Source: Draconibacterium mangrovi (GTDB lineage: Bacteria; Bacteroidota; Bacteroidia; Bacteroidales; Prolixibacteraceae). From it: DNA of 64,000 nt. The notes under the pieces were generated by a model. That model saw only the letters and a list, made by a program, of their open reading frames with translations. It was not told the DNA's origin and ran no database searches. Below are positions 1-64,000 of this stretch, piece by piece; positions within the stretch are counted from its first letter, which is position 1; each line of letters begins with the position of its first letter. The stretch is from contig NZ_JAAAGB010000001.1 of assembly GCF_010586825.1 (NCBI RefSeq), positions 1,240,001 to 1,304,000 of the forward strand, written 5' to 3'. Both the position numbers and the translations under genes were made by a program.

Positions 1-458
1 ACCAACGATATATGGTAAAGGGGCTTGACCGTTTTAAAGAACTTGCCGAGAAATTACCCGAATACAAATTTATTGTTGTAGGCGTTAAGGAAGCTGCAAA
101 AAGTTTATTCGAACCGATACCGAAAAACCTCTTTCTTTTTCCTCCTGTTGAACAACACGAACTTATAAACTTTTACAAGCAAGCATCGTATTATGCTCAG
201 TTTTCACGCAGCGAGGGTTTACCCAATGCGCTTTGTGAGGCTATGTTATATGGATGTGTTCCTTTGGGAATGGAAGTTGGAGGAATAGCAACAGCCATTA
301 ATACCGACGGCTTACTTCTTAAAGATTGGGCCCCAGAAATCTGTATGAATTATGTATTAAGCAATTCTAGGTTAAATCGTACTCAAATTTCGAATGAAAT
401 CTTAAATAAATTTGAATTAAAAAACCGAATAAAAATGCTGTTAGAAATAATTAATTGA
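1..458 (+). CDS. Glycosyltransferase, GT4/GT1 fold, C-terminal part
   Basis: Only the 3' part of this gene is in the window. The frame stays open to the left edge, so the ATG at 12 is probably internal. What remains is the donor-sugar-binding half of a GT-B glycosyltransferase. It shows a KFIVVG strand, then the SRSEGLPNALCEAM stretch followed by a Gly-Val-Pro-Leu-Gly loop and VGGI, which is the E-x7-E donor-site motif of family 4 enzymes. The gene probably adds a sugar to a lipid-linked glycan on the cytoplasmic side. It faces the flippase gene convergently, and both fit a surface-polysaccharide locus. Donor and acceptor cannot be told from the sequence. Confidence 0.85.
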   Translation, partial: QRYMVKGLDRFKELAEKLPEYKFIVVGVKEAAKSLFEPIPKNLFLFPPVEQHELINFYKQASYYAQFSRSEGLPNALCEAMLYGCVPLGMEVGGIATAINTDGLLLKDWAPEICMNYVLSNSRLNRTQISNEILNKFELKNRIKMLLEIIN

Positions 459-479
459 TACTTTTCAAACTATTGACAT

Positions 480-1979
480 TCATCGAATACTCATTATACT
501 TAATATTTTAACTAGTATTCGTCTTACGGCATTAGGTAACGATACATTATTAAACATTTCAATATCGTCCTTCCTGAACAAATTAAACTGCCTGGAAAAG
601 AGTACTGCAAAAACCACTATAGCAATACTTAGAACCATTCTCATCCAATAATCAATCGGCAAAAGGTTAACAACAAGAACAAATACCGTTAGGCCACCAT
701 AAAACAATGACAGGTAACGTTTTATCTCAAATTTTCTAGAGATAATAATCAGTAATACAACGGGCCCCAAAGAAAAAATAAAAAATGAAGCAATTGCAGG
801 TCCGATAATATTAAAGTAGCGAACCAAAATCAAGTCAGCAACAACATTAAATACTCCCCAAAAAACGCCCAATATTGAGATGGTCTTTGTCATATCAAAC
901 GCAAAAAAGAAACCAGTAATTAAACTCGATAACATCGTAAATGTGAGAGTAGAGCTTAATATTTTAAAAGGAACTACAGATGGCGCGAATTCATTCCCAT
1001 ACACCAACGCAAATATCGCATCGGCCCCAACAATTATTATGGTAACAAGAAGGAAAGCAAAAAAAGTTCCCTGAGGAACAATTCGCTTTATGTATTTGCT
1101 CATTATCTCTTGTTTACCCTCTGTTTTTAATGCAATAATAAGAGGTATGCTGATAGCCGTAATCCCGCCAACAAAATTTTTCAATGTTAAAAATATCTTA
1201 TAAGCAGCCGAATAAATCCCAACATCTTCCATTGTCAGATAATAGTTAATTGTATAGGTATCGATGTAACTAACAACATAGCTTGACCAAGCTCCAAAAA
1301 ACAGTGGGATCGAAAACAATAATATTAGCCTTAATTGCTGCCAGTTAATTTGTATCGGAACTATATATTTTCTTTTTACAAAAAATAAACCCACCAAAAC
1401 TATTGACAAATCGGCTATCAGAAAAACACCAATAAGATACTCAACCGAAATCCAATCGAAAGCAAATACAACTGGGAATAGTACTGCAAATGCAATTACG
1501 AGTTTAATTCCTAATCGTTCTAATAGTGTTTGAAGTTTAATTAGACGAATAGCTTTTAGTGTTTCAAGAACGTACGTTTTTAAGATTTGAATACAAACTC
1601 CGACAACGATAATTAATAATGCATTTGGATGCTTCACCTCCAAGAAATTCAGAATCCATTCCCGAAACAAATAAAAAGGAACCAAGCCAATGGCCATACT
1701 AAAAAATGCTAAAATAAAATAACTGGATGTTGATTTTCGCAAATGTCCTTCGCTTATCATTTCCTCTTTCCCAAACCTCACCAAGCTCATTCTTAGCCAG
1801 CTAATCGAAACCAAAAACAAAAGCGATATAGCACTGTAAAACAAGGTTACTTTACCATAATTAGTTACTCCAAGGTAACGAGCCTGGATCACCTCAGAAA
1901 CTAACATCAAAGGAATTACCAACACTGTACTTCCACTTAGTACAACAAAATCCCAAAACGATTTTTTTATTTCACGCAT
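480..1979 (-). CDS. Polysaccharide flippase (Wzx/MATE-like)
   Basis: A 499-residue, very hydrophobic protein with about 12-14 predicted membrane helices, the length expected for Wzx-type O-unit flippases of the MOP superfamily. The N-terminus has a short basic cytoplasmic tail, then a first helix and the ARYLGVTNYGKV stretch typical of this group (family R/G-x-LG-x-x-x-(F/Y)G). It would move an undecaprenyl-linked oligosaccharide across the inner membrane. It lies just downstream of the minus-strand glycosyltransferase/methyltransferase genes but is separated from them by about 110 bases, so it may have its own promoter. Substrate is unknown. Confidence 0.85.
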   Translation of the reverse strand: MREIKKSFWDFVVLSGSTVLVIPLMLVSEVIQARYLGVTNYGKVTLFYSAISLLFLVSISWLRMSLVRFGKEEMISEGHLRKSTSSYFILAFFSMAIGLVPFYLFREWILNFLEVKHPNALLIIVVGVCIQILKTYVLETLKAIRLIKLQTLLERLGIKLVIAFAVLFPVVFAFDWISVEYLIGVFLIADLSIVLVGLFFVKRKYIVPIQINWQQLRLILLFSIPLFFGAWSSYVVSYIDTYTINYYLTMEDVGIYSAAYKIFLTLKNFVGGITAISIPLIIALKTEGKQEIMSKYIKRIVPQGTFFAFLLVTIIIVGADAIFALVYGNEFAPSVVPFKILSSTLTFTMLSSLITGFFFAFDMTKTISILGVFWGVFNVVADLILVRYFNIIGPAIASFFIFSLGPVVLLIIISRKFEIKRYLSLFYGGLTVFVLVVNLLPIDYWMRMVLSIAIVVFAVLFSRQFNLFRKDDIEMFNNVSLPNAVRRILVKILSIMSIR

Positions 1980-2090
1980 GATACACGATATAATACAAAC
2001 GAACTGCCAAATTCAATGTAGTGAAATATATCACCATTATCAAAGAGTAGTACTGACAATTAATAATATCTGATCTTATACTTGATTTAT

Positions 2091-3026
2091 TCACAACCTA
2101 AGAAAGTTCCATACCTTTTTTTTCAGATAAACTACCTGATGAGCAAAAAGAAAAAAGAATAATCCACTTTTAAAGAGTGTTGACCACATATGGAATTTCT
2201 GAGTGTTATTAACCTTTAATTGATTAAAAATACCGTTCGTATAAAAATATTTCATTTTTATAGTCCAAACCAATAGTTCAAAGGTAGAGACATGCTCCTT
2301 TAGATTCTTTGCAACACTTGTTATCCATTCTAAATTCTGAATACTCTTATCAATATCTATAGTTTGGCTTGCATTATTGCCCACATAATTCCATTGCCCA
2401 ACCACTCTATTATATAAAAGCACGTTGCCACCTAAAGCTAATCTTAGTAGAGATTCCATATCAGAAGAGATAATTCCGGAACGATAAAAATTCATATCTA
2501 ATGCCTTTTCTCTTAAATATAGAGTAGTTAAATGCGAAAATTTGTATTTATACAACAAACCCAACACAAAATCTACTCCGCTTATTGATCGGAATTCTTC
2601 CTCTATTTGATGCAAATTGTACTTTAATGTTTCTTCCTTATTGGTTCTTTTACAAGCGACTACAAGATTTGGAGTAAATTTAAATTTTCGTAATAGTTCA
2701 ATTGAATCGGAAATAAAATTATTGTCTATTAATTCATCGTCTCCATCCAGATTGAGGACATAGTCCCCTTTAGCTCTTTCATACAATGTTTTATGGTAAT
2801 TTTCAACTCTACCAAGATTCGTCTCATTTCTGAAATAATGTATATTCCCATTATTTAGATATTTCTTTACAATCTTTTCCGTATTATCACTCGAACAGTC
2901 ATCAGATACAACTATTTCAAGATTGTCGTAGTTCTGACTCAAAGCACTTCTTAGTGCCCGTTCAACATACTTTTCCTGATTATATGTAGGTATCATAATT
3001 GATACCAAAGGTCTATAATTATTCAT
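2091..3026 (-). CDS. Family 2 glycosyltransferase
   Basis: A 311-residue GT-A enzyme. The nucleotide-binding start SIMIPTYNQEKYVERAL is at residues 9-25, the DDCSSDNT loop near 42-49, and the metal-binding D-G-D-D near 94-97 (LDGDDEL). A hydrophobic C-terminal stretch near 285-300 may associate with the membrane. The start codon overlaps the stop of the upstream methyltransferase by four bases (ATGA), a sign of translational coupling. It is the third gene of a compact three-gene operon read from the minus strand. The sugar and acceptor cannot be predicted. Confidence 0.9.
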   Translation of the reverse strand: MNNYRPLVSIMIPTYNQEKYVERALRSALSQNYDNLEIVVSDDCSSDNTEKIVKKYLNNGNIHYFRNETNLGRVENYHKTLYERAKGDYVLNLDGDDELIDNNFISDSIELLRKFKFTPNLVVACKRTNKEETLKYNLHQIEEEFRSISGVDFVLGLLYKYKFSHLTTLYLREKALDMNFYRSGIISSDMESLLRLALGGNVLLYNRVVGQWNYVGNNASQTIDIDKSIQNLEWITSVAKNLKEHVSTFELLVWTIKMKYFYTNGIFNQLKVNNTQKFHMWSTLFKSGLFFFLFAHQVVYLKKKVWNFLRL

Positions 3027-3982
3027 AATTTTATTAAACGAATATTAACCCTTGACGCTTTCCTTCCAGCTAAAACCATGAGGTGCCTGACTAGCCCATA
3101 TAGATACCCAACAACTTCACTTTTTGCCATTAATCTGTTCTTTAATGTCCTTCTATCTCTTCTTTGAAATTGTGCCGATTTAACAAGATCGTTGATTGCA
3201 AACTGATATTGATAGTCAACAATCTTATAATTATCTGAGAACAATTCCCTTAATCCTTCCATAGTAGGAATAAATATGTGATATGGAGCTTGAGTGAGGT
3301 AACTATGTCGCATATCTTCTTTAAATTCCGCTCCTTCAGCTGCTGGAACACTTATCAACAACTCCCCACCTTCCCGAAGCCATGAAGAAATTTTACGAAT
3401 GATCGTTTGTGGGTTTCTTAAATGTTCCAACACCATTCTCATGATTATCACATCAAATTGATTCTCCTTAAAATCGCATGAGTCAATGTCACTATTTATA
3501 ATGTTCAAACCAAAAAGTTCTTTTGCCTTTTGAACAGATTCTTCAGCCAATTCAATACCGGTAACATCATAACCTCTATCTTTCAGTTTTGACAATCTTT
3601 CTCCATAAGAACAACCTATCTCAAGCACTTTTTTACACGGAGGTAAGGAAGGCTCAAGAAAAAGAGTTCTTTTTCTTTTCTTTGATAAAAACAACAGATC
3701 AATTAGCATGACAACACGAGAAATAACCTTCACGAAAACTGACCTGGATTTTTCTATTGGTTTCTTATATGTTAGAGACTGTGAATTATAACAATGATTT
3801 AAAAACGCCTGGCTAACAACTGGTGTTTGTATATAGCTTCTACAGAAAGAACATTCTTTATACAGATACGAACCTTCTACTGAGGTTAAATAATCCTTCG
3901 CTTCAAAACCTCTATCAGAAAGTTTTGAATTACACAAAAGGCAGAGACCTTTGTTTTTAAATTCTTCTGTTTTTGCTGTCAT
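3023..3982 (-). CDS. Class I SAM methyltransferase with N-terminal zinc ribbon
   Basis: A 319-residue protein. Four cysteines at 14, 17, 44 and 47 form a CxxC...CxxC zinc ribbon. SAM-binding motif I (VLEIGCSYGERL) follows near 119-130, and MRMVLEHLRNP, the usual post-motif of Methyltransf_11/23 enzymes, near 182. Zinc-ribbon methyltransferases of this layout are often sugar C-methyltransferases or act within polysaccharide loci; that role is inferred from context. It overlaps the upstream glycosyltransferase by 26 bases and the downstream one by 4, so the three are surely co-transcribed. Confidence 0.88.
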   Translation of the reverse strand: MTAKTEEFKNKGLCLLCNSKLSDRGFEAKDYLTSVEGSYLYKECSFCRSYIQTPVVSQAFLNHCYNSQSLTYKKPIEKSRSVFVKVISRVVMLIDLLFLSKKRKRTLFLEPSLPPCKKVLEIGCSYGERLSKLKDRGYDVTGIELAEESVQKAKELFGLNIINSDIDSCDFKENQFDVIIMRMVLEHLRNPQTIIRKISSWLREGGELLISVPAAEGAEFKEDMRHSYLTQAPYHIFIPTMEGLRELFSDNYKIVDYQYQFAINDLVKSAQFQRRDRRTLKNRLMAKSEVVGYLYGLVRHLMVLAGRKASRVNIRLIKL

Positions 3983-4928
3983 GAATAAAATTTCTCTTAA
4001 TTATTTTAATAGCAACTTCAAGATTAAAGTATTTCAAGTTTCTTAGATATACCAGAAAAACAGTAAAAGAATAATGCTGTAAAGACAAGTACAAAGCGTT
4101 CATTAAAGGAGCATCTCTTTTGTCATATCTCATCAAAGATTCTTTTACCATTTTAATCGTATTTAAATTAATCTTTTCTCCACCATAAATTATCTTTTCA
4201 ATATTCTCCCCATAAAGTGTCCTTATTACATCTTGCCGTATTTGATATGCTATCTTCTTTTGTTCCTGATTTCTATTAGAAATTTGCTGATTCGAGAGTC
4301 TATAATTCAATAATATCAATGGCAGATTAGCAAAAATTGTTACCTTCATTAAATCACTCCACAAACCGTAGTCCTGAGCAAATCTGTAATTTTCGTTATA
4401 CCTGATTCTGTTTGTATCCAACACTGCCTTTCTGATTATTACCGATGGATGAATAAAGGGACTTTGCAAAACCATACTGAATTTCAACGATTCATCTTTA
4501 AGAGCTCTTTTCTCGATACCATTTCTTGCTCCGAATAATTTTGCCCAGGTTCCACATACTCCAATTTCAGAGTTTTGCTCCATAAATTTTACTTGTTCTT
4601 CAACTCTTGTTAATCCCGAAATATCATCGGCATCCATCCTGACGATGTACTTCCCTCTGCATTTCTCAAGTCCAGTGTTTAAACTTCTAGTTAAACCAAA
4701 GTTTTTACTATTCTCAATTAAACAAATGCGATCATCGCAGGTACTGTAATTATCTAAAGTCTTTTTTAAATCTGTTCGCTTTGGGGCGTCATTCACTAAA
4801 ATAAACTCGAATTTTGAATAACTCTGATTTAAAATTGATGACACAGATTGATGAATCCACTCAAGTGGTTCAGAATACACACACATAAGAACAGAAACCA
4901 GTGGCTGAGACATGTCAAAATCTTTCAT
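3957..4928 (-). CDS. Family 2 glycosyltransferase
   Basis: A 323-residue GT-A glycosyltransferase and first gene of the minus-strand operon. SVLMCVYSEPLEWIHQSV near 12-29 is the nucleotide-binding start, LVNDAP near 44-49 the second conserved acidic loop, and MDADD at 98-102 the metal-binding DxD. An alternative start at the internal ATG (4913, MSQPLV) would remove five residues. A good Bacteroidota -7 box sits at 4947-4954, leaving a leader of about 15 bases before the ATG at 4928, which supports the longer form. Substrate unknown. Confidence 0.88.
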   Translation of the reverse strand: MKDFDMSQPLVSVLMCVYSEPLEWIHQSVSSILNQSYSKFEFILVNDAPKRTDLKKTLDNYSTCDDRICLIENSKNFGLTRSLNTGLEKCRGKYIVRMDADDISGLTRVEEQVKFMEQNSEIGVCGTWAKLFGARNGIEKRALKDESLKFSMVLQSPFIHPSVIIRKAVLDTNRIRYNENYRFAQDYGLWSDLMKVTIFANLPLILLNYRLSNQQISNRNQEQKKIAYQIRQDVIRTLYGENIEKIIYGGEKINLNTIKMVKESLMRYDKRDAPLMNALYLSLQHYSFTVFLVYLRNLKYFNLEVAIKIIKRNFIHDSKNRRI

Positions 4929-4946
4929 CCTCTAAAATTGTAATCA

Positions 4947-4954
4947 CAAAACTA
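4947..4954 (-). promoter_or_regulatory. Bacteroidota -7 box, glycosyltransferase operon
   Basis: Read on the minus strand this is TAGTTTTG, a full match to TAnnTTTG. It lies 19 bases upstream of the ATG at 4928. No clear -33 TTTG is seen at the expected spacing. Confidence 0.55.
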
Positions 4955-5190
4955 AAATAATTAATCTGACCAGCACTTAGATCGTCTTTAACTGAAGACA
5001 TCAAGTTAATCTGTTTTTAATAATACATTGGTCTCTTGTTATACTCAAATAATCTAAAGCATAATAGAAAGCATTAACACACAGACAAGATCGTTGAATC
5101 TATAACTACTTTTGCGGCTCCCAAAAGAACAAAGAGATAGATATCCTCCATATTTAATTATTGAATTATAGCATATCACCAATCATTATT

Positions 5191-5198
5191 TATATTTG
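5191..5198 (+). promoter_or_regulatory. Bacteroidota -7 box, YfhO gene
   Basis: TATATTTG matches TAnnTTTG exactly. It includes the TTG at 5196, which could otherwise be read as the start codon of the gene. Transcription should begin a few bases downstream, so translation must start at the ATG at 5211 or 5223. Confidence 0.6.
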
Positions 5199-5210
5199 CT
5201 CTACAATCAA

Positions 5211-7721
5211 ATGCCCGTCTCAATGAATAAAAAAATTGTTAGTTACATTCTTCCGGTAGTTTTACTTTTTATTACTTCTGCAATATATTTCGCACCAGTT
5301 TTTGAAGGTAAAGTTGTACAACAATCTGACATTATCCATTACAAAGGGATGTCGAAAGAGATTGCTGATTTCAAAAAAGAAACCGGAGAAAATACATTCT
5401 GGACCAGCACAATGTTCTCTGGTATGCCTACCTATTTAATTACAACCATTTACAAAGGCAACCTTAGCAAAAAGATAATCGATGTAGTTTTAAAAATTCC
5501 ACGTCCGGTGAGTTATCACCTGCTCTTTTTAAGTTTGTTTTACTTGATGTTAATTTTACTCGGTGTAAATCCCTGGCTCAGCCTGGCCGGAGCTCTGGCT
5601 TATGGTTTTACCTCTTTCTTTTTTGTGGTATTCGAAGCCGGGCATAATAGTAAAAGCCTTACCATCACTTATATATCGTTATTAATTGCAGGTATCATTC
5701 TGGCTTATAAAAACAAACGTTTGGCCGGAGCACTTATCAGCACCCTGGCTCTGTCGTGGATGATTGCTGCCAACCACCTGCAAATGACTTACTATGCAGG
5801 CATAATGGTACTGATTATCGCCATCGTATATTTTATTTATGCCGTACGCGAAAAAACAATAATACCCTTTCTGAAAAGCTCAGGAATATTGGCAGCCGCT
5901 GCTGTGTTAGCCATTGGAATGAATATTTCTACTTTATGGCCTATCTATGAATACAGCAAAGATACTATCCGTGGGAAATCGGAATTAACCAGCGATTTGC
6001 ACAAAAAATCGGATGGATTAGACCGCGATTATATCCTGGATTACAGCTACGATGTGGGTGAAGCATTAACGGCTTTTATCCCCCGTCTGAAGGGAGGTAG
6101 CATGGCCGAGCCTTTGGGAGAAAACTCTCAGGTATATGATTTGCTGGCCCGCGGACAAAACAAACAAAATGCTTTGCGTATTGCCAACAACCTGCCTTTG
6201 TATTGGGGCAGCCAACCCATTGCCGGCGGACCGTTTTATTTTGGTGCTGTTTTATGCTTCCTCTTTGTTTTTGGCTTATTCATAGTAAAAGGGAAAGACA
6301 AGTGGTGGATCGTGGCAACCGTAGTGGTTTCATTTGCCCTTTCGCTGGGGAAATATTTTCCTTCGCTTTCGAACCTGATGATCGATTACTTCCCGCTTTA
6401 CAACAAGTTCCGCGATGTGAAAAACATTATTGTTATTCAGCAATTTGCTATGGCTTTTATGGGGGTGATGGCTATTTCGAAGGTTTATAAACGCGAAGTT
6501 TCATACCAGGTTTTTAATAAAGCATTACTGTACTCTTTTGCTATTGCCGGTGGTTTAGCCCTTGTTTTGGCAGTGATACCGGGGTTGGCAGGCGATTTTA
6601 CTGCCGCTTCCGATGCCCGTCTCCTGCAAGCCGGATGGCCCGAGCAACTATTGGATGCCCTGAAGGCCGACCGGAAAATGGTGGCACAAAAAGATGCCTT
6701 CCGAACCTTTATTTTTGTAGCACTGGCAGCCGGTGTTTTATGGGCTTTCTGGAAAAAGAAATTAAAAGCTGAATATGCACTGGCCTTATGGGTTGCTCTA
6801 ATACTGGCAGATATGTGGCCCACCAACAAACGCTACCTGAACAACGACAGTTTTGTGGCCAAACGCCAAATGAATAATCCGTACACGCTGTCGAAAGCTG
6901 ATGAGTTGATTCACCAGGATGACGCGCTTTCCTACCGTGTGCTGAACCTTACTGTAAATCCGTTTACCGATGCATCAACCTCGTACTTCCACAAATCCAT
7001 TGGCGGATACCATGCTGCCAAACTAAAACGTTACCAGGAATTAATTGATTACCATATTTCACCCGAAATTCAGAGTATGAGCAGAATGCTGAACAATGGC
7101 CTGGCTCCCGATCAGGTCAGCATGCTGTTTAACAGCACTCCTGCACTAAAAATTCTGAACACCAAATACCTGATAATAAACCCGAACGGAGCACCGGTAA
7201 TAGATCCGGAACCATTGGGCAACGCCTGGTTTGTTAACAACTACGAGGTGGTTGAAAACGCCGATGCCGAAATCGATGCAATAAGCGAAATCAACCCTGC
7301 TGATAAAGCAGTAATCGACCAACGATTTGAACAATATGTTTCGGGCAAAACCTATCAAAAAAACGGAAACATTGAGTTGCTGGTTAGCGATCCGAATTAC
7401 CTGAAATATGCCTTTAACTCCAGCTCCGAGCAACTAACCGTATTCTCCGAAATTTATTACGACAAAGGATGGGAGGCCTATATTGATGGCGAAAAAGCTC
7501 CCTATTTCAGGGTTAATTATGTATTGAGGGCCATGTCGGTTCCGGCAGGTGAGCACACCATTGAGTTTAAGTTCGAACCTCAATCCTACTTTTTAGGATC
7601 TAAAATATCGTTTGCCAGTTCAATCGTTTTTATAATCCTGGCTCTCGCCTTCCTTGCAATAAACATTAAAAATAACGGAGGGCTGTTACTCAAACCCAAA
7701 AAACATGCAGAAACGACATAG
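5211..7721 (+). CDS. YfhO-family polytopic membrane protein
   Basis: About 836 residues with a dozen or so membrane helices in the first 550 residues and a soluble, beta-rich C-terminal domain of about 250 residues before a last helix near the end. This is the YfhO/GT-C-like layout; characterised relatives act in glycosylation of lipoteichoic acid or other surface glycans. Conserved-looking landmarks are the GHNSKS loop between early helices and the C-terminal YDKGWEAYIDG stretch. The frame extends to a TTG at 5196 but that codon is part of the promoter box, so I start at ATG 5211; the ATG at 5223 (MNKKIV) is equally possible. The end overlaps the next gene by 17 bases. Confidence 0.88.
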   Translation: MPVSMNKKIVSYILPVVLLFITSAIYFAPVFEGKVVQQSDIIHYKGMSKEIADFKKETGENTFWTSTMFSGMPTYLITTIYKGNLSKKIIDVVLKIPRPVSYHLLFLSLFYLMLILLGVNPWLSLAGALAYGFTSFFFVVFEAGHNSKSLTITYISLLIAGIILAYKNKRLAGALISTLALSWMIAANHLQMTYYAGIMVLIIAIVYFIYAVREKTIIPFLKSSGILAAAAVLAIGMNISTLWPIYEYSKDTIRGKSELTSDLHKKSDGLDRDYILDYSYDVGEALTAFIPRLKGGSMAEPLGENSQVYDLLARGQNKQNALRIANNLPLYWGSQPIAGGPFYFGAVLCFLFVFGLFIVKGKDKWWIVATVVVSFALSLGKYFPSLSNLMIDYFPLYNKFRDVKNIIVIQQFAMAFMGVMAISKVYKREVSYQVFNKALLYSFAIAGGLALVLAVIPGLAGDFTAASDARLLQAGWPEQLLDALKADRKMVAQKDAFRTFIFVALAAGVLWAFWKKKLKAEYALALWVALILADMWPTNKRYLNNDSFVAKRQMNNPYTLSKADELIHQDDALSYRVLNLTVNPFTDASTSYFHKSIGGYHAAKLKRYQELIDYHISPEIQSMSRMLNNGLAPDQVSMLFNSTPALKILNTKYLIINPNGAPVIDPEPLGNAWFVNNYEVVENADAEIDAISEINPADKAVIDQRFEQYVSGKTYQKNGNIELLVSDPNYLKYAFNSSSEQLTVFSEIYYDKGWEAYIDGEKAPYFRVNYVLRAMSVPAGEHTIEFKFEPQSYFLGSKISFASSIVFIILALAFLAINIKNNGGLLLKPKKHAETT

Positions 7722-8496
7722 AGATAAATGGCAGTATTTTAACGAACAAGCCGACACCACCCGGAAATACGTTGTCCCCTATATTAAGAAACGGCTCCAA
7801 ATTGGTGCCGAATCAACCGTTCTGGAAATAGGATGTGGCGAGGGAGGCAACCTTCTTCCCTTTGTGGATATGGGCTTTAAGGTAACCGGTATCGACCTGT
7901 CGAAAGGGAAAATCGATAAGGGAAAGGAATTTTATTCGACACATAAAAATCGGTCAAACCTAACGCTTATTGCTGATAATATTTACAATCGAAATGATTT
8001 GGGAAAATTTGATCTGATTATTCTTCGCGACGTAATTGAACACATCCCTAATCAGGAATATTTTATGTCCTATTTCAAATCTTGCTTTCATGCCAAAACC
8101 ATCGTTTTCTTTGGTTTTCCGCCCTGGCAAAATCCCTTTGGAGGACATCAGCAGATTTGTCAGAATCGGATTCTTTCAACAATGCCGTATATTCACCTGT
8201 TGCCCATACCCTTATACAAAGGAGTTTTGAAACTATTTGGCGAACCAGAATCAAGAATCAACGAACTATTAGAAATAAAGGAAACAGGCATTTCCATTGA
8301 AAGGTTTGAAAACATTGTAAAAGAAAATAATTTCGAAATACTTGACAGGACTTTGTTTTTTATAAATCCCAACTACGAAGTTAAGTTTAAACTTCAGCCG
8401 CGAAAACAAAATAAAATCCTTGCAGGCATTCCTGTACTTCGGAACTATTTTTCCACTTGTGCATATTATTTATTGAGTGCAAAAGATCTGGTTTAA
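7705..8496 (+). CDS. Class I SAM methyltransferase
   Basis: A 263-residue methyltransferase. Motif I is VLEIGCGEGGNLLPF near residues 34-48, followed by VTGIDLSKGKI (acidic ribose-binding strand). LIILRDVIEHIPNQ near 104-117 is the Methyltransf_11/23 post-motif II. The rest resembles small-molecule or glycan methyltransferases rather than rRNA or protein enzymes. It starts inside the 3' end of the YfhO gene, so the two are co-translated and probably act on the same surface glycan. It converges with the oxidoreductase gene with only 11 bases between. Confidence 0.88.
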   Translation: MQKRHRDKWQYFNEQADTTRKYVVPYIKKRLQIGAESTVLEIGCGEGGNLLPFVDMGFKVTGIDLSKGKIDKGKEFYSTHKNRSNLTLIADNIYNRNDLGKFDLIILRDVIEHIPNQEYFMSYFKSCFHAKTIVFFGFPPWQNPFGGHQQICQNRILSTMPYIHLLPIPLYKGVLKLFGEPESRINELLEIKETGISIERFENIVKENNFEILDRTLFFINPNYEVKFKLQPRKQNKILAGIPVLRNYFSTCAYYLLSAKDLV

Positions 8497-8507
8497 TGTA
8501 CCTGTGA

Positions 8508-9401
8508 CTACCTAATGCTTCGTATAAGCGCAATTAAATCCAGACTCTCGCGTGCATCCTCAACCCCAAAACCATTCCCGGAAAGAATTTTCTGATAGGT
8601 TACCGTATGCAAATCTGTAAAACCATTGCTGAATTCAATTTCTCTACCATCTACTTTTATAGAGCGATAAGTCCGTTTACTGGCTTTTGTTGCAACTTCA
8701 GGCAGGTCGTTAGCATCCAGACTTAAAAACCAGTTGACTTTTGCTTTTTCAAGAACAAGTTCACCTGATGCTTTGGTAGCTTCATAAACCGATACGTTAC
8801 TTTTCTGCACCTTCCCAAAAATCCAGGTAAGCATATCGAAAAAATGGATTCCAATGTTTGTAGCAATTCCCCCGGATTTTTCAAAATCTCCTTTCCAGCT
8901 TTTAAAATACCACTTGCCCCGCGAAGTGATGTAATTCAAATCAATATCAAAAAAGTCTTTGTCCGATTGTTCGATATCCTTTTTCAATTTCAGGATGGCC
9001 GGATGATGACGAAGTTGCAAGATGGCGTTGACTTTCTTTCCGCTTTCAGCTTCGCATTCTTTAATTTTTTCCAAATCTTTTGAATCAATGACCAGTGGCT
9101 TTTCACAAATCACATCACATCCGTTCTTTAAGGCGAGCTCAATATGTTTTATGTGAAGATTGTTGGGCGAGCAGATGCTAATGTAATCTACCGGCTTACC
9201 TTTTGGTTTTGCTTGCTGAAGAAACTGCACAAGTTCTTTCTCCGAAGTAAAAAACTCGGCCTCGGGGAAATAGCTATCCATCCGCCCCATTACATCAAAA
9301 GTATCCATGGCACAAACCAGTTCATTTTCGGTTTCTTTAATGGCCTTTATATGTCGTTCGGCTACAAATCCTGCCGCTCCTATTAGTGCAAATCGTTTCA
9401 T
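8508..9401 (-). CDS. wbpB: UDP-GlcNAcA 3-dehydrogenase (WbpB/WlbA-like)
   Basis: A 297-residue Gfo/Idh/MocA oxidoreductase. The Rossmann start is FALIGAAGFVAERHIKAI. The family EKP motif is E100-K101-P102, and GGIATNIGIHFFD places the second catalytic residue at His186. WlbA enzymes use a lysine and histidine at nearly these positions. It would oxidise C3 of UDP-GlcNAcA to the 3-keto sugar. Its three upstream neighbours are the matching aminotransferase, acetyltransferase and 6-dehydrogenase, which makes the assignment much stronger than the fold alone. It is the last gene of the set and lies about 90 bases after the dehydrogenase gene, with a repeat in the gap. Confidence 0.88.
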   Translation of the reverse strand: MKRFALIGAAGFVAERHIKAIKETENELVCAMDTFDVMGRMDSYFPEAEFFTSEKELVQFLQQAKPKGKPVDYISICSPNNLHIKHIELALKNGCDVICEKPLVIDSKDLEKIKECEAESGKKVNAILQLRHHPAILKLKKDIEQSDKDFFDIDLNYITSRGKWYFKSWKGDFEKSGGIATNIGIHFFDMLTWIFGKVQKSNVSVYEATKASGELVLEKAKVNWFLSLDANDLPEVATKASKRTYRSIKVDGREIEFSNGFTDLHTVTYQKILSGNGFGVEDARESLDLIALIRSIR

Positions 9402-9404
9402 ATT

Positions 9405-9488
9405 AATACTTTACCGCTAAGACGCGAAGGTGCTAAGGCATTCTTTTGTAAACTTCACCTCCGCACTCTGCGTCTCTGCGGTTAACTT
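9405..9488. repeat. Degenerate intergenic repeat (TCTCTGCGG type)
   Basis: The gap between two genes of one pathway is filled with phrases such as ACCGCTAAGACGCGAAGG and CTCTGCGTCTCTGCGG. Closely similar phrases occur at about 46,380, and looser relatives at 15,160-15,215 and 57,730-57,780. It does not encode anything visible. Confidence 0.55.
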
Positions 9489-9490
9489 TA

Positions 9491-10801
9491 TTATAGTTTA
9501 TAAACCTTATCCGAAGCCTCCTTCATCATATTTCGCAGATCGACGACCAATTTTGAATTCTTCTCAATAAAATCGGCATCGAATGATTTATGATTGGTTG
9601 TAATAACCACACAGTCGGCAGCTGCCAAAACAGATTCAGCCATTTCAAGCGATTTAAACCGACTTCCACTTCCTAAAGTAACCGCAGAAATATAAGGATC
9701 GTGGTAACTCACCTCTCCTCCTTTGTTTTCTGCTTCCTCCATAATTTTTAATGCCGGCGATTCGCGCTCGTCATTGATATCCGGTTTGTAAGCCACACCC
9801 AAAAACAGAATTTTGCTGCCGTTAATGGCTTTTTTCTGCCGGTTGAGTGCTGATGTTATTTTAACTGTCATTCGGTGTGCCATAAGCAAATCGATGTGCC
9901 CTGCTGTATGTATCATCGACAAATCGAAATTAAATTTCCGGGCAATGTGCTCCAGATAAAACGGATCGAGTGGAATGCAATGCCCACCTACTCCCGGCCC
10001 CGGATAAAAGGGCTGAAACCCGAATGGTTTTGTCGCTGCAGCATCAATCACCTCCCAAATGTTAATATCCATTTTCCCGGCCAATAGCGCTAATTCGTTG
10101 ATCAAACTTATATTAACCAAGCGGTAGGTGTTCTCCAAAATTTTTACCATTTCGGCAATACGTGGTGAACTCACCGTATGAATCTCCTCAACTGCAATCG
10201 AATAAATGGCTTTCCCGATCTCCAACCCATCGTTGCTTATGGCACCCAAAACTTTTGGTGTATTCTGCGTTGAATATTCCTTGTTTCCCGGATCAACCCG
10301 CTCTGGCGAATAAGCCAACCAAAAATCTTCTCCTTCCTTTAACTTCGATTCTTTTTCGAGAATAGGTAAAACAAATTCCTCGGTAGTAGTGGGGTAAGTT
10401 GTGCTTTCCAAACTAATAAATGTTCCGGGCTGTAAATTCGCCCCAATTTGCCCGCATACAAGCTCAATAAAGGACATATCAGGCTTTTTAAACTTATCGA
10501 GCGGCGTAGGAACACAAATAAAAAGAGCATCGCATTTGCTCAAAAGCGAAAAATCAGATGTAGCACTTAGTTGGTGTTGTTGCACCAAAGTAGCAAGTTT
10601 CTCATCGTTTACATCGGCAATGTAATTATTACCGGAGTTTATTTTTTTTACCCTCTCAGAAGAGGTATCGAAACCTAAAACCTGTACCTGCTTTGCAGCA
10701 AAACAAACCGCCAACGGCAGGCCAACATAGCCAAGACCGATTACTCCAACTGTAAGCGTTTTGTTGCTTATCTTCTGAATTATCGCTTCTTTATTACTCA
10801 T
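9491..10801 (-). CDS. wbpA: UDP-N-acetylglucosamine 6-dehydrogenase (WbpA-like)
   Basis: A 436-residue UDP-sugar dehydrogenase. The NAD-binding start is GVIGLGYVGLPLA near residues 19-31. The central domain has EMVKILENTYRLVNISLINEL near 217-237. The catalytic cysteine is C275 in PGVGGHCIPLDP, and the C-terminal domain has LGVAYKPDINDERESPAL. It oxidises C6 of UDP-GlcNAc twice to give UDP-GlcNAcA, the first step of the diacetamido-glucuronic acid route. Its ATG overlaps the acetyltransferase gene by 8 bases. Confidence 0.93.
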   Translation of the reverse strand: MSNKEAIIQKISNKTLTVGVIGLGYVGLPLAVCFAAKQVQVLGFDTSSERVKKINSGNNYIADVNDEKLATLVQQHQLSATSDFSLLSKCDALFICVPTPLDKFKKPDMSFIELVCGQIGANLQPGTFISLESTTYPTTTEEFVLPILEKESKLKEGEDFWLAYSPERVDPGNKEYSTQNTPKVLGAISNDGLEIGKAIYSIAVEEIHTVSSPRIAEMVKILENTYRLVNISLINELALLAGKMDINIWEVIDAAATKPFGFQPFYPGPGVGGHCIPLDPFYLEHIARKFNFDLSMIHTAGHIDLLMAHRMTVKITSALNRQKKAINGSKILFLGVAYKPDINDERESPALKIMEEAENKGGEVSYHDPYISAVTLGSGSRFKSLEMAESVLAAADCVVITTNHKSFDADFIEKNSKLVVDLRNMMKEASDKVYKL

Positions 10802-11366
10802 TTTCGATAAGTTTCAATTCTCCGTCTTCAAGACAATACTTTTCTCCGCTCATTGGACAGCTCAGATCATCTCCCAAAATTTCTCCGCTGCGGCTTACCC
10901 ACCCCGTTTGTCTGGCAGGCACTCCTGTAACCAAAGCGAAAGGCGGGATATCTTTTGTTACAACAGCACCGGCGCCAACCATACAATATTTGCCCAAAGT
11001 AACTCCACAAATTATGGTGGCATTAGCTCCGATTGTTGCCCCGCGTTTTACCAGTGTTGTTTTGAATTCATCTTTCCGCTCAACACTACTTCGAGGATTG
11101 ATAACATTGGTAAACACCATTGAAGGGCCGAGAAAAACATCGTCTTCGCAAATTACTCCTTCATATACCGAAACATTGTTTTGCACTTTTACATTATTGC
11201 CCAGCTTTACCTTGTTACCAACAAAAACATTCTGCCCAAGAATACAGTTCTTACCCATCTGTGCGGAATCCATAACATGCGAGAAGTGCCATATTTTTGT
11301 TCCGGAACCAATTTGTGCTCCTTCGTCAATAATGGCTGTTTTGTGTGCGTAATATTCTTTATTCAT
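10794..11366 (-). CDS. wbpD: UDP-GlcNAc3NA N-acetyltransferase (WbpD/WlbB-like)
   Basis: A 190-residue left-handed beta-helix acyltransferase with clear hexapeptide repeats through residues 10-145. These include the characteristic IWHFSHVMDSAQMGKNCILGQ start and the VGAGAVVTKDIPPFALVTGVPA closing segment. In this family it uses acetyl-CoA to acetylate the 3-amino group made by the aminotransferase, giving UDP-2,3-diacetamido-2,3-dideoxyglucuronic acid. A short C-terminal tail carries two cysteines. It lies 11 bases after the aminotransferase gene and overlaps the dehydrogenase gene. Confidence 0.93.
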   Translation of the reverse strand: MNKEYYAHKTAIIDEGAQIGSGTKIWHFSHVMDSAQMGKNCILGQNVFVGNKVKLGNNVKVQNNVSVYEGVICEDDVFLGPSMVFTNVINPRSSVERKDEFKTTLVKRGATIGANATIICGVTLGKYCMVGAGAVVTKDIPPFALVTGVPARQTGWVSRSGEILGDDLSCPMSGEKYCLEDGELKLIENE

Positions 11367-11377
11367 AGTACTTTTTC

Positions 11378-12502
11378 TTAACTACTTTGCGAGAAACTTT
11401 TTATGGCATTAACAATGTACTCCATCTGTTCGATATCCAGCTCAGTATGCATGGGCAGCGACAAAACCGTTTGAGTAATACGTTCAGCGATTGGAAAATC
11501 TCCGGCTTTATACCCCAAACTTTTATAGGCTTCCTGCAAGTGCAATGCTTTTGGGTAATATCCCATCGAAGGAATCCCATGGCTTTCCAGATAGGTTTTT
11601 AACTCGTCGCGCCGCTCGGATTGAATGGTATATTGATGAAAAGTATGCGTGCTATAGTCAGTTCGCGCAGGAATTTTCAGCCCGTTCAAATTATTCAAAT
11701 GCTCATCATAAAACCGGGCAGCCGTTTGTCTGGCATCTATATGCTTATCGATGTACCTTAGTTTCACCTCAAGAATTGCTGCCTGTATACTATCGAGCCT
11801 TGAATTTATTCCAATACGCTCGTATTCATATTTAGCCTTCATTCCGTGATTAGCAATAGAACGAATTGTGTCGGCCAATTTTATATCGCTCGAAAAAACA
11901 GCACCACCATCGCCAAATGCGCCCAGATTTTTTGACGGGAAGAATGAATTACAGCCGATATGCCCGATTGTTCCGGCTTTCTTTTTCGCACCGTCAGAGA
12001 ACAGATAATCCGTCCCAAATGCCTGGCAAGCATCTTCAACTACATACAAATCATGTTTTTTTGCAATATCCAGAATTGCTTCCAAATTGGCACATTGCCC
12101 AAAAAGATGCACCGGCAAAATCGCTTTTGTTTTTGGCGCAATGGCCTTCTCAATTTGCGCTGCCTCCAGATTAAAAGTATCCGGACACACATCTACAAAA
12201 ACGGGTTTAAGCCCCATCAACACCAGAACTTCAACGGTTGAAACAAACGAAAAAGGAGTAGTAATTACCTCATCCCCCGGTTTTAGATCCAGGGCCATAA
12301 AGGCCAGCCGAAGTGCATCAGTGCCATTTCCACACGTTATTACCTGGGTATTCAGGTAGTCGGCCAACTTCGCTTCAAAATCAAGCACCTTCCCACTTTT
12401 AATAAACCGGGTAGATTTAATTACCTCCTGAATGGCATTGTCAATCTCCGCCTTCATGGTGAGGTATTGCCCGTAAATGTCAGTCATGTGGATGGTTTGC
12501 AT
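11378..12502 (-). CDS. wbpE: PLP-dependent sugar aminotransferase (WbpE/WlbC-like)
   Basis: A 374-residue DegT/DnrJ/EryC1 aminotransferase. CGNGTDALRLA near 57-67 binds phosphate, D157 in VVEDACQAFG pairs with the pyridine nitrogen, and K191 in FFPSKNLGAFGDGG is the PLP lysine. The GIN-SRLD stretch further on is also typical. It would transfer an amino group to C3 of the 3-keto sugar. It is the first gene of the four-gene minus-strand run; order of reading is wbpE, wbpD, wbpA, wbpB. No epimerase like WbpI is nearby, so the end product here is the gluco form unless an epimerase is encoded elsewhere. Confidence 0.93.
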   Translation of the reverse strand: MQTIHMTDIYGQYLTMKAEIDNAIQEVIKSTRFIKSGKVLDFEAKLADYLNTQVITCGNGTDALRLAFMALDLKPGDEVITTPFSFVSTVEVLVLMGLKPVFVDVCPDTFNLEAAQIEKAIAPKTKAILPVHLFGQCANLEAILDIAKKHDLYVVEDACQAFGTDYLFSDGAKKKAGTIGHIGCNSFFPSKNLGAFGDGGAVFSSDIKLADTIRSIANHGMKAKYEYERIGINSRLDSIQAAILEVKLRYIDKHIDARQTAARFYDEHLNNLNGLKIPARTDYSTHTFHQYTIQSERRDELKTYLESHGIPSMGYYPKALHLQEAYKSLGYKAGDFPIAERITQTVLSLPMHTELDIEQMEYIVNAIKSFSQSS

Positions 12503-12605
12503 TCCGCTTAGCTTGTTTTTAATAAACTATAAAAGTATAATTTTAGTGCCAGAATAAGTCATTAGATTTTTATTTCGCATATTCCCGGTCAGTTAGCGAT
12601 AAAAT

Positions 12606-13139
12606 ATGAGAACAGATTCCAGTCGAATACCAAATTCTTTCTTCCTACGCGATGTAACCCAGGTGGCACCCGAGTTACTCGGAAAATTACTGGTACGACG
12701 ATTTGCAGATGGCACCATACAAAAGTTCGTGATCACTGAAACCGAAGCCTATAGCGGAGGCGAAGACAAAGCCTGCCACGCCAACAAAGGCTTAACGCCC
12801 CGAACCAAAGTAATGTTTGAAGAAGGTGGATTGGTATATGTTTACCTGATTTACGGAATGTATTGGATGTTGAATTTTGTCACCGGCGAGCCGGATGATT
12901 CTTCTGCCGTTTTAATTCGTGGTGTGGAAGGCATTTCAGGACCGGGCAGAGTGGGCCGCACACTACAGCTCGACAAAAGTTTTTATGGTGAAAATCTTGG
13001 CACATCAGAAAGAATATGGGTTGAAGACACGGGAGAAAACCCCAAATTCATAACCGCTCCACGTGTTGGAATCGACTATGCAGGCGAACCCTGGATTAGC
13101 AAGCCCTGGCGGTTTATTTTAAAAGAATCCTCAATGTAG
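12606..13139 (+). CDS. 3-methyladenine DNA glycosylase, Mpg/AAG family
   Basis: A 177-residue AAG-type glycosylase, a little shorter than the usual 190-200. It has the signature ITETEAYSGGEDKACHA, where E47 matches the catalytic glutamate. LTPRTKVMF, the DNA-intercalating YVYLIYGMYWMLN segment and the late PRVGIDYAG loop follow. It removes alkylated purines such as 3-methyladenine and hypoxanthine to start base-excision repair. It is a lone plus-strand gene, divergent from the sugar-nucleotide operon. Confidence 0.93.
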   Translation: MRTDSSRIPNSFFLRDVTQVAPELLGKLLVRRFADGTIQKFVITETEAYSGGEDKACHANKGLTPRTKVMFEEGGLVYVYLIYGMYWMLNFVTGEPDDSSAVLIRGVEGISGPGRVGRTLQLDKSFYGENLGTSERIWVEDTGENPKFITAPRVGIDYAGEPWISKPWRFILKESSM

Positions 13140-13372
13140 AATTCTCAATATTGAATTCCCATGAAAAACAAGCTGAATATTCTAAATTGAGAATTGGTTA
13201 TTGGATATTAAGTTCAACTAAATAAAAATTTCCAAAGTAGAATAATCAATTTTCAAGTTACGAGTATCGAGAATCAAATATCTGGCATCCAGCATCAAAA
13301 TATCCAATATTGAATCCCCAATATTCCATTTTCACCAGAAACTGAAAACTGCGACTGATTACTGATAATTTC
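13140..13372. repeat. Intergenic low-complexity repeats
   Basis: 233 bases made of short recurring phrases: TCAATATTGAATTCCC, CCAATATTGAATCCCCAATATTCC, AATTGAGAATTGG, GAAACTGAAAACTGCGACTG. The last is shared with the repeat family at 14.9, 46.2 and 57.8 kb. No coding frame or terminator is convincing. Confidence 0.5.
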
Positions 13373-14815
13373 TTACTTCCCTCCCATCACAAAACGATCA
13401 TACAACCACAAGAAAATAACTGCCGAAACCGCTATACCCGAGAAAGCCATCCAAATATTTGAAGGATTATAACTCTGCCACAAATAATTGGTCAGTTCCA
13501 CTTGTGTCATGTTCATTTTTTCCGCAGCCTGGGCAAAAAAGTCGTTTTTAGTAAATTCGGTTGAATATTCGCCCGGAAACTGAATTCCACGATCAACAAC
13601 TTCTTTTTGTAGCAGGAAATATTTATCGGCAATACCTTCATAAAAGTCACCGGAAAGCCAACCGGCCAGTTTATGGGCTGCCGCTATTGGCAAAAACGAC
13701 GTTCCCATATACAAAGCTTTTTGATCGGCCGGGGCAATTTTACCCACATATTCGGTAAACTTTGGAGAGCTTCCCATTTCGCCAAGAGCAAAAATTAAAA
13801 CACCCAACAAAATTAACCAGCCACTTTGTGTTGAAAACATTAACCCAATACCACCGGCAAGAACAAGAATTCCCCCCATCATGGCAGCCAGCGGCCGGAA
13901 GCGCATAACAAATGCTGAAACCATTAGCTGAAAGACAATAATAAAAAAGGAATCCATACTGGTCATCGACACGGCACTGATTGTTCCGTTATCTCCAATT
14001 GTTTCGGCCAGCCATGGCCATACAGCATGTAATCCGTTATAAACCGAAGTGGTATCAATCCACTGGTCTACAAATATTGGAAACGAATAATACAACTGGT
14101 TAAAAGCGGTCCAGAATAAGATCATGATCACCAGGAACAACACATACTTCCAGTTCTGAAGTGTGATCCAAATATTTTTAAACGCCTGTGCAATATTTTG
14201 TATTAACGATGTACCATCTTTTTCAACTCCGGGCTCGCGAAACAAGAAAAGTGTTAGCAATATATTTACTCCAATGGCAGCTACCGACATGTAAAATACC
14301 CATGCCCAACTTAACTTTAGCAAAGCTCCGGCGATGAAAGGACCTATAAATCCACCAATATTGATCATCATATAAAAAATACCAAAACCAATTGAAGCAG
14401 TTTTTTCATTGGTAGTTTTTGCGATCATAGCCGAAATAATTGGTTTAAAGAATGCACCACCAATGCAGGTCCACATAAAAGCAAAATAAACCGGCCAATA
14501 AGAGTTAAAGCTACTGATCATTAAAAACCCGGTGATATAAATGCTAAAGGCCAATAATAAAATTCGTTTATATCCTACTTTGTCGGCAATGGCTCCGGTA
14601 ATCACTGGTAAAAAGTACAATAATGCTGAACTGGTTCCCATAATAGCTCCCTTTTCGGCATTCGAAAAGCCAAGTGCCCCGGTATCAGTCGAACCAACCA
14701 AAAACAGCGGAAAGGCCAGGTAAAAACCATACCATGCCCAACGCTCAAATAATTCGATGGTGTTTGAAGTCCAGAAACTTTTACTGTATCCTTTTAATAC
14801 TGAAAGAACTGCCAT
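13373..14815 (-). CDS. POT-like MFS transporter
   Basis: A 480-residue major facilitator protein with about 12-14 helices. The first helix carries ELFERWAWYGFY, a version of the ExxERFxYY proton-coupling motif of oligopeptide (POT/PTR) transporters. GAIADKVGYKRILL is the MFS loop 2-3 motif. FKPIISAMIAK and GFGIFYMMINIGGFIGPFIAG further resemble POT helices 4-5. It probably takes up di- or tripeptides or similar compounds with protons. It is a single gene with repeat-filled intergenic DNA on both sides. The exact substrate is open, since the second aromatic of the ERxxYY motif is changed. Confidence 0.82.
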   Translation of the reverse strand: MAVLSVLKGYSKSFWTSNTIELFERWAWYGFYLAFPLFLVGSTDTGALGFSNAEKGAIMGTSSALLYFLPVITGAIADKVGYKRILLLAFSIYITGFLMISSFNSYWPVYFAFMWTCIGGAFFKPIISAMIAKTTNEKTASIGFGIFYMMINIGGFIGPFIAGALLKLSWAWVFYMSVAAIGVNILLTLFLFREPGVEKDGTSLIQNIAQAFKNIWITLQNWKYVLFLVIMILFWTAFNQLYYSFPIFVDQWIDTTSVYNGLHAVWPWLAETIGDNGTISAVSMTSMDSFFIIVFQLMVSAFVMRFRPLAAMMGGILVLAGGIGLMFSTQSGWLILLGVLIFALGEMGSSPKFTEYVGKIAPADQKALYMGTSFLPIAAAHKLAGWLSGDFYEGIADKYFLLQKEVVDRGIQFPGEYSTEFTKNDFFAQAAEKMNMTQVELTNYLWQSYNPSNIWMAFSGIAVSAVIFLWLYDRFVMGGK

Positions 14816-15305
14816 TTTTCGATAAATTTAGATGAAGCGCGTAAGGTAACATTTTTCGAAATATGTTCATCACCTCAATCCCGTAGAGCTGACATAACAC
14901 ATAAAAAAAGTGAGGAAAGTTTTCAGTTGCAGTTTTCAGTTCTACAATTCGACAATAGGATAATTTTGCTATATCGTGAATGAGTTATTGAGTGAATGAG
15001 GAGCAATTGAATGATGAATTTCGAATGATGAATAACGATTTTAGATTTCAGAACCAGGAGGAAAGTAAACAGTTTTCAGTCGAAGTTTTCAGTTCTACAA
15101 TTCGACAATAGGATAATTTAGCCATACTTTTCAGAAACTTATTTGGCGATCCATCTACTGTGTCCTATGAATCTACTGTGGTTCAATTCTCCGTGTCTTT
15201 GAGTCTTCGTGTTTAATCCAGTCGCAGTTGCCAATTTAGCAATTTAACAATAGAACAATTTAACAGTAGCATAGTCATTGAGGAGGTTTTCAAAACCATC
15301 ACGCA
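14816..15305. repeat. Repeat-filled intergenic region
   Basis: 490 bases without a gene. A 36-base stretch at 14,931-14,966 recurs without change at 15,084-15,119 (both contain TCTACAATTCGACAATAGG). Around them lie other phrases: GAATGATGAATAACGATTTTAG near 15,023, TGTGGTTCAATTCTCCGTGT near 15,177, and a run of CAATTTAGCAATTTAACAATAG variants near 15,232. The same phrases in the same order occur at 46,150-46,250 and, inverted, at 57,800-58,290. Confidence 0.6.
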
Positions 15306-15800
15306 TCACATTCCTACATCAAAAAATACCGATAGAAAAGTGATTATCATTATAATAAGAAACAACACAATAAAGAAAACGACTACTCCCAGTTTGAAAC
15401 TAAACCTTTTTTTCTCCTGTTTTGTAGTATCTTGAAGTCGCTCAATGGATTCAACCAGTTTTTTCGGCGCCTTATCGTTTTTAATGATGTAGTCGGCCGC
15501 ACCCAACTTCATAATTTTCACGGCAGTATCCACTTTACTTTGCGCACTCAGAAAGATAAAATCAATATGGCTGTATTCGCGCTCCACCTGAAGCATAAAT
15601 TCCAAACCGCTTGTTCCTTCCGATGAATAATCTAAAACTATAATATCAGGTTTTAAATGGATGTGCTTAAGACATTCTTCTCCGTTTTTAAAAACTTTCA
15701 GATTCGAAAAATTTTTCGATTGCAAATATCCAACAATAAGATCTTTGTACACGGTACTGTCTTCGATCAGAAAAATTAAAGGATTTTTTGTCTCTTGCAT
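15306..15800 (-). CDS. Receiver-domain protein with C-terminal membrane anchor
   Basis: A 164-residue protein with one CheY-like receiver domain (residues 8-125). It has E13-D14 in the acidic pocket, D57 in IVLDYSSEG as phosphoacceptor, S/T near 85 in FLSAQS, and K107 in YIIKNDKAP. After a basic linker there is one strong hydrophobic helix at about 133-157 and then the end. Membrane-anchored stand-alone receivers are uncommon: there is no DNA-binding or enzymatic output domain. No kinase is adjacent; the nearest is the orphan histidine kinase at 18,845. It may act by recruiting a partner to the membrane or as a phosphate sink. Confidence 0.85.
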   Translation of the reverse strand: MQETKNPLIFLIEDSTVYKDLIVGYLQSKNFSNLKVFKNGEECLKHIHLKPDIIVLDYSSEGTSGLEFMLQVEREYSHIDFIFLSAQSKVDTAVKIMKLGAADYIIKNDKAPKKLVESIERLQDTTKQEKKRFSFKLGVVVFFIVLFLIIMIITFLSVFFDVGM

Positions 15801-15915
15801 AATTTTAGAAATAGTGTTAGTGTTGCACTAAAAATAACATTAATTTATTTAGAAAACAACTGGACCGAACTGCTCAAAAAAAACCTAATCATTCGCATCT
15901 GACAGCAGAAAAAGG

Positions 15916-15923
15916 TACTTTTG
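15916..15923 (+). promoter_or_regulatory. Bacteroidota -7 box, coaX
   Basis: TACTTTTG matches TAnnTTTG. It ends 20 bases before the coaX ATG, a normal leader length. The -33 region is not obvious. Confidence 0.55.
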
Positions 15924-15942
15924 AAAATTTAATACACAAATT

Positions 15943-16707
15943 ATGTTACTGGCAATCGACATAGGAAACACAAACATTGTTTTTGGAATATACAAAGATG
16001 AAGAATGGGTAAACCACTGGCGCATTCAAACCGATCAACTGAAAACGGCCGACGAATATGAGGTTATTTTCCGATCGCTGTTAACCGCAGGAAAGATCTG
16101 CCGCACCGAAATATCACGGATTATTCTAAGCAGTGTGGTGCCTTCCCTTGTTCATCCTTTTCGCGAAATGTTATCGGGATTATTCGACAATGCGGTTATT
16201 AACCACCTTAATCCCGAGATTTACGATCGTTTACCCATAAAAGTTCTCAATCCTTACGAAATTGGATCCGATCTGGTTGCCAATGCCGCGGCTGCCTATC
16301 AAAAATATGGCAACAACACCATGGTAATCGATTTTGGTACTGCTTTAACTTTCACCACTATTGGTAAAAATTCAGCAATTTTAGGCGTGGCCATTGCGCC
16401 CGGTTTACGAACCGCCGTTGGCGCTCTTGCCGGGAAAACTGCACAATTGCCACAAATTCATATTGCGCCTCCGCCTTCGGTTTTGGGCGAAAACACCATT
16501 CATGCTATTCAGTCGGGGATAATTTTCGGTTACACCGGATTGGTAGATTCGATGATAGAACGTACCGAAAAAGAAGTAGGCGAATCGCTTAATGTTGTAG
16601 CTACCGGAGGACTTAGTGCGGTAATCGCTCCGTTAACCAAAAATATTAAATTCTGCGAGCCCATGCTAACGCTCGAAGGGCTGGCTCAAATCAATTCATT
16701 TATATAA
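15943..16707 (+). CDS. coaX: Type III pantothenate kinase
   Basis: 254 residues, normal length for CoaX. The ASKHA phosphate-1 motif is LAIDIGNTNIVFG at residues 3-15. The central stretch NPYEIGSDLVANAAAAYQKYG is the pantothenate-site signature (family PxxxGxDR-x-x-N, here with SDL). MVIDFGTALTFTTI is the second phosphate loop and GVAIAPGLRTAVGAL follows. It phosphorylates pantothenate in the first step of coenzyme A synthesis, in the cytoplasm. It has its own promoter and is followed by dxs about 100 bases on. CoaX enzymes need a monovalent cation and are not inhibited by CoA. Confidence 0.95.
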   Translation: MLLAIDIGNTNIVFGIYKDEEWVNHWRIQTDQLKTADEYEVIFRSLLTAGKICRTEISRIILSSVVPSLVHPFREMLSGLFDNAVINHLNPEIYDRLPIKVLNPYEIGSDLVANAAAAYQKYGNNTMVIDFGTALTFTTIGKNSAILGVAIAPGLRTAVGALAGKTAQLPQIHIAPPPSVLGENTIHAIQSGIIFGYTGLVDSMIERTEKEVGESLNVVATGGLSAVIAPLTKNIKFCEPMLTLEGLAQINSFI

Positions 16708-16806
16708 CATCTGAGATCTCCTACTTTTTTACAAGTAATTTTATTTCTTTTGCAGTGAACAAACTGTAGCAGAACAGTTGTTATTGTTTCAGTAATTTTT
16801 GGAAAA

Positions 16807-18726
16807 ATGGAAGACGCGAAGGGGAAGCTGCTTGAATCAATAAACAATCCCGACGATCTAAAAAATATACCGGTTGACCAACTCGAAGACGTTTGTCAGG
16901 AGTTGCGCGATTATATTATCGATGTAGTTTCAACCAATCCGGGGCACTTCGGAGCCAGCCTGGGCGTAGTAGAACTCACTGTTGCTCTGCATTATGTATA
17001 CAATACGCCTTACGATCAATTGGTGTGGGATGTTGGTCATCAGGCTTACGGGCACAAAATACTTACCGGCCGAAGAAATCAATTCGATACCAACCGGAAA
17101 TACAAAGGACTTAGCGGATTCCCAAAACGTAGCGAAAGCGAATACGATGCTTTTGGCGTTGGACATTCGTCAACTTCAATCTCTGCCGCGCTGGGAATGG
17201 CCATTGCCTCAAGAATTAAAGGTGAAAAAGAGCGCAAAGTAGTTGCTGTTATTGGCGATGGTGCCATGACCGGCGGAATGGCTTTTGAAGCGCTGAACAA
17301 CGCAGGTGGCGAAAATGCCGATATCCTGGTTATTCTGAACGACAACAATATGGCCATCGACCCAAGTGTTGGTGGACTGAATAAATACCTGCTTAACATT
17401 TCAAAGTCCGACACCTACAACCGGATGAAACACGATGTTTGGGAAGGTCTCGGAAAACTCGATGGTTTTGGAAAGAAAGCACGTCGGTTTATCCAGAAAA
17501 ACCAGCATGCCCTGAAAAACATGATCCTGAAAGAGAACAATCTTTTCGAAGCATTCAACTTCAGGTATTTTGGCCCGATTGACGGACACGATGTGCGGTA
17601 TTTAACCAACGCACTGAACGACCTGAAAGAAATTCCGGGACCAAAACTCTTGCATGTAATCACCCAAAAAGGTAAAGGTTTTAAACAAGCTGAGATTCAT
17701 CAAACCAAATGGCACGCGCCGGGTATTTTCGATAAGGAAACCGGCGAAATTTACAAGTGCGATTGTAATGTTGACCAAGCACCAAAATTCCAAAATGTAT
17801 TTGGAGATACTTTGGTTGAACTGGCCGAGAAAAACGATAAAATTGTGGGAATAACACCTGCCATGCCCACTGGTTGCTCTATGAATAAAATGATAGAACA
17901 AATGCCGGATCGTGCATTTGATGTGGGAATTGCCGAACAACACGCCGTAACTTTTTCGGCCGGACTTGCCGCTCAAGGCATGGTTCCGTTTTGCAATATC
18001 TACTCTACATTTATGCAGCGTGCCTACGACCAGGTGATACACGATGTGGCCATCCAGAAATTACCCGTAATTTTCTGTCTCGACCGTGGCGGACTGGTAG
18101 GAGAAGACGGACCTACCCATCATGGTGTTTTTGATATTGCCTATATGCGTTCGGTCCCGAATATGATTGTATCGGCACCAATGGACGAAATAGAACTGCG
18201 CAACCTGATGTACACTGCGCAGTTGGAAGAGATTAACCAGCCATTTTCAATACGTTACCCACGTGGTTGCGGTATAATTGCCGACTGGCAAAAGGAATTT
18301 GAAAAAATTGAAATTGGGAAAGGCCGAAAGTTAAACGATGGTAGCGACATTGCCGTGTTGTCGATTGGAAAGTCCGGAATTTTTGCTCAACGTGCAGTAA
18401 AAATCCTGGCCAACAGCGATATTTCAGTAGCACACTACGATATGCGTTTTGTAAAACCACTCGACACTGAAATGCTTACCGAAATCATGCAGAATTTCGA
18501 TCAGGTTGTAACCATCGAAGACGGCAGTATTCAAGGTGGCTTTGGTAGTGCAATTCTCGAATTTATGGCCGAAAACGGCTTCACCAACAAAATTAAGATA
18601 CTCGGAATTCCGGATAAGTTTATCGAACATGGAACACCCGAGGAACTCTACCACGAATGTGGCATCGATACACAAGGTATTGTTAAAACCGTAAGGGAAT
18701 TAGTTGGCAAAACAAAAACTATATAA
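16807..18726 (+). CDS. dxs: 1-deoxy-D-xylulose-5-phosphate synthase
   Basis: 639 residues, full length. The thiamine diphosphate motif runs from G150-D151-G152 ([18 protein letters not shown]) to [22 protein letters not shown] near 75-89 holds conserved histidines, and E377 in [15 protein letters not shown] is the cofactor-activating glutamate. The transketolase C-domain ends with [11 protein letters not shown]. It joins pyruvate and glyceraldehyde 3-phosphate to start the MEP isoprenoid pathway. ispD of the same pathway is at 34.9 kb, not linked. It lies about 120 bases upstream of a histidine kinase gene. Confidence 0.97.
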
Positions 18727-18844
18727 CGTAACAACACTCGCTCATTCCAATATTCAACTATTCTCTTATTCTGCCATTCCACTTATCGGTATAATATTTT
18801 TATCTTTAAGTCGTTCTGAAGAATGTACTTAAAAACCATTTGCA

Positions 18845-20026
18845 TTGGACATTTATCTTAAACGACGACGGGGGAAAATTTTACTGCTCATCTTTGCTGT
18901 TCTTATCGGAGTAGCATCAATGCTGTACACCAACTGGCTAACCAAAAAAATGGCCAATGAAGAACGTAACAAGGTTGAAATCTGGGCCGATGCGATAAAG
19001 GGAATCAATAATGCTACCATCGAAATCACCACTCCTGAAATGGCTCAGCTTCAGACACGCTATCTTCAGTTTTTGGGTATGGTTAGCGAGAAAAACACAA
19101 CTATTCCCATCCTGATATTAAACCCTGACGGAACTTTTAATACCGACCGAAATATTGCCTACCGCATAGACCGAAAAGAAGAAGTACTGCAACGCGAACT
19201 AAAAAAAATGCAGGATTATGCGGCACCAATCCCAATCGATCTAGGCGACGACTATAAACTGATGTTGTACTACCGCGAATCAACAATTCTGCGAAATCTA
19301 CAGTTGTATCCGGTTATACAGCTCGCGGTAATAATGATATTTATTCTGGTTGCCTATTTTGCATTTGTGGCTACCAACCGTGCCGAACAAAACCAGGTAT
19401 GGGTGGGCATGTCGAAAGAAACAGCGCACCAACTGGGCACTCCTATTTCGTCGCTAATGGCATGGATTGAACTGCTAAAATTGAAAGATGTTGATCCAAA
19501 TCTGATTAAAGAACTGGAGCAGGATACTTCGCGACTGGAACGCATTACCGAACGTTTTTCCAAGATCGGATCAAAACCGGAATTGCTGCGCGTTAACCTC
19601 ATCGAAGTACTAAATTCGACGGTTTCATACCTGAAACGACGTTCGTCGGATAAGGTAAAATTCGAATTGAATTACGACACCAACGCCTACATTGAAACAC
19701 CGCTAAATGCAGCTCTGTTCTCGTGGGTTATTGAAAATTTATGCAAAAATGCCATCGATGCAATGAGCAATCACGGTACCATCACAATTCAGGTAAAAGA
19801 AAAAGAAAAGCAGGTAAATATTGACCTTACCGACACTGGTTGCGGTATTTCTAAAAATCATCAGAAATCAATTTTCCATCCCGGGTTCTCAACCAAAAAA
19901 CGTGGATGGGGATTAGGCCTATCGTTGGCCAAACGCATTATTGAAATATACCACAGCGGCAAAATTTTCATCAAATCGTCGGAAATGGGAAAAGGAACAA
20001 CTTTTGGAATTATTCTGTACAAATAA
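18845..20026 (+). CDS. Sensor histidine kinase, membrane-bound
   Basis: 393 residues from a TTG start. A stop codon lies just upstream in frame (18,830), and no ATG precedes the first helix, so TTG is the only reasonable start. Helix 1 is at about 11-30 and helix 2 at about 154-175, with a periplasmic segment between. The H-box is KETAHQLGTPISSL with phosphoacceptor H195. The N-box is ENLCKNAIDAM, the G1 box DTGCGI and the G2 box RGWGLGLSLAKRIIE. There is no HAMP, PAS or receiver domain visible, and no response regulator next to it. HQLGTP is the H-box variant common in Bacteroidota kinases. Signal and partner are unknown. Confidence 0.92.
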   Translation: MDIYLKRRRGKILLLIFAVLIGVASMLYTNWLTKKMANEERNKVEIWADAIKGINNATIEITTPEMAQLQTRYLQFLGMVSEKNTTIPILILNPDGTFNTDRNIAYRIDRKEEVLQRELKKMQDYAAPIPIDLGDDYKLMLYYRESTILRNLQLYPVIQLAVIMIFILVAYFAFVATNRAEQNQVWVGMSKETAHQLGTPISSLMAWIELLKLKDVDPNLIKELEQDTSRLERITERFSKIGSKPELLRVNLIEVLNSTVSYLKRRSSDKVKFELNYDTNAYIETPLNAALFSWVIENLCKNAIDAMSNHGTITIQVKEKEKQVNIDLTDTGCGISKNHQKSIFHPGFSTKKRGWGLGLSLAKRIIEIYHSGKIFIKSSEMGKGTTFGIILYK

Positions 20027-20166
20027 AGCAAAATCAAAATGAGCATCCCCACAGTGTTTGATCACCGAACTTAGCACTCATGCAAATGGCTCAGGTTTAA
20101 CTAATTTGATTTGGAAAGATTTTTGAAATAATTCAACGATTTCTTTAACTGTTAATAAAAAATTTA

Positions 20167-20174
20167 TACTTTTG
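20167..20174 (+). promoter_or_regulatory. Bacteroidota -7 box, yceD-rpmF
   Basis: TACTTTTG, an exact TAnnTTTG match, ending 20 bases before the GTG at 20,194. The AT-rich stretch with TTTCTTTAACTG upstream is typical of ribosomal-protein promoters in this phylum. Confidence 0.6.
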
Positions 20175-20193
20175 CATCCACTTTTTTGGAATC

Positions 20194-20736
20194 GTGAGCT
20201 TGAAAAGCAAATATAATATTGAGTTTAAAGGTCTTAAAGAAGGCCTGCACGATTACCAATTTGAGGTAAACGACAAGTTCTTTGAGCATTTTGAGGAGAG
20301 TCTGGTTGACAACGGGGAAGTTAGCGTAAAAGTTAAACTTGAAAAACGAAGTGCATTTCTGAGATTAAGCTTTGCACTCGAAGGATGGTTAGAGCTTGTA
20401 TGCGACCGCTGTCTCGACAGCTACCAGCAGGACGTGTCTTTAGAAACCGAATTATTTGTAAAATTTGGAGAAGAAGATGAGTTTGAAGAAGGCGACAATG
20501 TTATTTGGGTTTTACCCGAAGAACACGCCATCAGCCTGGCTCAAATTATATACGAATACGTTACACTGAGTATTCCGTTGCGGCATGTTCATCCGGATGA
20601 AGGCGGAGAAAACAGCTGTAACCAGGAAATGATTGACAGATTAAACAATATTACACAGTTCGAAGCGGACGACGATGAAGAAGAAGAAATTGATCCGCGC
20701 TGGGCTGCATTAAAAAATTTAAAAAATAATAATTAA
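20194..20736 (+). CDS. YceD/DUF177 family protein
   Basis: 180 residues from a GTG start placed 20 bases after a good -7 box. The central CDRCLDSY stretch is the family's conserved CxxC segment, and the C-terminal part is strongly acidic (DDDEEEEIDPRWAALKNL) ending with the typical WAAL motif. DUF177 proteins are nearly always encoded just before rpmF and are linked to 23S rRNA accumulation and ribosome assembly. Here rpmF follows after 12 bases, which confirms the identity. The exact biochemical role is not settled. Confidence 0.92.
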   Translation: MSLKSKYNIEFKGLKEGLHDYQFEVNDKFFEHFEESLVDNGEVSVKVKLEKRSAFLRLSFALEGWLELVCDRCLDSYQQDVSLETELFVKFGEEDEFEEGDNVIWVLPEEHAISLAQIIYEYVTLSIPLRHVHPDEGGENSCNQEMIDRLNNITQFEADDDEEEEIDPRWAALKNLKNNN

Positions 20737-20748
20737 AAATACATAACA

Positions 20749-20934
20749 ATGGCACATCCAAAGCATAAAACATCGAAAGCTAGAAGGGATAAAAGACGTA
20801 CCCATTACAAAGCAGTTGCCCCTACTCTGGCGACTTGCTCAAACTGTGGAACAACTGTAAAATACCACACAGTATGTCCTGAATGTGGTTACTACAGAGG
20901 AAAACAAGTAATTGAAAAAGAAATTGCATTATAG
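20749..20934 (+). CDS. rpmF: 50S ribosomal protein L32
   Basis: 61 residues, starting MAHPKHKTSKARRDKRRTHY. A zinc finger of the C-type follows: CSNC near 30-33 and CPEC near 43-46. This is the zinc-binding (C+) form of L32. It is part of the large subunit near the peptidyl-transferase region and is co-transcribed with the yceD gene. A strong terminator follows at 20,971. Confidence 0.97.
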   Translation: MAHPKHKTSKARRDKRRTHYKAVAPTLATCSNCGTTVKYHTVCPECGYYRGKQVIEKEIAL

Positions 20935-20970
20935 TTAAATAAGCATCCGGAGTCTCCGGATTTAACTAAC

Positions 20971-21008
20971 AAAAATCCATCTTTGGCAAGTTCCGAAGAT
21001 GGATTTTT
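20971..21008 (+). terminator. Intrinsic terminator after rpmF
   Basis: A 13-bp perfect stem (AAAAATCCATCTT with AAGATGGATTTTT) around a 12-base loop, ending in a T-run. A smaller hairpin, ATCCGGA-GTC-TCCGGAT at 20,944-20,960, precedes it. Together they separate yceD-rpmF from fabH. Confidence 0.85.
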
Positions 21009-21211
21009 TGTGAACACCCACTCGCATTTCATATTTTCTGATTTTTCGAACGATGTTATAAATTGTTCTGCCATAAAGAACATTTTTTCACCTTCCCACA
21101 CCATATCTGTTGGCATTTCTTTGCTGTCTCCTGTAAATCACTCTACATTTAACCCCGGTAAAAAAAGACCAGAACTTTTATTTTCAGTAAACAAAAATTA
21201 GTATTTGAACA

Positions 21212-22210
21212 ATGGCTAACATCAGGGCAGCAATTACAGGAGTTGGAGCCTATCTTCCGGAATACCGGTTAACAAACGAGGAAATCAGCAAGATGGTTGA
21301 CACTACAGACGAGTGGATCATGCAACGAATCGGGATCAAAGAGCGAAGGATTTTAAAGGAAGAAGGAAAAGCAACCAGTGACATGGGAGCAAAGGCAGTG
21401 GAGAATTTGCTGGAAAAAACCGGCACATCGCCCGAAGAAGTTGATATGTTGATTTGTGCAACAATTACACCCGACATGAATCTTCCGGCAACAGCCAATA
21501 TTATTGCTCACAAAACAAATATTCACAACGCCTGGAGTTTCGATTTAAATGCAGCATGCTCAGGATTTATTTTTTCTCTGTCAACTGCAACACAATTTAT
21601 CGAATCGGGCCGCTATAAAAAAGTAGTAATAGTTGCTGCCGAAAAAATGTCGTCAATTATTAATTACGAGGATCGCACTACCTGCCCGCTTTTTGGCGAT
21701 GGTGCAGCTGCCGTATTGGTTGAACCAAGTACCGAAGATGTTGGTGTTATCGACTACATTAACCGCGTTGATGGTTTGGGACGCCACCACCTGCACATTA
21801 AAGCCGGCGGATCGTTAAAACCGGCCTCGGAGGAAACCGTAAAAAACAAAGAACACTATTTATACCAGGAAGGACAAGCTGTTTTTAAAGCTGCCGTATC
21901 GAGTATGGCCGACGTGGCAGTTGAAATTATGGAAAAACACAACATCAGTTCCGAAGATGTTGCGTGGCTTGTTCCGCACCAGGCCAACATGCGTATTATC
22001 GAAGCTACTGCCCGCCGAATGGGAATAAGCAAAAAGCAGGTAATGATCAATATACGTAAATACGGGAATACAACAGCAGCTACCATTCCGCTTTGTTTGT
22101 GGGATTACGAAAAGCAACTGAAAAAAGGCGACAACATTATTCTCGCTGCTTTTGGTGCCGGATTTACCTGGGGAAGCACTTATTTAAAATGGGCTTACGA
22201 TCCGAAATAA
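21212..22210 (+). CDS. fabH: 3-oxoacyl-ACP synthase III
   Basis: 332 residues, standard length. The catalytic triad is visible: C116 in [12 protein letters not shown]256 in VPHQANMR and N286 in KYGNTTAA. The N-terminus has [18 protein letters not shown] and the [14 protein letters not shown] segment. It condenses acetyl-CoA with malonyl-ACP to start fatty acid synthesis. In many relatives plsX lies between rpmF and fabH; here only a terminator and about 200 non-coding bases do. The gene has its own transcription start, possibly directly before the ATG (TA-nnn-TTTG at 21,199-21,207). Confidence 0.96.
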
Positions 22211-22267
22211 GAGCGTACAATAGAAGTAAAATTTTGCCGTTCTGTTTTTGTGATTCTAAATCATTTT

Positions 22268-22298
22268 TTTGCTGAAGATTCATTTTGTTGTATATTCA
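22268..22298 (+). promoter_or_regulatory. Possible promoter, bactofilin-ATP synthase operon
   Basis: TTTG at 22,268-22,271, then 19 bases, then TATATTCA. Spacing fits a -33/-7 pair but the -7 box has two mismatches to TAnnTTTG. Confidence 0.3.
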
Positions 22299-22337
22299 GG
22301 CACCCAATTATTAAGGACAGTTAAGAAGTAATAAACC

Positions 22338-22760
22338 ATGGCAAAACAAAACACAAGAACGTTTGGCGAAACCCCCGATCAAGCGATTAACATTCTAGGT
22401 GAAGGAACACTCATTAAAGGCGACATTTTGGCAAGTAGCGACATTCGCATTGATGGGCAACTGGTTGGTAACCTGGAAGCAAAAGGCAGAGTTGTTATTG
22501 GTCCAAAAGGCAATATCGAGGGCACGGTAAAATGCAATAACGTTGAGATCGCCGGTTTTATTAAAGGCAAAGTTACCGTTGATGAGCTTTTGAATATGAA
22601 AGCCTCGGCAAAAATTGAAGGTGATATTATTGCCGGGAAACTGGCCGTTGAACCCGGTGCAACTTTTACCGGCACATGCGCGATGGGAGGAGCCAGTGCA
22701 GTAAGTGCTCCTGCAAAAGAAGATGCAAAAGAAAAAACCTTATACAACCAAAAAAACTAA
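22338..22760 (+). CDS. Bactofilin (polymer-forming cytoskeletal protein)
   Basis: 140 residues. The middle, about 18-120, is a regular right-handed beta-helix of the bactofilin (DUF583) type with repeating G-x-hydrophobic units. Examples are LIKGDILASSDIRIDGQLVGNLEAKGRVVIG and GNIEGTVKCNNVEIAGFIKG. Short disordered tails flank it, as expected. Bactofilins self-assemble into membrane-associated filaments that place cell-wall or envelope proteins. It is the first gene of a run into the ATP synthase genes, and its 3' end overlaps the next gene. Confidence 0.93.
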   Translation: MAKQNTRTFGETPDQAINILGEGTLIKGDILASSDIRIDGQLVGNLEAKGRVVIGPKGNIEGTVKCNNVEIAGFIKGKVTVDELLNMKASAKIEGDIIAGKLAVEPGATFTGTCAMGGASAVSAPAKEDAKEKTLYNQKN

Positions 22761-22968
22761 TTCGTTTATTCGATACTCGAGCCTCGGTTTCGAGATGATG
22801 GCCATTATCGGAGGATTTACTCTTCTGGGCTACAAAATCGACCAATGGATGAATAACGAGTTTAAAGGTTTTACCCTTGCGCTGGTTATATTGGGTGTAA
22901 TTGTATCCATTATTTATGGTATAAAAAGCCTGCTGAAACCGGATAACAAATCGAAAAAAACGAAATAG
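22723..22968 (+). CDS. AtpZ/AtpI-family membrane protein
   Basis: 81 residues from the ATG at 22,723 (MQKKKPY). The frame could open at a GTG at 22,705, but that would add only six residues and lengthen the overlap with bactofilin. Two membrane helices span about 22-42 and 49-70, with FEMMAIIGGFTLLGYKIDQW typical of AtpZ/AtpI (the small proteins encoded before the ATP synthase F0 genes). Relatives help assemble the c-ring or carry Mg/Ca. It overlaps bactofilin by 38 bases and the next gene starts three bases after its stop codon. Confidence 0.82.
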   Translation: MQKKKPYTTKKTNSFIRYSSLGFEMMAIIGGFTLLGYKIDQWMNNEFKGFTLALVILGVIVSIIYGIKSLLKPDNKSKKTK

Positions 22969-22971
22969 TAA

Positions 22972-23352
22972 ATGAAAGCTTTCATTGTAAAACTTACCAC
23001 GATAACTATAGCCATTGCCGTAATTGGCTGGTTGGTATTTTCACTGGCGTTCCCCGAATACTACCTGCCGGTACTTCCCTTTTTGTTGCTTTTCTTTTAT
23101 TTGGCTACAATGGGCATTTATGCTTACCAGCTTAAAATGGCCAAAAAAGATATCGGGAAATTTACACGCAGCAATATGCTCATCACCTTTTTTAAACTTG
23201 TTTTGTACTCGGTGGTAGCCGTTGTTTACATTGCTATCGATAACGAAAATGCCATCCCGTTCGTTATCTGTTTAATGTTGTTATACCTGATTTTCACCTT
23301 TTTTGAAGTTACGGAGATTACCAGAATTACAAAATCGACAGCTAAAAAATAA
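22972..23352 (+). CDS. Four-helix membrane protein of the ATP synthase operon
   Basis: 126 residues with four hydrophobic helices at about 7-25, 31-50, 65-87 and 92-112, and a basic C-terminus. It sits exactly where a second AtpI-like protein is found before atpB in Bacteroidota. I recognise no catalytic motif. A role in F0 assembly is inferred from position and size only. Confidence 0.75.
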   Translation: MKAFIVKLTTITIAIAVIGWLVFSLAFPEYYLPVLPFLLLFFYLATMGIYAYQLKMAKKDIGKFTRSNMLITFFKLVLYSVVAVVYIAIDNENAIPFVICLMLLYLIFTFFEVTEITRITKSTAKK

Positions 23353-23451
23353 ACCTTCACTTCTTCCCCCTTCTCCTAAAAACAGGTTTTTAAACATTGT
23401 TAATTATCAAATGAAAAATGTCAATTTCCATTCACGGACCAAAAAATCTTA

Positions 23452-23459
23452 TAAATTTG
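23452..23459 (+). promoter_or_regulatory. Possible internal promoter before atpB
   Basis: TAAATTTG, an exact TAnnTTTG match in the 217-base gap before the preferred atpB start. It would let the structural ATP synthase genes be transcribed apart from bactofilin. Confidence 0.45.
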
Positions 23460-23569
23460 TGAACCTTAGAACAGAATTTTCGTTTTAACAACCTGACAAA
23501 ATTCTTATCGAGAAGTGTTTGTTTATAATGTTTACAGACAAGTTAAAACAAAGAAAAACTGAATTAACC

Positions 23570-24724
23570 ATGCTTAAGCTTACTAAAGCCGTCTTTATAT
23601 TCTTTGCCTTTTCGTTATTAAGTTATGGCCAGCTTCAGGCTCAACACGGGCACGAGGAAGAAAAGATACTCGCAACAGAAAGTCATTCAGAAGAAATCGA
23701 AGCACATGCTTCAGATGCACACGCTGAAGAAGGATTTAACGCCGGAGAATTTGTGATCGACCACGTTTCCGATTCATACGACTGGCACATTACATCGTTT
23801 GGCGATAAACACATTAGTATTCCGCTTCCGATAATTGTTTACAGCAAACAACCGGAATTACACGACGGACAAGCATTTCATGTTTTTATGTCGTCGAAAT
23901 TTCATCACGGACACAGTGCTTACAAAGGTTTCCGCATTGCGGAAAGCGAGGAATTTAAAGGCAAAGTAGTTGAGATGGATGCCGCAGGACACGAAATTGG
24001 AACACCCATCGATATTTCAATAACAAAAACAATTGCCGGTATTTTGGCATCGGTTGTTATTTTATTGTGGCTGGTTTTTGCAACAGCAAATTTGGCTAAA
24101 AAGAACAAAGGAAAAGCGCCAACAGGCGTGCAAAATGCCTTGGAACCGATTATCTTTTTTATTCGCGACGAAGTGGCAAAACCTGCCATTGGCGAACACA
24201 AATACGAAAAGTTCATGCCATTTCTATTAACCCTTTTCTTTTTTATCCTGATCAACAACTTCATGGGATTGATACCAATTCCGCCATTTGGAGCCAACGT
24301 TACAGGAAATATTGGGGTTACCATGGTACTGGCCTTATTCACTTTTGCAGTAACAACAATTAACGGTAACAAACATTACTGGAAAGAAATTTATAACCCG
24401 GATGTTCCGTGGTGGTTAAAATTCCCGATTCCCTTAATGCCTATCGTTGAACTTTCGGGTGTAATTACAAAACCATTTGTTCTGATGGTCCGACTCTTTG
24501 CCAACATGATGGCGGGTCACCTTATTGTAATGGTGTTTGTGAGCCTTATTTTTGTCTTCGGCAGCCTGTTTGGCCCGGCAGTTGGATTAGGCGCAAGTCC
24601 GATATCCATCCTGTTCTCGGTGTTCATTTTGCTGCTCGATGTTTTGGTATCATTTATTCAAGCGTATGTTTTTACTCTGTTGTCGGCACTCTATTTCGGA
24701 ATGGCGACCTCAGAACATCATTAA
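23570..24724 (+). CDS. atpB: ATP synthase F0 subunit a
   Basis: 384 residues from ATG 23,570. The frame opens at a TTG at 23,519, but the shorter form starts exactly at a signal-like segment (MLKLTKAVFIFFAFSLLSYG), so I prefer it. Next comes a His/Glu-rich exported segment of about 120 residues, unlike the short N-terminus of the E. coli protein; long exported N-termini are usual in Bacteroidota. The membrane part includes the conserved arginine of LMVRLFANMMAGHLI and the last helix SFIQAYVFTLLSALYFGMA. It forms the proton half-channels beside the c-ring. Confidence 0.95.
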   Translation: MLKLTKAVFIFFAFSLLSYGQLQAQHGHEEEKILATESHSEEIEAHASDAHAEEGFNAGEFVIDHVSDSYDWHITSFGDKHISIPLPIIVYSKQPELHDGQAFHVFMSSKFHHGHSAYKGFRIAESEEFKGKVVEMDAAGHEIGTPIDISITKTIAGILASVVILLWLVFATANLAKKNKGKAPTGVQNALEPIIFFIRDEVAKPAIGEHKYEKFMPFLLTLFFFILINNFMGLIPIPPFGANVTGNIGVTMVLALFTFAVTTINGNKHYWKEIYNPDVPWWLKFPIPLMPIVELSGVITKPFVLMVRLFANMMAGHLIVMVFVSLIFVFGSLFGPAVGLGASPISILFSVFILLLDVLVSFIQAYVFTLLSALYFGMATSEHH

Positions 24725-25006
<282 letters not shown>

Positions 25007-25072
25007 CAAAAAACTTTGGCAGCCATCCCGGGGATTGCCCGGGATGCCGTTGCCACTTTAAAATTTTAAATC

Positions 25073-25567
25073 ATGGGATTAGTAATGCCGAATCCGGGCA
25101 CCATTTTTTGGATGCTCATCATTTTTGGAGTCGTACTTTTTGTGTTGAAGAAGTTTGCATGGAAACCAATTCTTACCGCTTTAAAAGAGCGCGAAGATTC
25201 TATTGCAACCGCTTTAAACTCGGCCGAAGAGGCCAAGAAAGAAGTAGCCGGGCTAAAAGCCGATAATGAAAAAGTTATTGCTGAAGCACGCCGCGAAAGA
25301 GAAGCGATTCTGAAAGAGGCCAAAGAGTTAAAAGATAAAATTGTTGCCGAAGCCAAGGATAAAGCAGTTGAAGAAGCGCAAAAAACCATTGCCCAGGCAC
25401 GTCAGCAAATCGAAGCGGAAAAAACAGCTGCCATTAGCGAAATTAAAAAGCAAGTGGCCGAACTTTCGGTAAGTATTGCTGAAAAAGTGATTCGTAAAGA
25501 ATTAAGCAACAAGGGCGAACAGGAAAAAATGGTTGACGGATTAATCGACGACATCAAGCTGAATTAA
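25073..25567 (+). CDS. atpF: ATP synthase F0 subunit b
   Basis: 164 residues. One N-terminal membrane helix (about 8-26, [19 protein letters not shown]) is followed by a long, highly charged alpha-helical coiled coil rich in Ala, Glu and Lys. It forms the peripheral stalk that holds F1 to subunit a. It lies between atpE and atpH, as expected, with three bases to atpH. Confidence 0.95.
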
Positions 25568-25569
25568 GT

Positions 25570-26115
25570 ATGGACCAGAGCGCAATAACTGTACGATACG
25601 CCAAAGCTTTCTTTTCAACAGCCAAAGAGAAAAAACTGCTCGATAAGCTAAAAGCCGATATCCAGTTGGTAATGGATGTCTGCAAATCATCGGAAGATTT
25701 TATTCTTTTACTGGAAAGCCCTATCGTAAAATCATCAAAAAAGGCAGCCTTGTTAAAAAGTATTTTCGAAGGCAAAATTGAAGAGATCAGTCTTAACTTT
25801 TTATTGCTGATCGTTCAAAACAAACGCGAAGTATACATTCCGGGTATCTGCCGCAATTTTCTGGACTTAACACGTAAAGACCTCAATATTAAATCGGCAG
25901 TTCTTACAACAGCTTCTGAAGTTAATGCTTCAACACTTAAAAAGGTGGAAGAACTGTTGGGAAAAGAACTAAATGCTACTATTGAGTTATCGGCTCAGGT
26001 AAATCCCGAAATTCTGGGGGGTTTGGTATTGCGAATGGATGATAAACAGTATGATGCCAGCGTGGCAACCCAATTACGCAAGGTTAAACAAACCTTGTTA
26101 GAAACCGAATTATAA
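25570..26115 (+). CDS. atpH: ATP synthase F1 subunit delta
   Basis: 181 residues. The N-terminal helical domain begins ITVRYAKAFFSTAKEK, and the C-terminal domain contains VNPEILGGLVLRMDDKQYDASVATQLRKVK, the usual OSCP/delta signature. It joins the top of F1 to the b-stalk. It is tightly packed between atpF and atpA. Confidence 0.95.
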   Translation: MDQSAITVRYAKAFFSTAKEKKLLDKLKADIQLVMDVCKSSEDFILLLESPIVKSSKKAALLKSIFEGKIEEISLNFLLLIVQNKREVYIPGICRNFLDLTRKDLNIKSAVLTTASEVNASTLKKVEELLGKELNATIELSAQVNPEILGGLVLRMDDKQYDASVATQLRKVKQTLLETEL

Positions 26116-26145
26116 ACGATAGCGACAAGCAAAAAATAATAAAAG

Positions 26146-27723
26146 ATGGCTAATATAAAACCTGCTGAAGTATCTGAAATTCTAAAGCAACAACTCGAAG
26201 GATTTAAATCGGTAGCCGAACTGGAAGAAGTTGGTACCGTTCTGCAAGTCGGCGACGGCATTGCACGTATTTATGGACTTTCGAACGTGGAATCGAATGA
26301 GATGATTGAATTCGAAAACGGAATGAAAGGCATTGTATTGAACCTTGAAGAAGACAATGTTGGTGCTGTACTTTTAGGTCCTACAGAACAAATTAAAGAA
26401 GGCGATACCGTAAAACGTACACGTCGAATTGCTTCGATTAATGTTGGCGAAGGCTTGCTTGGCCGTGTGGTAAATACCATTGGTGAAGCCATTGACGGAA
26501 AAGGTGCAATAAGCGGCGAACTTTTCGAAATGCCTTTGGAAAGGAAAGCGCCGGGTGTAATTTTCCGTCAGCCGGTAAAAGAACCTTTGCAAACAGGATT
26601 AAAAGCGGTTGATGCGATGATTCCGATCGGCCGTGGTCAGCGTGAGTTGATTATTGGCGACCGTCAGACAGGAAAAACAGCAGTAGCCATCGATACCATT
26701 ATTAACCAACGCGAATTTTACGAACAGGGAAATCCGGTATACTGTATTTATGTGGCAGTAGGTCAGAAAGGATCTACCGTTGCAAACATTGCAGCAACGC
26801 TTGAAAAAGCAGGTGCAATGGCCTACTCGATAATTGTTATGGCGACTGCATCAGATCCGGCAGCATTGCAGTTTTATGCTCCGTATGCAGGTGCTGCTAT
26901 CGGCGAATATTTCCGCGATACCGGTCGTCATGCGTTAATTATTTACGATGATCTTTCGAAACAAGCTGTTTCGTATCGTGAGGTGTCGCTGTTGCTTCGT
27001 CGTCCACCGGGCCGTGAAGCTTATCCGGGTGATGTTTTCTATTTGCACTCGCGCCTGTTGGAACGTGCTGCAAAAATCATCGAATCGGATGAGATTGCAA
27101 AAAACATGAACGACTTACCGGAATGTTTGAAAGATAAAGTAAAAGGTGGTGGTTCATTAACCGCGCTTCCTATTATTGAAACACAGGCCGGCGACGTTTC
27201 TGCCTATATCCCAACCAACGTAATTTCAATTACCGACGGACAGATCTTCCTCGAGTCGAACCTGTTTAACTCAGGTATTCGTCCGGCGATTAACGTGGGT
27301 ATTTCGGTATCGCGTGTTGGTGGTAGTGCACAGATCAAATCGATGAAAAAGATCTCGGGTACATTAAAACTCGACCAGGCACAGTTCCGCGAACTGGAGG
27401 CGTTTTCTAAATTCGGTTCCGACCTTGATGCCGCTACGATGCGTGTACTTGATAAGGGACGTAAAAACGTGGAAATCCTGAAACAGGGACAATATTCTCC
27501 TGTAAAAGTTGAGCACCAGGCAGCTATTATTTATTGTGGAACCAACGAGTTGCTTCGTAGTGTACCAATCGATAAGGTGAAAGAGTTTGAAGCCGACTTC
27601 CTGGAAACAATGGAAATGTCGCACCGCCCGGTTCTTGATGAATTAAAAGCCGGTAAACTGACACCCGAAATTGAGGAGACAATTAGAAAAGTAGCTGCTG
27701 AAACGGCAGAGAAATATAAATAG
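26146..27723 (+). CDS. atpA: ATP synthase F1 subunit alpha
   Basis: 525 residues. The P-loop is GDRQTGKT at 171-178, followed by the Walker B stretch [12 protein letters not shown]. The alpha-type [14 protein letters not shown] segment and the C-terminal helical domain are also present. It is the non-catalytic nucleotide-binding subunit. It needs the beta subunit, which is not encoded in this window. Confidence 0.97.
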
Positions 27724-27799
27724 TAATTGAGCGAATGAGTAACTGAGTGATTGAGGATTCCTCATTTACTAAATTACTCAATAACACATTCACTAAAAA

Positions 27800-28675
27800 A
27801 TGGCTGGATTAAAAGAAATACGCACCCGAATAGCATCGGTAAAAACCACCCGACAGGTAACCAGTGCCATGAAAATGGTTTCGGCTGCCAAGTTAAAGAA
27901 AGCACAGGATGCCATTCTTCAGATCAGACCGTATGCAGAAAAACTGCACGAAATTCTTACTTCGTTGAGTGCCAGCCTCGAAAACGTTGAAGATTCGGTT
28001 TACACACAATCACGCGAGCCTAAAAAAGTGCTTCTGATTCTGGTATCATCAAACCGCGGTTTGTGCGGAGGTTTTAACAGCAATATCTCCAAGAAGGCGG
28101 TTGAGGTAGCCAACACAAAATATGCAAAACAATTGCAATTGGGCAACCTCGATTTTATGTGTATTGGAAAACAGGGAGCACGCCAGCTAAAACACCGTGG
28201 GTACAAAGTTGTAGCCGACGAAAATGAATTGTTCGACGCGCTTACTTTTGAAAACGTTTCGAGAGTTGCCGAAGAGTGTATGAAATCGTTTGCCGACAAA
28301 CATTACGACCGTATTGAACTAGTATACAACCAGTTTAAAAATGCTGCAATTCAGGTTCAGGCTGCCGAACAGTTTCTTCCGGTTGAAATGGAAGAAGGTG
28401 AAGATAATGGCAACTTCGATTTCATTTACGAACCATCGAAAGAGCATATAATACAGGAGCTTATTCCGCGTTCGTTAAAGATTCAGTTTTACAAAGCTTT
28501 ACTTGATTCGAATGCTGCCGAACACGGTGCCCGAATGACGGCTATGCATCAGGCAACTGATAATGCCACTGATCTTATCGGATCGCTTACTTTGGAATAC
28601 AACAAAGCACGTCAGGCATCTATTACGGGAGAAATTCTGGAAATTGTAAGTGGTGCCGAAGCATTAAACGGATAA
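27800..28675 (+). CDS. atpG: ATP synthase F1 subunit gamma
   Basis: 291 residues. The N-terminal coiled coil starts LKEIRTRIASVKTTRQVTSAMKMVSAAK, a nearly invariant gamma signature. The C-terminal helix has MTAMHQATDNATDLIGSLTLEYNKARQASITGEILEIV. The middle contains SSNRGLCGGFN. It is the rotating central shaft. It is the last gene of this ATP synthase block; a 76-base gap with short ACTGAGTGATTGAGG-type repeats separates it from atpA, and a strong terminator follows. Confidence 0.96.
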   Translation: MAGLKEIRTRIASVKTTRQVTSAMKMVSAAKLKKAQDAILQIRPYAEKLHEILTSLSASLENVEDSVYTQSREPKKVLLILVSSNRGLCGGFNSNISKKAVEVANTKYAKQLQLGNLDFMCIGKQGARQLKHRGYKVVADENELFDALTFENVSRVAEECMKSFADKHYDRIELVYNQFKNAAIQVQAAEQFLPVEMEEGEDNGNFDFIYEPSKEHIIQELIPRSLKIQFYKALLDSNAAEHGARMTAMHQATDNATDLIGSLTLEYNKARQASITGEILEIVSGAEALNG

Positions 28676-28696
28676 TTCGTTTTTATAAAAATATCG

Positions 28697-28732
28697 AAAA
28701 ACCGTTCTTTGAAGAAAGAGCGGTTTTTTTTT
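28697..28732 (+). terminator. Intrinsic terminator after atpG
   Basis: AAAAACCGTTCTTT, a GAAG loop, then AAAGAGCGG and a run of eight T. One G-T wobble pair lies in the stem. It ends the ATP synthase transcript before any atpD or atpC. Confidence 0.88.
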
Positions 28733-28761
28733 GAAAAAAAAATCAAAAAGATGCAATTTAA

Positions 28762-28826
28762 TAACCCCTCCTGACCTCGCCAAAGGGGAGGAAATATCAC
28801 CCTTCGGGCAATTATAGGGGGTCAGA
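28762..28826. repeat. CCCCTCCTGACC-type intergenic repeat
   Basis: ACCCCTCCTGACCTCGCC, then AAAGGGGAGG and, about 30 bases on, TAGGGGGTCAG. CTGACC at 28,771-28,776 pairs with GGTCAG at 28,820-28,825, and CCTCC pairs with GGAGG inside. From memory similar boxes are scattered between genes in many Bacteroidota; that needs a database check. Confidence 0.5.
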
Positions 28827-28897
28827 ATAAATTCGGTAATCAGAACTCAGGAACTTCCATTCCTGCATGCAATTTACACGAGTCATCGGTTTTTTTT

Positions 28898-29707
28898 TTA
28901 TTTATAAACCGGACTCACCCACTTTTCTTTAGGAGCATATTTACTTTCTGCAGCCCAACGGATTCCGCGTTTCATAATTTCCAGTGCTTCCGGCACTTCA
29001 AAATCAGTCATAACGTGCCCCAGCGAACTGTAAAATATACGTCCGTTACTATAGTATTTTTTCCATACCACCGGTATTACACACTCATCAATCCACGACG
29101 AATGTTCAGAGGTAAATTCCGTTGTTGCCAACACTTTTACATTCGGATCGATATGCATGTAGTACTGTTCTGAATGCATACGAAAATCACTTAACCCTTT
29201 TGTTACAGCATCGTTCTTATCGGTAATTCGCACCGAATAATCGATTACTCCACCAGGATGCGCGACCCACTGCCCTCCAACCATAAACTGGTATTCGGTA
29301 TTATTTCGGAACGAATCGCCAATACCGCCATGCCAACCGGCAAACCCGGCTCCGTTTCTAATGGCTTTTAAAAGGCCTTTTTCCTGCTCGTTTGTAATGG
29401 TTCCCATCGTCCAGGTTTGGATAATCACATCAACCGACCCCATTAATTCTTCATCCAGGTAACTATCCAGGTTGTCCGACACCGTAACCTCTGCACCTTC
29501 AGCTTTCAGCCATGGCACAAATACATCAACCGACTCTATGGGCTCGTGACCTTTCCAACCACCGTAAACATAAAGTACTTTCTTTCCTTTCAATGTGTTA
29601 TCATTTTGCATTTTCTCCCAGGCATAACTTTTGGGAGTTAAAAATAGTAACCCTGCTCCCACCAAAGCGGCGGTTTTTATAAAATTTCTTCTACACTTCT
29701 TTAACAT
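28898..29707 (-). CDS. ThuA-like protein with Tat signal
   Basis: 269 residues. The N-terminus CRRNFIKTAALVGAGLLFLTPKSYA is a twin-arginine signal (RRNFIK) with cleavage probably after SYA, so the protein is exported folded. The rest is a ThuA/glutamine-amidotransferase-like fold: VLYVYGGWKGHEPIESVD, IIQTWTMGTI, GAGFAGWHGGIGDSFRN, then MVGGQWVAHPGG and GRIFYSSLGH. In Bacteroidota such proteins are common near sugar-degradation genes and are thought to act on carbohydrates, but no activity is proven for this type. It stands alone here, convergent with atpG. Confidence 0.85.
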   Translation of the reverse strand: MLKKCRRNFIKTAALVGAGLLFLTPKSYAWEKMQNDNTLKGKKVLYVYGGWKGHEPIESVDVFVPWLKAEGAEVTVSDNLDSYLDEELMGSVDVIIQTWTMGTITNEQEKGLLKAIRNGAGFAGWHGGIGDSFRNNTEYQFMVGGQWVAHPGGVIDYSVRITDKNDAVTKGLSDFRMHSEQYYMHIDPNVKVLATTEFTSEHSSWIDECVIPVVWKKYYSNGRIFYSSLGHVMTDFEVPEALEIMKRGIRWAAESKYAPKEKWVSPVYK

Positions 29708-30077
29708 CGTTCAGTTGATTTAATACCTCGCTAAAATAAAAGAAAATGTTTTACCAAAAAATCGAAAACGAGTTTGTTCCTATTTCACTTTCAACTGCAC
29801 AACACAATAAAATGCATAAACTAAAAATAAAATGGGTAAGTTTTCATTAAACTATTTCCTGATCCTTTTATCTTTTATACCACTCAATATCAACACGTTA
29901 ATTCAATCATATATTAGACAAGCATTCCTCAAAACACGCTATCATGCTGTATTTCTGCGCTTTACAATTTTTTTATTTTCATTTTAATGAAGTATTGCGT
30001 AAATTGTATATACATACCAATTAAGTTAAGTGATTTGTAGCCAGAATTTTTCTAAACAATTAACTAAAGATTACATT
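29708..30077. other. AT-rich intergenic region
   Basis: 370 bases between two divergent exported-protein genes. It is very AT-rich. I find no perfect TAnnTTTG box, no hairpin with a T-run and no reading frame worth calling. Confidence 0.5.
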
Positions 30078-30992
30078 ATGAAAAATTTTGCTGTATTGCT
30101 AATCTTAACCCTCCTTGCAAGTACTTCAATCGCTCAAAAAAAGAATGGTACCGTGTTTAATGAACACGAAACCATAGACAAAACAAGAGGCTTTTGGGAT
30201 GCTGTTAAAAATGGCGACACCGAAAAAGTGAAAACCTTTTTTGCCGACTCAGTAGTAATTGTGCGAAACGGTAATGACTGGAAAACCTCGGCTGAAAACT
30301 TTAGTAAAAACTCAAGTTACTGGACCAAAAACTTTGTGAATTTTAATGTTGAAGACTTGCCCGGCACCTATCCCGATGCGTTAGAATATAAAGACGGAAA
30401 AATGTGGGTTCAGGACTGGCTGCTGCTCACCGGAACAAACGAAAAAACCGGCATAAACCTGGATCTGCATATGCACTGTTTATACGCTTTTGACGATGAT
30501 GGAAAAATTGCCACTTTCATTCAATACTATAACAATAATGTTTTCGAGGACATACGGAATGCGCAAACTACCCGCGAAAATGGGAAGGTGTACATCAACC
30601 ATCCCCACATTGCTACGGTAAGAAAATTGCTGAATACCTATGTCGCAGAAGATGTAGAAAGTTTAAAAGGATTCTTTACTGAAGATGCCATTTTCAGTAG
30701 TTTGGCCGGAGGTTATGATGTAACTATGAACCTGGAAGAAAGAGCTGCAGATGTAGCCGACCATTTTGCCACTAGAAAAGATATTCACTTTGAGCAGGTC
30801 GGCTACCCCGATTGTATTTTTTACGAACTGAATAACGGCTATGTAGTTTATTCGTGGTGGAATTATTCATATACCGATGAAGAAAACGATAAAAAAGTGG
30901 AGATGCCTTTAATGCTTTCTCATTCATTTAACGATGACGGAAAAATAGTTCGGGAAATGGCTTATTTTAGCACAAATCACATAACAGAATAA
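30078..30992 (+). CDS. Exported protein with two NTF2/SnoaL-like domains
   Basis: 304 residues from ATG 30,078. The frame could open at a GTG at 30,030, but the shorter form starts at a clear signal peptide (MKNFAVLLILTLLASTSIAQ). Two related domains follow, at about 33-150 and 183-300. Each starts with a helix pair (WDAVKNGDTEKVKTFFADSVVI and LNTYVAEDVESLKGFFTEDAIF) and ends with a strand pair after DDDGKI or NDDGKI. This is the NTF2-like cone fold in tandem. Ligand and role are unknown; it is probably periplasmic. Confidence 0.75.
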   Translation: MKNFAVLLILTLLASTSIAQKKNGTVFNEHETIDKTRGFWDAVKNGDTEKVKTFFADSVVIVRNGNDWKTSAENFSKNSSYWTKNFVNFNVEDLPGTYPDALEYKDGKMWVQDWLLLTGTNEKTGINLDLHMHCLYAFDDDGKIATFIQYYNNNVFEDIRNAQTTRENGKVYINHPHIATVRKLLNTYVAEDVESLKGFFTEDAIFSSLAGGYDVTMNLEERAADVADHFATRKDIHFEQVGYPDCIFYELNNGYVVYSWWNYSYTDEENDKKVEMPLMLSHSFNDDGKIVREMAYFSTNHITE

Positions 30993-31008
30993 CACAATAT
31001 ATATGAAG

Positions 31009-31043
31009 AAAAAGGAAGCATCGGTATGATTGCTTCCTTTTTT
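31009..31043. terminator. Intrinsic terminator, bidirectional
   Basis: AAAAAGGAAGCA, a 10-base loop, then TGCTTCCTTTTTT. It ends the NTF2-like gene, and from the other side it would end transcription of the minus-strand tRNA/GIY-YIG array, whose last unit ends four bases away. Confidence 0.85.
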
Positions 31044-31046
31044 GTG

Positions 31047-31127
31047 TGAGGCATACTGGATTCGAACCAGTGATCCCTACCCTGTCATCCGTCAGCTGAC
31101 GGACTAAACCAACTGAGCTAACTCGGC
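31047..31127 (-). pseudogene. Disrupted tRNA-Val, unit A
   Basis: 81 bases that read as a tRNA except in the middle. The D-arm start (TTAGCTCAGTTGGTTTAG) and the 3' half (TGACAGGGTAG, variable loop, ACTGG-TTCGAAT-CCAGT T-arm, ATGCCTC acceptor) are normal for tRNA-Val(GAC). The roughly ten bases expected to hold the 3' side of the D-stem and 5' side of the anticodon stem are replaced by the 16-bp palindrome. The acceptor halves GCCGAGT and ATGCCTC do not pair, so the two halves come from different tRNAs. It should not fold into a working tRNA. Confidence 0.75.
31088..31103. repeat. 16-bp palindrome, copy 1
   Basis: TCCGTCAGCTGACGGA, its own reverse complement. It ends exactly before TGACAG of the anticodon loop (minus strand) in tRNA unit A. 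Confidence 0.95.
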
Positions 31128-31363
31128 AGAAGTGTACGAATAAAAGCACGCCCTCTGGATGATTTCAGTTGTTTCTCTCTCTTTAATGCCTCACTCTTTG
31201 TTTCAAATTTTTCTATATGAATAATCTGCCATGGTTGATACCTTTTAGTCCAACCCGTATTCCTCTCATCGTTATGAGAGAGCAAACGCTTTTCAGGATC
31301 ACTTGAATAACCAATGTATATTTTATGATACTTCGAAGAATATAAAACGTAAGTATAATACAT
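31118..31363 (-). CDS. Small GIY-YIG nuclease, copy 1
   Basis: 81 residues. The core is YYTYVLYSSKYHKIYIGYSSD, where YVL and YIG are the GIY and YIG strands. An arginine helix (PEKRLLSHN) and the SEALKREKQLKSSRGRAF tail of UvrC-like stand-alone GIY-YIG proteins follow. The ATG at 31,363 is 14 bases after the 3' end of tRNA unit B; the frame runs further left through the palindrome, but that part is tRNA sequence. The stop codon TAG is tRNA positions 8-10 of unit A. It differs from copy 2 by only a few bases. A DNA-cutting role, perhaps in mobility of the cassette, is inferred. Confidence 0.8.
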   Translation of the reverse strand: MYYTYVLYSSKYHKIYIGYSSDPEKRLLSHNDERNTGWTKRYQPWQIIHIEKFETKSEALKREKQLKSSRGRAFIRTLLPS

Positions 31364-31393
31364 GTTTGGAAATTTTGTGGGTCGTGGCAGATT

Positions 31394-31409
31394 TCCGTCA
31401 GCTGACGGA
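31394..31409. repeat. 16-bp palindrome, copy 2 (in T-arm)
   Basis: Identical TCCGTCAGCTGACGGA, here replacing the 5' T-stem end and first T-loop bases of unit B. Confidence 0.95.
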
Positions 31410-31427
31410 CCGACCTCATGCCTGTCA

Positions 31428-31443
31428 TCCGTCAGCTGACGGA
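31428..31443. repeat. 16-bp palindrome, copy 3
   Basis: Identical 16-mer at the anticodon-arm position of tRNA unit B, again ending directly before TGACAG. Confidence 0.95.
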
Positions 31444-31457
31444 CTAAACCAGCTGAG

Positions 31458-31703
31458 CTAACTCGGCAGAAGTGTACGAATAAAAGCACGCCCTCTGGAT
31501 GATTTCAGTTGTTTCTCTCTCTTTAATGCCTCACTCTTTGTTTCAAATTTTTCTATATGAATAATCTGCCATGGTTGATACCTTTTAGTCCAACCCGTAT
31601 TCCTCTCATCGTTATGAGAGAGCAAACGCTTTTCAGGATCAGCTGAATACCCAATGTATATTTGATGATACTTCGAAGAATATAAAACGTAAGTATAATA
31701 CAT
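31458..31703 (-). CDS. Small GIY-YIG nuclease, copy 2
   Basis: 81 residues, nearly identical to copy 1; visible changes include K to Q in SSKYHQIYIG and S to A in YSADPEKR. The start is 14 bases after the intact tRNA-Val, the stop TAG is tRNA positions 8-10 of unit B. The offset between the copies is 340 bases, and the flanking tRNA pieces repeat with the same offset, so this is a tandem duplication. The near identity suggests a recent event or gene conversion. Confidence 0.8.
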   Translation of the reverse strand: MYYTYVLYSSKYHQIYIGYSADPEKRLLSHNDERNTGWTKRYQPWQIIHIEKFETKSEALKREKQLKSSRGRAFIRTLLPS

Positions 31704-31717
31704 GTTTGGAAATTTTG

Positions 31718-31792
31718 TGGGTCGTGGCAGATTCGAACTGCCGACCTCATGCCTGTCAAGCATGCGTTCTAAACCAACTGAACTAACGACCC
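31718..31792 (-). tRNA. tRNA-Val(GAC)
   Basis: 75 bases that fold perfectly. The acceptor is GGGTCGT with ACGACCC, the D-stem GTTC with GAAC, the anticodon stem CATGC with GCATG around loop TTGACAG, and the T-stem GGCAG with CTGCC around TTCGAAT, with discriminator A. The anticodon is GAC, so it reads valine GUC/GUU codons. CCA is not encoded. It is the only intact member of the array. Confidence 0.9.
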
Positions 31793-31843
31793 CTACCCTG
31801 TCATCCGTCAGCTGACGGACTGAACCGGCTGAGCTAATGACTC
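31793..31843 (-). pseudogene. tRNA-Val 5' half, unit D
   Basis: Acceptor start GAGTCAT, D-arm TTAGCTCAGCCGGTTCAG, the 16-bp palindrome, then TGACAGGGTAG. It stops where the intact tRNA begins; T-arm and 3' acceptor are missing. Its 5' acceptor pairs at six of seven positions with the 3' acceptor of unit A 700 bases away (GAGTCAT against ATGCCTC), which suggests they were once one tRNA. Confidence 0.7.
31804..31819. repeat. 16-bp palindrome, copy 4
   Basis: Identical 16-mer in the anticodon-arm position of the tRNA half at the right end of the array. Confidence 0.95.
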
Positions 31844-31861
31844 AATGAAAAATAAAAGTAC

Positions 31862-31892
31862 AAAAAAAGGATTGCCGTACGACAATCCTTTT
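31862..31892 (-). terminator. Intrinsic terminator after the purine permease
   Basis: Minus strand: AAAAGGATTG, 8-base loop, CAATCCTTTTTTTG. The T-run of seven follows the stem on the minus strand, so it ends the DUF5020-permease transcript just before the tRNA array. Confidence 0.8.
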
Positions 31893-31914
31893 AACTATTT
31901 TTTAGATGGGATAT

Positions 31915-33207
31915 TTATACTCCAAACCACAGGTTTATTACTGACAATACAGCAATAACCCACATCAGCCACGAAACCTCTTTGTACTTACCTGCCACAG
32001 CTTTCAATACCACATACGAGATAAATCCAAACGATAAACCGATGGAAATACTGTAAGTTAAAGGCATTAAAATAATAGTCAGGAAGGCCGGAATAGCTTC
32101 TGAGAAATCTGCAAAATCAATTTGTTTGATATTCTTGAACATGTACACTCCAACAATTACCAATGCAGGTGCGGTTGCGTAGCTTGGCACAATACCGATT
32201 AGCGGAGCAAAGAACAGCGCCAAAAAGAATAAGGCCGCTGTAATAACTGATGCAAAACCTGTTTTAGCACCATTCGCAATACCCGAAGCAGATTCGATGT
32301 AAGTAGTTGTTGTACTTGTTCCTAACAGCGTACCGGCAACGGTTGCAATCGCGTCAGCTTCCAGAATACGGTCAACATTCTCCACTTTACCATCTTTATC
32401 AACAAAACCCGCTTCGTACGAACAGGCTACAATTGTTCCTACCGAATCAAAAAGGTCGACAAACATAAACGAGAAAATCGCACCGATCAATCCAAGGCTC
32501 AGAGCCGAAAGTATATCCAGTTTCAGTAAAAGTGGACTCATCGTTGGAGGCATAGAAACAAATGATTCAGGTGCCTGTACTTCTCCGGCCACAATTGCAA
32601 TAATTGTTGTGATAATAATTCCGTAGAAAATTCCGCCACGAACTTTTTTCACTTCCAGAATGGCAGTTATAAGTAAACCGGCCAAACCGATCAACAATGT
32701 TGGAGTAAACTTACCTAAACCAACAAATGTAGCAGGATTGGCAACAACCAAGCCCATGTTTTTAAAACCGATGAACGAGATAAACAATCCAATACCAGCT
32801 CCGGTTGCCAAACGCAGTGCAAGCGGAATAGTATGAATAATTTTTGTTCGTATACCGGTAACCGTAAGCGCCAGGAATATTACACCTGAAATGAATACCA
32901 CTCCAAGAGCAGTTTGCCACTCAACACCGGCTCCTAAAACAAGTGTGTAAGTAAAAAAGGCATTCAAACCCATTCCGGGGGCCATTGCATAAGGTACTTT
33001 AGCCCAAACACCGGCCAAAAGCGTACCAATAAGAGAGGCTACAATCGTAACTGTGATCAGTGCATTTCTATCCATTCCTGCATCGCCCAAAATCGATGGG
33101 TTTACAAAAATGATGTAGGCCATAGTTAAAAAAGTGGTTGCCCCACCAATGATCTCCTTTTTGAAAGAAGAACCACGGCCGCTGATATTAAAATATTTAT
33201 CGATCAT
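31915..33207 (-). CDS. NCS2-family purine permease (AzgA/PbuG type)
   Basis: 430 residues with about 13 helices. The start KEIIGGATTFLTMAYIIFVNPSILGDAGM is the AzgA/PbuG-group signature (guanine/hypoxanthine/adenine permeases). Also present are AMAPGMGLNAFFTYTLV, FMFVDLFDSVGTIVA and the SASGIANGAKTGFASV segment of helix 10. It takes up purine bases with protons through the inner membrane. It lies 10 bases after a gene for an outer-membrane protein, so the pair probably forms an uptake route. Confidence 0.92.
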   Translation of the reverse strand: MIDKYFNISGRGSSFKKEIIGGATTFLTMAYIIFVNPSILGDAGMDRNALITVTIVASLIGTLLAGVWAKVPYAMAPGMGLNAFFTYTLVLGAGVEWQTALGVVFISGVIFLALTVTGIRTKIIHTIPLALRLATGAGIGLFISFIGFKNMGLVVANPATFVGLGKFTPTLLIGLAGLLITAILEVKKVRGGIFYGIIITTIIAIVAGEVQAPESFVSMPPTMSPLLLKLDILSALSLGLIGAIFSFMFVDLFDSVGTIVACSYEAGFVDKDGKVENVDRILEADAIATVAGTLLGTSTTTTYIESASGIANGAKTGFASVITAALFFLALFFAPLIGIVPSYATAPALVIVGVYMFKNIKQIDFADFSEAIPAFLTIILMPLTYSISIGLSFGFISYVVLKAVAGKYKEVSWLMWVIAVLSVINLWFGV

Positions 33208-33217
33208 AATTCAGGTT

Positions 33218-33898
33218 TTAGAAGGTGTATTTAACTGCCAGCGTTGGCTTCACAGCAAACTCGTCACCAACGAAGTTGTTGCTAAGTTCTATTTCAGTAC
33301 CAAACGAGAAGTTTTTACATGGGTTGTACCACAATTGAGGCTCAGTTAAGAAACGGTAGTCAGTTCCCCAGAACATTTCTTCTTTCCAGAAATCGGCAAA
33401 ACCGGTAAAAGTGAATTTACCTTCAGCCATTTGTACTGTCCATACAGCTGTTAACTGAAAAGCTGCATCTTCTTTGTCTTTGATGTACTTGTAGTTAGCC
33501 TGCAAGGTCAAAATCTTCGAGAAATCAGCTGAAGCCCAGGTACGTTCCACACCGGCTAACCAGCAGTTTTCAATAGGAATCCAAACTCCACCGCCAATAC
33601 TCATTGTACCGCCATTGTATTCAACACGTGGCATAAATTTTTGAGTTTCGTTCCATTTAAAAGCACGTGCAATTTCCCAGTAAGCCAACGAAATACCATT
33701 GTCGATTCCTGTTCCATCAGCACCATAATCCATGTCGATGAAAAAGAATGTCGAACCGTAAGCATCGGGACGGAACATTTCTACTGTTGAGGTCAACATT
33801 TTGCGGCCTTCGCCGAAATCGTAGTGTAACTGTACATTTTGGGCATTAACAGAAAACATAAATGCAACAAAAGCCATTGCAAGTAGTACTTTTTTCAT
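33218..33898 (-). CDS. DUF5020/Tsx-like outer membrane protein
   Basis: 226 residues with a signal peptide (MKKVLLAMAFVAFMFSVNA, cut before QNVQ). The mature part is a series of amphipathic strands with many aromatic residues. It ends in an aromatic (VKYTF), as outer-membrane barrels do. It matches the DUF5020 type related to Tsx nucleoside channels. Together with the permease 10 bases downstream it should supply nucleosides or bases. A -7 box is at 33,936. Confidence 0.85.
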   Translation of the reverse strand: MKKVLLAMAFVAFMFSVNAQNVQLHYDFGEGRKMLTSTVEMFRPDAYGSTFFFIDMDYGADGTGIDNGISLAYWEIARAFKWNETQKFMPRVEYNGGTMSIGGGVWIPIENCWLAGVERTWASADFSKILTLQANYKYIKDKEDAAFQLTAVWTVQMAEGKFTFTGFADFWKEEMFWGTDYRFLTEPQLWYNPCKNFSFGTEIELSNNFVGDEFAVKPTLAVKYTF

Positions 33899-33935
33899 AG
33901 TCGTTAAATTATAAGAATTTGATATTTAATGGCAG

Positions 33936-33943
33936 CAAAAGTA
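33936..33943 (-). promoter_or_regulatory. Bacteroidota -7 box, DUF5020-permease operon
   Basis: Minus strand TACTTTTG, an exact match, about 38 bases before the ATG at 33,898. Confidence 0.5.
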
Positions 33944-34011
33944 ATTATTCTTTCCAATCTGAAAAACAAAAAATGCGGCTAACCACCTCTGTATTGAATG
34001 GTTATAAATAA

Positions 34012-34037
34012 AAGAACCCCGGTCAGAACAACCGGGG
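34012..34037 (-). terminator. Probable terminator after DUF2461 gene
   Basis: Minus strand: CCCCGGT, 7-base loop, ACCGGGG, then TTCTTTTATTT. A short but GC-rich stem followed by a T-rich stretch. Confidence 0.6.
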
Positions 34038-34148
34038 CATTTCATTGAAATCGGGAAGATAAAAAATAAGGGTCTTATATTATAATATTCTTTAGAGCCG
34101 TAAAAAGTAACCCTACGAACTTTTATTAAGAAACAATAAAAATAATTA

Positions 34149-34799
34149 TTAGGCCAGGGCTTCGTATAAAAACACGTTAACCGGATACAACTGTTCGTAA
34201 AGCTGCACCACTTCTTTAATGTAACTATCACTCGTAACTACCTTATCTTCCAGCGGTTTTGAATAGATATACGATTTATATTTCAGCAAATCAATGTGCT
34301 CATGATCTTTCGGAAAACCCTTTGGAGCCAGCTTTAATTTATCGTCATACATTTCCGGAAACTGTTTTTTAAATTCGGGTTCATTGGTAATTTCCAGAAA
34401 TTCCTCGGCATGGTCAGCCACATAATTCCTTATCGATTTTAGCACCGGTGCCGGTGGCATATATACTCCTCCGGCAATAAAACAAGCACCCGGTTCAATA
34501 TGAAAATAATAACCCGGATTCATACTTTTCCGGCCGCCTTTACATATAAAACTGCCAAAATTGGTTTTGTATGGGCGTTTATCGTTTGAAAACCGAACAT
34601 CACGGAAGATTCTAAAAACACAATCTTTGGGTTGTAATCCACGCACCGCCGGATCGAATTCACCAATCTCATTAATCAGCACATCGGTAAGAAAAAGTAG
34701 CTTTTCTTTGCTTTCATCGTACCATTTTCGGTTGTCGTTAAACCACTCACGATTGTTGTTTTCCTCCAGCTGCTTCAAAAATCCAAGAACTTTCTCCAT
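34149..34799 (-). CDS. DUF2461 protein (TIGR02453 family)
   Basis: 216 residues from ATG 34,799 (MEKVLGFLKQL). An earlier ATG at 34,841 would add 14 atypical residues, and family members start with a helix like LGFLKQLEENNNREWF. Conserved family stretches visible are NREWFNDNRKWYDE, RIFRDVRFSNDKRPYKTNFG and GYYFHIEPGACFIAGGVYMP. The biochemical role is unknown. It is divergent from ispD with about 50 bases between. Confidence 0.88.
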   Translation of the reverse strand: MEKVLGFLKQLEENNNREWFNDNRKWYDESKEKLLFLTDVLINEIGEFDPAVRGLQPKDCVFRIFRDVRFSNDKRPYKTNFGSFICKGGRKSMNPGYYFHIEPGACFIAGGVYMPPAPVLKSIRNYVADHAEEFLEITNEPEFKKQFPEMYDDKLKLAPKGFPKDHEHIDLLKYKSYIYSKPLEDKVVTSDSYIKEVVQLYEQLYPVNVFLYEALA

Positions 34800-34853
34800 A
34801 GTAGAATATTTTGCACTATTTTTAGCTTTCAATGTAAACAAAAAACAGAATTG

Positions 34854-35525
34854 ATGCTAAAAAAGTTTGCTTTAATTGTTGCGGGTGGCAGCGGAAACCG
34901 AATGGGAGCTTCCGTTCCGAAACAGTTTCTCGAAATTGAAGGGAAGCCCGTTTTGATGTACACTTTTGAAGCCTTTTTACGTTTTGATCCCGACATTGAA
35001 TTTGTACTGGTTTTACCCGAAACACAGCTTGAACACTGGAAGAAACTTTGCAAAGAACATGCTTTCGCAACATCGTACAAACTTGCTTTTGGCGGCGAAA
35101 ATCGTTTTCAGTCAGTAAAAAACGGATTGGAACAAATAAATGACGACGGCATTGTTTTTATCCACGATGGCGTTCGGCCACTTGTTGCCCGGGAAACCAT
35201 TGAACACTGTTTTTTGGAAGCCAAAAAATCGGGCAACGCCTTACCGGTGGTTCCTCCGGCGGAATCGATTCGGTATTCGGATGAACACGGCAATAAATCG
35301 GTTGACCGAAACAAATACTTTTTGGTACAAACACCACAAACTTTTGATGTACAAACCATAAAGGAAGCCTACCAAAAGGCTCAGCACGAAAATTTTACAG
35401 ACGATGCTTCTGTTCTAGAAAACGCCGGACATAAAATTCATCTTGTTAATGGCAACCGCGAAAACATAAAAATTACCTGGCCTCAGGATCTTATCATCGC
35501 CAAAACCTTTCTCTTTCCACAATAG
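34854..35525 (+). CDS. ispD: 2-C-methyl-D-erythritol 4-phosphate cytidylyltransferase
   Basis: 223 residues from ATG 34,854; a TTG three bases earlier is in frame but less likely. The nucleotide-binding loop is LIVAGGSGNRMGASVPKQFLEI. Next come the HDGVRPLV segment with metal-binding Asp and the TPQTFDV region, and it ends with GNRENIKITWPQDL. It transfers CMP to MEP, the third step of the MEP isoprenoid pathway. The length is normal and it stands alone; dxs is 16 kb away. Confidence 0.95.
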   Translation: MLKKFALIVAGGSGNRMGASVPKQFLEIEGKPVLMYTFEAFLRFDPDIEFVLVLPETQLEHWKKLCKEHAFATSYKLAFGGENRFQSVKNGLEQINDDGIVFIHDGVRPLVARETIEHCFLEAKKSGNALPVVPPAESIRYSDEHGNKSVDRNKYFLVQTPQTFDVQTIKEAYQKAQHENFTDDASVLENAGHKIHLVNGNRENIKITWPQDLIIAKTFLFPQ

Positions 35526-35656
35526 TATAATCGGCGTTTATTGGTAAATATTCGCCACTTACCGATTAAATCCGCGGAAACTTTTCGAAATGAAATAGTT
35601 TTGTGTAACTATTTTATTATTCAAAAGTCTATAGAATTGGGAAGTTTAAACACACT

Positions 35657-35681
35657 GACGTGTAAAAACTTTTTACACGTC
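35657..35681. promoter_or_regulatory. 25-bp palindromic operator of the efflux operon
   Basis: Perfect inverted repeat: GACGTGTAAAAA, one central base, TTTTTACACGTC. It lies 24 bases upstream of the -7 box of the TetR gene, so it overlaps or borders the -33 region. This is the size and position expected for the binding site of the TetR protein encoded next to it. Binding itself is inferred. Confidence 0.75.
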
Positions 35682-35705
35682 TAAAGTTTCCAAAGAAAAT
35701 AAGCA

Positions 35706-35713
35706 TATTTTTG
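35706..35713 (+). promoter_or_regulatory. Bacteroidota -7 box, TetR-efflux operon
   Basis: TATTTTTG, an exact match. Its last base is five bases before the GTG start codon, so the transcript probably begins at or next to the start codon (leaderless). Confidence 0.6.
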
Positions 35714-35717
35714 CCAC

Positions 35718-36344
35718 GTGGAAGAAAAGAAGAAATACATTATAGAAAACGTGGGCCATCTTTATTTTAAGAAAGGCATACGTGCGGTTACCATGGACAC
35801 CGTGGCTGCCGAATTCGGGATTTCGAAAAAAACGCTTTACCAATATTTTACCGATAAGGAAGACCTCGTGAATCAGGTGATCGAGTTCTTTATTGATGAG
35901 AGTGGAAAAACTTTTAAGGAGTTGGATGACAATAATGCTATCGACAGTATTCTTCTCATTCGCAAGCATGTGGCATTTATTGTTAAGTTCTATAACAATG
36001 GCATTGAGAAGGACCTGAAAAAGTATTATCCCGAATTGTACAAAAAAATTAACGAGGTAAAACGCGAGCGCATTTTTACCAGTACCATCGATAACCTGAA
36101 ATTGGGAATGATGCAAGACCTGTATCGCACCGACCTTGATCCGTATCTGATTGCCAAACTTCAGGTGGGTCGAATGTTGTACACCATGAATCCGGATTAT
36201 GGAATTTTTGAAGAGTACGAAGTAAACTCGCTCGCATTTTTTGATAGCATGATGGACTACCACATGAACGCTATTTGCACCGAAAAAGGAATAAAATATT
36301 ATAAAAAACAGCTTAACAAAGTTCAGTATGAAGAAACAAATTAA
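35718..36344 (+). CDS. TetR/AcrR-family repressor
   Basis: 208 residues from GTG 35,718. A stop codon at 35,700 and no ATG before the HTH make GTG the only usable start. The N-terminal HTH is at about 24-47 (AVTMDTVAAEFGISKKTLYQYF), with the typical TLYQYF recognition helix end. The C-terminal ligand domain is not recognisable. It lies first in an operon with TolC, membrane-fusion and RND genes and is preceded by a perfect palindrome. It most likely represses its own operon until a toxic compound binds. It overlaps the TolC gene by 17 bases. Confidence 0.92.
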   Translation: MEEKKKYIIENVGHLYFKKGIRAVTMDTVAAEFGISKKTLYQYFTDKEDLVNQVIEFFIDESGKTFKELDDNNAIDSILLIRKHVAFIVKFYNNGIEKDLKKYYPELYKKINEVKRERIFTSTIDNLKLGMMQDLYRTDLDPYLIAKLQVGRMLYTMNPDYGIFEEYEVNSLAFFDSMMDYHMNAICTEKGIKYYKKQLNKVQYEETN

Positions 36345-37671
36345 ACAATTAATCTTGTTTTTATTCTTGTCAGTTGTGGGACTGTCGCTGAAAGCTCAGG
36401 AAGAAGAAAATACCGGGTTTTCGCTCGACCAGGCCACGCAATATGCCATGCAAAACTCGTATGTTTTGTTTAACACTAAACAAGATGTAACAATTGCCCA
36501 AAAACAGGTTTGGGAAACCATTACAACCGGATTACCACAAGTATCAGGAACAGCAAATTACAACGCATTTCTGAACCTGCCGGTTTCGTTACTTCCCGGA
36601 GAATTTTTTGGAGAAGATCCGGGCACTTATATACCTGTAAAATTTGGACAGGACTACAGTGCCGACTTCGGATTCAGTGTGTCGCAACAAATCTTCGATG
36701 GTTCGTGGATTGTTGGAGTGAGTTCGGCCGAACTGTATTTAAACCTGGCCAAACAAGCCAACGAAAAAACAGAGATTGACATTCGCAGCGCAGTGGCCCA
36801 GGCCTACTACACCGTGCTAATTAGCCAACGCTATCGCGAGGTTATGCTTGAAAGTTTAGAGAACAGCACCCGTTTGTACGAAGAAACCAAGGTGTATTAC
36901 GAAAACGGTTTTCGCGAACAACAAGATGTTGACCAGCTAAGGATATTGCAGAAAAATGCCGAAAACGAAGTACTTCGCTCGGAAAGGGAATTAATAATTG
37001 CCAAAACAGTTTTGAAATATACCATGGGATACGATCTTAACCAGGAGATTGAATTAACTGATGACCTGGATGTTTTCGTTTCACCATTGGTGCAGGAATT
37101 GAATACTATCGATCTCGATCTGATCAACCACATCGATTACCGTTTGGCCCAGTCGAATTTTGAAGTTTCAGATAAATTATTCCGATTGGAAAAGGTTGCT
37201 TATTTGCCAAAGCTTGATGCATTTTACAGTTACTCACGAACATCGTACGGCAACCAAGCCAACCTGTTTAAAGAACAGTGGTTCCCGTCTTCGCTGGTTG
37301 GAGTACAGGCAACTATTCCCATTTTCAATTCAGGCAATAAACGCGCAAAAGTACAACGGGCGCGCATCGAACTCGACAAAGCTGAAAACGACATGCGCTT
37401 CGCCGAGATCACACTTCAGAAAGATTATTTAACAGCATCGGCTGATATGGAAACAGCACGCGAACAGTTTTTAAACACTCGCGAAAACCGCAATCTGGCA
37501 AAAAGCATTTTAGATAAAACACAAATTAAATTTAATAACGGAATGGTTAGCAGTGCCGAGCTCACACAGCAGGAAACGCAGTACATAACCACTTCGCAAC
37601 AATTGGTGACTTCAACTTTGTCGTTGCTGCAAGCCGATTTAAATCTGAAAAAAGCTGCCGGCGCATTATAA
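36328..37671 (+). CDS. TolC-family outer membrane efflux protein
   Basis: 447 residues with a signal peptide (MKKQIKQLILFLFLSVVGLSLKA). Two related alpha-helical halves follow, each of OEP type: AVAQAYYTVLISQRYREVML with a later ENGFREQQDVDQLRILQKNAENEVLRSE, then the second with LNTRENRNLAKSILDKTQIKFNNGMVSSAELTQQETQYI. It forms the outer-membrane tunnel of the tripartite pump. It overlaps the TetR gene, so regulator and pump are co-translated. It lies 24 bases before the fusion-protein gene. Confidence 0.94.
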   Translation: MKKQIKQLILFLFLSVVGLSLKAQEEENTGFSLDQATQYAMQNSYVLFNTKQDVTIAQKQVWETITTGLPQVSGTANYNAFLNLPVSLLPGEFFGEDPGTYIPVKFGQDYSADFGFSVSQQIFDGSWIVGVSSAELYLNLAKQANEKTEIDIRSAVAQAYYTVLISQRYREVMLESLENSTRLYEETKVYYENGFREQQDVDQLRILQKNAENEVLRSERELIIAKTVLKYTMGYDLNQEIELTDDLDVFVSPLVQELNTIDLDLINHIDYRLAQSNFEVSDKLFRLEKVAYLPKLDAFYSYSRTSYGNQANLFKEQWFPSSLVGVQATIPIFNSGNKRAKVQRARIELDKAENDMRFAEITLQKDYLTASADMETAREQFLNTRENRNLAKSILDKTQIKFNNGMVSSAELTQQETQYITTSQQLVTSTLSLLQADLNLKKAAGAL

Positions 37672-37695
37672 ACGAAAAACAAAAAAACACATAAG

Positions 37696-38817
37696 ATGAA
37701 AAAGATTTTATTCATAGTAACAACCGCACTTATAGTTTCGGCTTGCGGAAACACAAACGTTACCGACGAAGCCGCGAAACGAAAACAATTGCAGGAATTA
37801 AAGCAGCAGGTTCACACGCTCGAGCAACAAATTCATACACTTGAAACTGAACTTTCTGCTAACGAAACAGAAGAACTGGTTAACATTAAAGCCACTACCC
37901 TTGAAAACCAAAACTTTGAACACTTTATTGAAGTGACAGGAAAAGTTGAAGCCGAACAGGATGTGGATGTAAGTCCCGAATCGGCAGGCATTATTAAAGA
38001 AGTTCTGGTAACTGAAGGACAACAGGTAAATAAAGGGCAGGTTTTGGCCCGCCTTAACACCGATGTTCTGGAACGCTCGGTTGAAGAGTTGCAGGTACAA
38101 TTGGATTTGGCCGTAACAAATTACGAACGTCAGAAAAACCTGTGGGACCAGAATATAGGATCCGAAATGGAATATCTGCAAGCTAAAAACAGCAAAGAAA
38201 GTCTGCAGAAAAGGATTAACAGCCTGAATACCCAGATTGAAATGGCCGATGTTAAGTCGCCAATAAACGGGATAGTCGATATTGTTTACCAGGAGAAAGG
38301 TAATATTGGAAGCCCGCAAACTCCGTTTGCCAAGGTAATTAACACCAGCAACATTAAAATTTACGGTGATATTTCCGAAACCTACATTACCAAAGTACAC
38401 AAGGGCGACGATGTTGAAATTCGTTTCCCGGCCTTAGATGAAACAGTTGATGCAAAAATTAACCAGATTGGCAATACCATCGATCCGAATAACCGCACAT
38501 TCCGCGTTCGTATCAATATCAACAATCCAACGAACATGATAAAACCAAACCTGGTTTCAATTCTTTCAATGCGCGACTATGTAAACGACTCGGCTATTGT
38601 TGTGCCTTCGCTTTATATAAAAGAAGATTTTAAAGGCCACTACCTGTATATTATCGAAAATAAAGAAGGTAAAAATGTAGCTAAAAAAGTATACGTAACA
38701 CCGGGTGTTAGCAATAACAACATGACCGAGATTACAGAAGGTCTAACTGCCGGAACACAGGTTATTTCTGAAGGCTACAACCAGGTTGTTAACGGAACAG
38801 CCGTTAAGATCAATTAA
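37696..38817 (+). CDS. RND efflux membrane-fusion lipoprotein
   Basis: 373 residues. The lipobox ends in C17 (LIVSAC-G), so it is anchored as a lipoprotein. A short leucine-heptad coiled coil (about 27-62) follows directly, then the HlyD/AcrA barrel-sandwich: VEAEQDVDVSPESAGIIKEVLVTEGQQVNKGQVLARL. After a second coiled coil comes the matching lipoyl half VKSPINGIVDIVYQEKGNIG. It bridges the RND pump and TolC. The extra N-terminal coiled coil before the lipoyl domain is a small oddity. Confidence 0.94.
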   Translation: MKKILFIVTTALIVSACGNTNVTDEAAKRKQLQELKQQVHTLEQQIHTLETELSANETEELVNIKATTLENQNFEHFIEVTGKVEAEQDVDVSPESAGIIKEVLVTEGQQVNKGQVLARLNTDVLERSVEELQVQLDLAVTNYERQKNLWDQNIGSEMEYLQAKNSKESLQKRINSLNTQIEMADVKSPINGIVDIVYQEKGNIGSPQTPFAKVINTSNIKIYGDISETYITKVHKGDDVEIRFPALDETVDAKINQIGNTIDPNNRTFRVRININNPTNMIKPNLVSILSMRDYVNDSAIVVPSLYIKEDFKGHYLYIIENKEGKNVAKKVYVTPGVSNNNMTEITEGLTAGTQVISEGYNQVVNGTAVKIN

Positions 38818-38842
38818 ACACCTATCAAAAAAATTCTTCAAA

Positions 38843-41800
38843 ATGGAGAAAGAAACTGAAAAACATAAATCTGAAATAACGCGCAAGTTTCAACCAACGT
38901 TTCTTGCGCTAAAGAATAAAACCACGGTGTATATTTTTACGGCGATACTGGTTTTATTCGGAATCTTCTCGTACCAGCAAATGCCCCGCGAGGCTATGCC
39001 CGAGATTGTTATTCCATACATTTTTATTCAAACATTGTATCCCGGCAACTCGCCGGTTGACATTGAAAACCTGTGTACACGCCCTATCGAAAAAGAACTG
39101 AAAGGGCTTAAAGGAGTGAAAGAAGTAACGTCGGCATCGTACCAGGATGTAAGCACTATTATTGTCGAGTTCAACACAAATGTTACCATAAAACAGGCAT
39201 TACAGGATACCAAAGACCGTGTTGACCAGGCTAAGTCGGAATTACCGGGCGATTTGCCCAGCGATCCGTATGTAACCGATTTCGACCTTTCGGAATTCCC
39301 GATAATGAACGTAAATGTTTCGGGCGAATACAACATGCGCGACCTGAAAAAGTATGCCGAAATATTGCAGGACGAATTTGAAGGCTACCGGGAAATTTCG
39401 GAAGCCAATATTCGGGGAATCGAAGAGCGCGAGATCCAGATCAATGTCGATCCGTATAAACTCGATGCTGTTGGGCTAACGTTTGAAGATGTGGCTTTTG
39501 CCATTCAGTTGGAAAATATCAGCATGGGAGCCGGTCAGTTTACTGCCGACCAAACCCGCCGAACCATTCGTACCGATGCCAATTACACCAGCATCGACCA
39601 GATTGCCAATACCATTATTAAAATAAATGGTGGCAAACCTGTTTACATTCGCGACATTGCCAACGTGGTTGACGACTACAAAGAGCAGGCAACCATTGCC
39701 CGACTAAACGACCAGCCGGTAATTACCTTGTCGGTTACCAAAAAATCGGGCGAAAATATACTTGCTGCTTCCCAGAATGTGCTCAACGGAATTGACCAGT
39801 TAAAAGCACGCGGGCAGATTCCGAAAGATCTTGATATTATTATTACCGACGACATGACCCACTACATTGAGGACACCATTTCGAACCTCGAGAACAGTAT
39901 TATTTTGGGGATGATCCTGGTAACTTTTGTACTGTTTCTGTTCCTGGGCTTCCGCAACGCACTTTTTGCCGGTTTGGCCATTCCTCTGTCCATGTTCCTG
40001 TCGTTTGTTATTCTGCAGCAAAGCGGAATTACACTAAACTCCATGGTACTTTACGGGCTGATTCTCGCACTGGGTATGTTGGTAGATAACGCCATTGTAG
40101 TGGTTGAAAATGTCTACCGGCTTTTTAGCGAAGGAAATCCTCTGCAAAAAGCAACCAAACAAGGGGTAAGCGAAATTGCCTTCCCCATCATTTCGTCAAC
40201 ATTAACAACACTTGCCGCATTTTTCCCGCTATTGGCGTGGGAAGGCATTATCGGCGAGTTTATGAAAATATTACCGCGCACTTTAATTGTAGTACTGGCC
40301 TCATCGCTGTTTGTGGCGCTGATTATTAGTCCGGCATTTATTTCATCCTTTATGAAAGTGGATGACATTAACCGGAAAATGAATGCGAAAAAAGTGTTGC
40401 GAAATGCAGCTATTTTTGCCGGAGTTTCAGTAGTGTTCTACGTGGCCAAAATTTTCTTACTCGGAAACCTGCTGGCAACTGTTGCCTTTATAATGGTTGC
40501 CAACCTGTTCGTTTTACGTCCGGTAGCCCGCTGGTTCCAAACCAAATTCCTGGTATGGCTCGAGCACATGTACACCAAACAGTTGAGACACGCATTAACA
40601 GGTAAGTGGCCATACATCTATTTTGGTGCAACATTTTTACTACTGATCTTTTCGGTGGGCTTCTATTTTGGTAGCAATCCAAAAATGGTGACTTTCCCAA
40701 GTACCGACCCAACAACCGTTTACGTAACCATGGAATTGCCGTTGGGAACTTCAATTGAAAAAACCGACGAGGTTTCGCGCGAAGTGGAAAAGATTATAAA
40801 AGAAACCATTAAGCCGGTTAACCACATTGTTAAATCGGTTACCACCAACGTTGGTGTTGGAATGAGCGGCGGCATGTTCGACAGTAATGAACAAAGCCCG
40901 AACAAGTCGCTAACTTCGGTTTCGTTTGTTGAATACAAACTGCGCGATGGCATAAGCACATCGATAGTAATGCAGGATATTGCCAAAAAACTCGACGGGT
41001 TTGTTGGGGCTAAAATCTTTGTAAAGAAAGACGATCAAGGGCCACCAACAGGCGACCCGGTTAGTATTGATGTGTCGGGTGATGAGTTTGAGCAGTTAAT
41101 CCAAATCACCGACGATTTTATGCGGATAATTGAAGAGGATAACATTCCGGGGATTGATGAGTTGCAATTGAACATTAATACCAACCAACCCGAAATGCTC
41201 ATTCAGGTTGACCGCGAGCAGGCACGTTTGTACGAACTGTCGACACAACAAATTGCAATGGCTTTCCGGAATTCGATTTACGGATACGAAGCCAGCCAGT
41301 TCAAAGACGGTGAGGATGAGTACGATATTTTTGTGCGATTGGATGAAAAATACCGCAACGATGTATCTACATTGATGAACCAGAAAATTCCGGTTAACGG
41401 AAGTAAAATCCCAATTTCTTCGGTAGCATCATTTAAATATCAGACTTCATACGATAAGATTAGCCGTGTGGACAACAAACGAGTAATAAGCATTACATCG
41501 GGAGTTATGGAAGGCTTTAACGCCAACGAGATTAACAGCCGTATTGTCCAGTTGCTTGAAGACTATGAAATGCCCGAGGGCTACACCTACGAATTCTCAG
41601 GCGAGCAACAGGAGCAGGCCGAAAGTATGGAGTTCCTGCTTTATGCGCTGATTATTGCAGTGGCCATGATCATGATTATTATGGTTACACAGTTTAACTC
41701 GTTTATCCGTCCGGCAATTATTATTGCAACTGTACTCTTCAGTACTATTGGTGTTTTCCTTGGTTTGGGAATATTCCAAATGGAGTTTGTAGTAATTATG

Positions 41801-42286
41801 ACGGGTATCGGTATTATTTCGCTGGCAGGAATTGTGGTGAACAACGGTATTGTACTGATCGACTACATCGACCTGACGCGGGAACGCAAACGTGACGAAC
41901 TGGGCTATTCCGAAAAAGCTTTCTTACCAAAACAAGTACAGATTGATGCACTGGTAGAAGCCGGTAAAACCCGTTTACGCCCTGTATTACTAACAGCAAT
42001 TACAACAGTGTTAGGTTTGCTTCCGCTGGCGGTTGGCTTAAACTTTAACTTCTTTACGCTGTATACGCGTTTCGATCCGCAAATATCGGTTGGTGGCGAA
42101 AGTGTAGCGTTCTGGGGGCCAATGTCGTGGACCGTTATATTCGGTCTTACCTTTGCCACTTTCTTAACCTTATTAATTTCTCCGGTGATGTATATGATTA
42201 CCATACGGATAAATTACACCATAAAAAAATGGACCGGTAATTTACCGGAAGACAATATGCCGAAAAAAGCAGAAGTATCGGAATAA
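38843..42286 (+). CDS. RND-family efflux transporter (AcrB type)
   Basis: About 1147 residues from ATG 38,843 (MEKETEKH); an open frame reaches back to 38,786 inside the previous gene but adds no family sequence. Layout is that of AcrB/MdtB pumps: helix 1, PYIFIQTLYPGNSPVDIEN porter start, six helices, second porter, six helices. The helix-4 motif is LGMLVDNAIVVVENV, with D415-N416 where AcrB has two aspartates. It is a proton-driven exporter of drugs or other toxic compounds, with the fusion protein and TolC encoded just upstream. A terminator follows. Confidence 0.95.
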   Translation: MEKETEKHKSEITRKFQPTFLALKNKTTVYIFTAILVLFGIFSYQQMPREAMPEIVIPYIFIQTLYPGNSPVDIENLCTRPIEKELKGLKGVKEVTSASYQDVSTIIVEFNTNVTIKQALQDTKDRVDQAKSELPGDLPSDPYVTDFDLSEFPIMNVNVSGEYNMRDLKKYAEILQDEFEGYREISEANIRGIEEREIQINVDPYKLDAVGLTFEDVAFAIQLENISMGAGQFTADQTRRTIRTDANYTSIDQIANTIIKINGGKPVYIRDIANVVDDYKEQATIARLNDQPVITLSVTKKSGENILAASQNVLNGIDQLKARGQIPKDLDIIITDDMTHYIEDTISNLENSIILGMILVTFVLFLFLGFRNALFAGLAIPLSMFLSFVILQQSGITLNSMVLYGLILALGMLVDNAIVVVENVYRLFSEGNPLQKATKQGVSEIAFPIISSTLTTLAAFFPLLAWEGIIGEFMKILPRTLIVVLASSLFVALIISPAFISSFMKVDDINRKMNAKKVLRNAAIFAGVSVVFYVAKIFLLGNLLATVAFIMVANLFVLRPVARWFQTKFLVWLEHMYTKQLRHALTGKWPYIYFGATFLLLIFSVGFYFGSNPKMVTFPSTDPTTVYVTMELPLGTSIEKTDEVSREVEKIIKETIKPVNHIVKSVTTNVGVGMSGGMFDSNEQSPNKSLTSVSFVEYKLRDGISTSIVMQDIAKKLDGFVGAKIFVKKDDQGPPTGDPVSIDVSGDEFEQLIQITDDFMRIIEEDNIPGIDELQLNINTNQPEMLIQVDREQARLYELSTQQIAMAFRNSIYGYEASQFKDGEDEYDIFVRLDEKYRNDVSTLMNQKIPVNGSKIPISSVASFKYQTSYDKISRVDNKRVISITSGVMEGFNANEINSRIVQLLEDYEMPEGYTYEFSGEQQEQAESMEFLLYALIIAVAMIMIIMVTQFNSFIRPAIIIATVLFSTIGVFLGLGIFQMEFVVIMTGIGIISLAGIVVNNGIVLIDYIDLTRERKRDELGYSEKAFLPKQVQIDALVEAGKTRLRPVLLTAITTVLGLLPLAVGLNFNFFTLYTRFDPQISVGGESVAFWGPMSWTVIFGLTFATFLTLLISPVMYMITIRINYTIKKWTGNLPEDNMPKKAEVSE

Positions 42287-42303
42287 ACCGGTGCTTTTTA
42301 CAG

Positions 42304-42336
42304 AAAACGGGTAGCCTTTTTGACTACCCGTTTTTT
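42304..42336. terminator. Intrinsic terminator between efflux operon and manC
   Basis: AAAACGGGTAG, 9-base loop, CTACCCGTTTTTT. Eleven-pair stem with T-run for the plus strand; also workable from the minus strand for manC. Confidence 0.88.
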
Positions 42337-42409
42337 ATTGCAATTATCGAGGAGAAAAAATATCTTACTCCTGAAATCTGCGTTATCTGCGTGCAATTAT
42401 TTTAGAATT

Positions 42410-43498
42410 CTATACCAGCGAATCGCCTTTCTGAATGCGAACATCGGTAACAAATTTCTTTATCTGATCTTCATCTTCGCGTCGGCAAATCATTAAGGTA
42501 TCGTTTCGTTCGGCAATTATAAAACCATCGAGGCCCTGAATTACGGCCATTTTATTTTTTGAAATATCTACAATGCAGTTTTCGGTATCATACAGCATCA
42601 CATTATCGGCCCGAATTACATTACCCTGTACATCTTTTTCCTTGTTTTCGTATAACGAACTCCAGGTGCCCAGGTCGCTCCATCCAAAATCAGCCGTAAG
42701 CACATACACATTTTTTGCTTTTTCCATAATGCCATAATCGATTGATATGGCCTGGCATTCGGAGTATGTTTTCCGGATAAAAGGCTCCTCACTGGCGGTA
42801 TTCAACAGCTTTCGTCCATGTTCAAATTTTAATGCAACTTCGGTTAAATGCTGTTGCAGCGACTCGAGCATGGTTGACAGCGACGAAATAAAAATTCCCG
42901 AGTTCCAGTAAAACTCTCCACTTTCGATAAAAATCTTCGCCATTTCTTCGTTGGGCTTTTCGGTGAAGGTTTTTACTTTATACAGGTTGTCAAGATCCTT
43001 AAACTCCTTTTTCCGTTTCACCTGTATATAACCATAACCGGTTTCCGGACGGCAGGGTTTTATTCCCAGCGTTAATAAAGCCGGTTTTTCTGAAACAAAT
43101 TCCAACCCGTTCCGGATTTGTTTTTTAAACTCCTCCTCTTTCAGTATAAAATGATCCGACGGCGTTATAATGATATTTGCGTCAGGATCGGTGAGGGCAA
43201 TTTTATTGGCAGCATAAGCCAAACACGGTGCGGTATTGCGTCGCAGGGGTTCCAGCAAAATCTGCTCGTCTTTAAGCTCGGGAAGCTGCGTTTTTACAAG
43301 ATCTTTATATAATGCGTTTGTTACAACAAGGTAGTTTTCTCTGGGTACGATCTCCTGAAACCGCTCGTATGCCTGTTGAATAAATGTTTTTCCTGTTCCT
43401 AAAATATCTAAAAACTGTTTTGGACGTGCTGTACGGCTAAGTGGCCAAAATCGACTTCCTACTCCACCAGCCATTATCACACAAAAATTGTTAGCCAT
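42410..43498 (-). CDS. manC: Mannose-1-phosphate guanylyltransferase
   Basis: 362 residues from ATG 43,498 (MANNFCVIMAGG); an in-frame ATG at 43,525 would add nine. The nucleotide-binding loop VIMAGGVGSRFWPLSRTARPKQFLDILG is the GMP/ManC signature. ITPSDHF, FTEKPN and EFYWNSGIF follow. There is no C-terminal phosphomannose-isomerase domain, so it is the single-function form. It makes GDP-mannose for glycans such as mannosylated or fucosylated surface polymers. It stands alone, convergent with the efflux operon. Confidence 0.92.
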   Translation of the reverse strand: MANNFCVIMAGGVGSRFWPLSRTARPKQFLDILGTGKTFIQQAYERFQEIVPRENYLVVTNALYKDLVKTQLPELKDEQILLEPLRRNTAPCLAYAANKIALTDPDANIIITPSDHFILKEEEFKKQIRNGLEFVSEKPALLTLGIKPCRPETGYGYIQVKRKKEFKDLDNLYKVKTFTEKPNEEMAKIFIESGEFYWNSGIFISSLSTMLESLQQHLTEVALKFEHGRKLLNTASEEPFIRKTYSECQAISIDYGIMEKAKNVYVLTADFGWSDLGTWSSLYENKEKDVQGNVIRADNVMLYDTENCIVDISKNKMAVIQGLDGFIIAERNDTLMICRREDEDQIKKFVTDVRIQKGDSLV

Positions 43499-43606
43499 CT
43501 GAATGTGTTTTGTTCGTATTATCAATCTTCCCTGAGATTGTAACTTTGAAAATACGGAATTATTTTGTTATTGTTGCCTCAGCCCGATTCAAATTCATAA
43601 AAATTT

Positions 43607-43636
43607 TGTTTCCGCATATTAAGTTGTAATTTTAGC
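43607..43636 (+). promoter_or_regulatory. Probable promoter, mlaE-mlaF
   Basis: TTTG at 43,607-43,610, 18 bases, then TAATTTTA (one mismatch to TAnnTTTG), 29 bases before the mlaE ATG. The best -33/-7 pair I find in this window. Confidence 0.5.
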
Positions 43637-43664
43637 CGATTACATTAGCAAGAAACTATAAACA

Positions 43665-44405
43665 ATGGGGTTTTTCTTTCATATTGGTCGATATTTTTCG
43701 ATGCTGAAACGGGTTTTTGCCCGACCCGAGAAACACAAGCTGTATATCAGGCAATTGTTTCACGAAATCGATAACCTGGGCGTAAACTCGGTGGGTATCG
43801 TAATTATCATTTCGGTTTTTATTGGCGGAATTATGACCATCCAGTTCGCCTACAGTATGGCAAACCCTCTTTACCCTGTTGAGCTGGTTGGCTTGGGTAC
43901 ACGCGATACGCTTTTACTCGAATTCTCGTCCACCATGCTGGCCCTTATTATGGCCGGGAAAGTGGGCTCAAATATTACATCCGAAATTGGCACCATGCGT
44001 GTTACCGAGCAAATCGATTCGCTTGAAATTATGGGTGTAAATTCGGCAAGCTACCTTATTCTTCCAAAGATTATTGCAGTGGTATTTGTCTTTCCGTTTT
44101 TGTATATCATCAGTGTATTTTTTGGTTTGCTGGGCGGTATGGTTACGGGGCCAATTGCAGGGGTAATATCTATTCCTGATTATATTTCCGGTATCCAGTG
44201 GCTGTTTTACCCCTATTACATTACTTTCTCGTTAATAAAATCTTTGTTTTTTGGATTTCTGGTGGCTTCGGTGCCGGCCTATTTTGGTTACTACGTTCAG
44301 GGCGGTGCCCTCGAAGTGGGTAAAGCCAGTACAAAAGCCGTGGTTAACACCAATATTCTTATCCTGTTTTTCGATTTAATTTTAACCCGCTTGCTATTGA
44401 CATGA
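43665..44405 (+). CDS. mlaE: MlaE-family ABC transporter permease
   Basis: 246 residues. It starts with an amphipathic interface helix, then about five membrane helices. ELVGLGTRDTLLLEFSSTMLALIMAGKVGSNITSEIGTMRVTEQIDSLEIMGVNSASYL is the MlaE/Ttg2B signature region (E-x-x-P/G and the coupling helix). It exchanges phospholipids between envelope layers. It overlaps the ATPase gene by four bases. The substrate-binding MlaD partner is not in this window. Confidence 0.92.
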   Translation: MGFFFHIGRYFSMLKRVFARPEKHKLYIRQLFHEIDNLGVNSVGIVIIISVFIGGIMTIQFAYSMANPLYPVELVGLGTRDTLLLEFSSTMLALIMAGKVGSNITSEIGTMRVTEQIDSLEIMGVNSASYLILPKIIAVVFVFPFLYIISVFFGLLGGMVTGPIAGVISIPDYISGIQWLFYPYYITFSLIKSLFFGFLVASVPAYFGYYVQGGALEVGKASTKAVVNTNILILFFDLILTRLLLT

Positions 44406-45157
44406 TTACGCTTAAAAACATTGTAAAAACATTCGACGGCAATACGGTTCTGAATAACATTTCAACCGTGTTTGAACAGGGAAAAACCAACCTGATCATT
44501 GGCCGAAGCGGTTCGGGAAAAACTGTTTTGCTAAAATCAACACTGGGTCTTTTTGAGGTGGATAGTGGTGAGATTTGGTACAACGACCGCAATTTCACCC
44601 AGATGAATCAAAAGGAACGAAAAATTCTGCGCCGTGAGGTGGGAATGGTTTTCCAGGGTGGTGCCTTGTTTGATAGTATCTCGGTGGAAGGCAACGTTCG
44701 TTTCCCATTGGATATGTTTTCCAAAATGAGTCCGGCGGAAAAACAAAAACGTGTTGAATTTTGCCTCGACCATGTAAACATTGATAAACAGGCTTTTAAT
44801 CTTTCGCCCAGCGAAATTAGTGGTGGTATGCAAAAACGTGTAGCCATTGCACGTGCCATAGCACTGAATCCGAAATACCTGTTTTGCGACGAACCCAACT
44901 CGGGCCTCGACCCCGAAACTGCAACGGTTATCGATCAACTCATTCAAACGCTTACCAAAGAATTTCAGATGACCACCATAATCAACACCCACGATATGAA
45001 CTCGGTGATAGAAATTGGCGAGTCGGTGCTGTTTATTTCTCATGGACAGAAAGAATGGGAAGGCACCAAGGAAGATATTCTAAAATCGGACAACCAAAAA
45101 CTCGAAGATTTTATTTTTGCAAATAAACTTTATGCGCAGATGAAGAAGGGGCAGTAA
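44402..45157 (+). CDS. mlaF: MlaF-type ABC transporter ATPase
   Basis: 251 residues. Walker A is GRSGSGKT at 34-41, the Q-loop is GMVFQGGALFDS (typical MlaF wording), the signature is SPSEISGGMQKRVAIARAI, and Walker B is YLFCDEPNSGLDP. An H-loop histidine is in TIINTHDMNS. It drives the MlaE permease. Translationally coupled to mlaE (ATGA overlap). Confidence 0.94.
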   Translation: MITLKNIVKTFDGNTVLNNISTVFEQGKTNLIIGRSGSGKTVLLKSTLGLFEVDSGEIWYNDRNFTQMNQKERKILRREVGMVFQGGALFDSISVEGNVRFPLDMFSKMSPAEKQKRVEFCLDHVNIDKQAFNLSPSEISGGMQKRVAIARAIALNPKYLFCDEPNSGLDPETATVIDQLIQTLTKEFQMTTIINTHDMNSVIEIGESVLFISHGQKEWEGTKEDILKSDNQKLEDFIFANKLYAQMKKGQ

Positions 45158-45289
45158 TATAAAAAATTAACTCTATAATAAATATATTTTCAAACATTAG
45201 CTCAATACGCTTCAATTAAGAAACTTCTGTTACTTTTACTCCCAACTCGGAACCAGAACTTCTGACTTCCGGCTTCAAACTTTTTTAGC

Positions 45290-46138
45290 ATGAACTACGA
45301 ATGCCTAATCTGCCAGGTAAAAACGCTGCAAAAACGTATGGACAAGTACGAAATTGCAGAGGAAAAACGAAATAAAATTGTAAGTCAGGCCATTTCAACC
45401 ATTGCCGGCATTGACCTCGACAAAAGTTTTTCGCCCGAGATTACCAGCAATATTTTAAGGGAACTGGCGAAAGAATCGGAAGTAAAAGATCCGTATAGCA
45501 CTGAAAAAAAAGAAAGCAACCAGGCATTGTTGAGTCGCTACAACGAATTTAAAACAAAGGTGGAAACCTCCGTCGATAAATTCGATACGGCACTGCGATA
45601 CGCCATTGCCGGAAACATTATCGACTTTGGACCAACACACCGTTTTGATGTGGATGAAACCATTGAGCGGGTATTCCAAACCACTTTTGCTGTTGACGAT
45701 TCGAAAGCCTTAAGAACGGAGATAAAAAAGGCTAAAACCATATTGTACCTGGGCGACAATTGTGGCGAAATTGTAATGGACAAACTTTTCCTGGAAACGA
45801 TTGATCACCCGAATGTGATTTTTGCCGTTCGCGACCAGCCCATTTTAAACGATGCCACTTTAAAAGAGGCCCGTGAAGTTGGTTTGCATGAAGTTGCTTC
45901 GTTAATTACCAATGGCGATAATACGCCGTCAACCTTGCTGCACCGGGTAAGCAAAGAGTTTTTGGATATCTACCGCTCAGCCGACCTCATCATTTCAAAA
46001 GGTATGGGCAATTTTGAAGGTTTAATGGACGAAAACGATCCGCGCCTGTTTTACCTGCTGATGATAAAATGCCCGGTTATCGGCCAAAAGGTTGGTGCCG
46101 AAAAAGGAGACTTTGTGGTGAAACGAAGCAAAAACTGA
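45290..46138 (+). CDS. DUF89-family metal-dependent phosphatase-like protein
   Basis: 282 residues. Two cysteines stand at the start (MNYECLICQ), as in subfamily-I DUF89 proteins. The metal site is YLGDNCGEIVMD near 160-172. AVRDQPILNDAT and IISKGMGNFEGL follow, the latter a conserved substrate-site loop. DUF89 enzymes hydrolyse phosphate from damaged sugar-phosphate or nucleotide metabolites. The true substrate here is not known. It is about 130 bases after mlaF, with phrases of the intergenic repeat family between. Confidence 0.87.
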   Translation: MNYECLICQVKTLQKRMDKYEIAEEKRNKIVSQAISTIAGIDLDKSFSPEITSNILRELAKESEVKDPYSTEKKESNQALLSRYNEFKTKVETSVDKFDTALRYAIAGNIIDFGPTHRFDVDETIERVFQTTFAVDDSKALRTEIKKAKTILYLGDNCGEIVMDKLFLETIDHPNVIFAVRDQPILNDATLKEAREVGLHEVASLITNGDNTPSTLLHRVSKEFLDIYRSADLIISKGMGNFEGLMDENDPRLFYLLMIKCPVIGQKVGAEKGDFVVKRSKN

Positions 46139-46413
46139 ACACAAAGATTTGCGAATGATGATTAACGATTTTTGATTTCAGAAGTTTGAGAAAAGTTTGC
46201 AGTCGCAGTTTGCAGTTCTACCATTTGACAACAGAACAATTTAAAAAGGTATAAATTGGCAATAGGCAAATAGCAGTAAGCAAACAATAAAAACTTTAAA
46301 GTGTTTTCAAAACCTTGAAACGTTTAAACAACCTACTGTGTTCTATGTGCCTATTGTGTTTCAAAACCTTTACGCCTTAGCGTCTCTGCGGTAAAATTCT
46401 TTGTGTTTCAATT
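46139..46413. repeat. Repeat-filled intergenic region
   Basis: 275 bases. GAATGATGATTAACGATTTT, GATTTCAGAAG, TTTGCAGTCGCAGTTTGCAG, CATTTGACAACAGAACAATT match the phrases and order of 15,020-15,120. The right part (CTACTGTGTTCTATGTGCC, CCTTAGCGTCTCTGCGG) matches the second phrase family at 9.4, 15.2 and 57.7 kb. No gene. Confidence 0.6.
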
Positions 46414-47970
46414 CTACTTTTTAGGATCCAGAGTAACTATCGGAATAATCAATTCCTCCATAGAAATACCGCCGTGCTGGAACGTGTCTTTGTAGTAATT
46501 CGCGTAATAATTGTAATTATTCGGATAAGCAAAAAAGTCGGTTCCCTGCGCAAAAACGTAGCTGGTACTCACATTTCGCGATGGCAGATAAATGCTCCGC
46601 GGGTCGCGAATCTCAAATACATTCTTCGATTTAAAATTCAAGTTCTTACCCAGCTTGTAACGCAGGTTGGTATTGGTTTCGCGGTCGCCAATAATTTTCA
46701 CCGGATTATCAACACGAATGGCACCGTGGTCGGTGGTAATTACCACACGAATATTCTCATCGGCCAGCGCCTTCAACAACTCCAGCAACGACGAGTTTTT
46801 AAACCAGCTTAAGGTTAACGAGCGATAAGCTTTTTCGTTGTTCGCCAACTCGCGAATCATGTCCATTTCGGTGCGGGCATGCGAAATCATATCCACAAAA
46901 TTCACCACCATCACCGAAAGATCGTTTTTCAGAATATTGTTGAGATTATCGTTTACCCAGCGTTCTTTTTTAGCTCCCGATCCTTTTTCGAAATACAGAC
47001 TATCTTTGCATGAAAAACGCTGCAGTTGTTTACGTAACAACTCCTCCTCGTTGCGGTTTTTGTAGCCTTCGTTATCGTCGTCGAGCCACAGTTGCGGGTA
47101 CAACTTTTCAATTTCCGAAGGCATTAAGCCGGCAAACATGGCATTACGCGCATACATGGTTGCTGTGGGCAAAATTCCACAGTACAACTCTTCCGATACG
47201 GTGCGGAAATAGGTATTTATCTCGGGACTAATAACACGCCACTGGTCGTAGCGCAAATTGTCGACCACCAGCACAAAAGTTTTTTTACCGTCGTTAAGGT
47301 TAGGAAAAACACGGTGTTTAAAAATATCGGGCGACAGCATTGGCCGATCTTCAAAATCGGCATCAAACCAATCCTGGTAGTTATCTTTTATAAAACGGAA
47401 AAACGCCTTGTTGGCCTCCTCCTTCTGCATGGTTAGCACCTGGTCCATGGCTGAATCTTCCGACTCGCTCAGCTCCAGTTCCCAGTACACCAACTGGCGG
47501 TAAATATCTTTCCACTCATCAAAAGTCAGGCGGTCGTTCAGTTTCATCCCGATCTGGGCAAACTGCATCTGGTATTTCGATGTGGTTTGTTCGGTAACCA
47601 ACCGCTTCTGATCGATGTTCTTTTTCAGTGTCAGCAATATCTGTTTTGGATTGACCGGCTTAATCAGGTAATCGGCAATTTTAGCGCCAATTGCCTCATC
47701 CATTATATTTTCCTCCTCGCTTTTGGTAATCATTACCACCGGCACGTTGGGGGCAAGGTCTTTAATCTTTGTAAGTGTTTCCAAACCGGTAAGGCCCGGC
47801 ATATTCTCGTCGAGGAAAATAATATCGAAATAACCGGCTTCAACTTTCTCAATCGCATCGAGGCCGTTGTTAGCTGTTTCAACTTCGTAACCTTTTTCCT
47901 GCAAAAATATAATGTGCGCCCGTAAGAGATCTATTTCGTCGTCTGTCCAAAGTATTCTTGGCTTATTCAT
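46414..47970 (-). CDS. porX: PorX-type response regulator with PglZ domain
   Basis: 518 residues. The N-terminal receiver (1-122) has D10-D11, phosphoacceptor D54 in IIFLDENMPG, and K108 in YLIKPVNP. A helical linker follows. From about 200 to the end is a PglZ/alkaline-phosphatase-like domain: FVLVVDNLRYDQW, ATMYARNAMFAGLMP, VVNFVDMISHAR and VVITTDHGAI carry the metal-binding Asp/His residues. PorX with its kinase PorY controls type IX secretion genes in Bacteroidota; the PglZ part cleaves cyclic oligonucleotides in characterised homologues. sprE lies directly upstream. Confidence 0.93.
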   Translation of the reverse strand: MNKPRILWTDDEIDLLRAHIIFLQEKGYEVETANNGLDAIEKVEAGYFDIIFLDENMPGLTGLETLTKIKDLAPNVPVVMITKSEEENIMDEAIGAKIADYLIKPVNPKQILLTLKKNIDQKRLVTEQTTSKYQMQFAQIGMKLNDRLTFDEWKDIYRQLVYWELELSESEDSAMDQVLTMQKEEANKAFFRFIKDNYQDWFDADFEDRPMLSPDIFKHRVFPNLNDGKKTFVLVVDNLRYDQWRVISPEINTYFRTVSEELYCGILPTATMYARNAMFAGLMPSEIEKLYPQLWLDDDNEGYKNRNEEELLRKQLQRFSCKDSLYFEKGSGAKKERWVNDNLNNILKNDLSVMVVNFVDMISHARTEMDMIRELANNEKAYRSLTLSWFKNSSLLELLKALADENIRVVITTDHGAIRVDNPVKIIGDRETNTNLRYKLGKNLNFKSKNVFEIRDPRSIYLPSRNVSTSYVFAQGTDFFAYPNNYNYYANYYKDTFQHGGISMEELIIPIVTLDPKK

Positions 47971-48095
47971 TCTTTTTATGTTTTCTGTTTCGTTCGTTCC
48001 TATCAGTTAAAGATAAGAACAAAATGGGTGCCGTTAAAGTATGTGCTTAACAAACTTTAAGAGTTCTTTACCCCTAAGGGAAGTAATAAATGGTG

Positions 48096-51000
48096 CTATT
48101 TATTGAGGTATACCTGCTTGTAGAAATCCATGTATTCGGTAATGTTCTTCTCGCGAAGGAAAATACCGAAGTTCTCATCCGAAATCAGGAAATTACGGTA
48201 CTGAGCTGTTCCAAGCGGATCGAACAGATCGCGGTTGCGCACCACCACGCTAAAATACTGGCGTGCCGTTGCCTCATCTTCCATACCTTTTACAATGATA
48301 AGCTGACGCACCTGATCAAGCTGCTGTTCTTCGATGACAAAACCCGAGTTGGCAAAATTCGACTGGTTATACGCTGCAATACCGTTAATAAACGCATCTT
48401 TAAATACACCTGTTGCCGGAATTACAAACACAATGCGGTGTGGCCCTGCAATGTTCTGGTTATACGGCGTATCGGCCAGCGAAACCGTTTCTGGCTGAAC
48501 GGCAGGTGTAGGCTCAGCAGTTTGCGTTGTTGTTGTTTGTGTAGGCGTTGTAGCCTGGCTCTCGGTATCCGACGACGAATCGGAAGCCCTGCGCTGAATA
48601 TAATTATCGCGGAAGAAAACGATGTACTCTTCCACTTTATTCTCGTCGAGCATAGCTTGCAGGTTATCATCGGTAATCAGGAAGTTGCGGTAAGTGGATT
48701 GCCCCAGCGGTTCGAACAAACTACGTGTGGTAATTGCCCTGCGGAAATACGACATCGATTCGTTGAGTGCCGGAATTCCGTGAACCACCAGTAAACGATA
48801 ATCGCCCACTTCTTTTGCCTGCAATGCCAGTCCCCATGCCCGGAATTGGTCCCGGTTAAAATCAGCAAATCCACGCATTAATGGTCGCAACGACAGGTTT
48901 TTGTCTTTTACGGCAATCACAAAATTCTGTGTGGTATCAACATTGGTATCGTACAATCCGGCCGGACCTGCATTTACCGTAACAAAAGTACCACGTTCGT
49001 TCAGCGCATTGTCTTCGGCTGCGGCACGCGCCATCAGCTCTTCAGGCGAGATATCCAAATCGTCGTCGCTGAAATTTGAACGGATAAAGCGGCTGTAATT
49101 TTTTACAAAGAACTTCATGTAATCGGCTGTTGAGCGTTCCTGCATTACCGCCCGGTAGTTGGTCGACGATATCACAAAGTTCATATAATCAATTCCGTGT
49201 AAGGCTTTAAACACTGAAGCTTTTCTGATGATCGCTCCGTGATAGATCAGGGCATTTTCTTTGTTGGTCATCGAGCGCACCAGCACAAAAGCCAGTTTAT
49301 CGTCGAGGTATTCGGTTTCAATATCGAAATCAATTTTTGTGTAGTGGTCGATGTTGTAATTGGCAATATCAAACTTCAGGCGATTCAAATCGATATTGTC
49401 TTCTTCGTCGCGAGGATAGGCAATTACAAAGTAGTGCAACAGATCTTCGTCGTAACTGAATTTTCCGCCAAACTCATCGTCGGCAAAGAAATTTTCGGGC
49501 AACAGTTCCTCGTTTTGAATCTCTTCGCTGATGTACCCCATTTCCACCAGTTTCTGGTAGTCGGTTAAGGTACTGTCCTGAATAAGCTTAAGTATTTCCC
49601 CGGCTAGTTCAGATGGTTCTTTTGCCGGATATTCAGCCAGGTAGCCTTTTAACAAGGCTTCAAAATTATGCACATCGGTTAACACACCATCGGCAACCAT
49701 TTCCATAAAATCAATTTTCGGAAGGATCACTGTATCCGGCTCCATTCTTTTCATTTGCATGGTAAGCGACTGCACGGCCTGGTACCTTCCCTGCTTGTAA
49801 TTCCGGAATGTTTCCTGATATAAGCGGTTCATGCTGTCGGTTTTGGCGGCCATCTCCACAAAGAAATTTGGATTTTGCAGAAACTGCGCGAACTTACTTT
49901 TCGGATACTGCGAAATAATGAGGTTACGGTAGTAGTTTGATTTTTCTTTATCACCCATCAGCTCATACAAATCGTACAAATCGAAATAAGCCGACAAGAG
50001 GTAAATATTGTTTGGGTAACGTTTTATCAGCTCTTCAAAAGCCTCGGCTGAACGTTCGTAATCTTCAAATTCCGATTTAAATATTTTTCCGGCGTTGTAC
50101 AGTGCATCGCGAATTCGCCCATGCGACACGGTCATCATCGAGTCGGTTAAAGGCAAATCCTGCGTATAGAATTCCTTTTTCAGCGGGTCTTCCACACGCT
50201 GTTCTTCGGGTTCGGCCTCTGTCATTTCCTCACCTTCGGCTACCGAAACGGTATTTTTGTTCGATCGTCGCCAATCGTCTTCAAGTGTTCGTCGCCCCCA
50301 TTGTTGCTGGAAAGTTACACGCCCGTACGACACCGTTTGCGGATTATAGAAATACCAACCTCCGCCACCTGTATTTCCCATTCCCATGCGGTAACGGTTT
50401 GAGCGGTAATACCCCTGACTTTGCGCATCCTGCAGGGTCAGATTCTCCATATTTCGCTGGCGCTCCTGCTCTTCTTTCATTAAATTAGCAATCAAAGCTT
50501 CGCGCTCAACATCCGACATTTGAGCTACTCTTTGCAGACTGTCTTCACGTTCAACCAGCAGAATATTGTCGACCAGGTTGGTTAAACTCCGGTAACGTGC
50601 CGACACATTGTCGTAATTCGGATATGTATCGTCGATAATGATCATCGCACTGTCGTAGTACGACTGCGCACCCCTATAATTAAAATCCTCGAAATAAATA
50701 TCGGCCAAAGTAATTGACGACAAGGCCCGCTGGTATTGATTTTTAAAACTTGTAGCTACCGATTGTTTGTAGTTATCCTTGGCCACATCGCGGTTTCCTT
50801 CGCGGAAGAAAATGTTACCCAAGGCATAATAGATCTGATCGCGGAAATCGACATTCTTTTTGTCGCGCAGCATTTTATTCAACTGCTTTTTCAAATCTTC
50901 CGTATTTCCTTCACCCGAGAATACACCTGCACTATTTATCATCGCGTTAAACGCCATGGTGTAATCAGGATTCATTTTGGTAACCTTTTTAAAGGCTGCC

Positions 51001-51791
51001 GCTGCCGCCTCATTCTGCCCAAGTTCCTGGTACAGTTGCGCTACAATATATTGCAAACGCGCCTTATCCTTTTTCCAGAATGTTTTGTCGATGGCAATAT
51101 CGAGCAGGCGAATGGCATTGTCGTATTCAAACTGCTTTTTGTAATAGAAAGCCGTTGCAATGGCAAAATCGCGCTCCAGGCTTTTTGGAAAATCATCGTA
51201 GGCCTGAATAGCCTGAATAACTTCGTTGGCTTCAATGTAACGTTCCAGCTCGGTATAGGCCCGAATCAGCCAAACCTGCGCCTCATCAGCAGTTTCTTCA
51301 TCTGGGTATTTACGCACCACATACGAAAAATTATCGATGGCCGCATAAAAATTATGTTGATAGAAATAGGCTTTCCCCATTAAGAGGTAACTGTCGTCGA
51401 TCCAATTGTTAAACTCGTCCTGGTTGGCAAACTCCTGGTATTTGCGCGAACCACCACCTCTTTTACGTTTTGGCTTTTTGGTAATGGAATGAATCTCAAC
51501 CAGTTTCGAACATTTTATAACCGCATAATCCATATCCGATTTTACCAGTCGCGTAGCCGATGGGTCACTTTCTTTGTAGATGGGCAAAATTCGGGTAAAG
51601 TCGTCCTCAATACGCTCTTCAATCGTTGCAACACCCTCTTTTACTGCCTCGTTGGCATTAAAATAAACATTGTAACGCGAAGTAACATTATGGAAAGTTC
51701 GTGATGCACGGGTATTTTTTTCAGTAGAACAGCCGGCAAAAATCGAAACCAATAAGAACAGGAATATGGTATGTAAAAATCGTTTCTTCAA
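48096..51791 (-). CDS. sprE: SprE/PorW TPR lipoprotein of type IX secretion
   Basis: 1231 residues. The lipobox ends in C21 (SIFAGC-S). Residues about 40-650 are TPR-like helical repeats (for example LMGKAYFYQHNFYAAIDNFSYVVRKYPDEETADEA and YYALGNIFFREGNRDVAKDNY). The C-terminus has three copies of a domain of about 110 residues at 786-902, 955-1065 and 1118-1231. Each starts FVI and ends with NFVIS/NFLIT/NFLIS, then an E-Y-x-x-F-(F/Y) helix. Acidic or Thr/Gln-rich linkers of about 52 residues separate them. SprE/PorW is needed for type IX secretion and gliding. It is followed by porX on the same strand. Confidence 0.9.
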   Translation of the reverse strand: MKKRFLHTIFLFLLVSIFAGCSTEKNTRASRTFHNVTSRYNVYFNANEAVKEGVATIEERIEDDFTRILPIYKESDPSATRLVKSDMDYAVIKCSKLVEIHSITKKPKRKRGGGSRKYQEFANQDEFNNWIDDSYLLMGKAYFYQHNFYAAIDNFSYVVRKYPDEETADEAQVWLIRAYTELERYIEANEVIQAIQAYDDFPKSLERDFAIATAFYYKKQFEYDNAIRLLDIAIDKTFWKKDKARLQYIVAQLYQELGQNEAAAAAFKKVTKMNPDYTMAFNAMINSAGVFSGEGNTEDLKKQLNKMLRDKKNVDFRDQIYYALGNIFFREGNRDVAKDNYKQSVATSFKNQYQRALSSITLADIYFEDFNYRGAQSYYDSAMIIIDDTYPNYDNVSARYRSLTNLVDNILLVEREDSLQRVAQMSDVEREALIANLMKEEQERQRNMENLTLQDAQSQGYYRSNRYRMGMGNTGGGGWYFYNPQTVSYGRVTFQQQWGRRTLEDDWRRSNKNTVSVAEGEEMTEAEPEEQRVEDPLKKEFYTQDLPLTDSMMTVSHGRIRDALYNAGKIFKSEFEDYERSAEAFEELIKRYPNNIYLLSAYFDLYDLYELMGDKEKSNYYRNLIISQYPKSKFAQFLQNPNFFVEMAAKTDSMNRLYQETFRNYKQGRYQAVQSLTMQMKRMEPDTVILPKIDFMEMVADGVLTDVHNFEALLKGYLAEYPAKEPSELAGEILKLIQDSTLTDYQKLVEMGYISEEIQNEELLPENFFADDEFGGKFSYDEDLLHYFVIAYPRDEEDNIDLNRLKFDIANYNIDHYTKIDFDIETEYLDDKLAFVLVRSMTNKENALIYHGAIIRKASVFKALHGIDYMNFVISSTNYRAVMQERSTADYMKFFVKNYSRFIRSNFSDDDLDISPEELMARAAAEDNALNERGTFVTVNAGPAGLYDTNVDTTQNFVIAVKDKNLSLRPLMRGFADFNRDQFRAWGLALQAKEVGDYRLLVVHGIPALNESMSYFRRAITTRSLFEPLGQSTYRNFLITDDNLQAMLDENKVEEYIVFFRDNYIQRRASDSSSDTESQATTPTQTTTTQTAEPTPAVQPETVSLADTPYNQNIAGPHRIVFVIPATGVFKDAFINGIAAYNQSNFANSGFVIEEQQLDQVRQLIIVKGMEDEATARQYFSVVVRNRDLFDPLGTAQYRNFLISDENFGIFLREKNITEYMDFYKQVYLNK

Positions 51792-52005
51792 GCAGTTTTT
51801 TGTTAACTCATTGAATAAACTCAGGAATCACAAGATTATTGCCTGTACATCCTGAATTGTTGCATTTTGTAAACGCTGTAAAAATAAGAAAAAATGAATG
51901 TTCAACAGAATTAATTACCGGATGGGGAGGATAATACATTTTTAAGGGATTATGGCCCTGAAAAAAGGTAGAGATGCACGCCTTGTGCACCTCTGCTCTT
52001 TCAAT
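51792..52005. other. Intergenic region between mrp and sprE
   Basis: 214 bases. The right part carries the mrp terminator. The rest is AT-rich and should hold the sprE promoter; a one-mismatch -7 candidate (minus-strand TAATCTTG) is near 51,831. Nothing else seen. Confidence 0.4.
51961..51994 (-). terminator. Intrinsic terminator after mrp
   Basis: Minus strand: AGAGGTGCAC, 5-base loop, GTGCATCTCT (one wobble pair), ACC, then six T. Confidence 0.8.
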
Positions 52006-53121
52006 TTATTTTCGTGAAATTTTTACCTTTTTAGTTGGCGCCATTTGTATATTGCGCACATGAACACGGTGTTTCACTTTATCCGCCACATCTGCAAAAG
52101 CCTGCCCCGTAATTGTATCGCCGTTGGCAGCTACCGGTATACCTTCATCGCCACCTTCGCGAATGCTCTGGACAATTGGAATTTGTCCCAACAGCGGCAA
52201 GCCCATTTTTTCGGCCAGTTTTATACCACCTTCTTTACCAAAAATGTAGTACTTGTTTTCGGGTAATTCTTCCGGTGTAAACCACGCCATGTTTTCTACC
52301 AAACCTAATACAGGCACATCAACCGATTTACTTTGGAACATGCTGGCTCCGCGCACCACGTCGGCCAAAGCCACATCCTGCGGAGTAGTTACAATCACGG
52401 CTCCGGTAACCGGAACACTTTGTACCAAAGTAAGGTGAATATCACTTGTTCCCGGAGGCAGGTCGATCAGCAAATAATCCAGTTCTCCCCAGTTCCCTTC
52501 CGAAATAAGTTGTTTTAATGCATTCGATGCCATTGGCCCGCGCCAGATAATGGCACTATCAGGATCAACAAAGAAGCCTACCGAAAGGAATTTTACGCCG
52601 TATTTTTCCAGCGGATTGATCATTTCTCTGTCGTCGATCTTTATACCTGCCGGACGTTCGCCTTCAACACCAAACATTTTTGGTATTGAGGGGCCAAAAA
52701 TATCGGCATCGAGCAAACCAACTTTTGCTCCACTTTTTGCCAGTGCAACAGCAGTATTTACGGCAACGGTTGATTTTCCAACACCACCTTTACCCGATGC
52801 AATGGCCACAATGTTTTTAACGTTGGGCAAAATGGGGCGTTCCATGTCGTGAATAAATTTCACGGCAATGTTGCCTTCGATTTCAACCTGCTCGCCTACA
52901 TATTTTTTTATGGCCGCTTCGCAAGCCAGTACAAGTGCTTCAATATTCGGGTCGTTGCTTTTCTGAAAAACCAGCGAAAAACTGATTCGCTGTCCTGCAA
53001 TGCGGATTTCCTGTGGCATTTCCAGTTGCACCACATCTTCGTCGCTTCCCGGATATTTTACGGTGCGCAGGGCATCGGTAACATCTTTCGGGACAATTAA
53101 TTTTCTTGGTATATCTGCCAT
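52006..53121 (-). CDS. Mrp/ApbC-type Fe-S cluster carrier ATPase
   Basis: 371 residues. The N-terminal 95 residues form a DUF59/MIP18-like domain. The deviant Walker A is GKGGVGKS at 110-117. LLDADIFGPSIPKMFG and LIDLPPGTSDIHLTLVQ are the other Mrp signatures. It is thought to hold and hand over Fe-S clusters. Where many Mrp proteins have a CxxC pair after ENM, this one reads ENMAWFTPEELPENKYYIFG and has no cysteines. Its -7 box lies at 53,166. Confidence 0.93.
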   Translation of the reverse strand: MADIPRKLIVPKDVTDALRTVKYPGSDEDVVQLEMPQEIRIAGQRISFSLVFQKSNDPNIEALVLACEAAIKKYVGEQVEIEGNIAVKFIHDMERPILPNVKNIVAIASGKGGVGKSTVAVNTAVALAKSGAKVGLLDADIFGPSIPKMFGVEGERPAGIKIDDREMINPLEKYGVKFLSVGFFVDPDSAIIWRGPMASNALKQLISEGNWGELDYLLIDLPPGTSDIHLTLVQSVPVTGAVIVTTPQDVALADVVRGASMFQSKSVDVPVLGLVENMAWFTPEELPENKYYIFGKEGGIKLAEKMGLPLLGQIPIVQSIREGGDEGIPVAANGDTITGQAFADVADKVKHRVHVRNIQMAPTKKVKISRK

Positions 53122-53165
53122 TTTAAAATGCTTATTTCACTTTTTTGAAAAATTATTTGTAGCTG

Positions 53166-53173
53166 CAAATTTA
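53166..53173 (-). promoter_or_regulatory. Bacteroidota -7 box, mrp
   Basis: Minus strand TAAATTTG, exact match, 45 bases before the ATG at 53,121. Confidence 0.5.
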
Positions 53174-53277
53174 ATAATTGCAATTAGATGAACAGTTTAA
53201 ACACGGAAATGTTTTGATTTTCAATTTGAACTTTTGATTGATTTGAATTGCTTTCTTGCGAATGAGAAAATGTTCAA

Positions 53278-53601
53278 CTACAATTCTTTCATCGGATCCC
53301 AGAATTTTTCCTTGAAATCCAGGATTTTGTCGCCATCCAGTTTCAGCCCTTCAGCTTCAAGCAGTTCCTGCATGGCATTTGGATTATCAAAATGATGTTT
53401 ACCAGTTAGCAGTCCGTTGCGGTTCACCACCCGGTGCGCCGGTACAAATTCGTGGTGCGAGTGACTGGCATTCATTGCCCATCCCACCATACGCGCTGCT
53501 CCCGGCGAACCCAGACAAGCAGCAATGGCACCATACGAGGTCACTCGTCCCTGCGGAATTTGTTTTACTACTTCGTAAACCTGGTTAAAAAAGTCGGACA
53601 T
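53278..53601 (-). CDS. Alkyltransferase-like protein (ATL, MGMT family)
   Basis: 107 residues, equal to the DNA-binding domain of O6-alkylguanine transferases: YEVVKQIPQGRVTSYGAIAACLGSPGAARMVGWAM. The active-site motif reads P54-A55-H56-R57 instead of PCHR, so the acceptor cysteine is replaced by alanine. Such ATL proteins bind O6-alkylguanine, bend the DNA and pass the lesion to nucleotide-excision repair; they cannot remove the alkyl group. It is in the minus-strand run after trmB, with an inverted repeat just upstream. Confidence 0.92.
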   Translation of the reverse strand: MSDFFNQVYEVVKQIPQGRVTSYGAIAACLGSPGAARMVGWAMNASHSHHEFVPAHRVVNRNGLLTGKHHFDNPNAMQELLEAEGLKLDGDKILDFKEKFWDPMKEL

Positions 53602-53614
53602 CTCAAAATTTATT

Positions 53615-53692
53615 TGTCATTTCGAACGCAGTGAGAAATCTGTAAGTTCAAAAAATTATTGTAACAGATTTCTCGCGACGCTCGAAATGACA
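53615..53692. repeat. Inverted repeat, about 28-bp arms
   Basis: TGTCATTTCGAACGC...GAGAAATCTG on the left and CAGATTTCTCGCGACGCTCGAAATGACA-like sequence on the right, around a 22-base AT-rich loop; a few mismatches in the middle of the arms. It is of the same style as the element at 63,196 (GTCAT...CGA... ends). Confidence 0.75.
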
Positions 53693-53698
53693 GGTTAT

Positions 53699-54439
53699 TT
53701 ACAAGTCTCTCGCACTACGCCCAAAGCTCCTGTACTCGTCGCGTTCAATATCTATCTCGGGCTCTGTGTATTCTCCGTCGTGAGGAATAAAGGCCAGGTA
53801 TTTACTTGGTATTCCGCGATCGAGCCACTGTTTTTCGTAAAACGTACGGATGCGTAGCACATCGGTCAAACCTTCCCACTCGTACAAATTATCGGTTTCG
53901 GCCAATATTTCAAATTGATTCAATTTCGCCATTTCAAGCGTGTAGTTGTACTGAAAATTACTGTCGGTTTTTAAATGTACGATACCGCCGGCTTTCAGAA
54001 AATTCCGGTATTTATTCAGGAACGTTGTTGAGGTAAGGCGTTTCCGGGCTTTCCGCATTTGCGGATCGGGGAAAGTGAGCCAAATTTCATCCACCTCATC
54101 TTTGCCAAAAAACTGCGGAATCAATTCAATGTTGGTACGCAAAAATCCCACATTATTCATTTCGCGCTGAAAGGCCTGTTTTGCGCCTTTCCACAGCCGC
54201 GCACCTTTAATATCCACACCAATATAATTGATGTTCGGATTCATTGCCGCCAGCTCAACGGTATACTCCCCCTTGCCACAACCCAACTCTAAAATTATGG
54301 GCTGATCGTTTTTAAAAAATTCGGCCGACCATTTCCCTTTTAATTGAAAATCATCGTGCCCAACCTTGTGAAACGGCGCCTGAACAACATGTTCAAAGCC
54401 TTGCATTTCATTAAATTTCTTCAGCTTTCCTTTTCCCAC
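53699..54439 (-). CDS. trmB: tRNA (guanine-N7-)-methyltransferase
   Basis: 246 residues. SAM motif ILELGCGKGEYTVELA, GVDIKGARLWKGAKQA, the catalytic/substrate stretch EIWLTFPDPQMRKARKRLT, and GGIVHLKTDS are all typical of TrmB. It makes m7G46 in tRNA variable loops. The C-terminus has the YEQKW-like FYEKQWLDRG. It is co-directional with gldH, 44 bases apart. Confidence 0.95.
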   Translation of the reverse strand: MGKGKLKKFNEMQGFEHVVQAPFHKVGHDDFQLKGKWSAEFFKNDQPIILELGCGKGEYTVELAAMNPNINYIGVDIKGARLWKGAKQAFQREMNNVGFLRTNIELIPQFFGKDEVDEIWLTFPDPQMRKARKRLTSTTFLNKYRNFLKAGGIVHLKTDSNFQYNYTLEMAKLNQFEILAETDNLYEWEGLTDVLRIRTFYEKQWLDRGIPSKYLAFIPHDGEYTEPEIDIERDEYRSFGRSARDL

Positions 54440-54483
54440 CTCTAAAAAATAAACTATTGGTATTTATAATTTTTCTTGATCTT

Positions 54484-54954
54484 CTATTTGACCTTTTCCA
54501 CACGCACACCCACGTCGGAAATTCCTTTTAGCTCGTCGTTGCGCATGCCCTGCTGCAATCGTATGGTGTAATCGCCCGAGCGAGGGAAAAACACATTGCG
54601 CCGATAAATGGCCTCACGGGTTTTTAATCCGCCAAAACCTTCGCCCAGCCATTTTCCCGATGGATCGGCCAGCACCATTTCGAAGGTATCTTTCACAGTT
54701 TCGCCACCGGGTTGCTCGATGGAAACAAACAGCCACAGGTTGCTGTAGCGGTAATCCACATTGTTGCGCACATTAATATAAAGATTGTGATTTTGAAGGG
54801 TATCGGTAACCGGCACACTAAAAACCACCAGCGAATCTTTGTCCCAAACGCCTTTGTTTATTGGTTTGTATTTATCGAAAACACTGTTCGAATCGCAAGC
54901 TGCCATTAACGCCACAATCCCCGCAAAAAGTATAACCTGAAAAAAACGATTCAT
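54484..54954 (-). CDS. gldH: Gliding-motility lipoprotein GldH
   Basis: 156 residues. The lipobox ends in C20 (ALMAAC-D). VFDKYKPI near the N-terminus, NLWLFVSIEQPGG and YRRNVFFPRSGDYTIRLQQGMR near the C-terminus are recognisable GldH segments. GldH is one of the lipoproteins required for gliding and chitin use in Flavobacterium and is found widely in Bacteroidota, including non-gliders. It lies between ricT and trmB, the usual neighbourhood. Confidence 0.9.
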   Translation of the reverse strand: MNRFFQVILFAGIVALMAACDSNSVFDKYKPINKGVWDKDSLVVFSVPVTDTLQNHNLYINVRNNVDYRYSNLWLFVSIEQPGGETVKDTFEMVLADPSGKWLGEGFGGLKTREAIYRRNVFFPRSGDYTIRLQQGMRNDELKGISDVGVRVEKVK

Positions 54955-55021
54955 TCTGCTTCAACTATTTTTTTTTCGAAAGATCACTACATCAAACGCC
55001 GTAAAACGTAAGTTGTTTTCT

Positions 55022-56290
55022 CTAATCACGGTTTTGGCTATGATTTTGATTGGATCGCCGGTTTTGATTGCCCCCTCGGTTTTGATTCGGTTTGCGGTTT
55101 TGTCCGGTTCCCTGGCTGCTATCTTGCCTGCGATCGGTGTTCTGTCCCTGCGCACTGGGCTGATTTTGATTTCTGCCTCGGTTAGGATTACGACGGCTGG
55201 TTCGTTTTTTCGAACGGCTGCTTTTTTTTGCCCGGTCGAAACGATCCAGATCTTCCTGTCCCACCACATTGTGGAACGTATCGATTTTTTCCGTTCCGGC
55301 ATCGAATTTTTCAATTACCAGTTTCTCGGGTTTTTTGCCGTTACGGTTCAATCGCAACACCTCTTTAACACGTTTTACAGGAACTCCCACCAATGTTCCA
55401 GGACCTTCTCCGCGTGGTGCGTACCAGTATATTCCGCCAAAAATATCGGCTTTTAAAAAAGAATAGGTCTTGTGTTCCGTTTCGAGCGGAATATGGTTTG
55501 GCGGAAAATCTTTTTGTGCATCAATGTATGCATCCACCTCGAAATTGAGGCAACACTTTAATTTACCACATTGCCCGGCCAGTTTTTGCGGGTTTAGCGA
55601 AATCTCCTGATGACGTGCTGCATTGGTGGTTACCGACACAAAATTGCTCATCCATGTTGAACAGCACAGCGTTCGCCCGCAAGGACCAATTCCGCCAATA
55701 CGGCCGGCTTCCTGGCGTGCACCTATCTGTTTCATTTCGATGCGGATACGGAAGGTTTCGGCCAGTACTTTTATCAGCTGGCGAAAATCAACACGTCCGT
55801 CGGCAATGTAATAGAATATGGCCTTGGTTTTATCGCCCTGGTATTCCACATCGCCAATTTTCATATCGAGGCGCAAATCCTGAACAATCTGCCGCGACTT
55901 GATCATGGTTTCGTGTTCCTGCGAAATAGCTTCTTTCCACTTATCGATGTCAACCGGTTTGGCGTGGCGGTATACTTTGCGGTATTCGCCGTTGTTCAGG
56001 GTAACTTTGTGGCGTTTCATTTGCTCAAACACCAGCTCCCCTTTCAACGAAATAATGCCAATGTCGTGACCCGGGTTTCCTTCAACGGCCACCAGTTCGC
56101 CAACTTTAAGTTTTAGGTTATTTACGTTTTTATAGTAGTCTTTTCGGGTATTTTTAAAACGCACCTCAACAATGTCTTCGCCTTTGTAAGCAGGCTGCAC
56201 ATCGCCAAGCCAGTCGGTAACCTGTAGTTTTCCGCAGTTTCCAACTTTCGTCTGACAAATCCCTCTATCTGTGGTATTTACTTCTTTCAT
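55022..56290 (-). CDS. ricT: PSP1-domain protein RicT
   Basis: 422 residues. The PSP1 domain covers about 30-290. Cysteine pairs CGRTLCCSTW and GQCGKLKCCLNFE near 205-250 fit iron-sulfur binding as in the RicAFT (YaaT) complex. The last 60 or so residues are a low-complexity tail of Asn, Gln, Arg and Ser (for example NQNRGGNQNRRSNQNH), absent from the Bacillus protein. In Bacillus RicT works with RicA and RicF in RNA processing and phosphorelay control; the role in Bacteroidota is not established. It follows holB on the same strand, the usual order. Confidence 0.9.
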   Translation of the reverse strand: MKEVNTTDRGICQTKVGNCGKLQVTDWLGDVQPAYKGEDIVEVRFKNTRKDYYKNVNNLKLKVGELVAVEGNPGHDIGIISLKGELVFEQMKRHKVTLNNGEYRKVYRHAKPVDIDKWKEAISQEHETMIKSRQIVQDLRLDMKIGDVEYQGDKTKAIFYYIADGRVDFRQLIKVLAETFRIRIEMKQIGARQEAGRIGGIGPCGRTLCCSTWMSNFVSVTTNAARHQEISLNPQKLAGQCGKLKCCLNFEVDAYIDAQKDFPPNHIPLETEHKTYSFLKADIFGGIYWYAPRGEGPGTLVGVPVKRVKEVLRLNRNGKKPEKLVIEKFDAGTEKIDTFHNVVGQEDLDRFDRAKKSSRSKKRTSRRNPNRGRNQNQPSAQGQNTDRRQDSSQGTGQNRKPNQNRGGNQNRRSNQNHSQNRD

Positions 56291-56457
56291 TCTTTAGGCT
56301 TAAGTCCCCGGCTCTCCAGTATTCTTCAAAGGCCTGTTTTATCCGGCAATGCCAAGATAATCATTTAACCAACAAAAGTAATGATTAATAGCAATTTGAT
56401 AGCTAATGGTTTGGTTTTTAAAATGAATCTAAAAAGGGAAATAACAAGACGGAATAA

Positions 56458-57582
56458 CTACCGTTTAATCAACCGTACCATGCGTAAACCGGTATCCATA
56501 AAAACAATACGCGGATTTCCGTTCATGGAGATGTGTTTTATGGCCAGCTCAAATTCGTCGGCAAAAGCCACAATGTTGCGCTCGTTAATAAACGGTGCGA
56601 ATTTTTTACCCCAGTCTTTTTCGGCGCGGTTCATATACACAATTTCGCTGCGTTTCATGTTCGACACAAAATACTCGCGCACCAAACGCAACGACGCTGC
56701 AAAAAAGGCTTTTTGTTTGTCGCGGCCAATCTTCGCCATTTCATCGGCCCAGTCAATCATTTCTTTCACCTGCCGGGCATAGGCAAAACGCATCATTTCC
56801 TGAAATTTCTGGAAATAAAACTGCTCATCATCCGATGGTGATAAATAGCTGAGCGCTTTCAGGTAACTTCCCGAAGCCAGGTGAACCGCATCGGGAATAA
56901 TTGCCGGATCAACTCCCTCAATTTTCAGCAAAGCATTTTTTATCGATTGATTATCGACAAACGGAAACTTTACCAGTTGTGCCCGCGAGCGAATGGTGCC
57001 AATTACACCTTCTTCGTTTTCGGTAACCAAAATGAAAAGTGTTTTGCTGGGCGGCTCCTCAATCATTTTCAGGAGTTTGTTCGAGCAGGCGATGTTCATC
57101 TTTTCGGGTAACCAGATAATCATCACTTTAAACTCCGACTCAAACGATTTGAGGTTCAGTTTTCGCAGGATCGACTCGCTTTCGCGTTCGTAGATTTCCC
57201 CTTGTGCATTTCCGGCGTCGATGTGGCTCAACCAGTCGCTGAGTTCAAAATACGGGTTAGCCAAAACCTTCTGGCGCCACAGCGGAAGAAAATCGTCGCT
57301 AACCGGTTTGTTAAACTGTTTGGCGTTGAAAATCGGGAATACAAAATGCAAATCAGGGTGCGCCAGCTTTTGGTATTTGTGGCACGACGGGCAGGTGCCG
57401 CACGAATCGGTTTCGCTGCGGTTTTTGCACGAAACATACTGCGCATAAGCTAAAGCCATGGCCAGCTTGCCGGTTCCCGACGGGCCCGAAAATAACTGTG
57501 CATGACTGATTCGTTGCTCCTGTACCGACCTGATCAAGCGGCTTTTTATATTCTCTTGTCCTACTACGTCTTTGAAAAACAT
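56458..57582 (-). CDS. holB: DNA polymerase III subunit delta'
   Basis: 374 residues. AAA+ clamp-loader start: MFFKDVVGQENIKSRLIRSV, RISHAQLFSGPSGTGKLAMALAYAQ (P-loop 33-40, ending in Leu instead of Ser/Thr). The zinc module has C52, C61, C64 and C67. VMIIWLPEKMNIACSNKLLKMIEEPPSKTLFILVTENEEGVIGTIRSRAQ is the clamp-loader sensor region. It helps load the beta clamp during replication. A -7 box ends only five bases before the ATG, so it may be translated without a leader. Confidence 0.93.
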   Translation of the reverse strand: MFFKDVVGQENIKSRLIRSVQEQRISHAQLFSGPSGTGKLAMALAYAQYVSCKNRSETDSCGTCPSCHKYQKLAHPDLHFVFPIFNAKQFNKPVSDDFLPLWRQKVLANPYFELSDWLSHIDAGNAQGEIYERESESILRKLNLKSFESEFKVMIIWLPEKMNIACSNKLLKMIEEPPSKTLFILVTENEEGVIGTIRSRAQLVKFPFVDNQSIKNALLKIEGVDPAIIPDAVHLASGSYLKALSYLSPSDDEQFYFQKFQEMMRFAYARQVKEMIDWADEMAKIGRDKQKAFFAASLRLVREYFVSNMKRSEIVYMNRAEKDWGKKFAPFINERNIVAFADEFELAIKHISMNGNPRIVFMDTGLRMVRLIKR

Positions 57583-57586
57583 AAGC

Positions 57587-57594
57587 CAAAAATA
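57587..57594 (-). promoter_or_regulatory. Bacteroidota -7 box, holB
   Basis: Minus strand TATTTTTG, exact match, ending five bases before the ATG of holB, the same spacing as in the TetR gene. Confidence 0.5.
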
Positions 57595-58362
57595 GTATTT
57601 TCTGCCTGTTCGCGGTGGAAGAATAGAGAAATATGCCTAAAGAAAAAGTTGGCGGTTGGCAAAATGCAAGAGGCAAAGCCACGAGTTGCTAGCTACTAGC
57701 CGCTAGCTTTTCTTTTGGAGAAACTTTTAAACACAAAGACCCTATGACACGAAAACTTGAACCACAGTAGACACATAGAAATCATTAGGTTCTGGGTACT
57801 ACTGCTAAACTGTTCCATTGCTAAACTGTTAACTGAGACGGAGACTCCAAACTTTCCTACCCTTCTGAAATCGCAAATCGTTAATCTTCATTCGTAATTC
57901 AACGTTTTACATTTCCTCCTCATTCACTCCATAACTCACTGCCAATATAACTGCTAAACTGTTCTATTGCTAAATTGTAAAACTGTTAACTGCGACTGAA
58001 AACTTTCTTCTCCCTTCTGTATTCTAAAATCGTTAATCTTCATTCGTAATTCAATGTTTTACATTTCCTCCTCATTCACTCAATAACTCATTCACACGTC
58101 TGCTGCTAAAGTGTTAAATTGCAAAATCGTTCCACTGTCAAATTGCAAAACTGTTGGGTGCGACTGAAAACTGTAAACTTTCCCCCCTTCTGCAATCACA
58201 ATTCTAATGCTCACATTTATGCATTAAAGCATTTATGCATTTTCGCATTCCATTATTCCAACATTCTAATATTCAACCACTCCTCCACTCCTTGAAATCT
58301 TACCGCAACATTAAATTATGAAAGGCCTTAAAATTCCGCTGTTTTTTCGTGCTATTAATTTC

Positions 58363-58370
58363 TATCTTTG
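58363..58370 (+). promoter_or_regulatory. Bacteroidota -7 box, pgk
   Basis: TATCTTTG, exact match, 37 bases before the pgk ATG. Confidence 0.6.
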
Positions 58371-58406
58371 GTTGGATTTTTCAAAAAACACTAAAAATAT
58401 AATATC

Positions 58407-59603
58407 ATGCAAACTATTAGCAGCTATGACTTTAAAGGAAAGAGAGCTCTTATCCGCGTTGATTTCAACGTGCCTTTAAACGACAAATTCGAGATTACCG
58501 ACGATACACGTATGCGTGCCGCGCTTCCTACAATCAAAAAAATTATCGTTGGTGGTGGTTCGCCAATCATCATGTCGCACCTTGGTCGCCCGAAAAACGG
58601 TCCGGAAGAAAAATTCTCGCTGAAACCATTGGTAAATCACCTGAGCGAGCTGCTTGGTGGTGCTACTGTAAAAATCGCTCCTGATTGTATTGGCGACGAA
58701 GTAAAAGCAATGGCGGAGTCGGTAAAACCGGGAGAAGTTCTTATTCTTGAAAACCTGCGTTTTTACAAAGAAGAAACTGCCGGCGACGAAGAATTTGCTG
58801 CTAAATTAGCTGAAAACGGCGACTGTTGGGTAAACGATGCTTTTGGTACCGCTCACCGCGCACACGCTTCAACTGCAGTTATCGCTAAGTTTTTCCCGAA
58901 CGACAAAATGTTTGGTTACTTGATCGAAAGCGAAGTTGAAAGCTTAGACAAAGTGGTAAAAGCTCCACAACGTCCACTTACTGCAATTATGGGTGGAGCA
59001 AAAGTTTCATCGAAAATCACAATTATCGAAAATCTGTTGGATAAAGTAGATAACCTGATTTTGGGTGGTGGAATGAAGTTCACATTCATTAAAGCTCATG
59101 GAGGTAAAGTTGGTAGCTCAATTTGTGAAGACGATTTTCTGGAAACAGCCTTAAACATTGAAAAGCTGGCGAAAGAAAAAGGAGTGAATTTATACATGGC
59201 CAGCGATGTTGTTGCAGCCGATGCGTTTAGCAACGATGCCAATGTTAAAACTATTCCGGCAAACGAAATTCCCGACGGTTGGATGGGATTGGATGCCGGT
59301 CCTGAAGCGATTGAAAGCTTTAAAAAAGTAATCGAGAAATCGGGAACAATTCTTTGGAATGGCCCAATTGGTGTTTTCGAAATGGAAGCTTTCGCAGCAG
59401 GAACAAAAGCCGTTGGAGAAGCTGTTGTTGAAGCAACAAAAAAAGGTGCATTCTCGCTTGTTGGCGGTGGCGACTCGGTTGCTGCGGTTAATCAATTGGG
59501 ATTTGCCGATGGTGTTTCGTACATCTCAACTGCAGGTGGCGCATTGTTGGAATACCTCGAAGGAAAAACGCTTCCTGGTGTTGCTGCTGTTCGTGGCGAA
59601 TAA
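58407..59603 (+). CDS. pgk: Phosphoglycerate kinase
   Basis: 398 residues, standard length. Signature [14 protein letters not shown] near 12-25, [10 protein letters not shown] near 53-62, [10 protein letters not shown], and the ATP-site [11 protein letters not shown] near the C-terminus. It transfers phosphate between 1,3-bisphosphoglycerate and ADP in glycolysis. The codon use and a strong promoter suggest high expression. Single gene with its own terminator. Confidence 0.97.
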
Positions 59604-59659
59604 TAACCCTTCTAAATTCCCCGATGGGAAGAACTGACAAGAAGGATACAATACTTTTC

Positions 59660-59692
59660 AAAAGCCTGGTTCGTTACGGACCGGGCTTTTTT
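59660..59692 (+). terminator. Intrinsic terminator after pgk
   Basis: AAAAGCCTGGT, 9-base loop, ACCGGGCTTTTTT; one wobble pair. Confidence 0.88.
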
Positions 59693-59707
59693 GTGAGTCA
59701 ATTTTGA

Positions 59708-59742
59708 TTAAAAGCAGCTATTTCTTACCTCACTGCTTTTAA
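59708..59742. repeat. Hairpin TTAAAAGCAG
   Basis: A 10-bp perfect stem (TTAAAAGCAG with CTGCTTTTAA) around a 15-base loop, between the pgk terminator and the large element that follows. Function unknown; no T-run. Confidence 0.6.
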
Positions 59743-59756
59743 ATGGAGCTGTTTTT

Positions 59757-60032
59757 GTTTTCGTCCGGAACAACCATCAGCGTTGAACAGCTCTCTTCGC
59801 CGGACGATTTACCTGACAACCTTTTACCCGGGGCGGCGTAATTCAAAGAATTACTTTGCCCCAGGCTAAAATAAACCGCACTTTCAGCGCTTTTAATTAA
59901 GAGCCCCAAAGGGGCGAAAAGCAATAACCCGGTGCGACTGACGACAGTCAGTAAGCGCCGGGAAAGAAAATGAAGTCAATCTCGTCCGGCGAAGAAAGCT
60001 GAATAGAGATTGTTCGCTGCCCCGGACGAAAC
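59757..60032. repeat. Structured element with long inverted ends and three hairpins
   Basis: About 275 bases, GC-richer than its surroundings. The ends are inverted: GTTTTCGTCCGG on the left against CCGGACGAAAC on the right, and inside CAGCTCTCTTCGCCGGACGA (59,788-59,807) against TCGTCCGGCGAAGAAAGCTG (59,982-60,001). Between the arms are three hairpins: GGGGC-GGC-GTAATTC...GAATTAC-TTT-GCCCC (59,830-59,862), GCCCC-AAA-GGGGC (59,903-59,915) and CCCGGTGC...GCGCCGGG (59,928-59,962) with an inner ACTGAC-GACA-GTCAGT. No protein is encoded. It looks like a non-autonomous mobile element or a structured RNA. Confidence 0.7.
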
Positions 60033-60177
60033 AAACCGAAAGCAACTATAAACTGATTGTAGAAAAAAATAAGAATGGGTCAAATTTTTATTCTCCGACT
60101 TTCTTTGTCTGCCAATTCTTCTCCTTGAACATAACACCCCATCCAACTGTTCCATAACAAACTTAAAACAGGAAAAA

Positions 60178-60366
60178 ATGAAAGGTAACGTAGGATCAAT
60201 TGACAGGTTAATACGAATAATTGCAGGATTGATAATTGCTATTATCGGTGTTATTTTCGACAGCTGGTGGGGCTTAATTGGCATTATTCCATTGGCCACC
60301 GGGCTTTTTAGGTTTTGTCCGTTGTATTTCCCACTAAAAATTTCTACTACCGGAAAAGACGAATAA
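60178..60366 (+). CDS. DUF2892 small inner-membrane protein
   Basis: 62 residues. It starts MKGNVGSIDRLIRIIAGL, the common start of DUF2892 proteins (NVGxxDRxIRxxxG). Two helices follow, at about 13-28 and 32-48, and the GLFRFCPLY end of the domain. Function is unknown; in other genomes this domain is fused to or near rhodanese proteins. It is a lone gene. Confidence 0.88.
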   Translation: MKGNVGSIDRLIRIIAGLIIAIIGVIFDSWWGLIGIIPLATGLFRFCPLYFPLKISTTGKDE

Positions 60367-60595
60367 ACTGCAACCCGCGGTTTTTGCAACTTCAATTTTT
60401 TAAAGTTTACCCGCTAAACAATTATCAGTACTCATTTCAGAATATTGCTGAATGTCAAAATATTGCCCCCTCCAATCTCTTTTTATCCTCGACTCAAATA
60501 GTCTTTAAAACAAGAAATTTAAATATATTTAGGAGCTATATTTAGGTTATTCCTTGTGTTTTTATCAATTTTGAAAAGTATTAAACTTTTATACT

Positions 60596-63190
60596 ATGAA
60601 TGCGATTAACCGCTGGCCGCTTCTGGCCATTTTTGCGCTGCTATTTTCGGTAGCTTGTGATACTAATGAATCTGGCCCCGACCTTATGATACAAAAAGAA
60701 CTGAACACCAACTGGACCTTTAACCAGGTTGGTGAAAATGAATGGTTGCCCGCAACAGTTCCGGGAACGGTTCACACCGATTTACTGGCCAACGAAAAAA
60801 TTGAAGATCCTTTTTATCGGTTGAATGAACTGGATCAGCAATGGATCGACAAAGTAGACTGGGAATACAAAAGCACTTTCACGGTTGACAAATCGTTTTT
60901 GAACCGCGACAAAGTGGTTCTTGATTTTGAAGGACTCGACACGTATGCCGATGTGTCGGTGAACGGAGAAAAAGTACTTTCGGCCGACAACATGTTTCGC
61001 GAGTGGCAGGTGGATGTAAAAGACCTGTTAAAAGAAGGCGACAACGAAATACACATTGTTTTTCGCTCGCCAATTGTTGAAGGATTAAAAAAATACGATG
61101 CCAACGGATTTGTTTATCCGGGTGGAGAAAACGATCAGGCAGAGCGCGGCGAGGTGGAAGGCAACAAACGCGTAAGCATTTACACCCGCAAAGCCGGTTA
61201 TCATTTTGGTTGGGACTGGGGCCCGCGTTTGGTAACCAGCGGTATCTGGAAACCGGTTTACCTAAAAGCCTGGGACAATGCAACCATCGAAAATCTGCAA
61301 ATCGTTCAGCACGAAGTTTCGGATGAAAAGGCAACATTTAGTGCAGTTTTCGAATTAGATGCTATTAAGAAAACAAAAGCTACCATTGCTATAAATAACG
61401 ATGGACAAACTCTTGCATCAAGTGAAGTTAGTCTTACTCCGGGAGTAAATAAATATTCCGTTGATTTTGAAATTGCCAACCCTCAACTTTGGTGGACCAA
61501 CGGTTTGGGAGAAGCACATTTATACAATCTTTCAGGAGTTCTGGATGTAAAAGGCCGTACGGTTACTGAAGATACCCGAATTGGAATTCGCACGCTGGAA
61601 CTGGTGCGCGAAAAAGACGATGCCGGTACTTCGTTCTATTTCAAATTGAACGGGCACCCGGTATTTATGAAAGGTGCCAACTACATTCCGAACGATATGT
61701 TCCTGCCACGCGTTACCGACGAAAATTACCGCAAAGTGGTTATGAATGCCAAAAATGCAAACAACAACATGTTGCGTGTTTGGGGAGGTGGCATTTACGA
61801 AAACGATATTTTCTATGACCTCTGCGATGAAAACGGAATTCTGGTGTGGCAGGACTTTATGTTTGCCTGCGCCATGTTCCCAAATAATCCTGAGTTTTTG
61901 GATAACATTAAACACGAAGCTATCGACAATGTAAAACGCCTGCGCAATCACCCAAGTATTGCCTTGTGGTGTGGAAACAACGAAATTCTGACTGCCTGGA
62001 ACACCTGGGGATGGAAAAAAATTGCAGCCGACCAGGGCGATGACGTTCCTGAAAAAGTTTGGCAGGCTTATGTTGATATTTTCCATAAAACCTTGCCCGA
62101 CGTGGTGAATGAATTCGATCCTTCGCGCAGCTATTGGGGATCAAGTCCGTCATCTGGTCTTGGCGTACAAGCCGATCTTGTTAATGGCGACGAACACTAC
62201 TGGGGCGTTTGGTGGGCCAAAGAACCGTTTAGCACTTATGCCACTCACCTGGCGCGTTTTATGAGCGAATACGGATTCCAGAGTTTCCCTGAAATGGCGT
62301 CGGTACGTAAATATGCCGAGCCTGAAGATTACGATATCTACTCGGAAGTGATGGAGTCGCACCAGCGCTCATCGATTGGTAACGGAACCATCGAATATTA
62401 CATGCTTCAGGAATACAAAAAACCAAAAGATTTTGAGTCGTTCCTGTATGTAAACCACGTGCTGCAAGCTGATGGAATTAAATTCGGATTGGAAGGACAC
62501 CGTCGTGCCATGCCGTTTTGTATGGGAAGTTTGTACTGGCAGATCAACGATGTTTGGCCCGTGGCTTCGTGGAGTTCAACCGATTACTATCAAAAATGGA
62601 AAGCACTGCAATACTACGTTAAAAAAGGATTTAGCCAGGTTTTGGTTAGCCCGTACGAAGAAGGAATTAAGTTTAAAGTGGGTATTGTTAACGACCGACT
62701 GGAGCCAATTCAAGCCGAGCTTCGTATGCAAATGGTTGATTTTGATGGCAAAGTGATTTGGGAAGAAGCTCACCTGGTTGATATTCCTGCCAACTCGAGC
62801 GACGACTATTTCGATGTAAACAAAAACGAGTGGCGTTACCAATACAGAAGAAATCTGAAAAACGTTGTATTCACCACCGAACTGGTTGAAAATGGTAATG
62901 TTCTTTCGAAAAACTACTACTACTTCCTGCCATTTAAAAACCTTAGCGTTAAAGCACCACAGGTTGAATATGCAATAACAAAAGCCGATAACGGTTTTGA
63001 CATTGCGCTAAGAACCGACAAACTGGCGAAAAACCTGTTCCTGGAAATTGGCGACGAAGAAGGTTTCTTCTCCGACAATTACTTTGATTTACTGCCAAAC
63101 GATAAGGTATCGATCCACTTAAAAACCGATATTTCGGAAGAAAAGCTAAACGAAGTACTTACCATTCGTACTTTGGATGATGCTTTTTAA
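60596..63190 (+). CDS. Beta-mannosidase, GH2, lipoprotein
   Basis: 864 residues. The lipobox ends in C21 (LFSVAC-D), so it is probably anchored to an outer or inner membrane surface. The sugar-binding N-domain is at about 35-215, an Ig-like domain at 220-330, and the TIM barrel from about 340. The acid/base is E463 in WCGNNE and the nucleophile E558 in FMSEYGFQS, nearly the same positions as in the Bacteroides enzyme BtMan2A. It removes terminal beta-mannose from glycans such as mannan pieces or N-glycan cores. No SusC/SusD pair is near, so it is not part of a classical PUL in this window. Confidence 0.93.
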   Translation: MNAINRWPLLAIFALLFSVACDTNESGPDLMIQKELNTNWTFNQVGENEWLPATVPGTVHTDLLANEKIEDPFYRLNELDQQWIDKVDWEYKSTFTVDKSFLNRDKVVLDFEGLDTYADVSVNGEKVLSADNMFREWQVDVKDLLKEGDNEIHIVFRSPIVEGLKKYDANGFVYPGGENDQAERGEVEGNKRVSIYTRKAGYHFGWDWGPRLVTSGIWKPVYLKAWDNATIENLQIVQHEVSDEKATFSAVFELDAIKKTKATIAINNDGQTLASSEVSLTPGVNKYSVDFEIANPQLWWTNGLGEAHLYNLSGVLDVKGRTVTEDTRIGIRTLELVREKDDAGTSFYFKLNGHPVFMKGANYIPNDMFLPRVTDENYRKVVMNAKNANNNMLRVWGGGIYENDIFYDLCDENGILVWQDFMFACAMFPNNPEFLDNIKHEAIDNVKRLRNHPSIALWCGNNEILTAWNTWGWKKIAADQGDDVPEKVWQAYVDIFHKTLPDVVNEFDPSRSYWGSSPSSGLGVQADLVNGDEHYWGVWWAKEPFSTYATHLARFMSEYGFQSFPEMASVRKYAEPEDYDIYSEVMESHQRSSIGNGTIEYYMLQEYKKPKDFESFLYVNHVLQADGIKFGLEGHRRAMPFCMGSLYWQINDVWPVASWSSTDYYQKWKALQYYVKKGFSQVLVSPYEEGIKFKVGIVNDRLEPIQAELRMQMVDFDGKVIWEEAHLVDIPANSSDDYFDVNKNEWRYQYRRNLKNVVFTTELVENGNVLSKNYYYFLPFKNLSVKAPQVEYAITKADNGFDIALRTDKLAKNLFLEIGDEEGFFSDNYFDLLPNDKVSIHLKTDISEEKLNEVLTIRTLDDAF

Positions 63191-63195
63191 TCGAT

Positions 63196-63260
63196 AGTCA
63201 TGTTGAGCGTAGTCGAAGAATCTTAACATACGAGATGTTTCGACTACGCTCAACATGACT
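63196..63260. repeat. Perfect 22-bp inverted repeat
   Basis: AGTCATGTTGAGCGTAGTCGAA and its exact complement TTCGACTACGCTCAACATGACT-type arm around a 21-base loop. Strong hairpin without T-run just after the beta-mannosidase stop. It shares the GTCAT...CGA layout with 53,615-53,692. Confidence 0.85.
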
Positions 63261-63373
63261 CCTCGTTAATAAACATTTCGGTTTGCTATACCCAATGTTG
63301 ACATCCCGCTGTTTAAAACAAATCCTCCCGCACATTTTTATTCCCTTTCAATTTCCCGACCTTTAAGCTCAAT

Positions 63374-63901
63374 ATGAACTTATTTATTGTACTCTTTTAT
63401 AGCATTCTGTCTATTTTCGTTGGCAAACCGGCCGAAAAAACCGAGGTGTACCTTGAAAAAGGAGGGCAACTGATCGCATTTCAGGCCACCGGCGAAAAAG
63501 GGAAAGTGAGCTTTAAACACCTCGACGAAGGCAGCTACAAACTACTTTTGGTTTTCCCGCAACAGGACGGAAAATACATAAAGGAAAAGCCCAAACACGA
63601 AACCATGACCAAAGCCACTTACAACCCGAAAAACAAAACTTACTATTACCAGGGAACTGAAGGTTTTTTCGCCATAAAATTCAGAGATCTTTCAAAGATT
63701 AAAAGCCAGAATTTTTCAGCGATATATCGGGAAGAGCAAGATGGAGAAGATACATTTAACGCAATTGCTGAATTTGGAATTCACAAGGCCGGAGGATCGA
63801 TAGTAATTTTTGTAGAAGCTATTACTGCTGCACAATTCAAAAAAGCCTCTGATAAAATTGGACAGGATATTTCTACTCAGTCCATTCGGGGGATAAAATA
63901 G
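63374..63901 (+). CDS. Exported protein of unknown function
   Basis: 175 residues. The N-terminal hydrophobic stretch MNLFIVLFYSILSIFVG may be a signal peptide or anchor. The part that follows (EVYLEKGGQLIAFQATGEKGKVSFKHLDEGSYKLLLVFP) resembles the beta-sandwich repeats of carboxypeptidase-regulatory-like or SpaA-like domains: a G-x-V-x-F-x-x-L-x-x-G-x-Y-x-L pattern. The rest is mixed and ends with an Ala/Lys helix. I do not recognise a family. It lies downstream of the beta-mannosidase, separated by an inverted repeat, so they are probably separate units. Confidence 0.7.
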   Translation: MNLFIVLFYSILSIFVGKPAEKTEVYLEKGGQLIAFQATGEKGKVSFKHLDEGSYKLLLVFPQQDGKYIKEKPKHETMTKATYNPKNKTYYYQGTEGFFAIKFRDLSKIKSQNFSAIYREEQDGEDTFNAIAEFGIHKAGGSIVIFVEAITAAQFKKASDKIGQDISTQSIRGIK

Positions 63902-63910
63902 TTTTAAAGG

Positions 63911-63956
63911 ATTCAGCGGGTGAGTTTAAAACGTAGATTTAACTCACCCGCTGAAT
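63911..63956. terminator. Hairpin between convergent genes
   Basis: ATTCAGCGGGTGAGTTTAAA and TTTAACTCACCCGCTGAAT form a stem of about 19 pairs with one bulge and a 7-base loop. No long T-run on either side, but its place between a plus-strand gene and a minus-strand gene suggests a bidirectional terminator. Confidence 0.55.
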
Positions 63957-63964
63957 TTCATTAT

Positions 63965-64000
63965 TTAAATAATACCCAATTCTTTTCCAACCTTGGTGAA
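63965..64000 (-). CDS. C-terminal end of a minus-strand gene
   Basis: On the minus strand the last bases read FTKVGKELGII and then TAA. The residue content looks like a real protein end and the preceding hairpin fits a gene end. Only 11 residues are visible, so no function can be given. Confidence 0.4.
   Translation of the reverse strand, partial: FTKVGKELGII

Follow-up and report, generated by a model that had tools for sequence, protein, structure and literature searches.

Three defective tRNA-Val copies in the genome of Draconibacterium mangrovi carry a perfect 16-bp palindrome, TCCGTCAGCTGACGGA, in the exact place of ten tRNA nucleotides, and they are arranged in one array with an intact tRNA-Val(GAC) gene and two GIY-YIG nuclease genes. 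Across Bacteroidales, four tRNA species have lost the same ten nucleotides to such a palindrome, and outside tRNA genes related palindromes replace short segments or are swapped with other palindromes. We propose that this is a SegB-like tRNA/GIY-YIG cassette array in which partial tRNA copies may have been overwritten from a resident pool of palindromes, and we put the probability of this reading at roughly 45%. The constant position of the overwriting in tRNA copies suggests that DNA may be rewritten here by a means that has not been described. Here and below, the window is the whole stretch of 64,000 nucleotides that was analysed.

Anatomy of the tRNA-Val(GAC) array

The features of the array are listed in Table 1. 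On the minus strand, their order is the 5' remnant, a palindrome, TGACAGGGTAG, the intact tRNA-Val(GAC), which begins immediately after TGACAGGGTAG, GIY-YIG gene 1, unit B, GIY-YIG gene 2 and unit A. An earlier note on this DNA had described four tRNA-Val-like units, three of them with the palindrome in place of about ten bases directly before TGACAG. The sequence agrees with this description, although the note overlooked the palindrome copy in the T arm of unit B and the two GIY-YIG genes.

Table 1. Features of the tRNA-Val(GAC) array in the window
Feature	Position	Strand	Basis or remark
tRNA-Val(GAC) array	31,047-31,843	minus	1 intact tRNA, 2 intact GIY-YIG genes, 3 defective tRNA copies
Probable older tRNA-Val gene, 5' part (5' remnant), nt 1-22, GAGTCATTAGCTCAGCCGGTTCAG	31820-31843	minus	sequence and acceptor pairing
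Palindrome copy 4, in place of 5' remnant nt 23-32	31804-31819		exact match and G007 comparison
TGACAGGGTAG: T33, anticodon GAC and 3' anticodon-stem strand of 5' remnant, truncated here	31793-31803	minus	sequence
Intact tRNA-Val(GAC)	31717-31792	minus	ARAGORN, Rfam, genome search
GIY-YIG gene 1, 81 aa	31458-31703	minus	PF01541; 3' end runs into tRNA 5' half
Defective tRNA-Val unit B, two palindromes (anticodon arm, T arm)	31378-31467	minus	sequence
Palindrome copy 3, in place of unit B nt 23-32	31428-31443		exact match
Palindrome copy 2, in place of CAGTTCG in unit B T arm (7 nt)	31394-31409		exact match
GIY-YIG gene 2, 81 aa, 98% identical to gene 1	31118-31363	minus	PF01541
Defective tRNA-Val unit A	31047-31127	minus	sequence, Rfam
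Palindrome copy 1, in place of unit A nt 23-32	31088-31103		exact match
300-bp direct repeat, copy 1 (amplified GIY-YIG/tRNA cassette)	31081-31380	minus	98% identical to copy 2
300-bp direct repeat, copy 2	31421-31720	minus	98% identical to copy 1

Exact copies of TCCGTCAGCTGACGGA were found at the four palindrome positions of Table 1, whereas shuffled controls (n = 100) contained a mean of 0.12 matches with up to three mismatches tolerated; the four exact copies are therefore far beyond chance. In each of the three defective copies (5' remnant, units A and B), the palindrome occupies the place of the 10-nt AACGCATGCT that lies between G22 and T33 of the intact gene (positions 23–32 in standard numbering, as assigned by us), and it ends before T33-GAC-A37-G38. 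Loss of these nucleotides takes away both the D stem and the anticodon stem. ARAGORN called the intact tRNA-Val(GAC) as the sole tRNA of the array and made no call in unit A, unit B or the 5' remnant, in which both stems are absent as read. The intact gene, which the earlier note had recognized by eye, scored 68.3 bits against the Rfam tRNA model, and the unit at 31047–31124 scored 15.9 bits, below the gathering score of 29. The only full-length match to the intact gene in the 5.9-Mb genome was the gene itself, with one partial match of 80% on contig C23. Of the two marks of an integrative element in a tRNA att site, a displaced tRNA fragment and an integrase gene, the array contains displaced tRNA fragments; both ORFs scanned in it are GIY-YIG genes.

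Two identifications were rejected. A group I intron is not indicated, since no intron family matched positions 30900–31950 up to an E-value of 5 and 10 nt are replaced by 16; a known RNA element is not indicated either, since the Rfam matches in the array were the tRNA and sub-threshold ones.

The acceptor strands show that the halves of units A and B do not belong together. In unit B, the 5' strand GCCGAGT is mismatched to the 3' strand ACGACCC. Unit A consists of a cassette-borne 5' half (GCCGAGTTAGCTC...), the palindrome and the 3' half of the presumed older tRNA (...ATGCCTCA), and its acceptor strands, GCCGAGT and ATGCCTC, do not pair. The acceptor strand of the 5' remnant, GAGTCAT, pairs at six of seven positions with ATGCCTC, the 3' end of unit A. 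Pairing is complete between the outer strands of the sister array in genome G002, GAGGCAT and ATGCCTC; on the basis of this pairing, the outermost halves of the window array are most likely those of one older tRNA-Val gene. This gene was most likely split by material comprising the intact tRNA-Val (acceptor strand GGGTCGT), the GIY-YIG genes and a further 5' half.

An uninterrupted version of the older gene (GAGGCATTAGCTCAGTTGGTTTAGAGCACTACCTTGACAGGGTAG...) is present in genome G007, where AGCACTACCT stands in the position of palindrome copy 4 of the window. It is directly preceded by a remnant of another kind, consisting of GGACTGT..., the palindrome TCCGTCGGCTGACGGA and TGACAG, at the corresponding permease-linked locus. 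Thus, the tRNA-Val alleles turn over at this locus: GAGGCAT is intact and GGACTGT a remnant in G007, and GAGGCAT is a remnant and GGGTCGT intact in G002. The permease gene that flanks the window array has relatives of 88–98% identity beside the arrays of G002, G007, G009, G017, G020 and G033; the matches in G029, G018, G004 and G006, at 48–51%, may represent a paralogue. Among 34 pairs of remnant and intact tRNA, the acceptor strands were identical in 23 and the 3' anticodon-stem strands also in 17, so most such pairs resemble duplications of one gene. Given these shared strands, we rejected the idea that the intact copy is, as a general rule, a nuclease-resistant rescue tRNA.

Replacement of tRNA positions 23–32 in other genomes

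We scanned 84,980 species genomes with the pattern TTGGNTYAG followed by TCCGYCRRYYGRCGGA and obtained 43 stretches. Palindrome-bearing tRNA remnants were present in 42, all from Bacteroidota (37 genomes, counted by accession prefix); the remaining stretch, L153 from Zixibacteria, is not a tRNA and was taken as a chance match. The palindrome is followed by TGACAG in nearly all of them. The usual 5' partial copy consists of a leader, nucleotides 1–22, the palindrome and the tRNA from T33 onward, with truncation in the variable loop or in the T-loop GGTTC. Seven of the 43 stretches (L140, L152, L157, L160, L166, L175 and L179) contain all four of the usual parts: partial 5' copies, an intact tRNA-Val, GIY-YIG and, downstream, a further copy with the palindrome. 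An order-wide sample yielded matches in 9 of 393 genomes, and in both this sample and the species-genome scan one boundary was fixed by the search. With a pattern that fixed neither boundary, 39 matches were obtained in 16 of the 37 genus genomes; 32 were in a tRNA context, and 31 of these started right after AG, the exception being in G033.

The fetched loci contained 98 distinct contexts that passed a loose filter, and 82 of them read AG-palindrome-T, which corresponds to 82 of 85 tRNA contexts, a partly ascertained set. The other 16 comprised L178 and L179, which are tRNA-like with the palindrome shifted by 4 nt, L264, which is tRNA-like with other boundaries, and 13 contexts judged not to be tRNAs. 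In the 82 units, the variable stem pair (positions 5/12) was C-G in 46 and T-A in 36 and always complementary, mixtures being permitted by the patterns; the stem was perfect in 81, as was largely demanded by the search. Most palindrome searches required the fixed part of the stem to be perfect, and units from the same genome are not independent of each other. The TGACAG form of Val(GAC) accounted for 63 of the 82 units.

The same 10 nucleotides are replaced in Val(GAC), Val(CAC) (locus L162), Gly(GCC) and Gly(CCC). In tRNA-Gly(GCC), GGTAG-AGCACGACCT-TGCCAA is changed to GGTAG-palindrome-TGCCAA, and the intact form of tRNA-Gly(CCC) reads GGTAG-AGCATCAGCT-TCCCAA at the replaced site. The tract lost is 10 nt at the anticodon arm and 7–9 nt at other places in tRNAs (judged by eye, L104 included). 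Units with two palindromes and units with a replacement in the T arm or acceptor also occur, and both length and truncation point vary. Two suggestions of the earlier note are borne out here: that DNA was replaced rather than simply inserted, because positions 23–32 are missing in all four tRNA species and replacements or swaps are found at other loci, and that the event is specific to a site in the anticodon arm, because that site is the same in these species across Bacteroidales.

The palindrome family outside tRNAs and the nuclease genes

The palindromes belong to a family of short perfect palindromes with the consensus TCCGYC-NNNN-GRCGGA. The exact 16-mer TCCGTCAGCTGACGGA has 16 copies in the genome of the window. 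The earlier note had proposed a genome search to count how many copies fall within tRNA genes; by inspection, the 12 copies outside the array do not. The motif TCCGYCAGCTGRCGGA has 29 copies in this genome and is present in 40 of 101 genomes searched (this genome included), and G002 contains 59 copies of TCCGYCNNNNGRCGGA. The idea that the palindrome itself marks the junction of one recombining element found no support, since the family is dispersed and in this genome mostly outside tRNAs, and since 24 of the 43 scanned stretches had no nearby GIY-YIG match, a count that is limited by contig ends and includes one chance match. Inverted repeats flanking the palindromes were longer than in controls (mean run, 4.5 versus 3.5; at least 6 bp in 7 of 41 copies versus 4–5%), which indicates that hairpin tips are favoured but are not a rule.

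We compared 19 non-tRNA loci with their relatives, and at eight of them observed a replacement or a swap of palindromes between flanks that could still be aligned. At L012, TCCGTCAGCTGACGGA is exchanged for TCCCGATAAATCGGGA, and at L325, which lies between the ribosomal genes rpsI and rpsB as read from ORFs, TCCCGATGAATCGGGA corresponds to the palindrome; about 20 neighbouring bases are unchanged in both cases. The palindrome corresponds to the loop AATAAATT at L002, to TCCCGAT...ATCGGGA (25 nt) at L007 and to TCCAT..TTTTGGA at L307. At L304 (CCCTAAAGGG), L310 (AATATTC/AATGTTT) and L324 (TCCGGCTTTAGCCGGGA), a few flanking bases differ as well. A swap was not observed at the other 11 loci: L009 displayed gradual point changes and L001 different hairpins or point changes, comparison with relatives revealed none at L008, L010, L011, L306, L311, L322 and L326, and L318 and L319 had no usable relative. 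By eye, some of the non-tRNA copies are terminator-like and several others are not, and Rfam at the gathering score gave no match in seven other palindrome loci.

Across 37 genomes, without correction for kinship, the number of palindromes was correlated with the number of GIY-YIG genes (rho = 0.54, P = 5e-4; per Mb, rho = 0.43, P = 0.007) and with genome size (rho = 0.46), and showed no correlation with the number of Y1 transposases (rho = 0.25, P = 0.13); this last result counts against a link with RAYTs. Carriage by a mobile element was rejected on searches of viral contigs, plasmids and phage records. One contig among the viral contigs matched the palindrome/tRNA pattern, by pattern only, and the plasmid matches listed (8 of 26 records) covered 69 bp at 81% in rhizobial plasmids.

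Both nuclease genes of the window matched PF01541 (E-values, 2e-16 and 5e-16; scores, 60.4 and 59.3 bits; cut-off, 22.6 bits), and their presence fits the hint of the earlier note that homing nucleases favour anticodon loops. The window nuclease also gave a weak match to a homing-endonuclease PHROG (E-value, 0.007), no match in the NCBIfam search, and five matches in phage records, all below 41% identity. Its relatives of solved structure were UPF0213 entry 1ywl (E-value, 2e-9), the SLX1 homologue 7wme (4e-5) and UPF0213 entry 1zg2 (2e-4). Between species, dN/dS was low (0.05–0.37 where computable among ten copies in 45 pairs, many dS values being saturated and 23 pairs having no dS value); the two window copies gave 0.76, on very few changes.

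Relatives of the nuclease were found in 35 of the 37 genus genomes. We fetched 35 stretches, picked mostly from GIY-YIG matches and partly for the palindrome; 29 contained a GIY-YIG match, and ARAGORN called a tRNA in 27 of these. The tRNAs upstream of the nuclease genes included Val(GAC), Val(TAC), His, Gly, Phe, Ser, Asp, Ala and Met(CAT). A tRNA-Leu was called on the other side of the gene in L135, and a tRNA-Cys directly after it in L133. A defective tRNA copy follows every GIY-YIG gene that was read (seven stretches in detail: L104–L107 and L110–L112). The alteration takes other forms as well. In the Val(TAC) arrays of G029, G002, G008 and G034, another hairpin (TCCCGAT-loop-ATCGGGA or one closely similar) takes the place of the anticodon arm, and in the His and Gly arrays of G009 the defective copies are altered elsewhere, for example in the T arm, with no palindrome at positions 23–32. 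Genome G035, with seven GIY-YIG matches, lacks palindromes of the TCCGYCAGCTGRCGGA form. A GIY-YIG gene lies within 1.5–1.8 kb in 19 of the 43 scanned stretches, contig ends limiting this count, and the nuclease is therefore only a candidate agent of the replacement.

Possible origin and relation to known systems

In the reading that we favour, a cassette comprising an intact tRNA-Val, a GIY-YIG gene and a tRNA 5' half would have split an older tRNA-Val(GAC) gene and then been duplicated in tandem. Positions 23–32 of the partial tRNA copies would have been overwritten, not merely interrupted, by a resident palindrome, and at other genomic sites a like process may replace or swap hairpin tips as well as short segments. 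We infer that the process begins with a break or a stalled fork in the D/anticodon-arm region, the GIY-YIG nuclease being the putative cutter where it is present. Repair by template switching could follow, in which copying leaves the tRNA at nucleotide 22, picks up a palindrome from the pool, resumes at T33 and exits a second time within the variable or T loop; a restart of synthesis upstream would rebuild an intact tRNA beside the scar, all in one event.

Several observations bear on this proposal from either side. In its favour are the two GIY-YIG genes between tRNA halves, the low dN/dS between species, the wide occurrence of the nuclease in the genus beside called tRNAs and defective copies, the allele turnover at the permease-linked locus, the fixed boundaries and their recurrence in four tRNA species, the replacements or swaps at 8 of 19 non-tRNA loci, the correlation of palindrome and GIY-YIG numbers, and the SegB precedent. 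Against it, 24 of the 43 stretches (one a chance match) show no GIY-YIG gene nearby, within the reach set by contig ends; the intact copy is not obviously nuclease-resistant, given the acceptor strands identical in 23 of 34 pairs; and the 11 non-tRNA loci with no swap, G035, with GIY-YIG genes and no palindrome of that form, and the defective His and Gly copies of G009, which are changed in other ways, also count against it.

A wider reading is possible but doubtful. It holds that Bacteroidales possess an unrecognised activity that writes DNA, replacing short stretches, frequently associated with hairpins, by members of a resident palindrome library and exchanging palindromes at one and the same site. 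In tRNA genes it would act at the fixed positions 23–32, next to or controlled by a tRNA-cutting GIY-YIG cassette. This cassette would break up the former tRNA gene and bring in its successor, as a natural cleave-and-replace system.

Common descent could produce a constant boundary without recurrent overwriting, if one ancestral replacement in an old tRNA-Val pseudogene had then travelled by homing and horizontal transfer and multiplied by tandem duplication. The palindrome-bearing units are indeed carried within amplified cassettes, and the TGACAG form dominates (63/82 units). However, the same boundary is found in Gly(GCC) and Gly(CCC), each with its own anticodon stems and leaders, both palindrome types are represented (C-G 46/82, T-A 36/82), and the remnant has the acceptor strand of the adjacent intact tRNA in 23 of 34 pairs; we consider a single event unlikely. 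It is rather improbable that the palindrome is an ordinary REP-like element, mobilized by Y1/RAYT transposases, that landed by chance in degenerate tRNAs. Its dispersal as short palindromes, the presence of Y1_Tnp in 35 of the 37 genus genomes, the flanking inverted repeats of at least 6 bp in 7 of 41 copies (about 4–5% of controls) and a CGTC within the T-type palindrome are compatible with such an origin, although this CGTC is located in the stem. By inspection, flanks differ and no constant unpaired GTAG or CGTC tag stands beside the copies; moreover, DNA is replaced rather than simply inserted into at 8 of 19 loci, and palindrome numbers do not track those of Y1_Tnp, G031 having 14 Y1 genes and no palindrome of the searched form.

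A function at the RNA level, in which selection would maintain the leader-bearing hairpin remnants for a role in processing, termination or regulation as RNA preceding the tRNA, seems improbable to us. It would account for the perfect stem in 81 of 82 units with a covarying variable pair (perfect matches being largely demanded by the search), for the terminator-like use at some other loci and for the elimination of the D and anticodon stems, but unit length and truncation point vary, replacements in the T arm and acceptor and double palindromes exist, and several non-tRNA copies are, by eye, unlike terminators. That the palindrome-bearing genes are working tRNAs, with an anticodon arm re-made from the palindrome (a CTGACGG loop with GAC), is very improbable: ARAGORN draws such an arm in the L114 unit and calls some other units tRNA-Val, but the stem drawn in L114 contains a G-A mismatch, truncation affects many of the remnants, units A and B each combine halves of different tRNAs, and a re-made arm is impossible for C-type palindromes (46/82) because GAC and the stem are missing. 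As for an assembly, adapter or cloning artefact, which the earlier note had raised as a concern, several arrays do stop at contig ends. Nevertheless, the same array is present in the isolate assembly of Draconibacterium sediminis JN14CK-3 (L109 and L157), and remnants also occur in the independent non-MAG assemblies of Maribellus YY47 and CM-23 and Sunxiuqinia dokdonensis DH1, which leaves an artefact a negligible probability.

Bacterial genomes are full of short palindromes. The overwriting reading would add a palindrome system with a fixed target, in which tandem copies and allele turnover at one orthologous locus provide an ordering; it occurs in genera that have been cultured and has a candidate nuclease in cis. 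How tagless palindromes copy themselves could thus be tested directly with the tRNA arrays. Should the break be the work of the nuclease, the arrays would also offer, on a bacterial chromosome, a counterpart of SegB by which a tRNA gene is replaced. A search of titles and abstracts, with subscription journals mostly outside its coverage, found no description of palindrome-bearing tRNA arrays, and a literature text search with four 14-mers of the palindrome family returned a single, unrelated paper.

Rickettsia palindromic elements are likewise palindromic repeats within genes, but they are longer in-frame insertions in coding genes, whereas here a segment is replaced at a fixed tRNA position. 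Of the relatives of the window nuclease by sequence, UPF0213 proteins 1ywl and 1zg2 and the SLX1 homologue 7wme, the UPF0213 entries are listed as hypothetical proteins, and none of the three is known to be linked to a tRNA cassette. REPs bear unpaired GTAG or CGTC tags, and the CGTC-tagged class, reported from Bacteroidetes among other phyla, has no dedicated transposase (PMC3733652). The present palindromes resemble them as short, dispersed, hairpin-forming elements and, like the CGTC class, may lack a dedicated transposase. Unlike the REPs so described, they are perfect over 16 bp with no unpaired tag or tail, replace or swap segments, and hold a fixed position in tRNA remnants.

SegB of phage T6 is described as a free-standing GIY-YIG homing endonuclease beside tRNA genes, with amplification via short stretches of homology that the 5' region of the tRNA shares with the 3' region of the nuclease gene (PMC13096335). 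A GIY-YIG catalytic domain, linkage to tRNA genes, tandem amplification of tRNA and nuclease, and short homology between the tRNA and the nuclease gene were likewise found here. In contrast to SegB as described there, the present system is chromosomal in Bacteroidales, encodes a minimal protein of 81 aa, whose cleavage activity is presumed, and contains defective tRNAs with the palindrome at positions 23–32. We place the arrangement where two known kinds meet, the homing GIY-YIG cassette and the dispersed palindrome; the overwriting activity itself could be categorically new.

Palindrome swaps at gene-flanking loci

Comparison with relatives revealed that the tip of a hairpin within a region of the fetched stretch L012 was swapped between species. 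This region was conserved at ~90–95% identity in the nearer genomes of the genus, and an Rfam search returned no match to it at gathering score. A palindrome swap, TCCGTCGGTTGACGGA versus TCCCGATGAATCGGGA, was found in the stretch L325 in an intergenic region that is perhaps a ribosomal-protein leader.

One kind of outer hairpin, with the form CATTRCGAGG...GAAGYAATC or the reverse of that form, recurs in L294, L296, L297, L313 and L316. The palindromes enclosed by these hairpins differ from one another, as if the inner part behaved like a module.

Coordinates of the loci discussed
Locus	Coordinates	Feature
L012	1370-1600	Directly 3΄ of an apolipoprotein N-acyltransferase-like gene (identity from ORF inspection)
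L325	230-290	rpsI-rpsB intergenic region (genes read from ORFs)
L105	G009:C4:3731000-3736500	tRNA-His, then six tandem GIY-YIG copies (period ~446 bp)
L106	G009:C4:3708500-3711500	Defective tRNA-Gly(GCC) copies
	G000:C4:37102	Match to the pattern of the intergenic motif (pattern match only)
	G000:C13:2510	Match to the pattern of the intergenic motif (pattern match only)

Defective tRNA copies in genome G009

In all three defective tRNA-His copies read in L105, the T arm is replaced by TCCCGATTCAGGTCGGGA, and the defective tRNA-Gly(GCC) copies of L106 carry a long hairpin of the CCTGCCCGGCTGCGCCATTCAGACAGG type inserted in the T loop.

Palindromes shared with tRNA remnants

The pattern of a D arm followed by the palindrome matched one viral contig (L379, IMGVR_UViG_3300043765_000024; pattern match only). 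Several genomes of the genus also contain a distinct intergenic motif (L085, L090, L091, L098 and L102). Its palindrome spans up to 26 bp, L091 having TGTCATCCGTCAACTGACGGATGACA as an example, and is followed by AGAGGGGTGAAATAAAG or a similar sequence. The palindrome core and TGACAG are common to this motif and the tRNA remnants.
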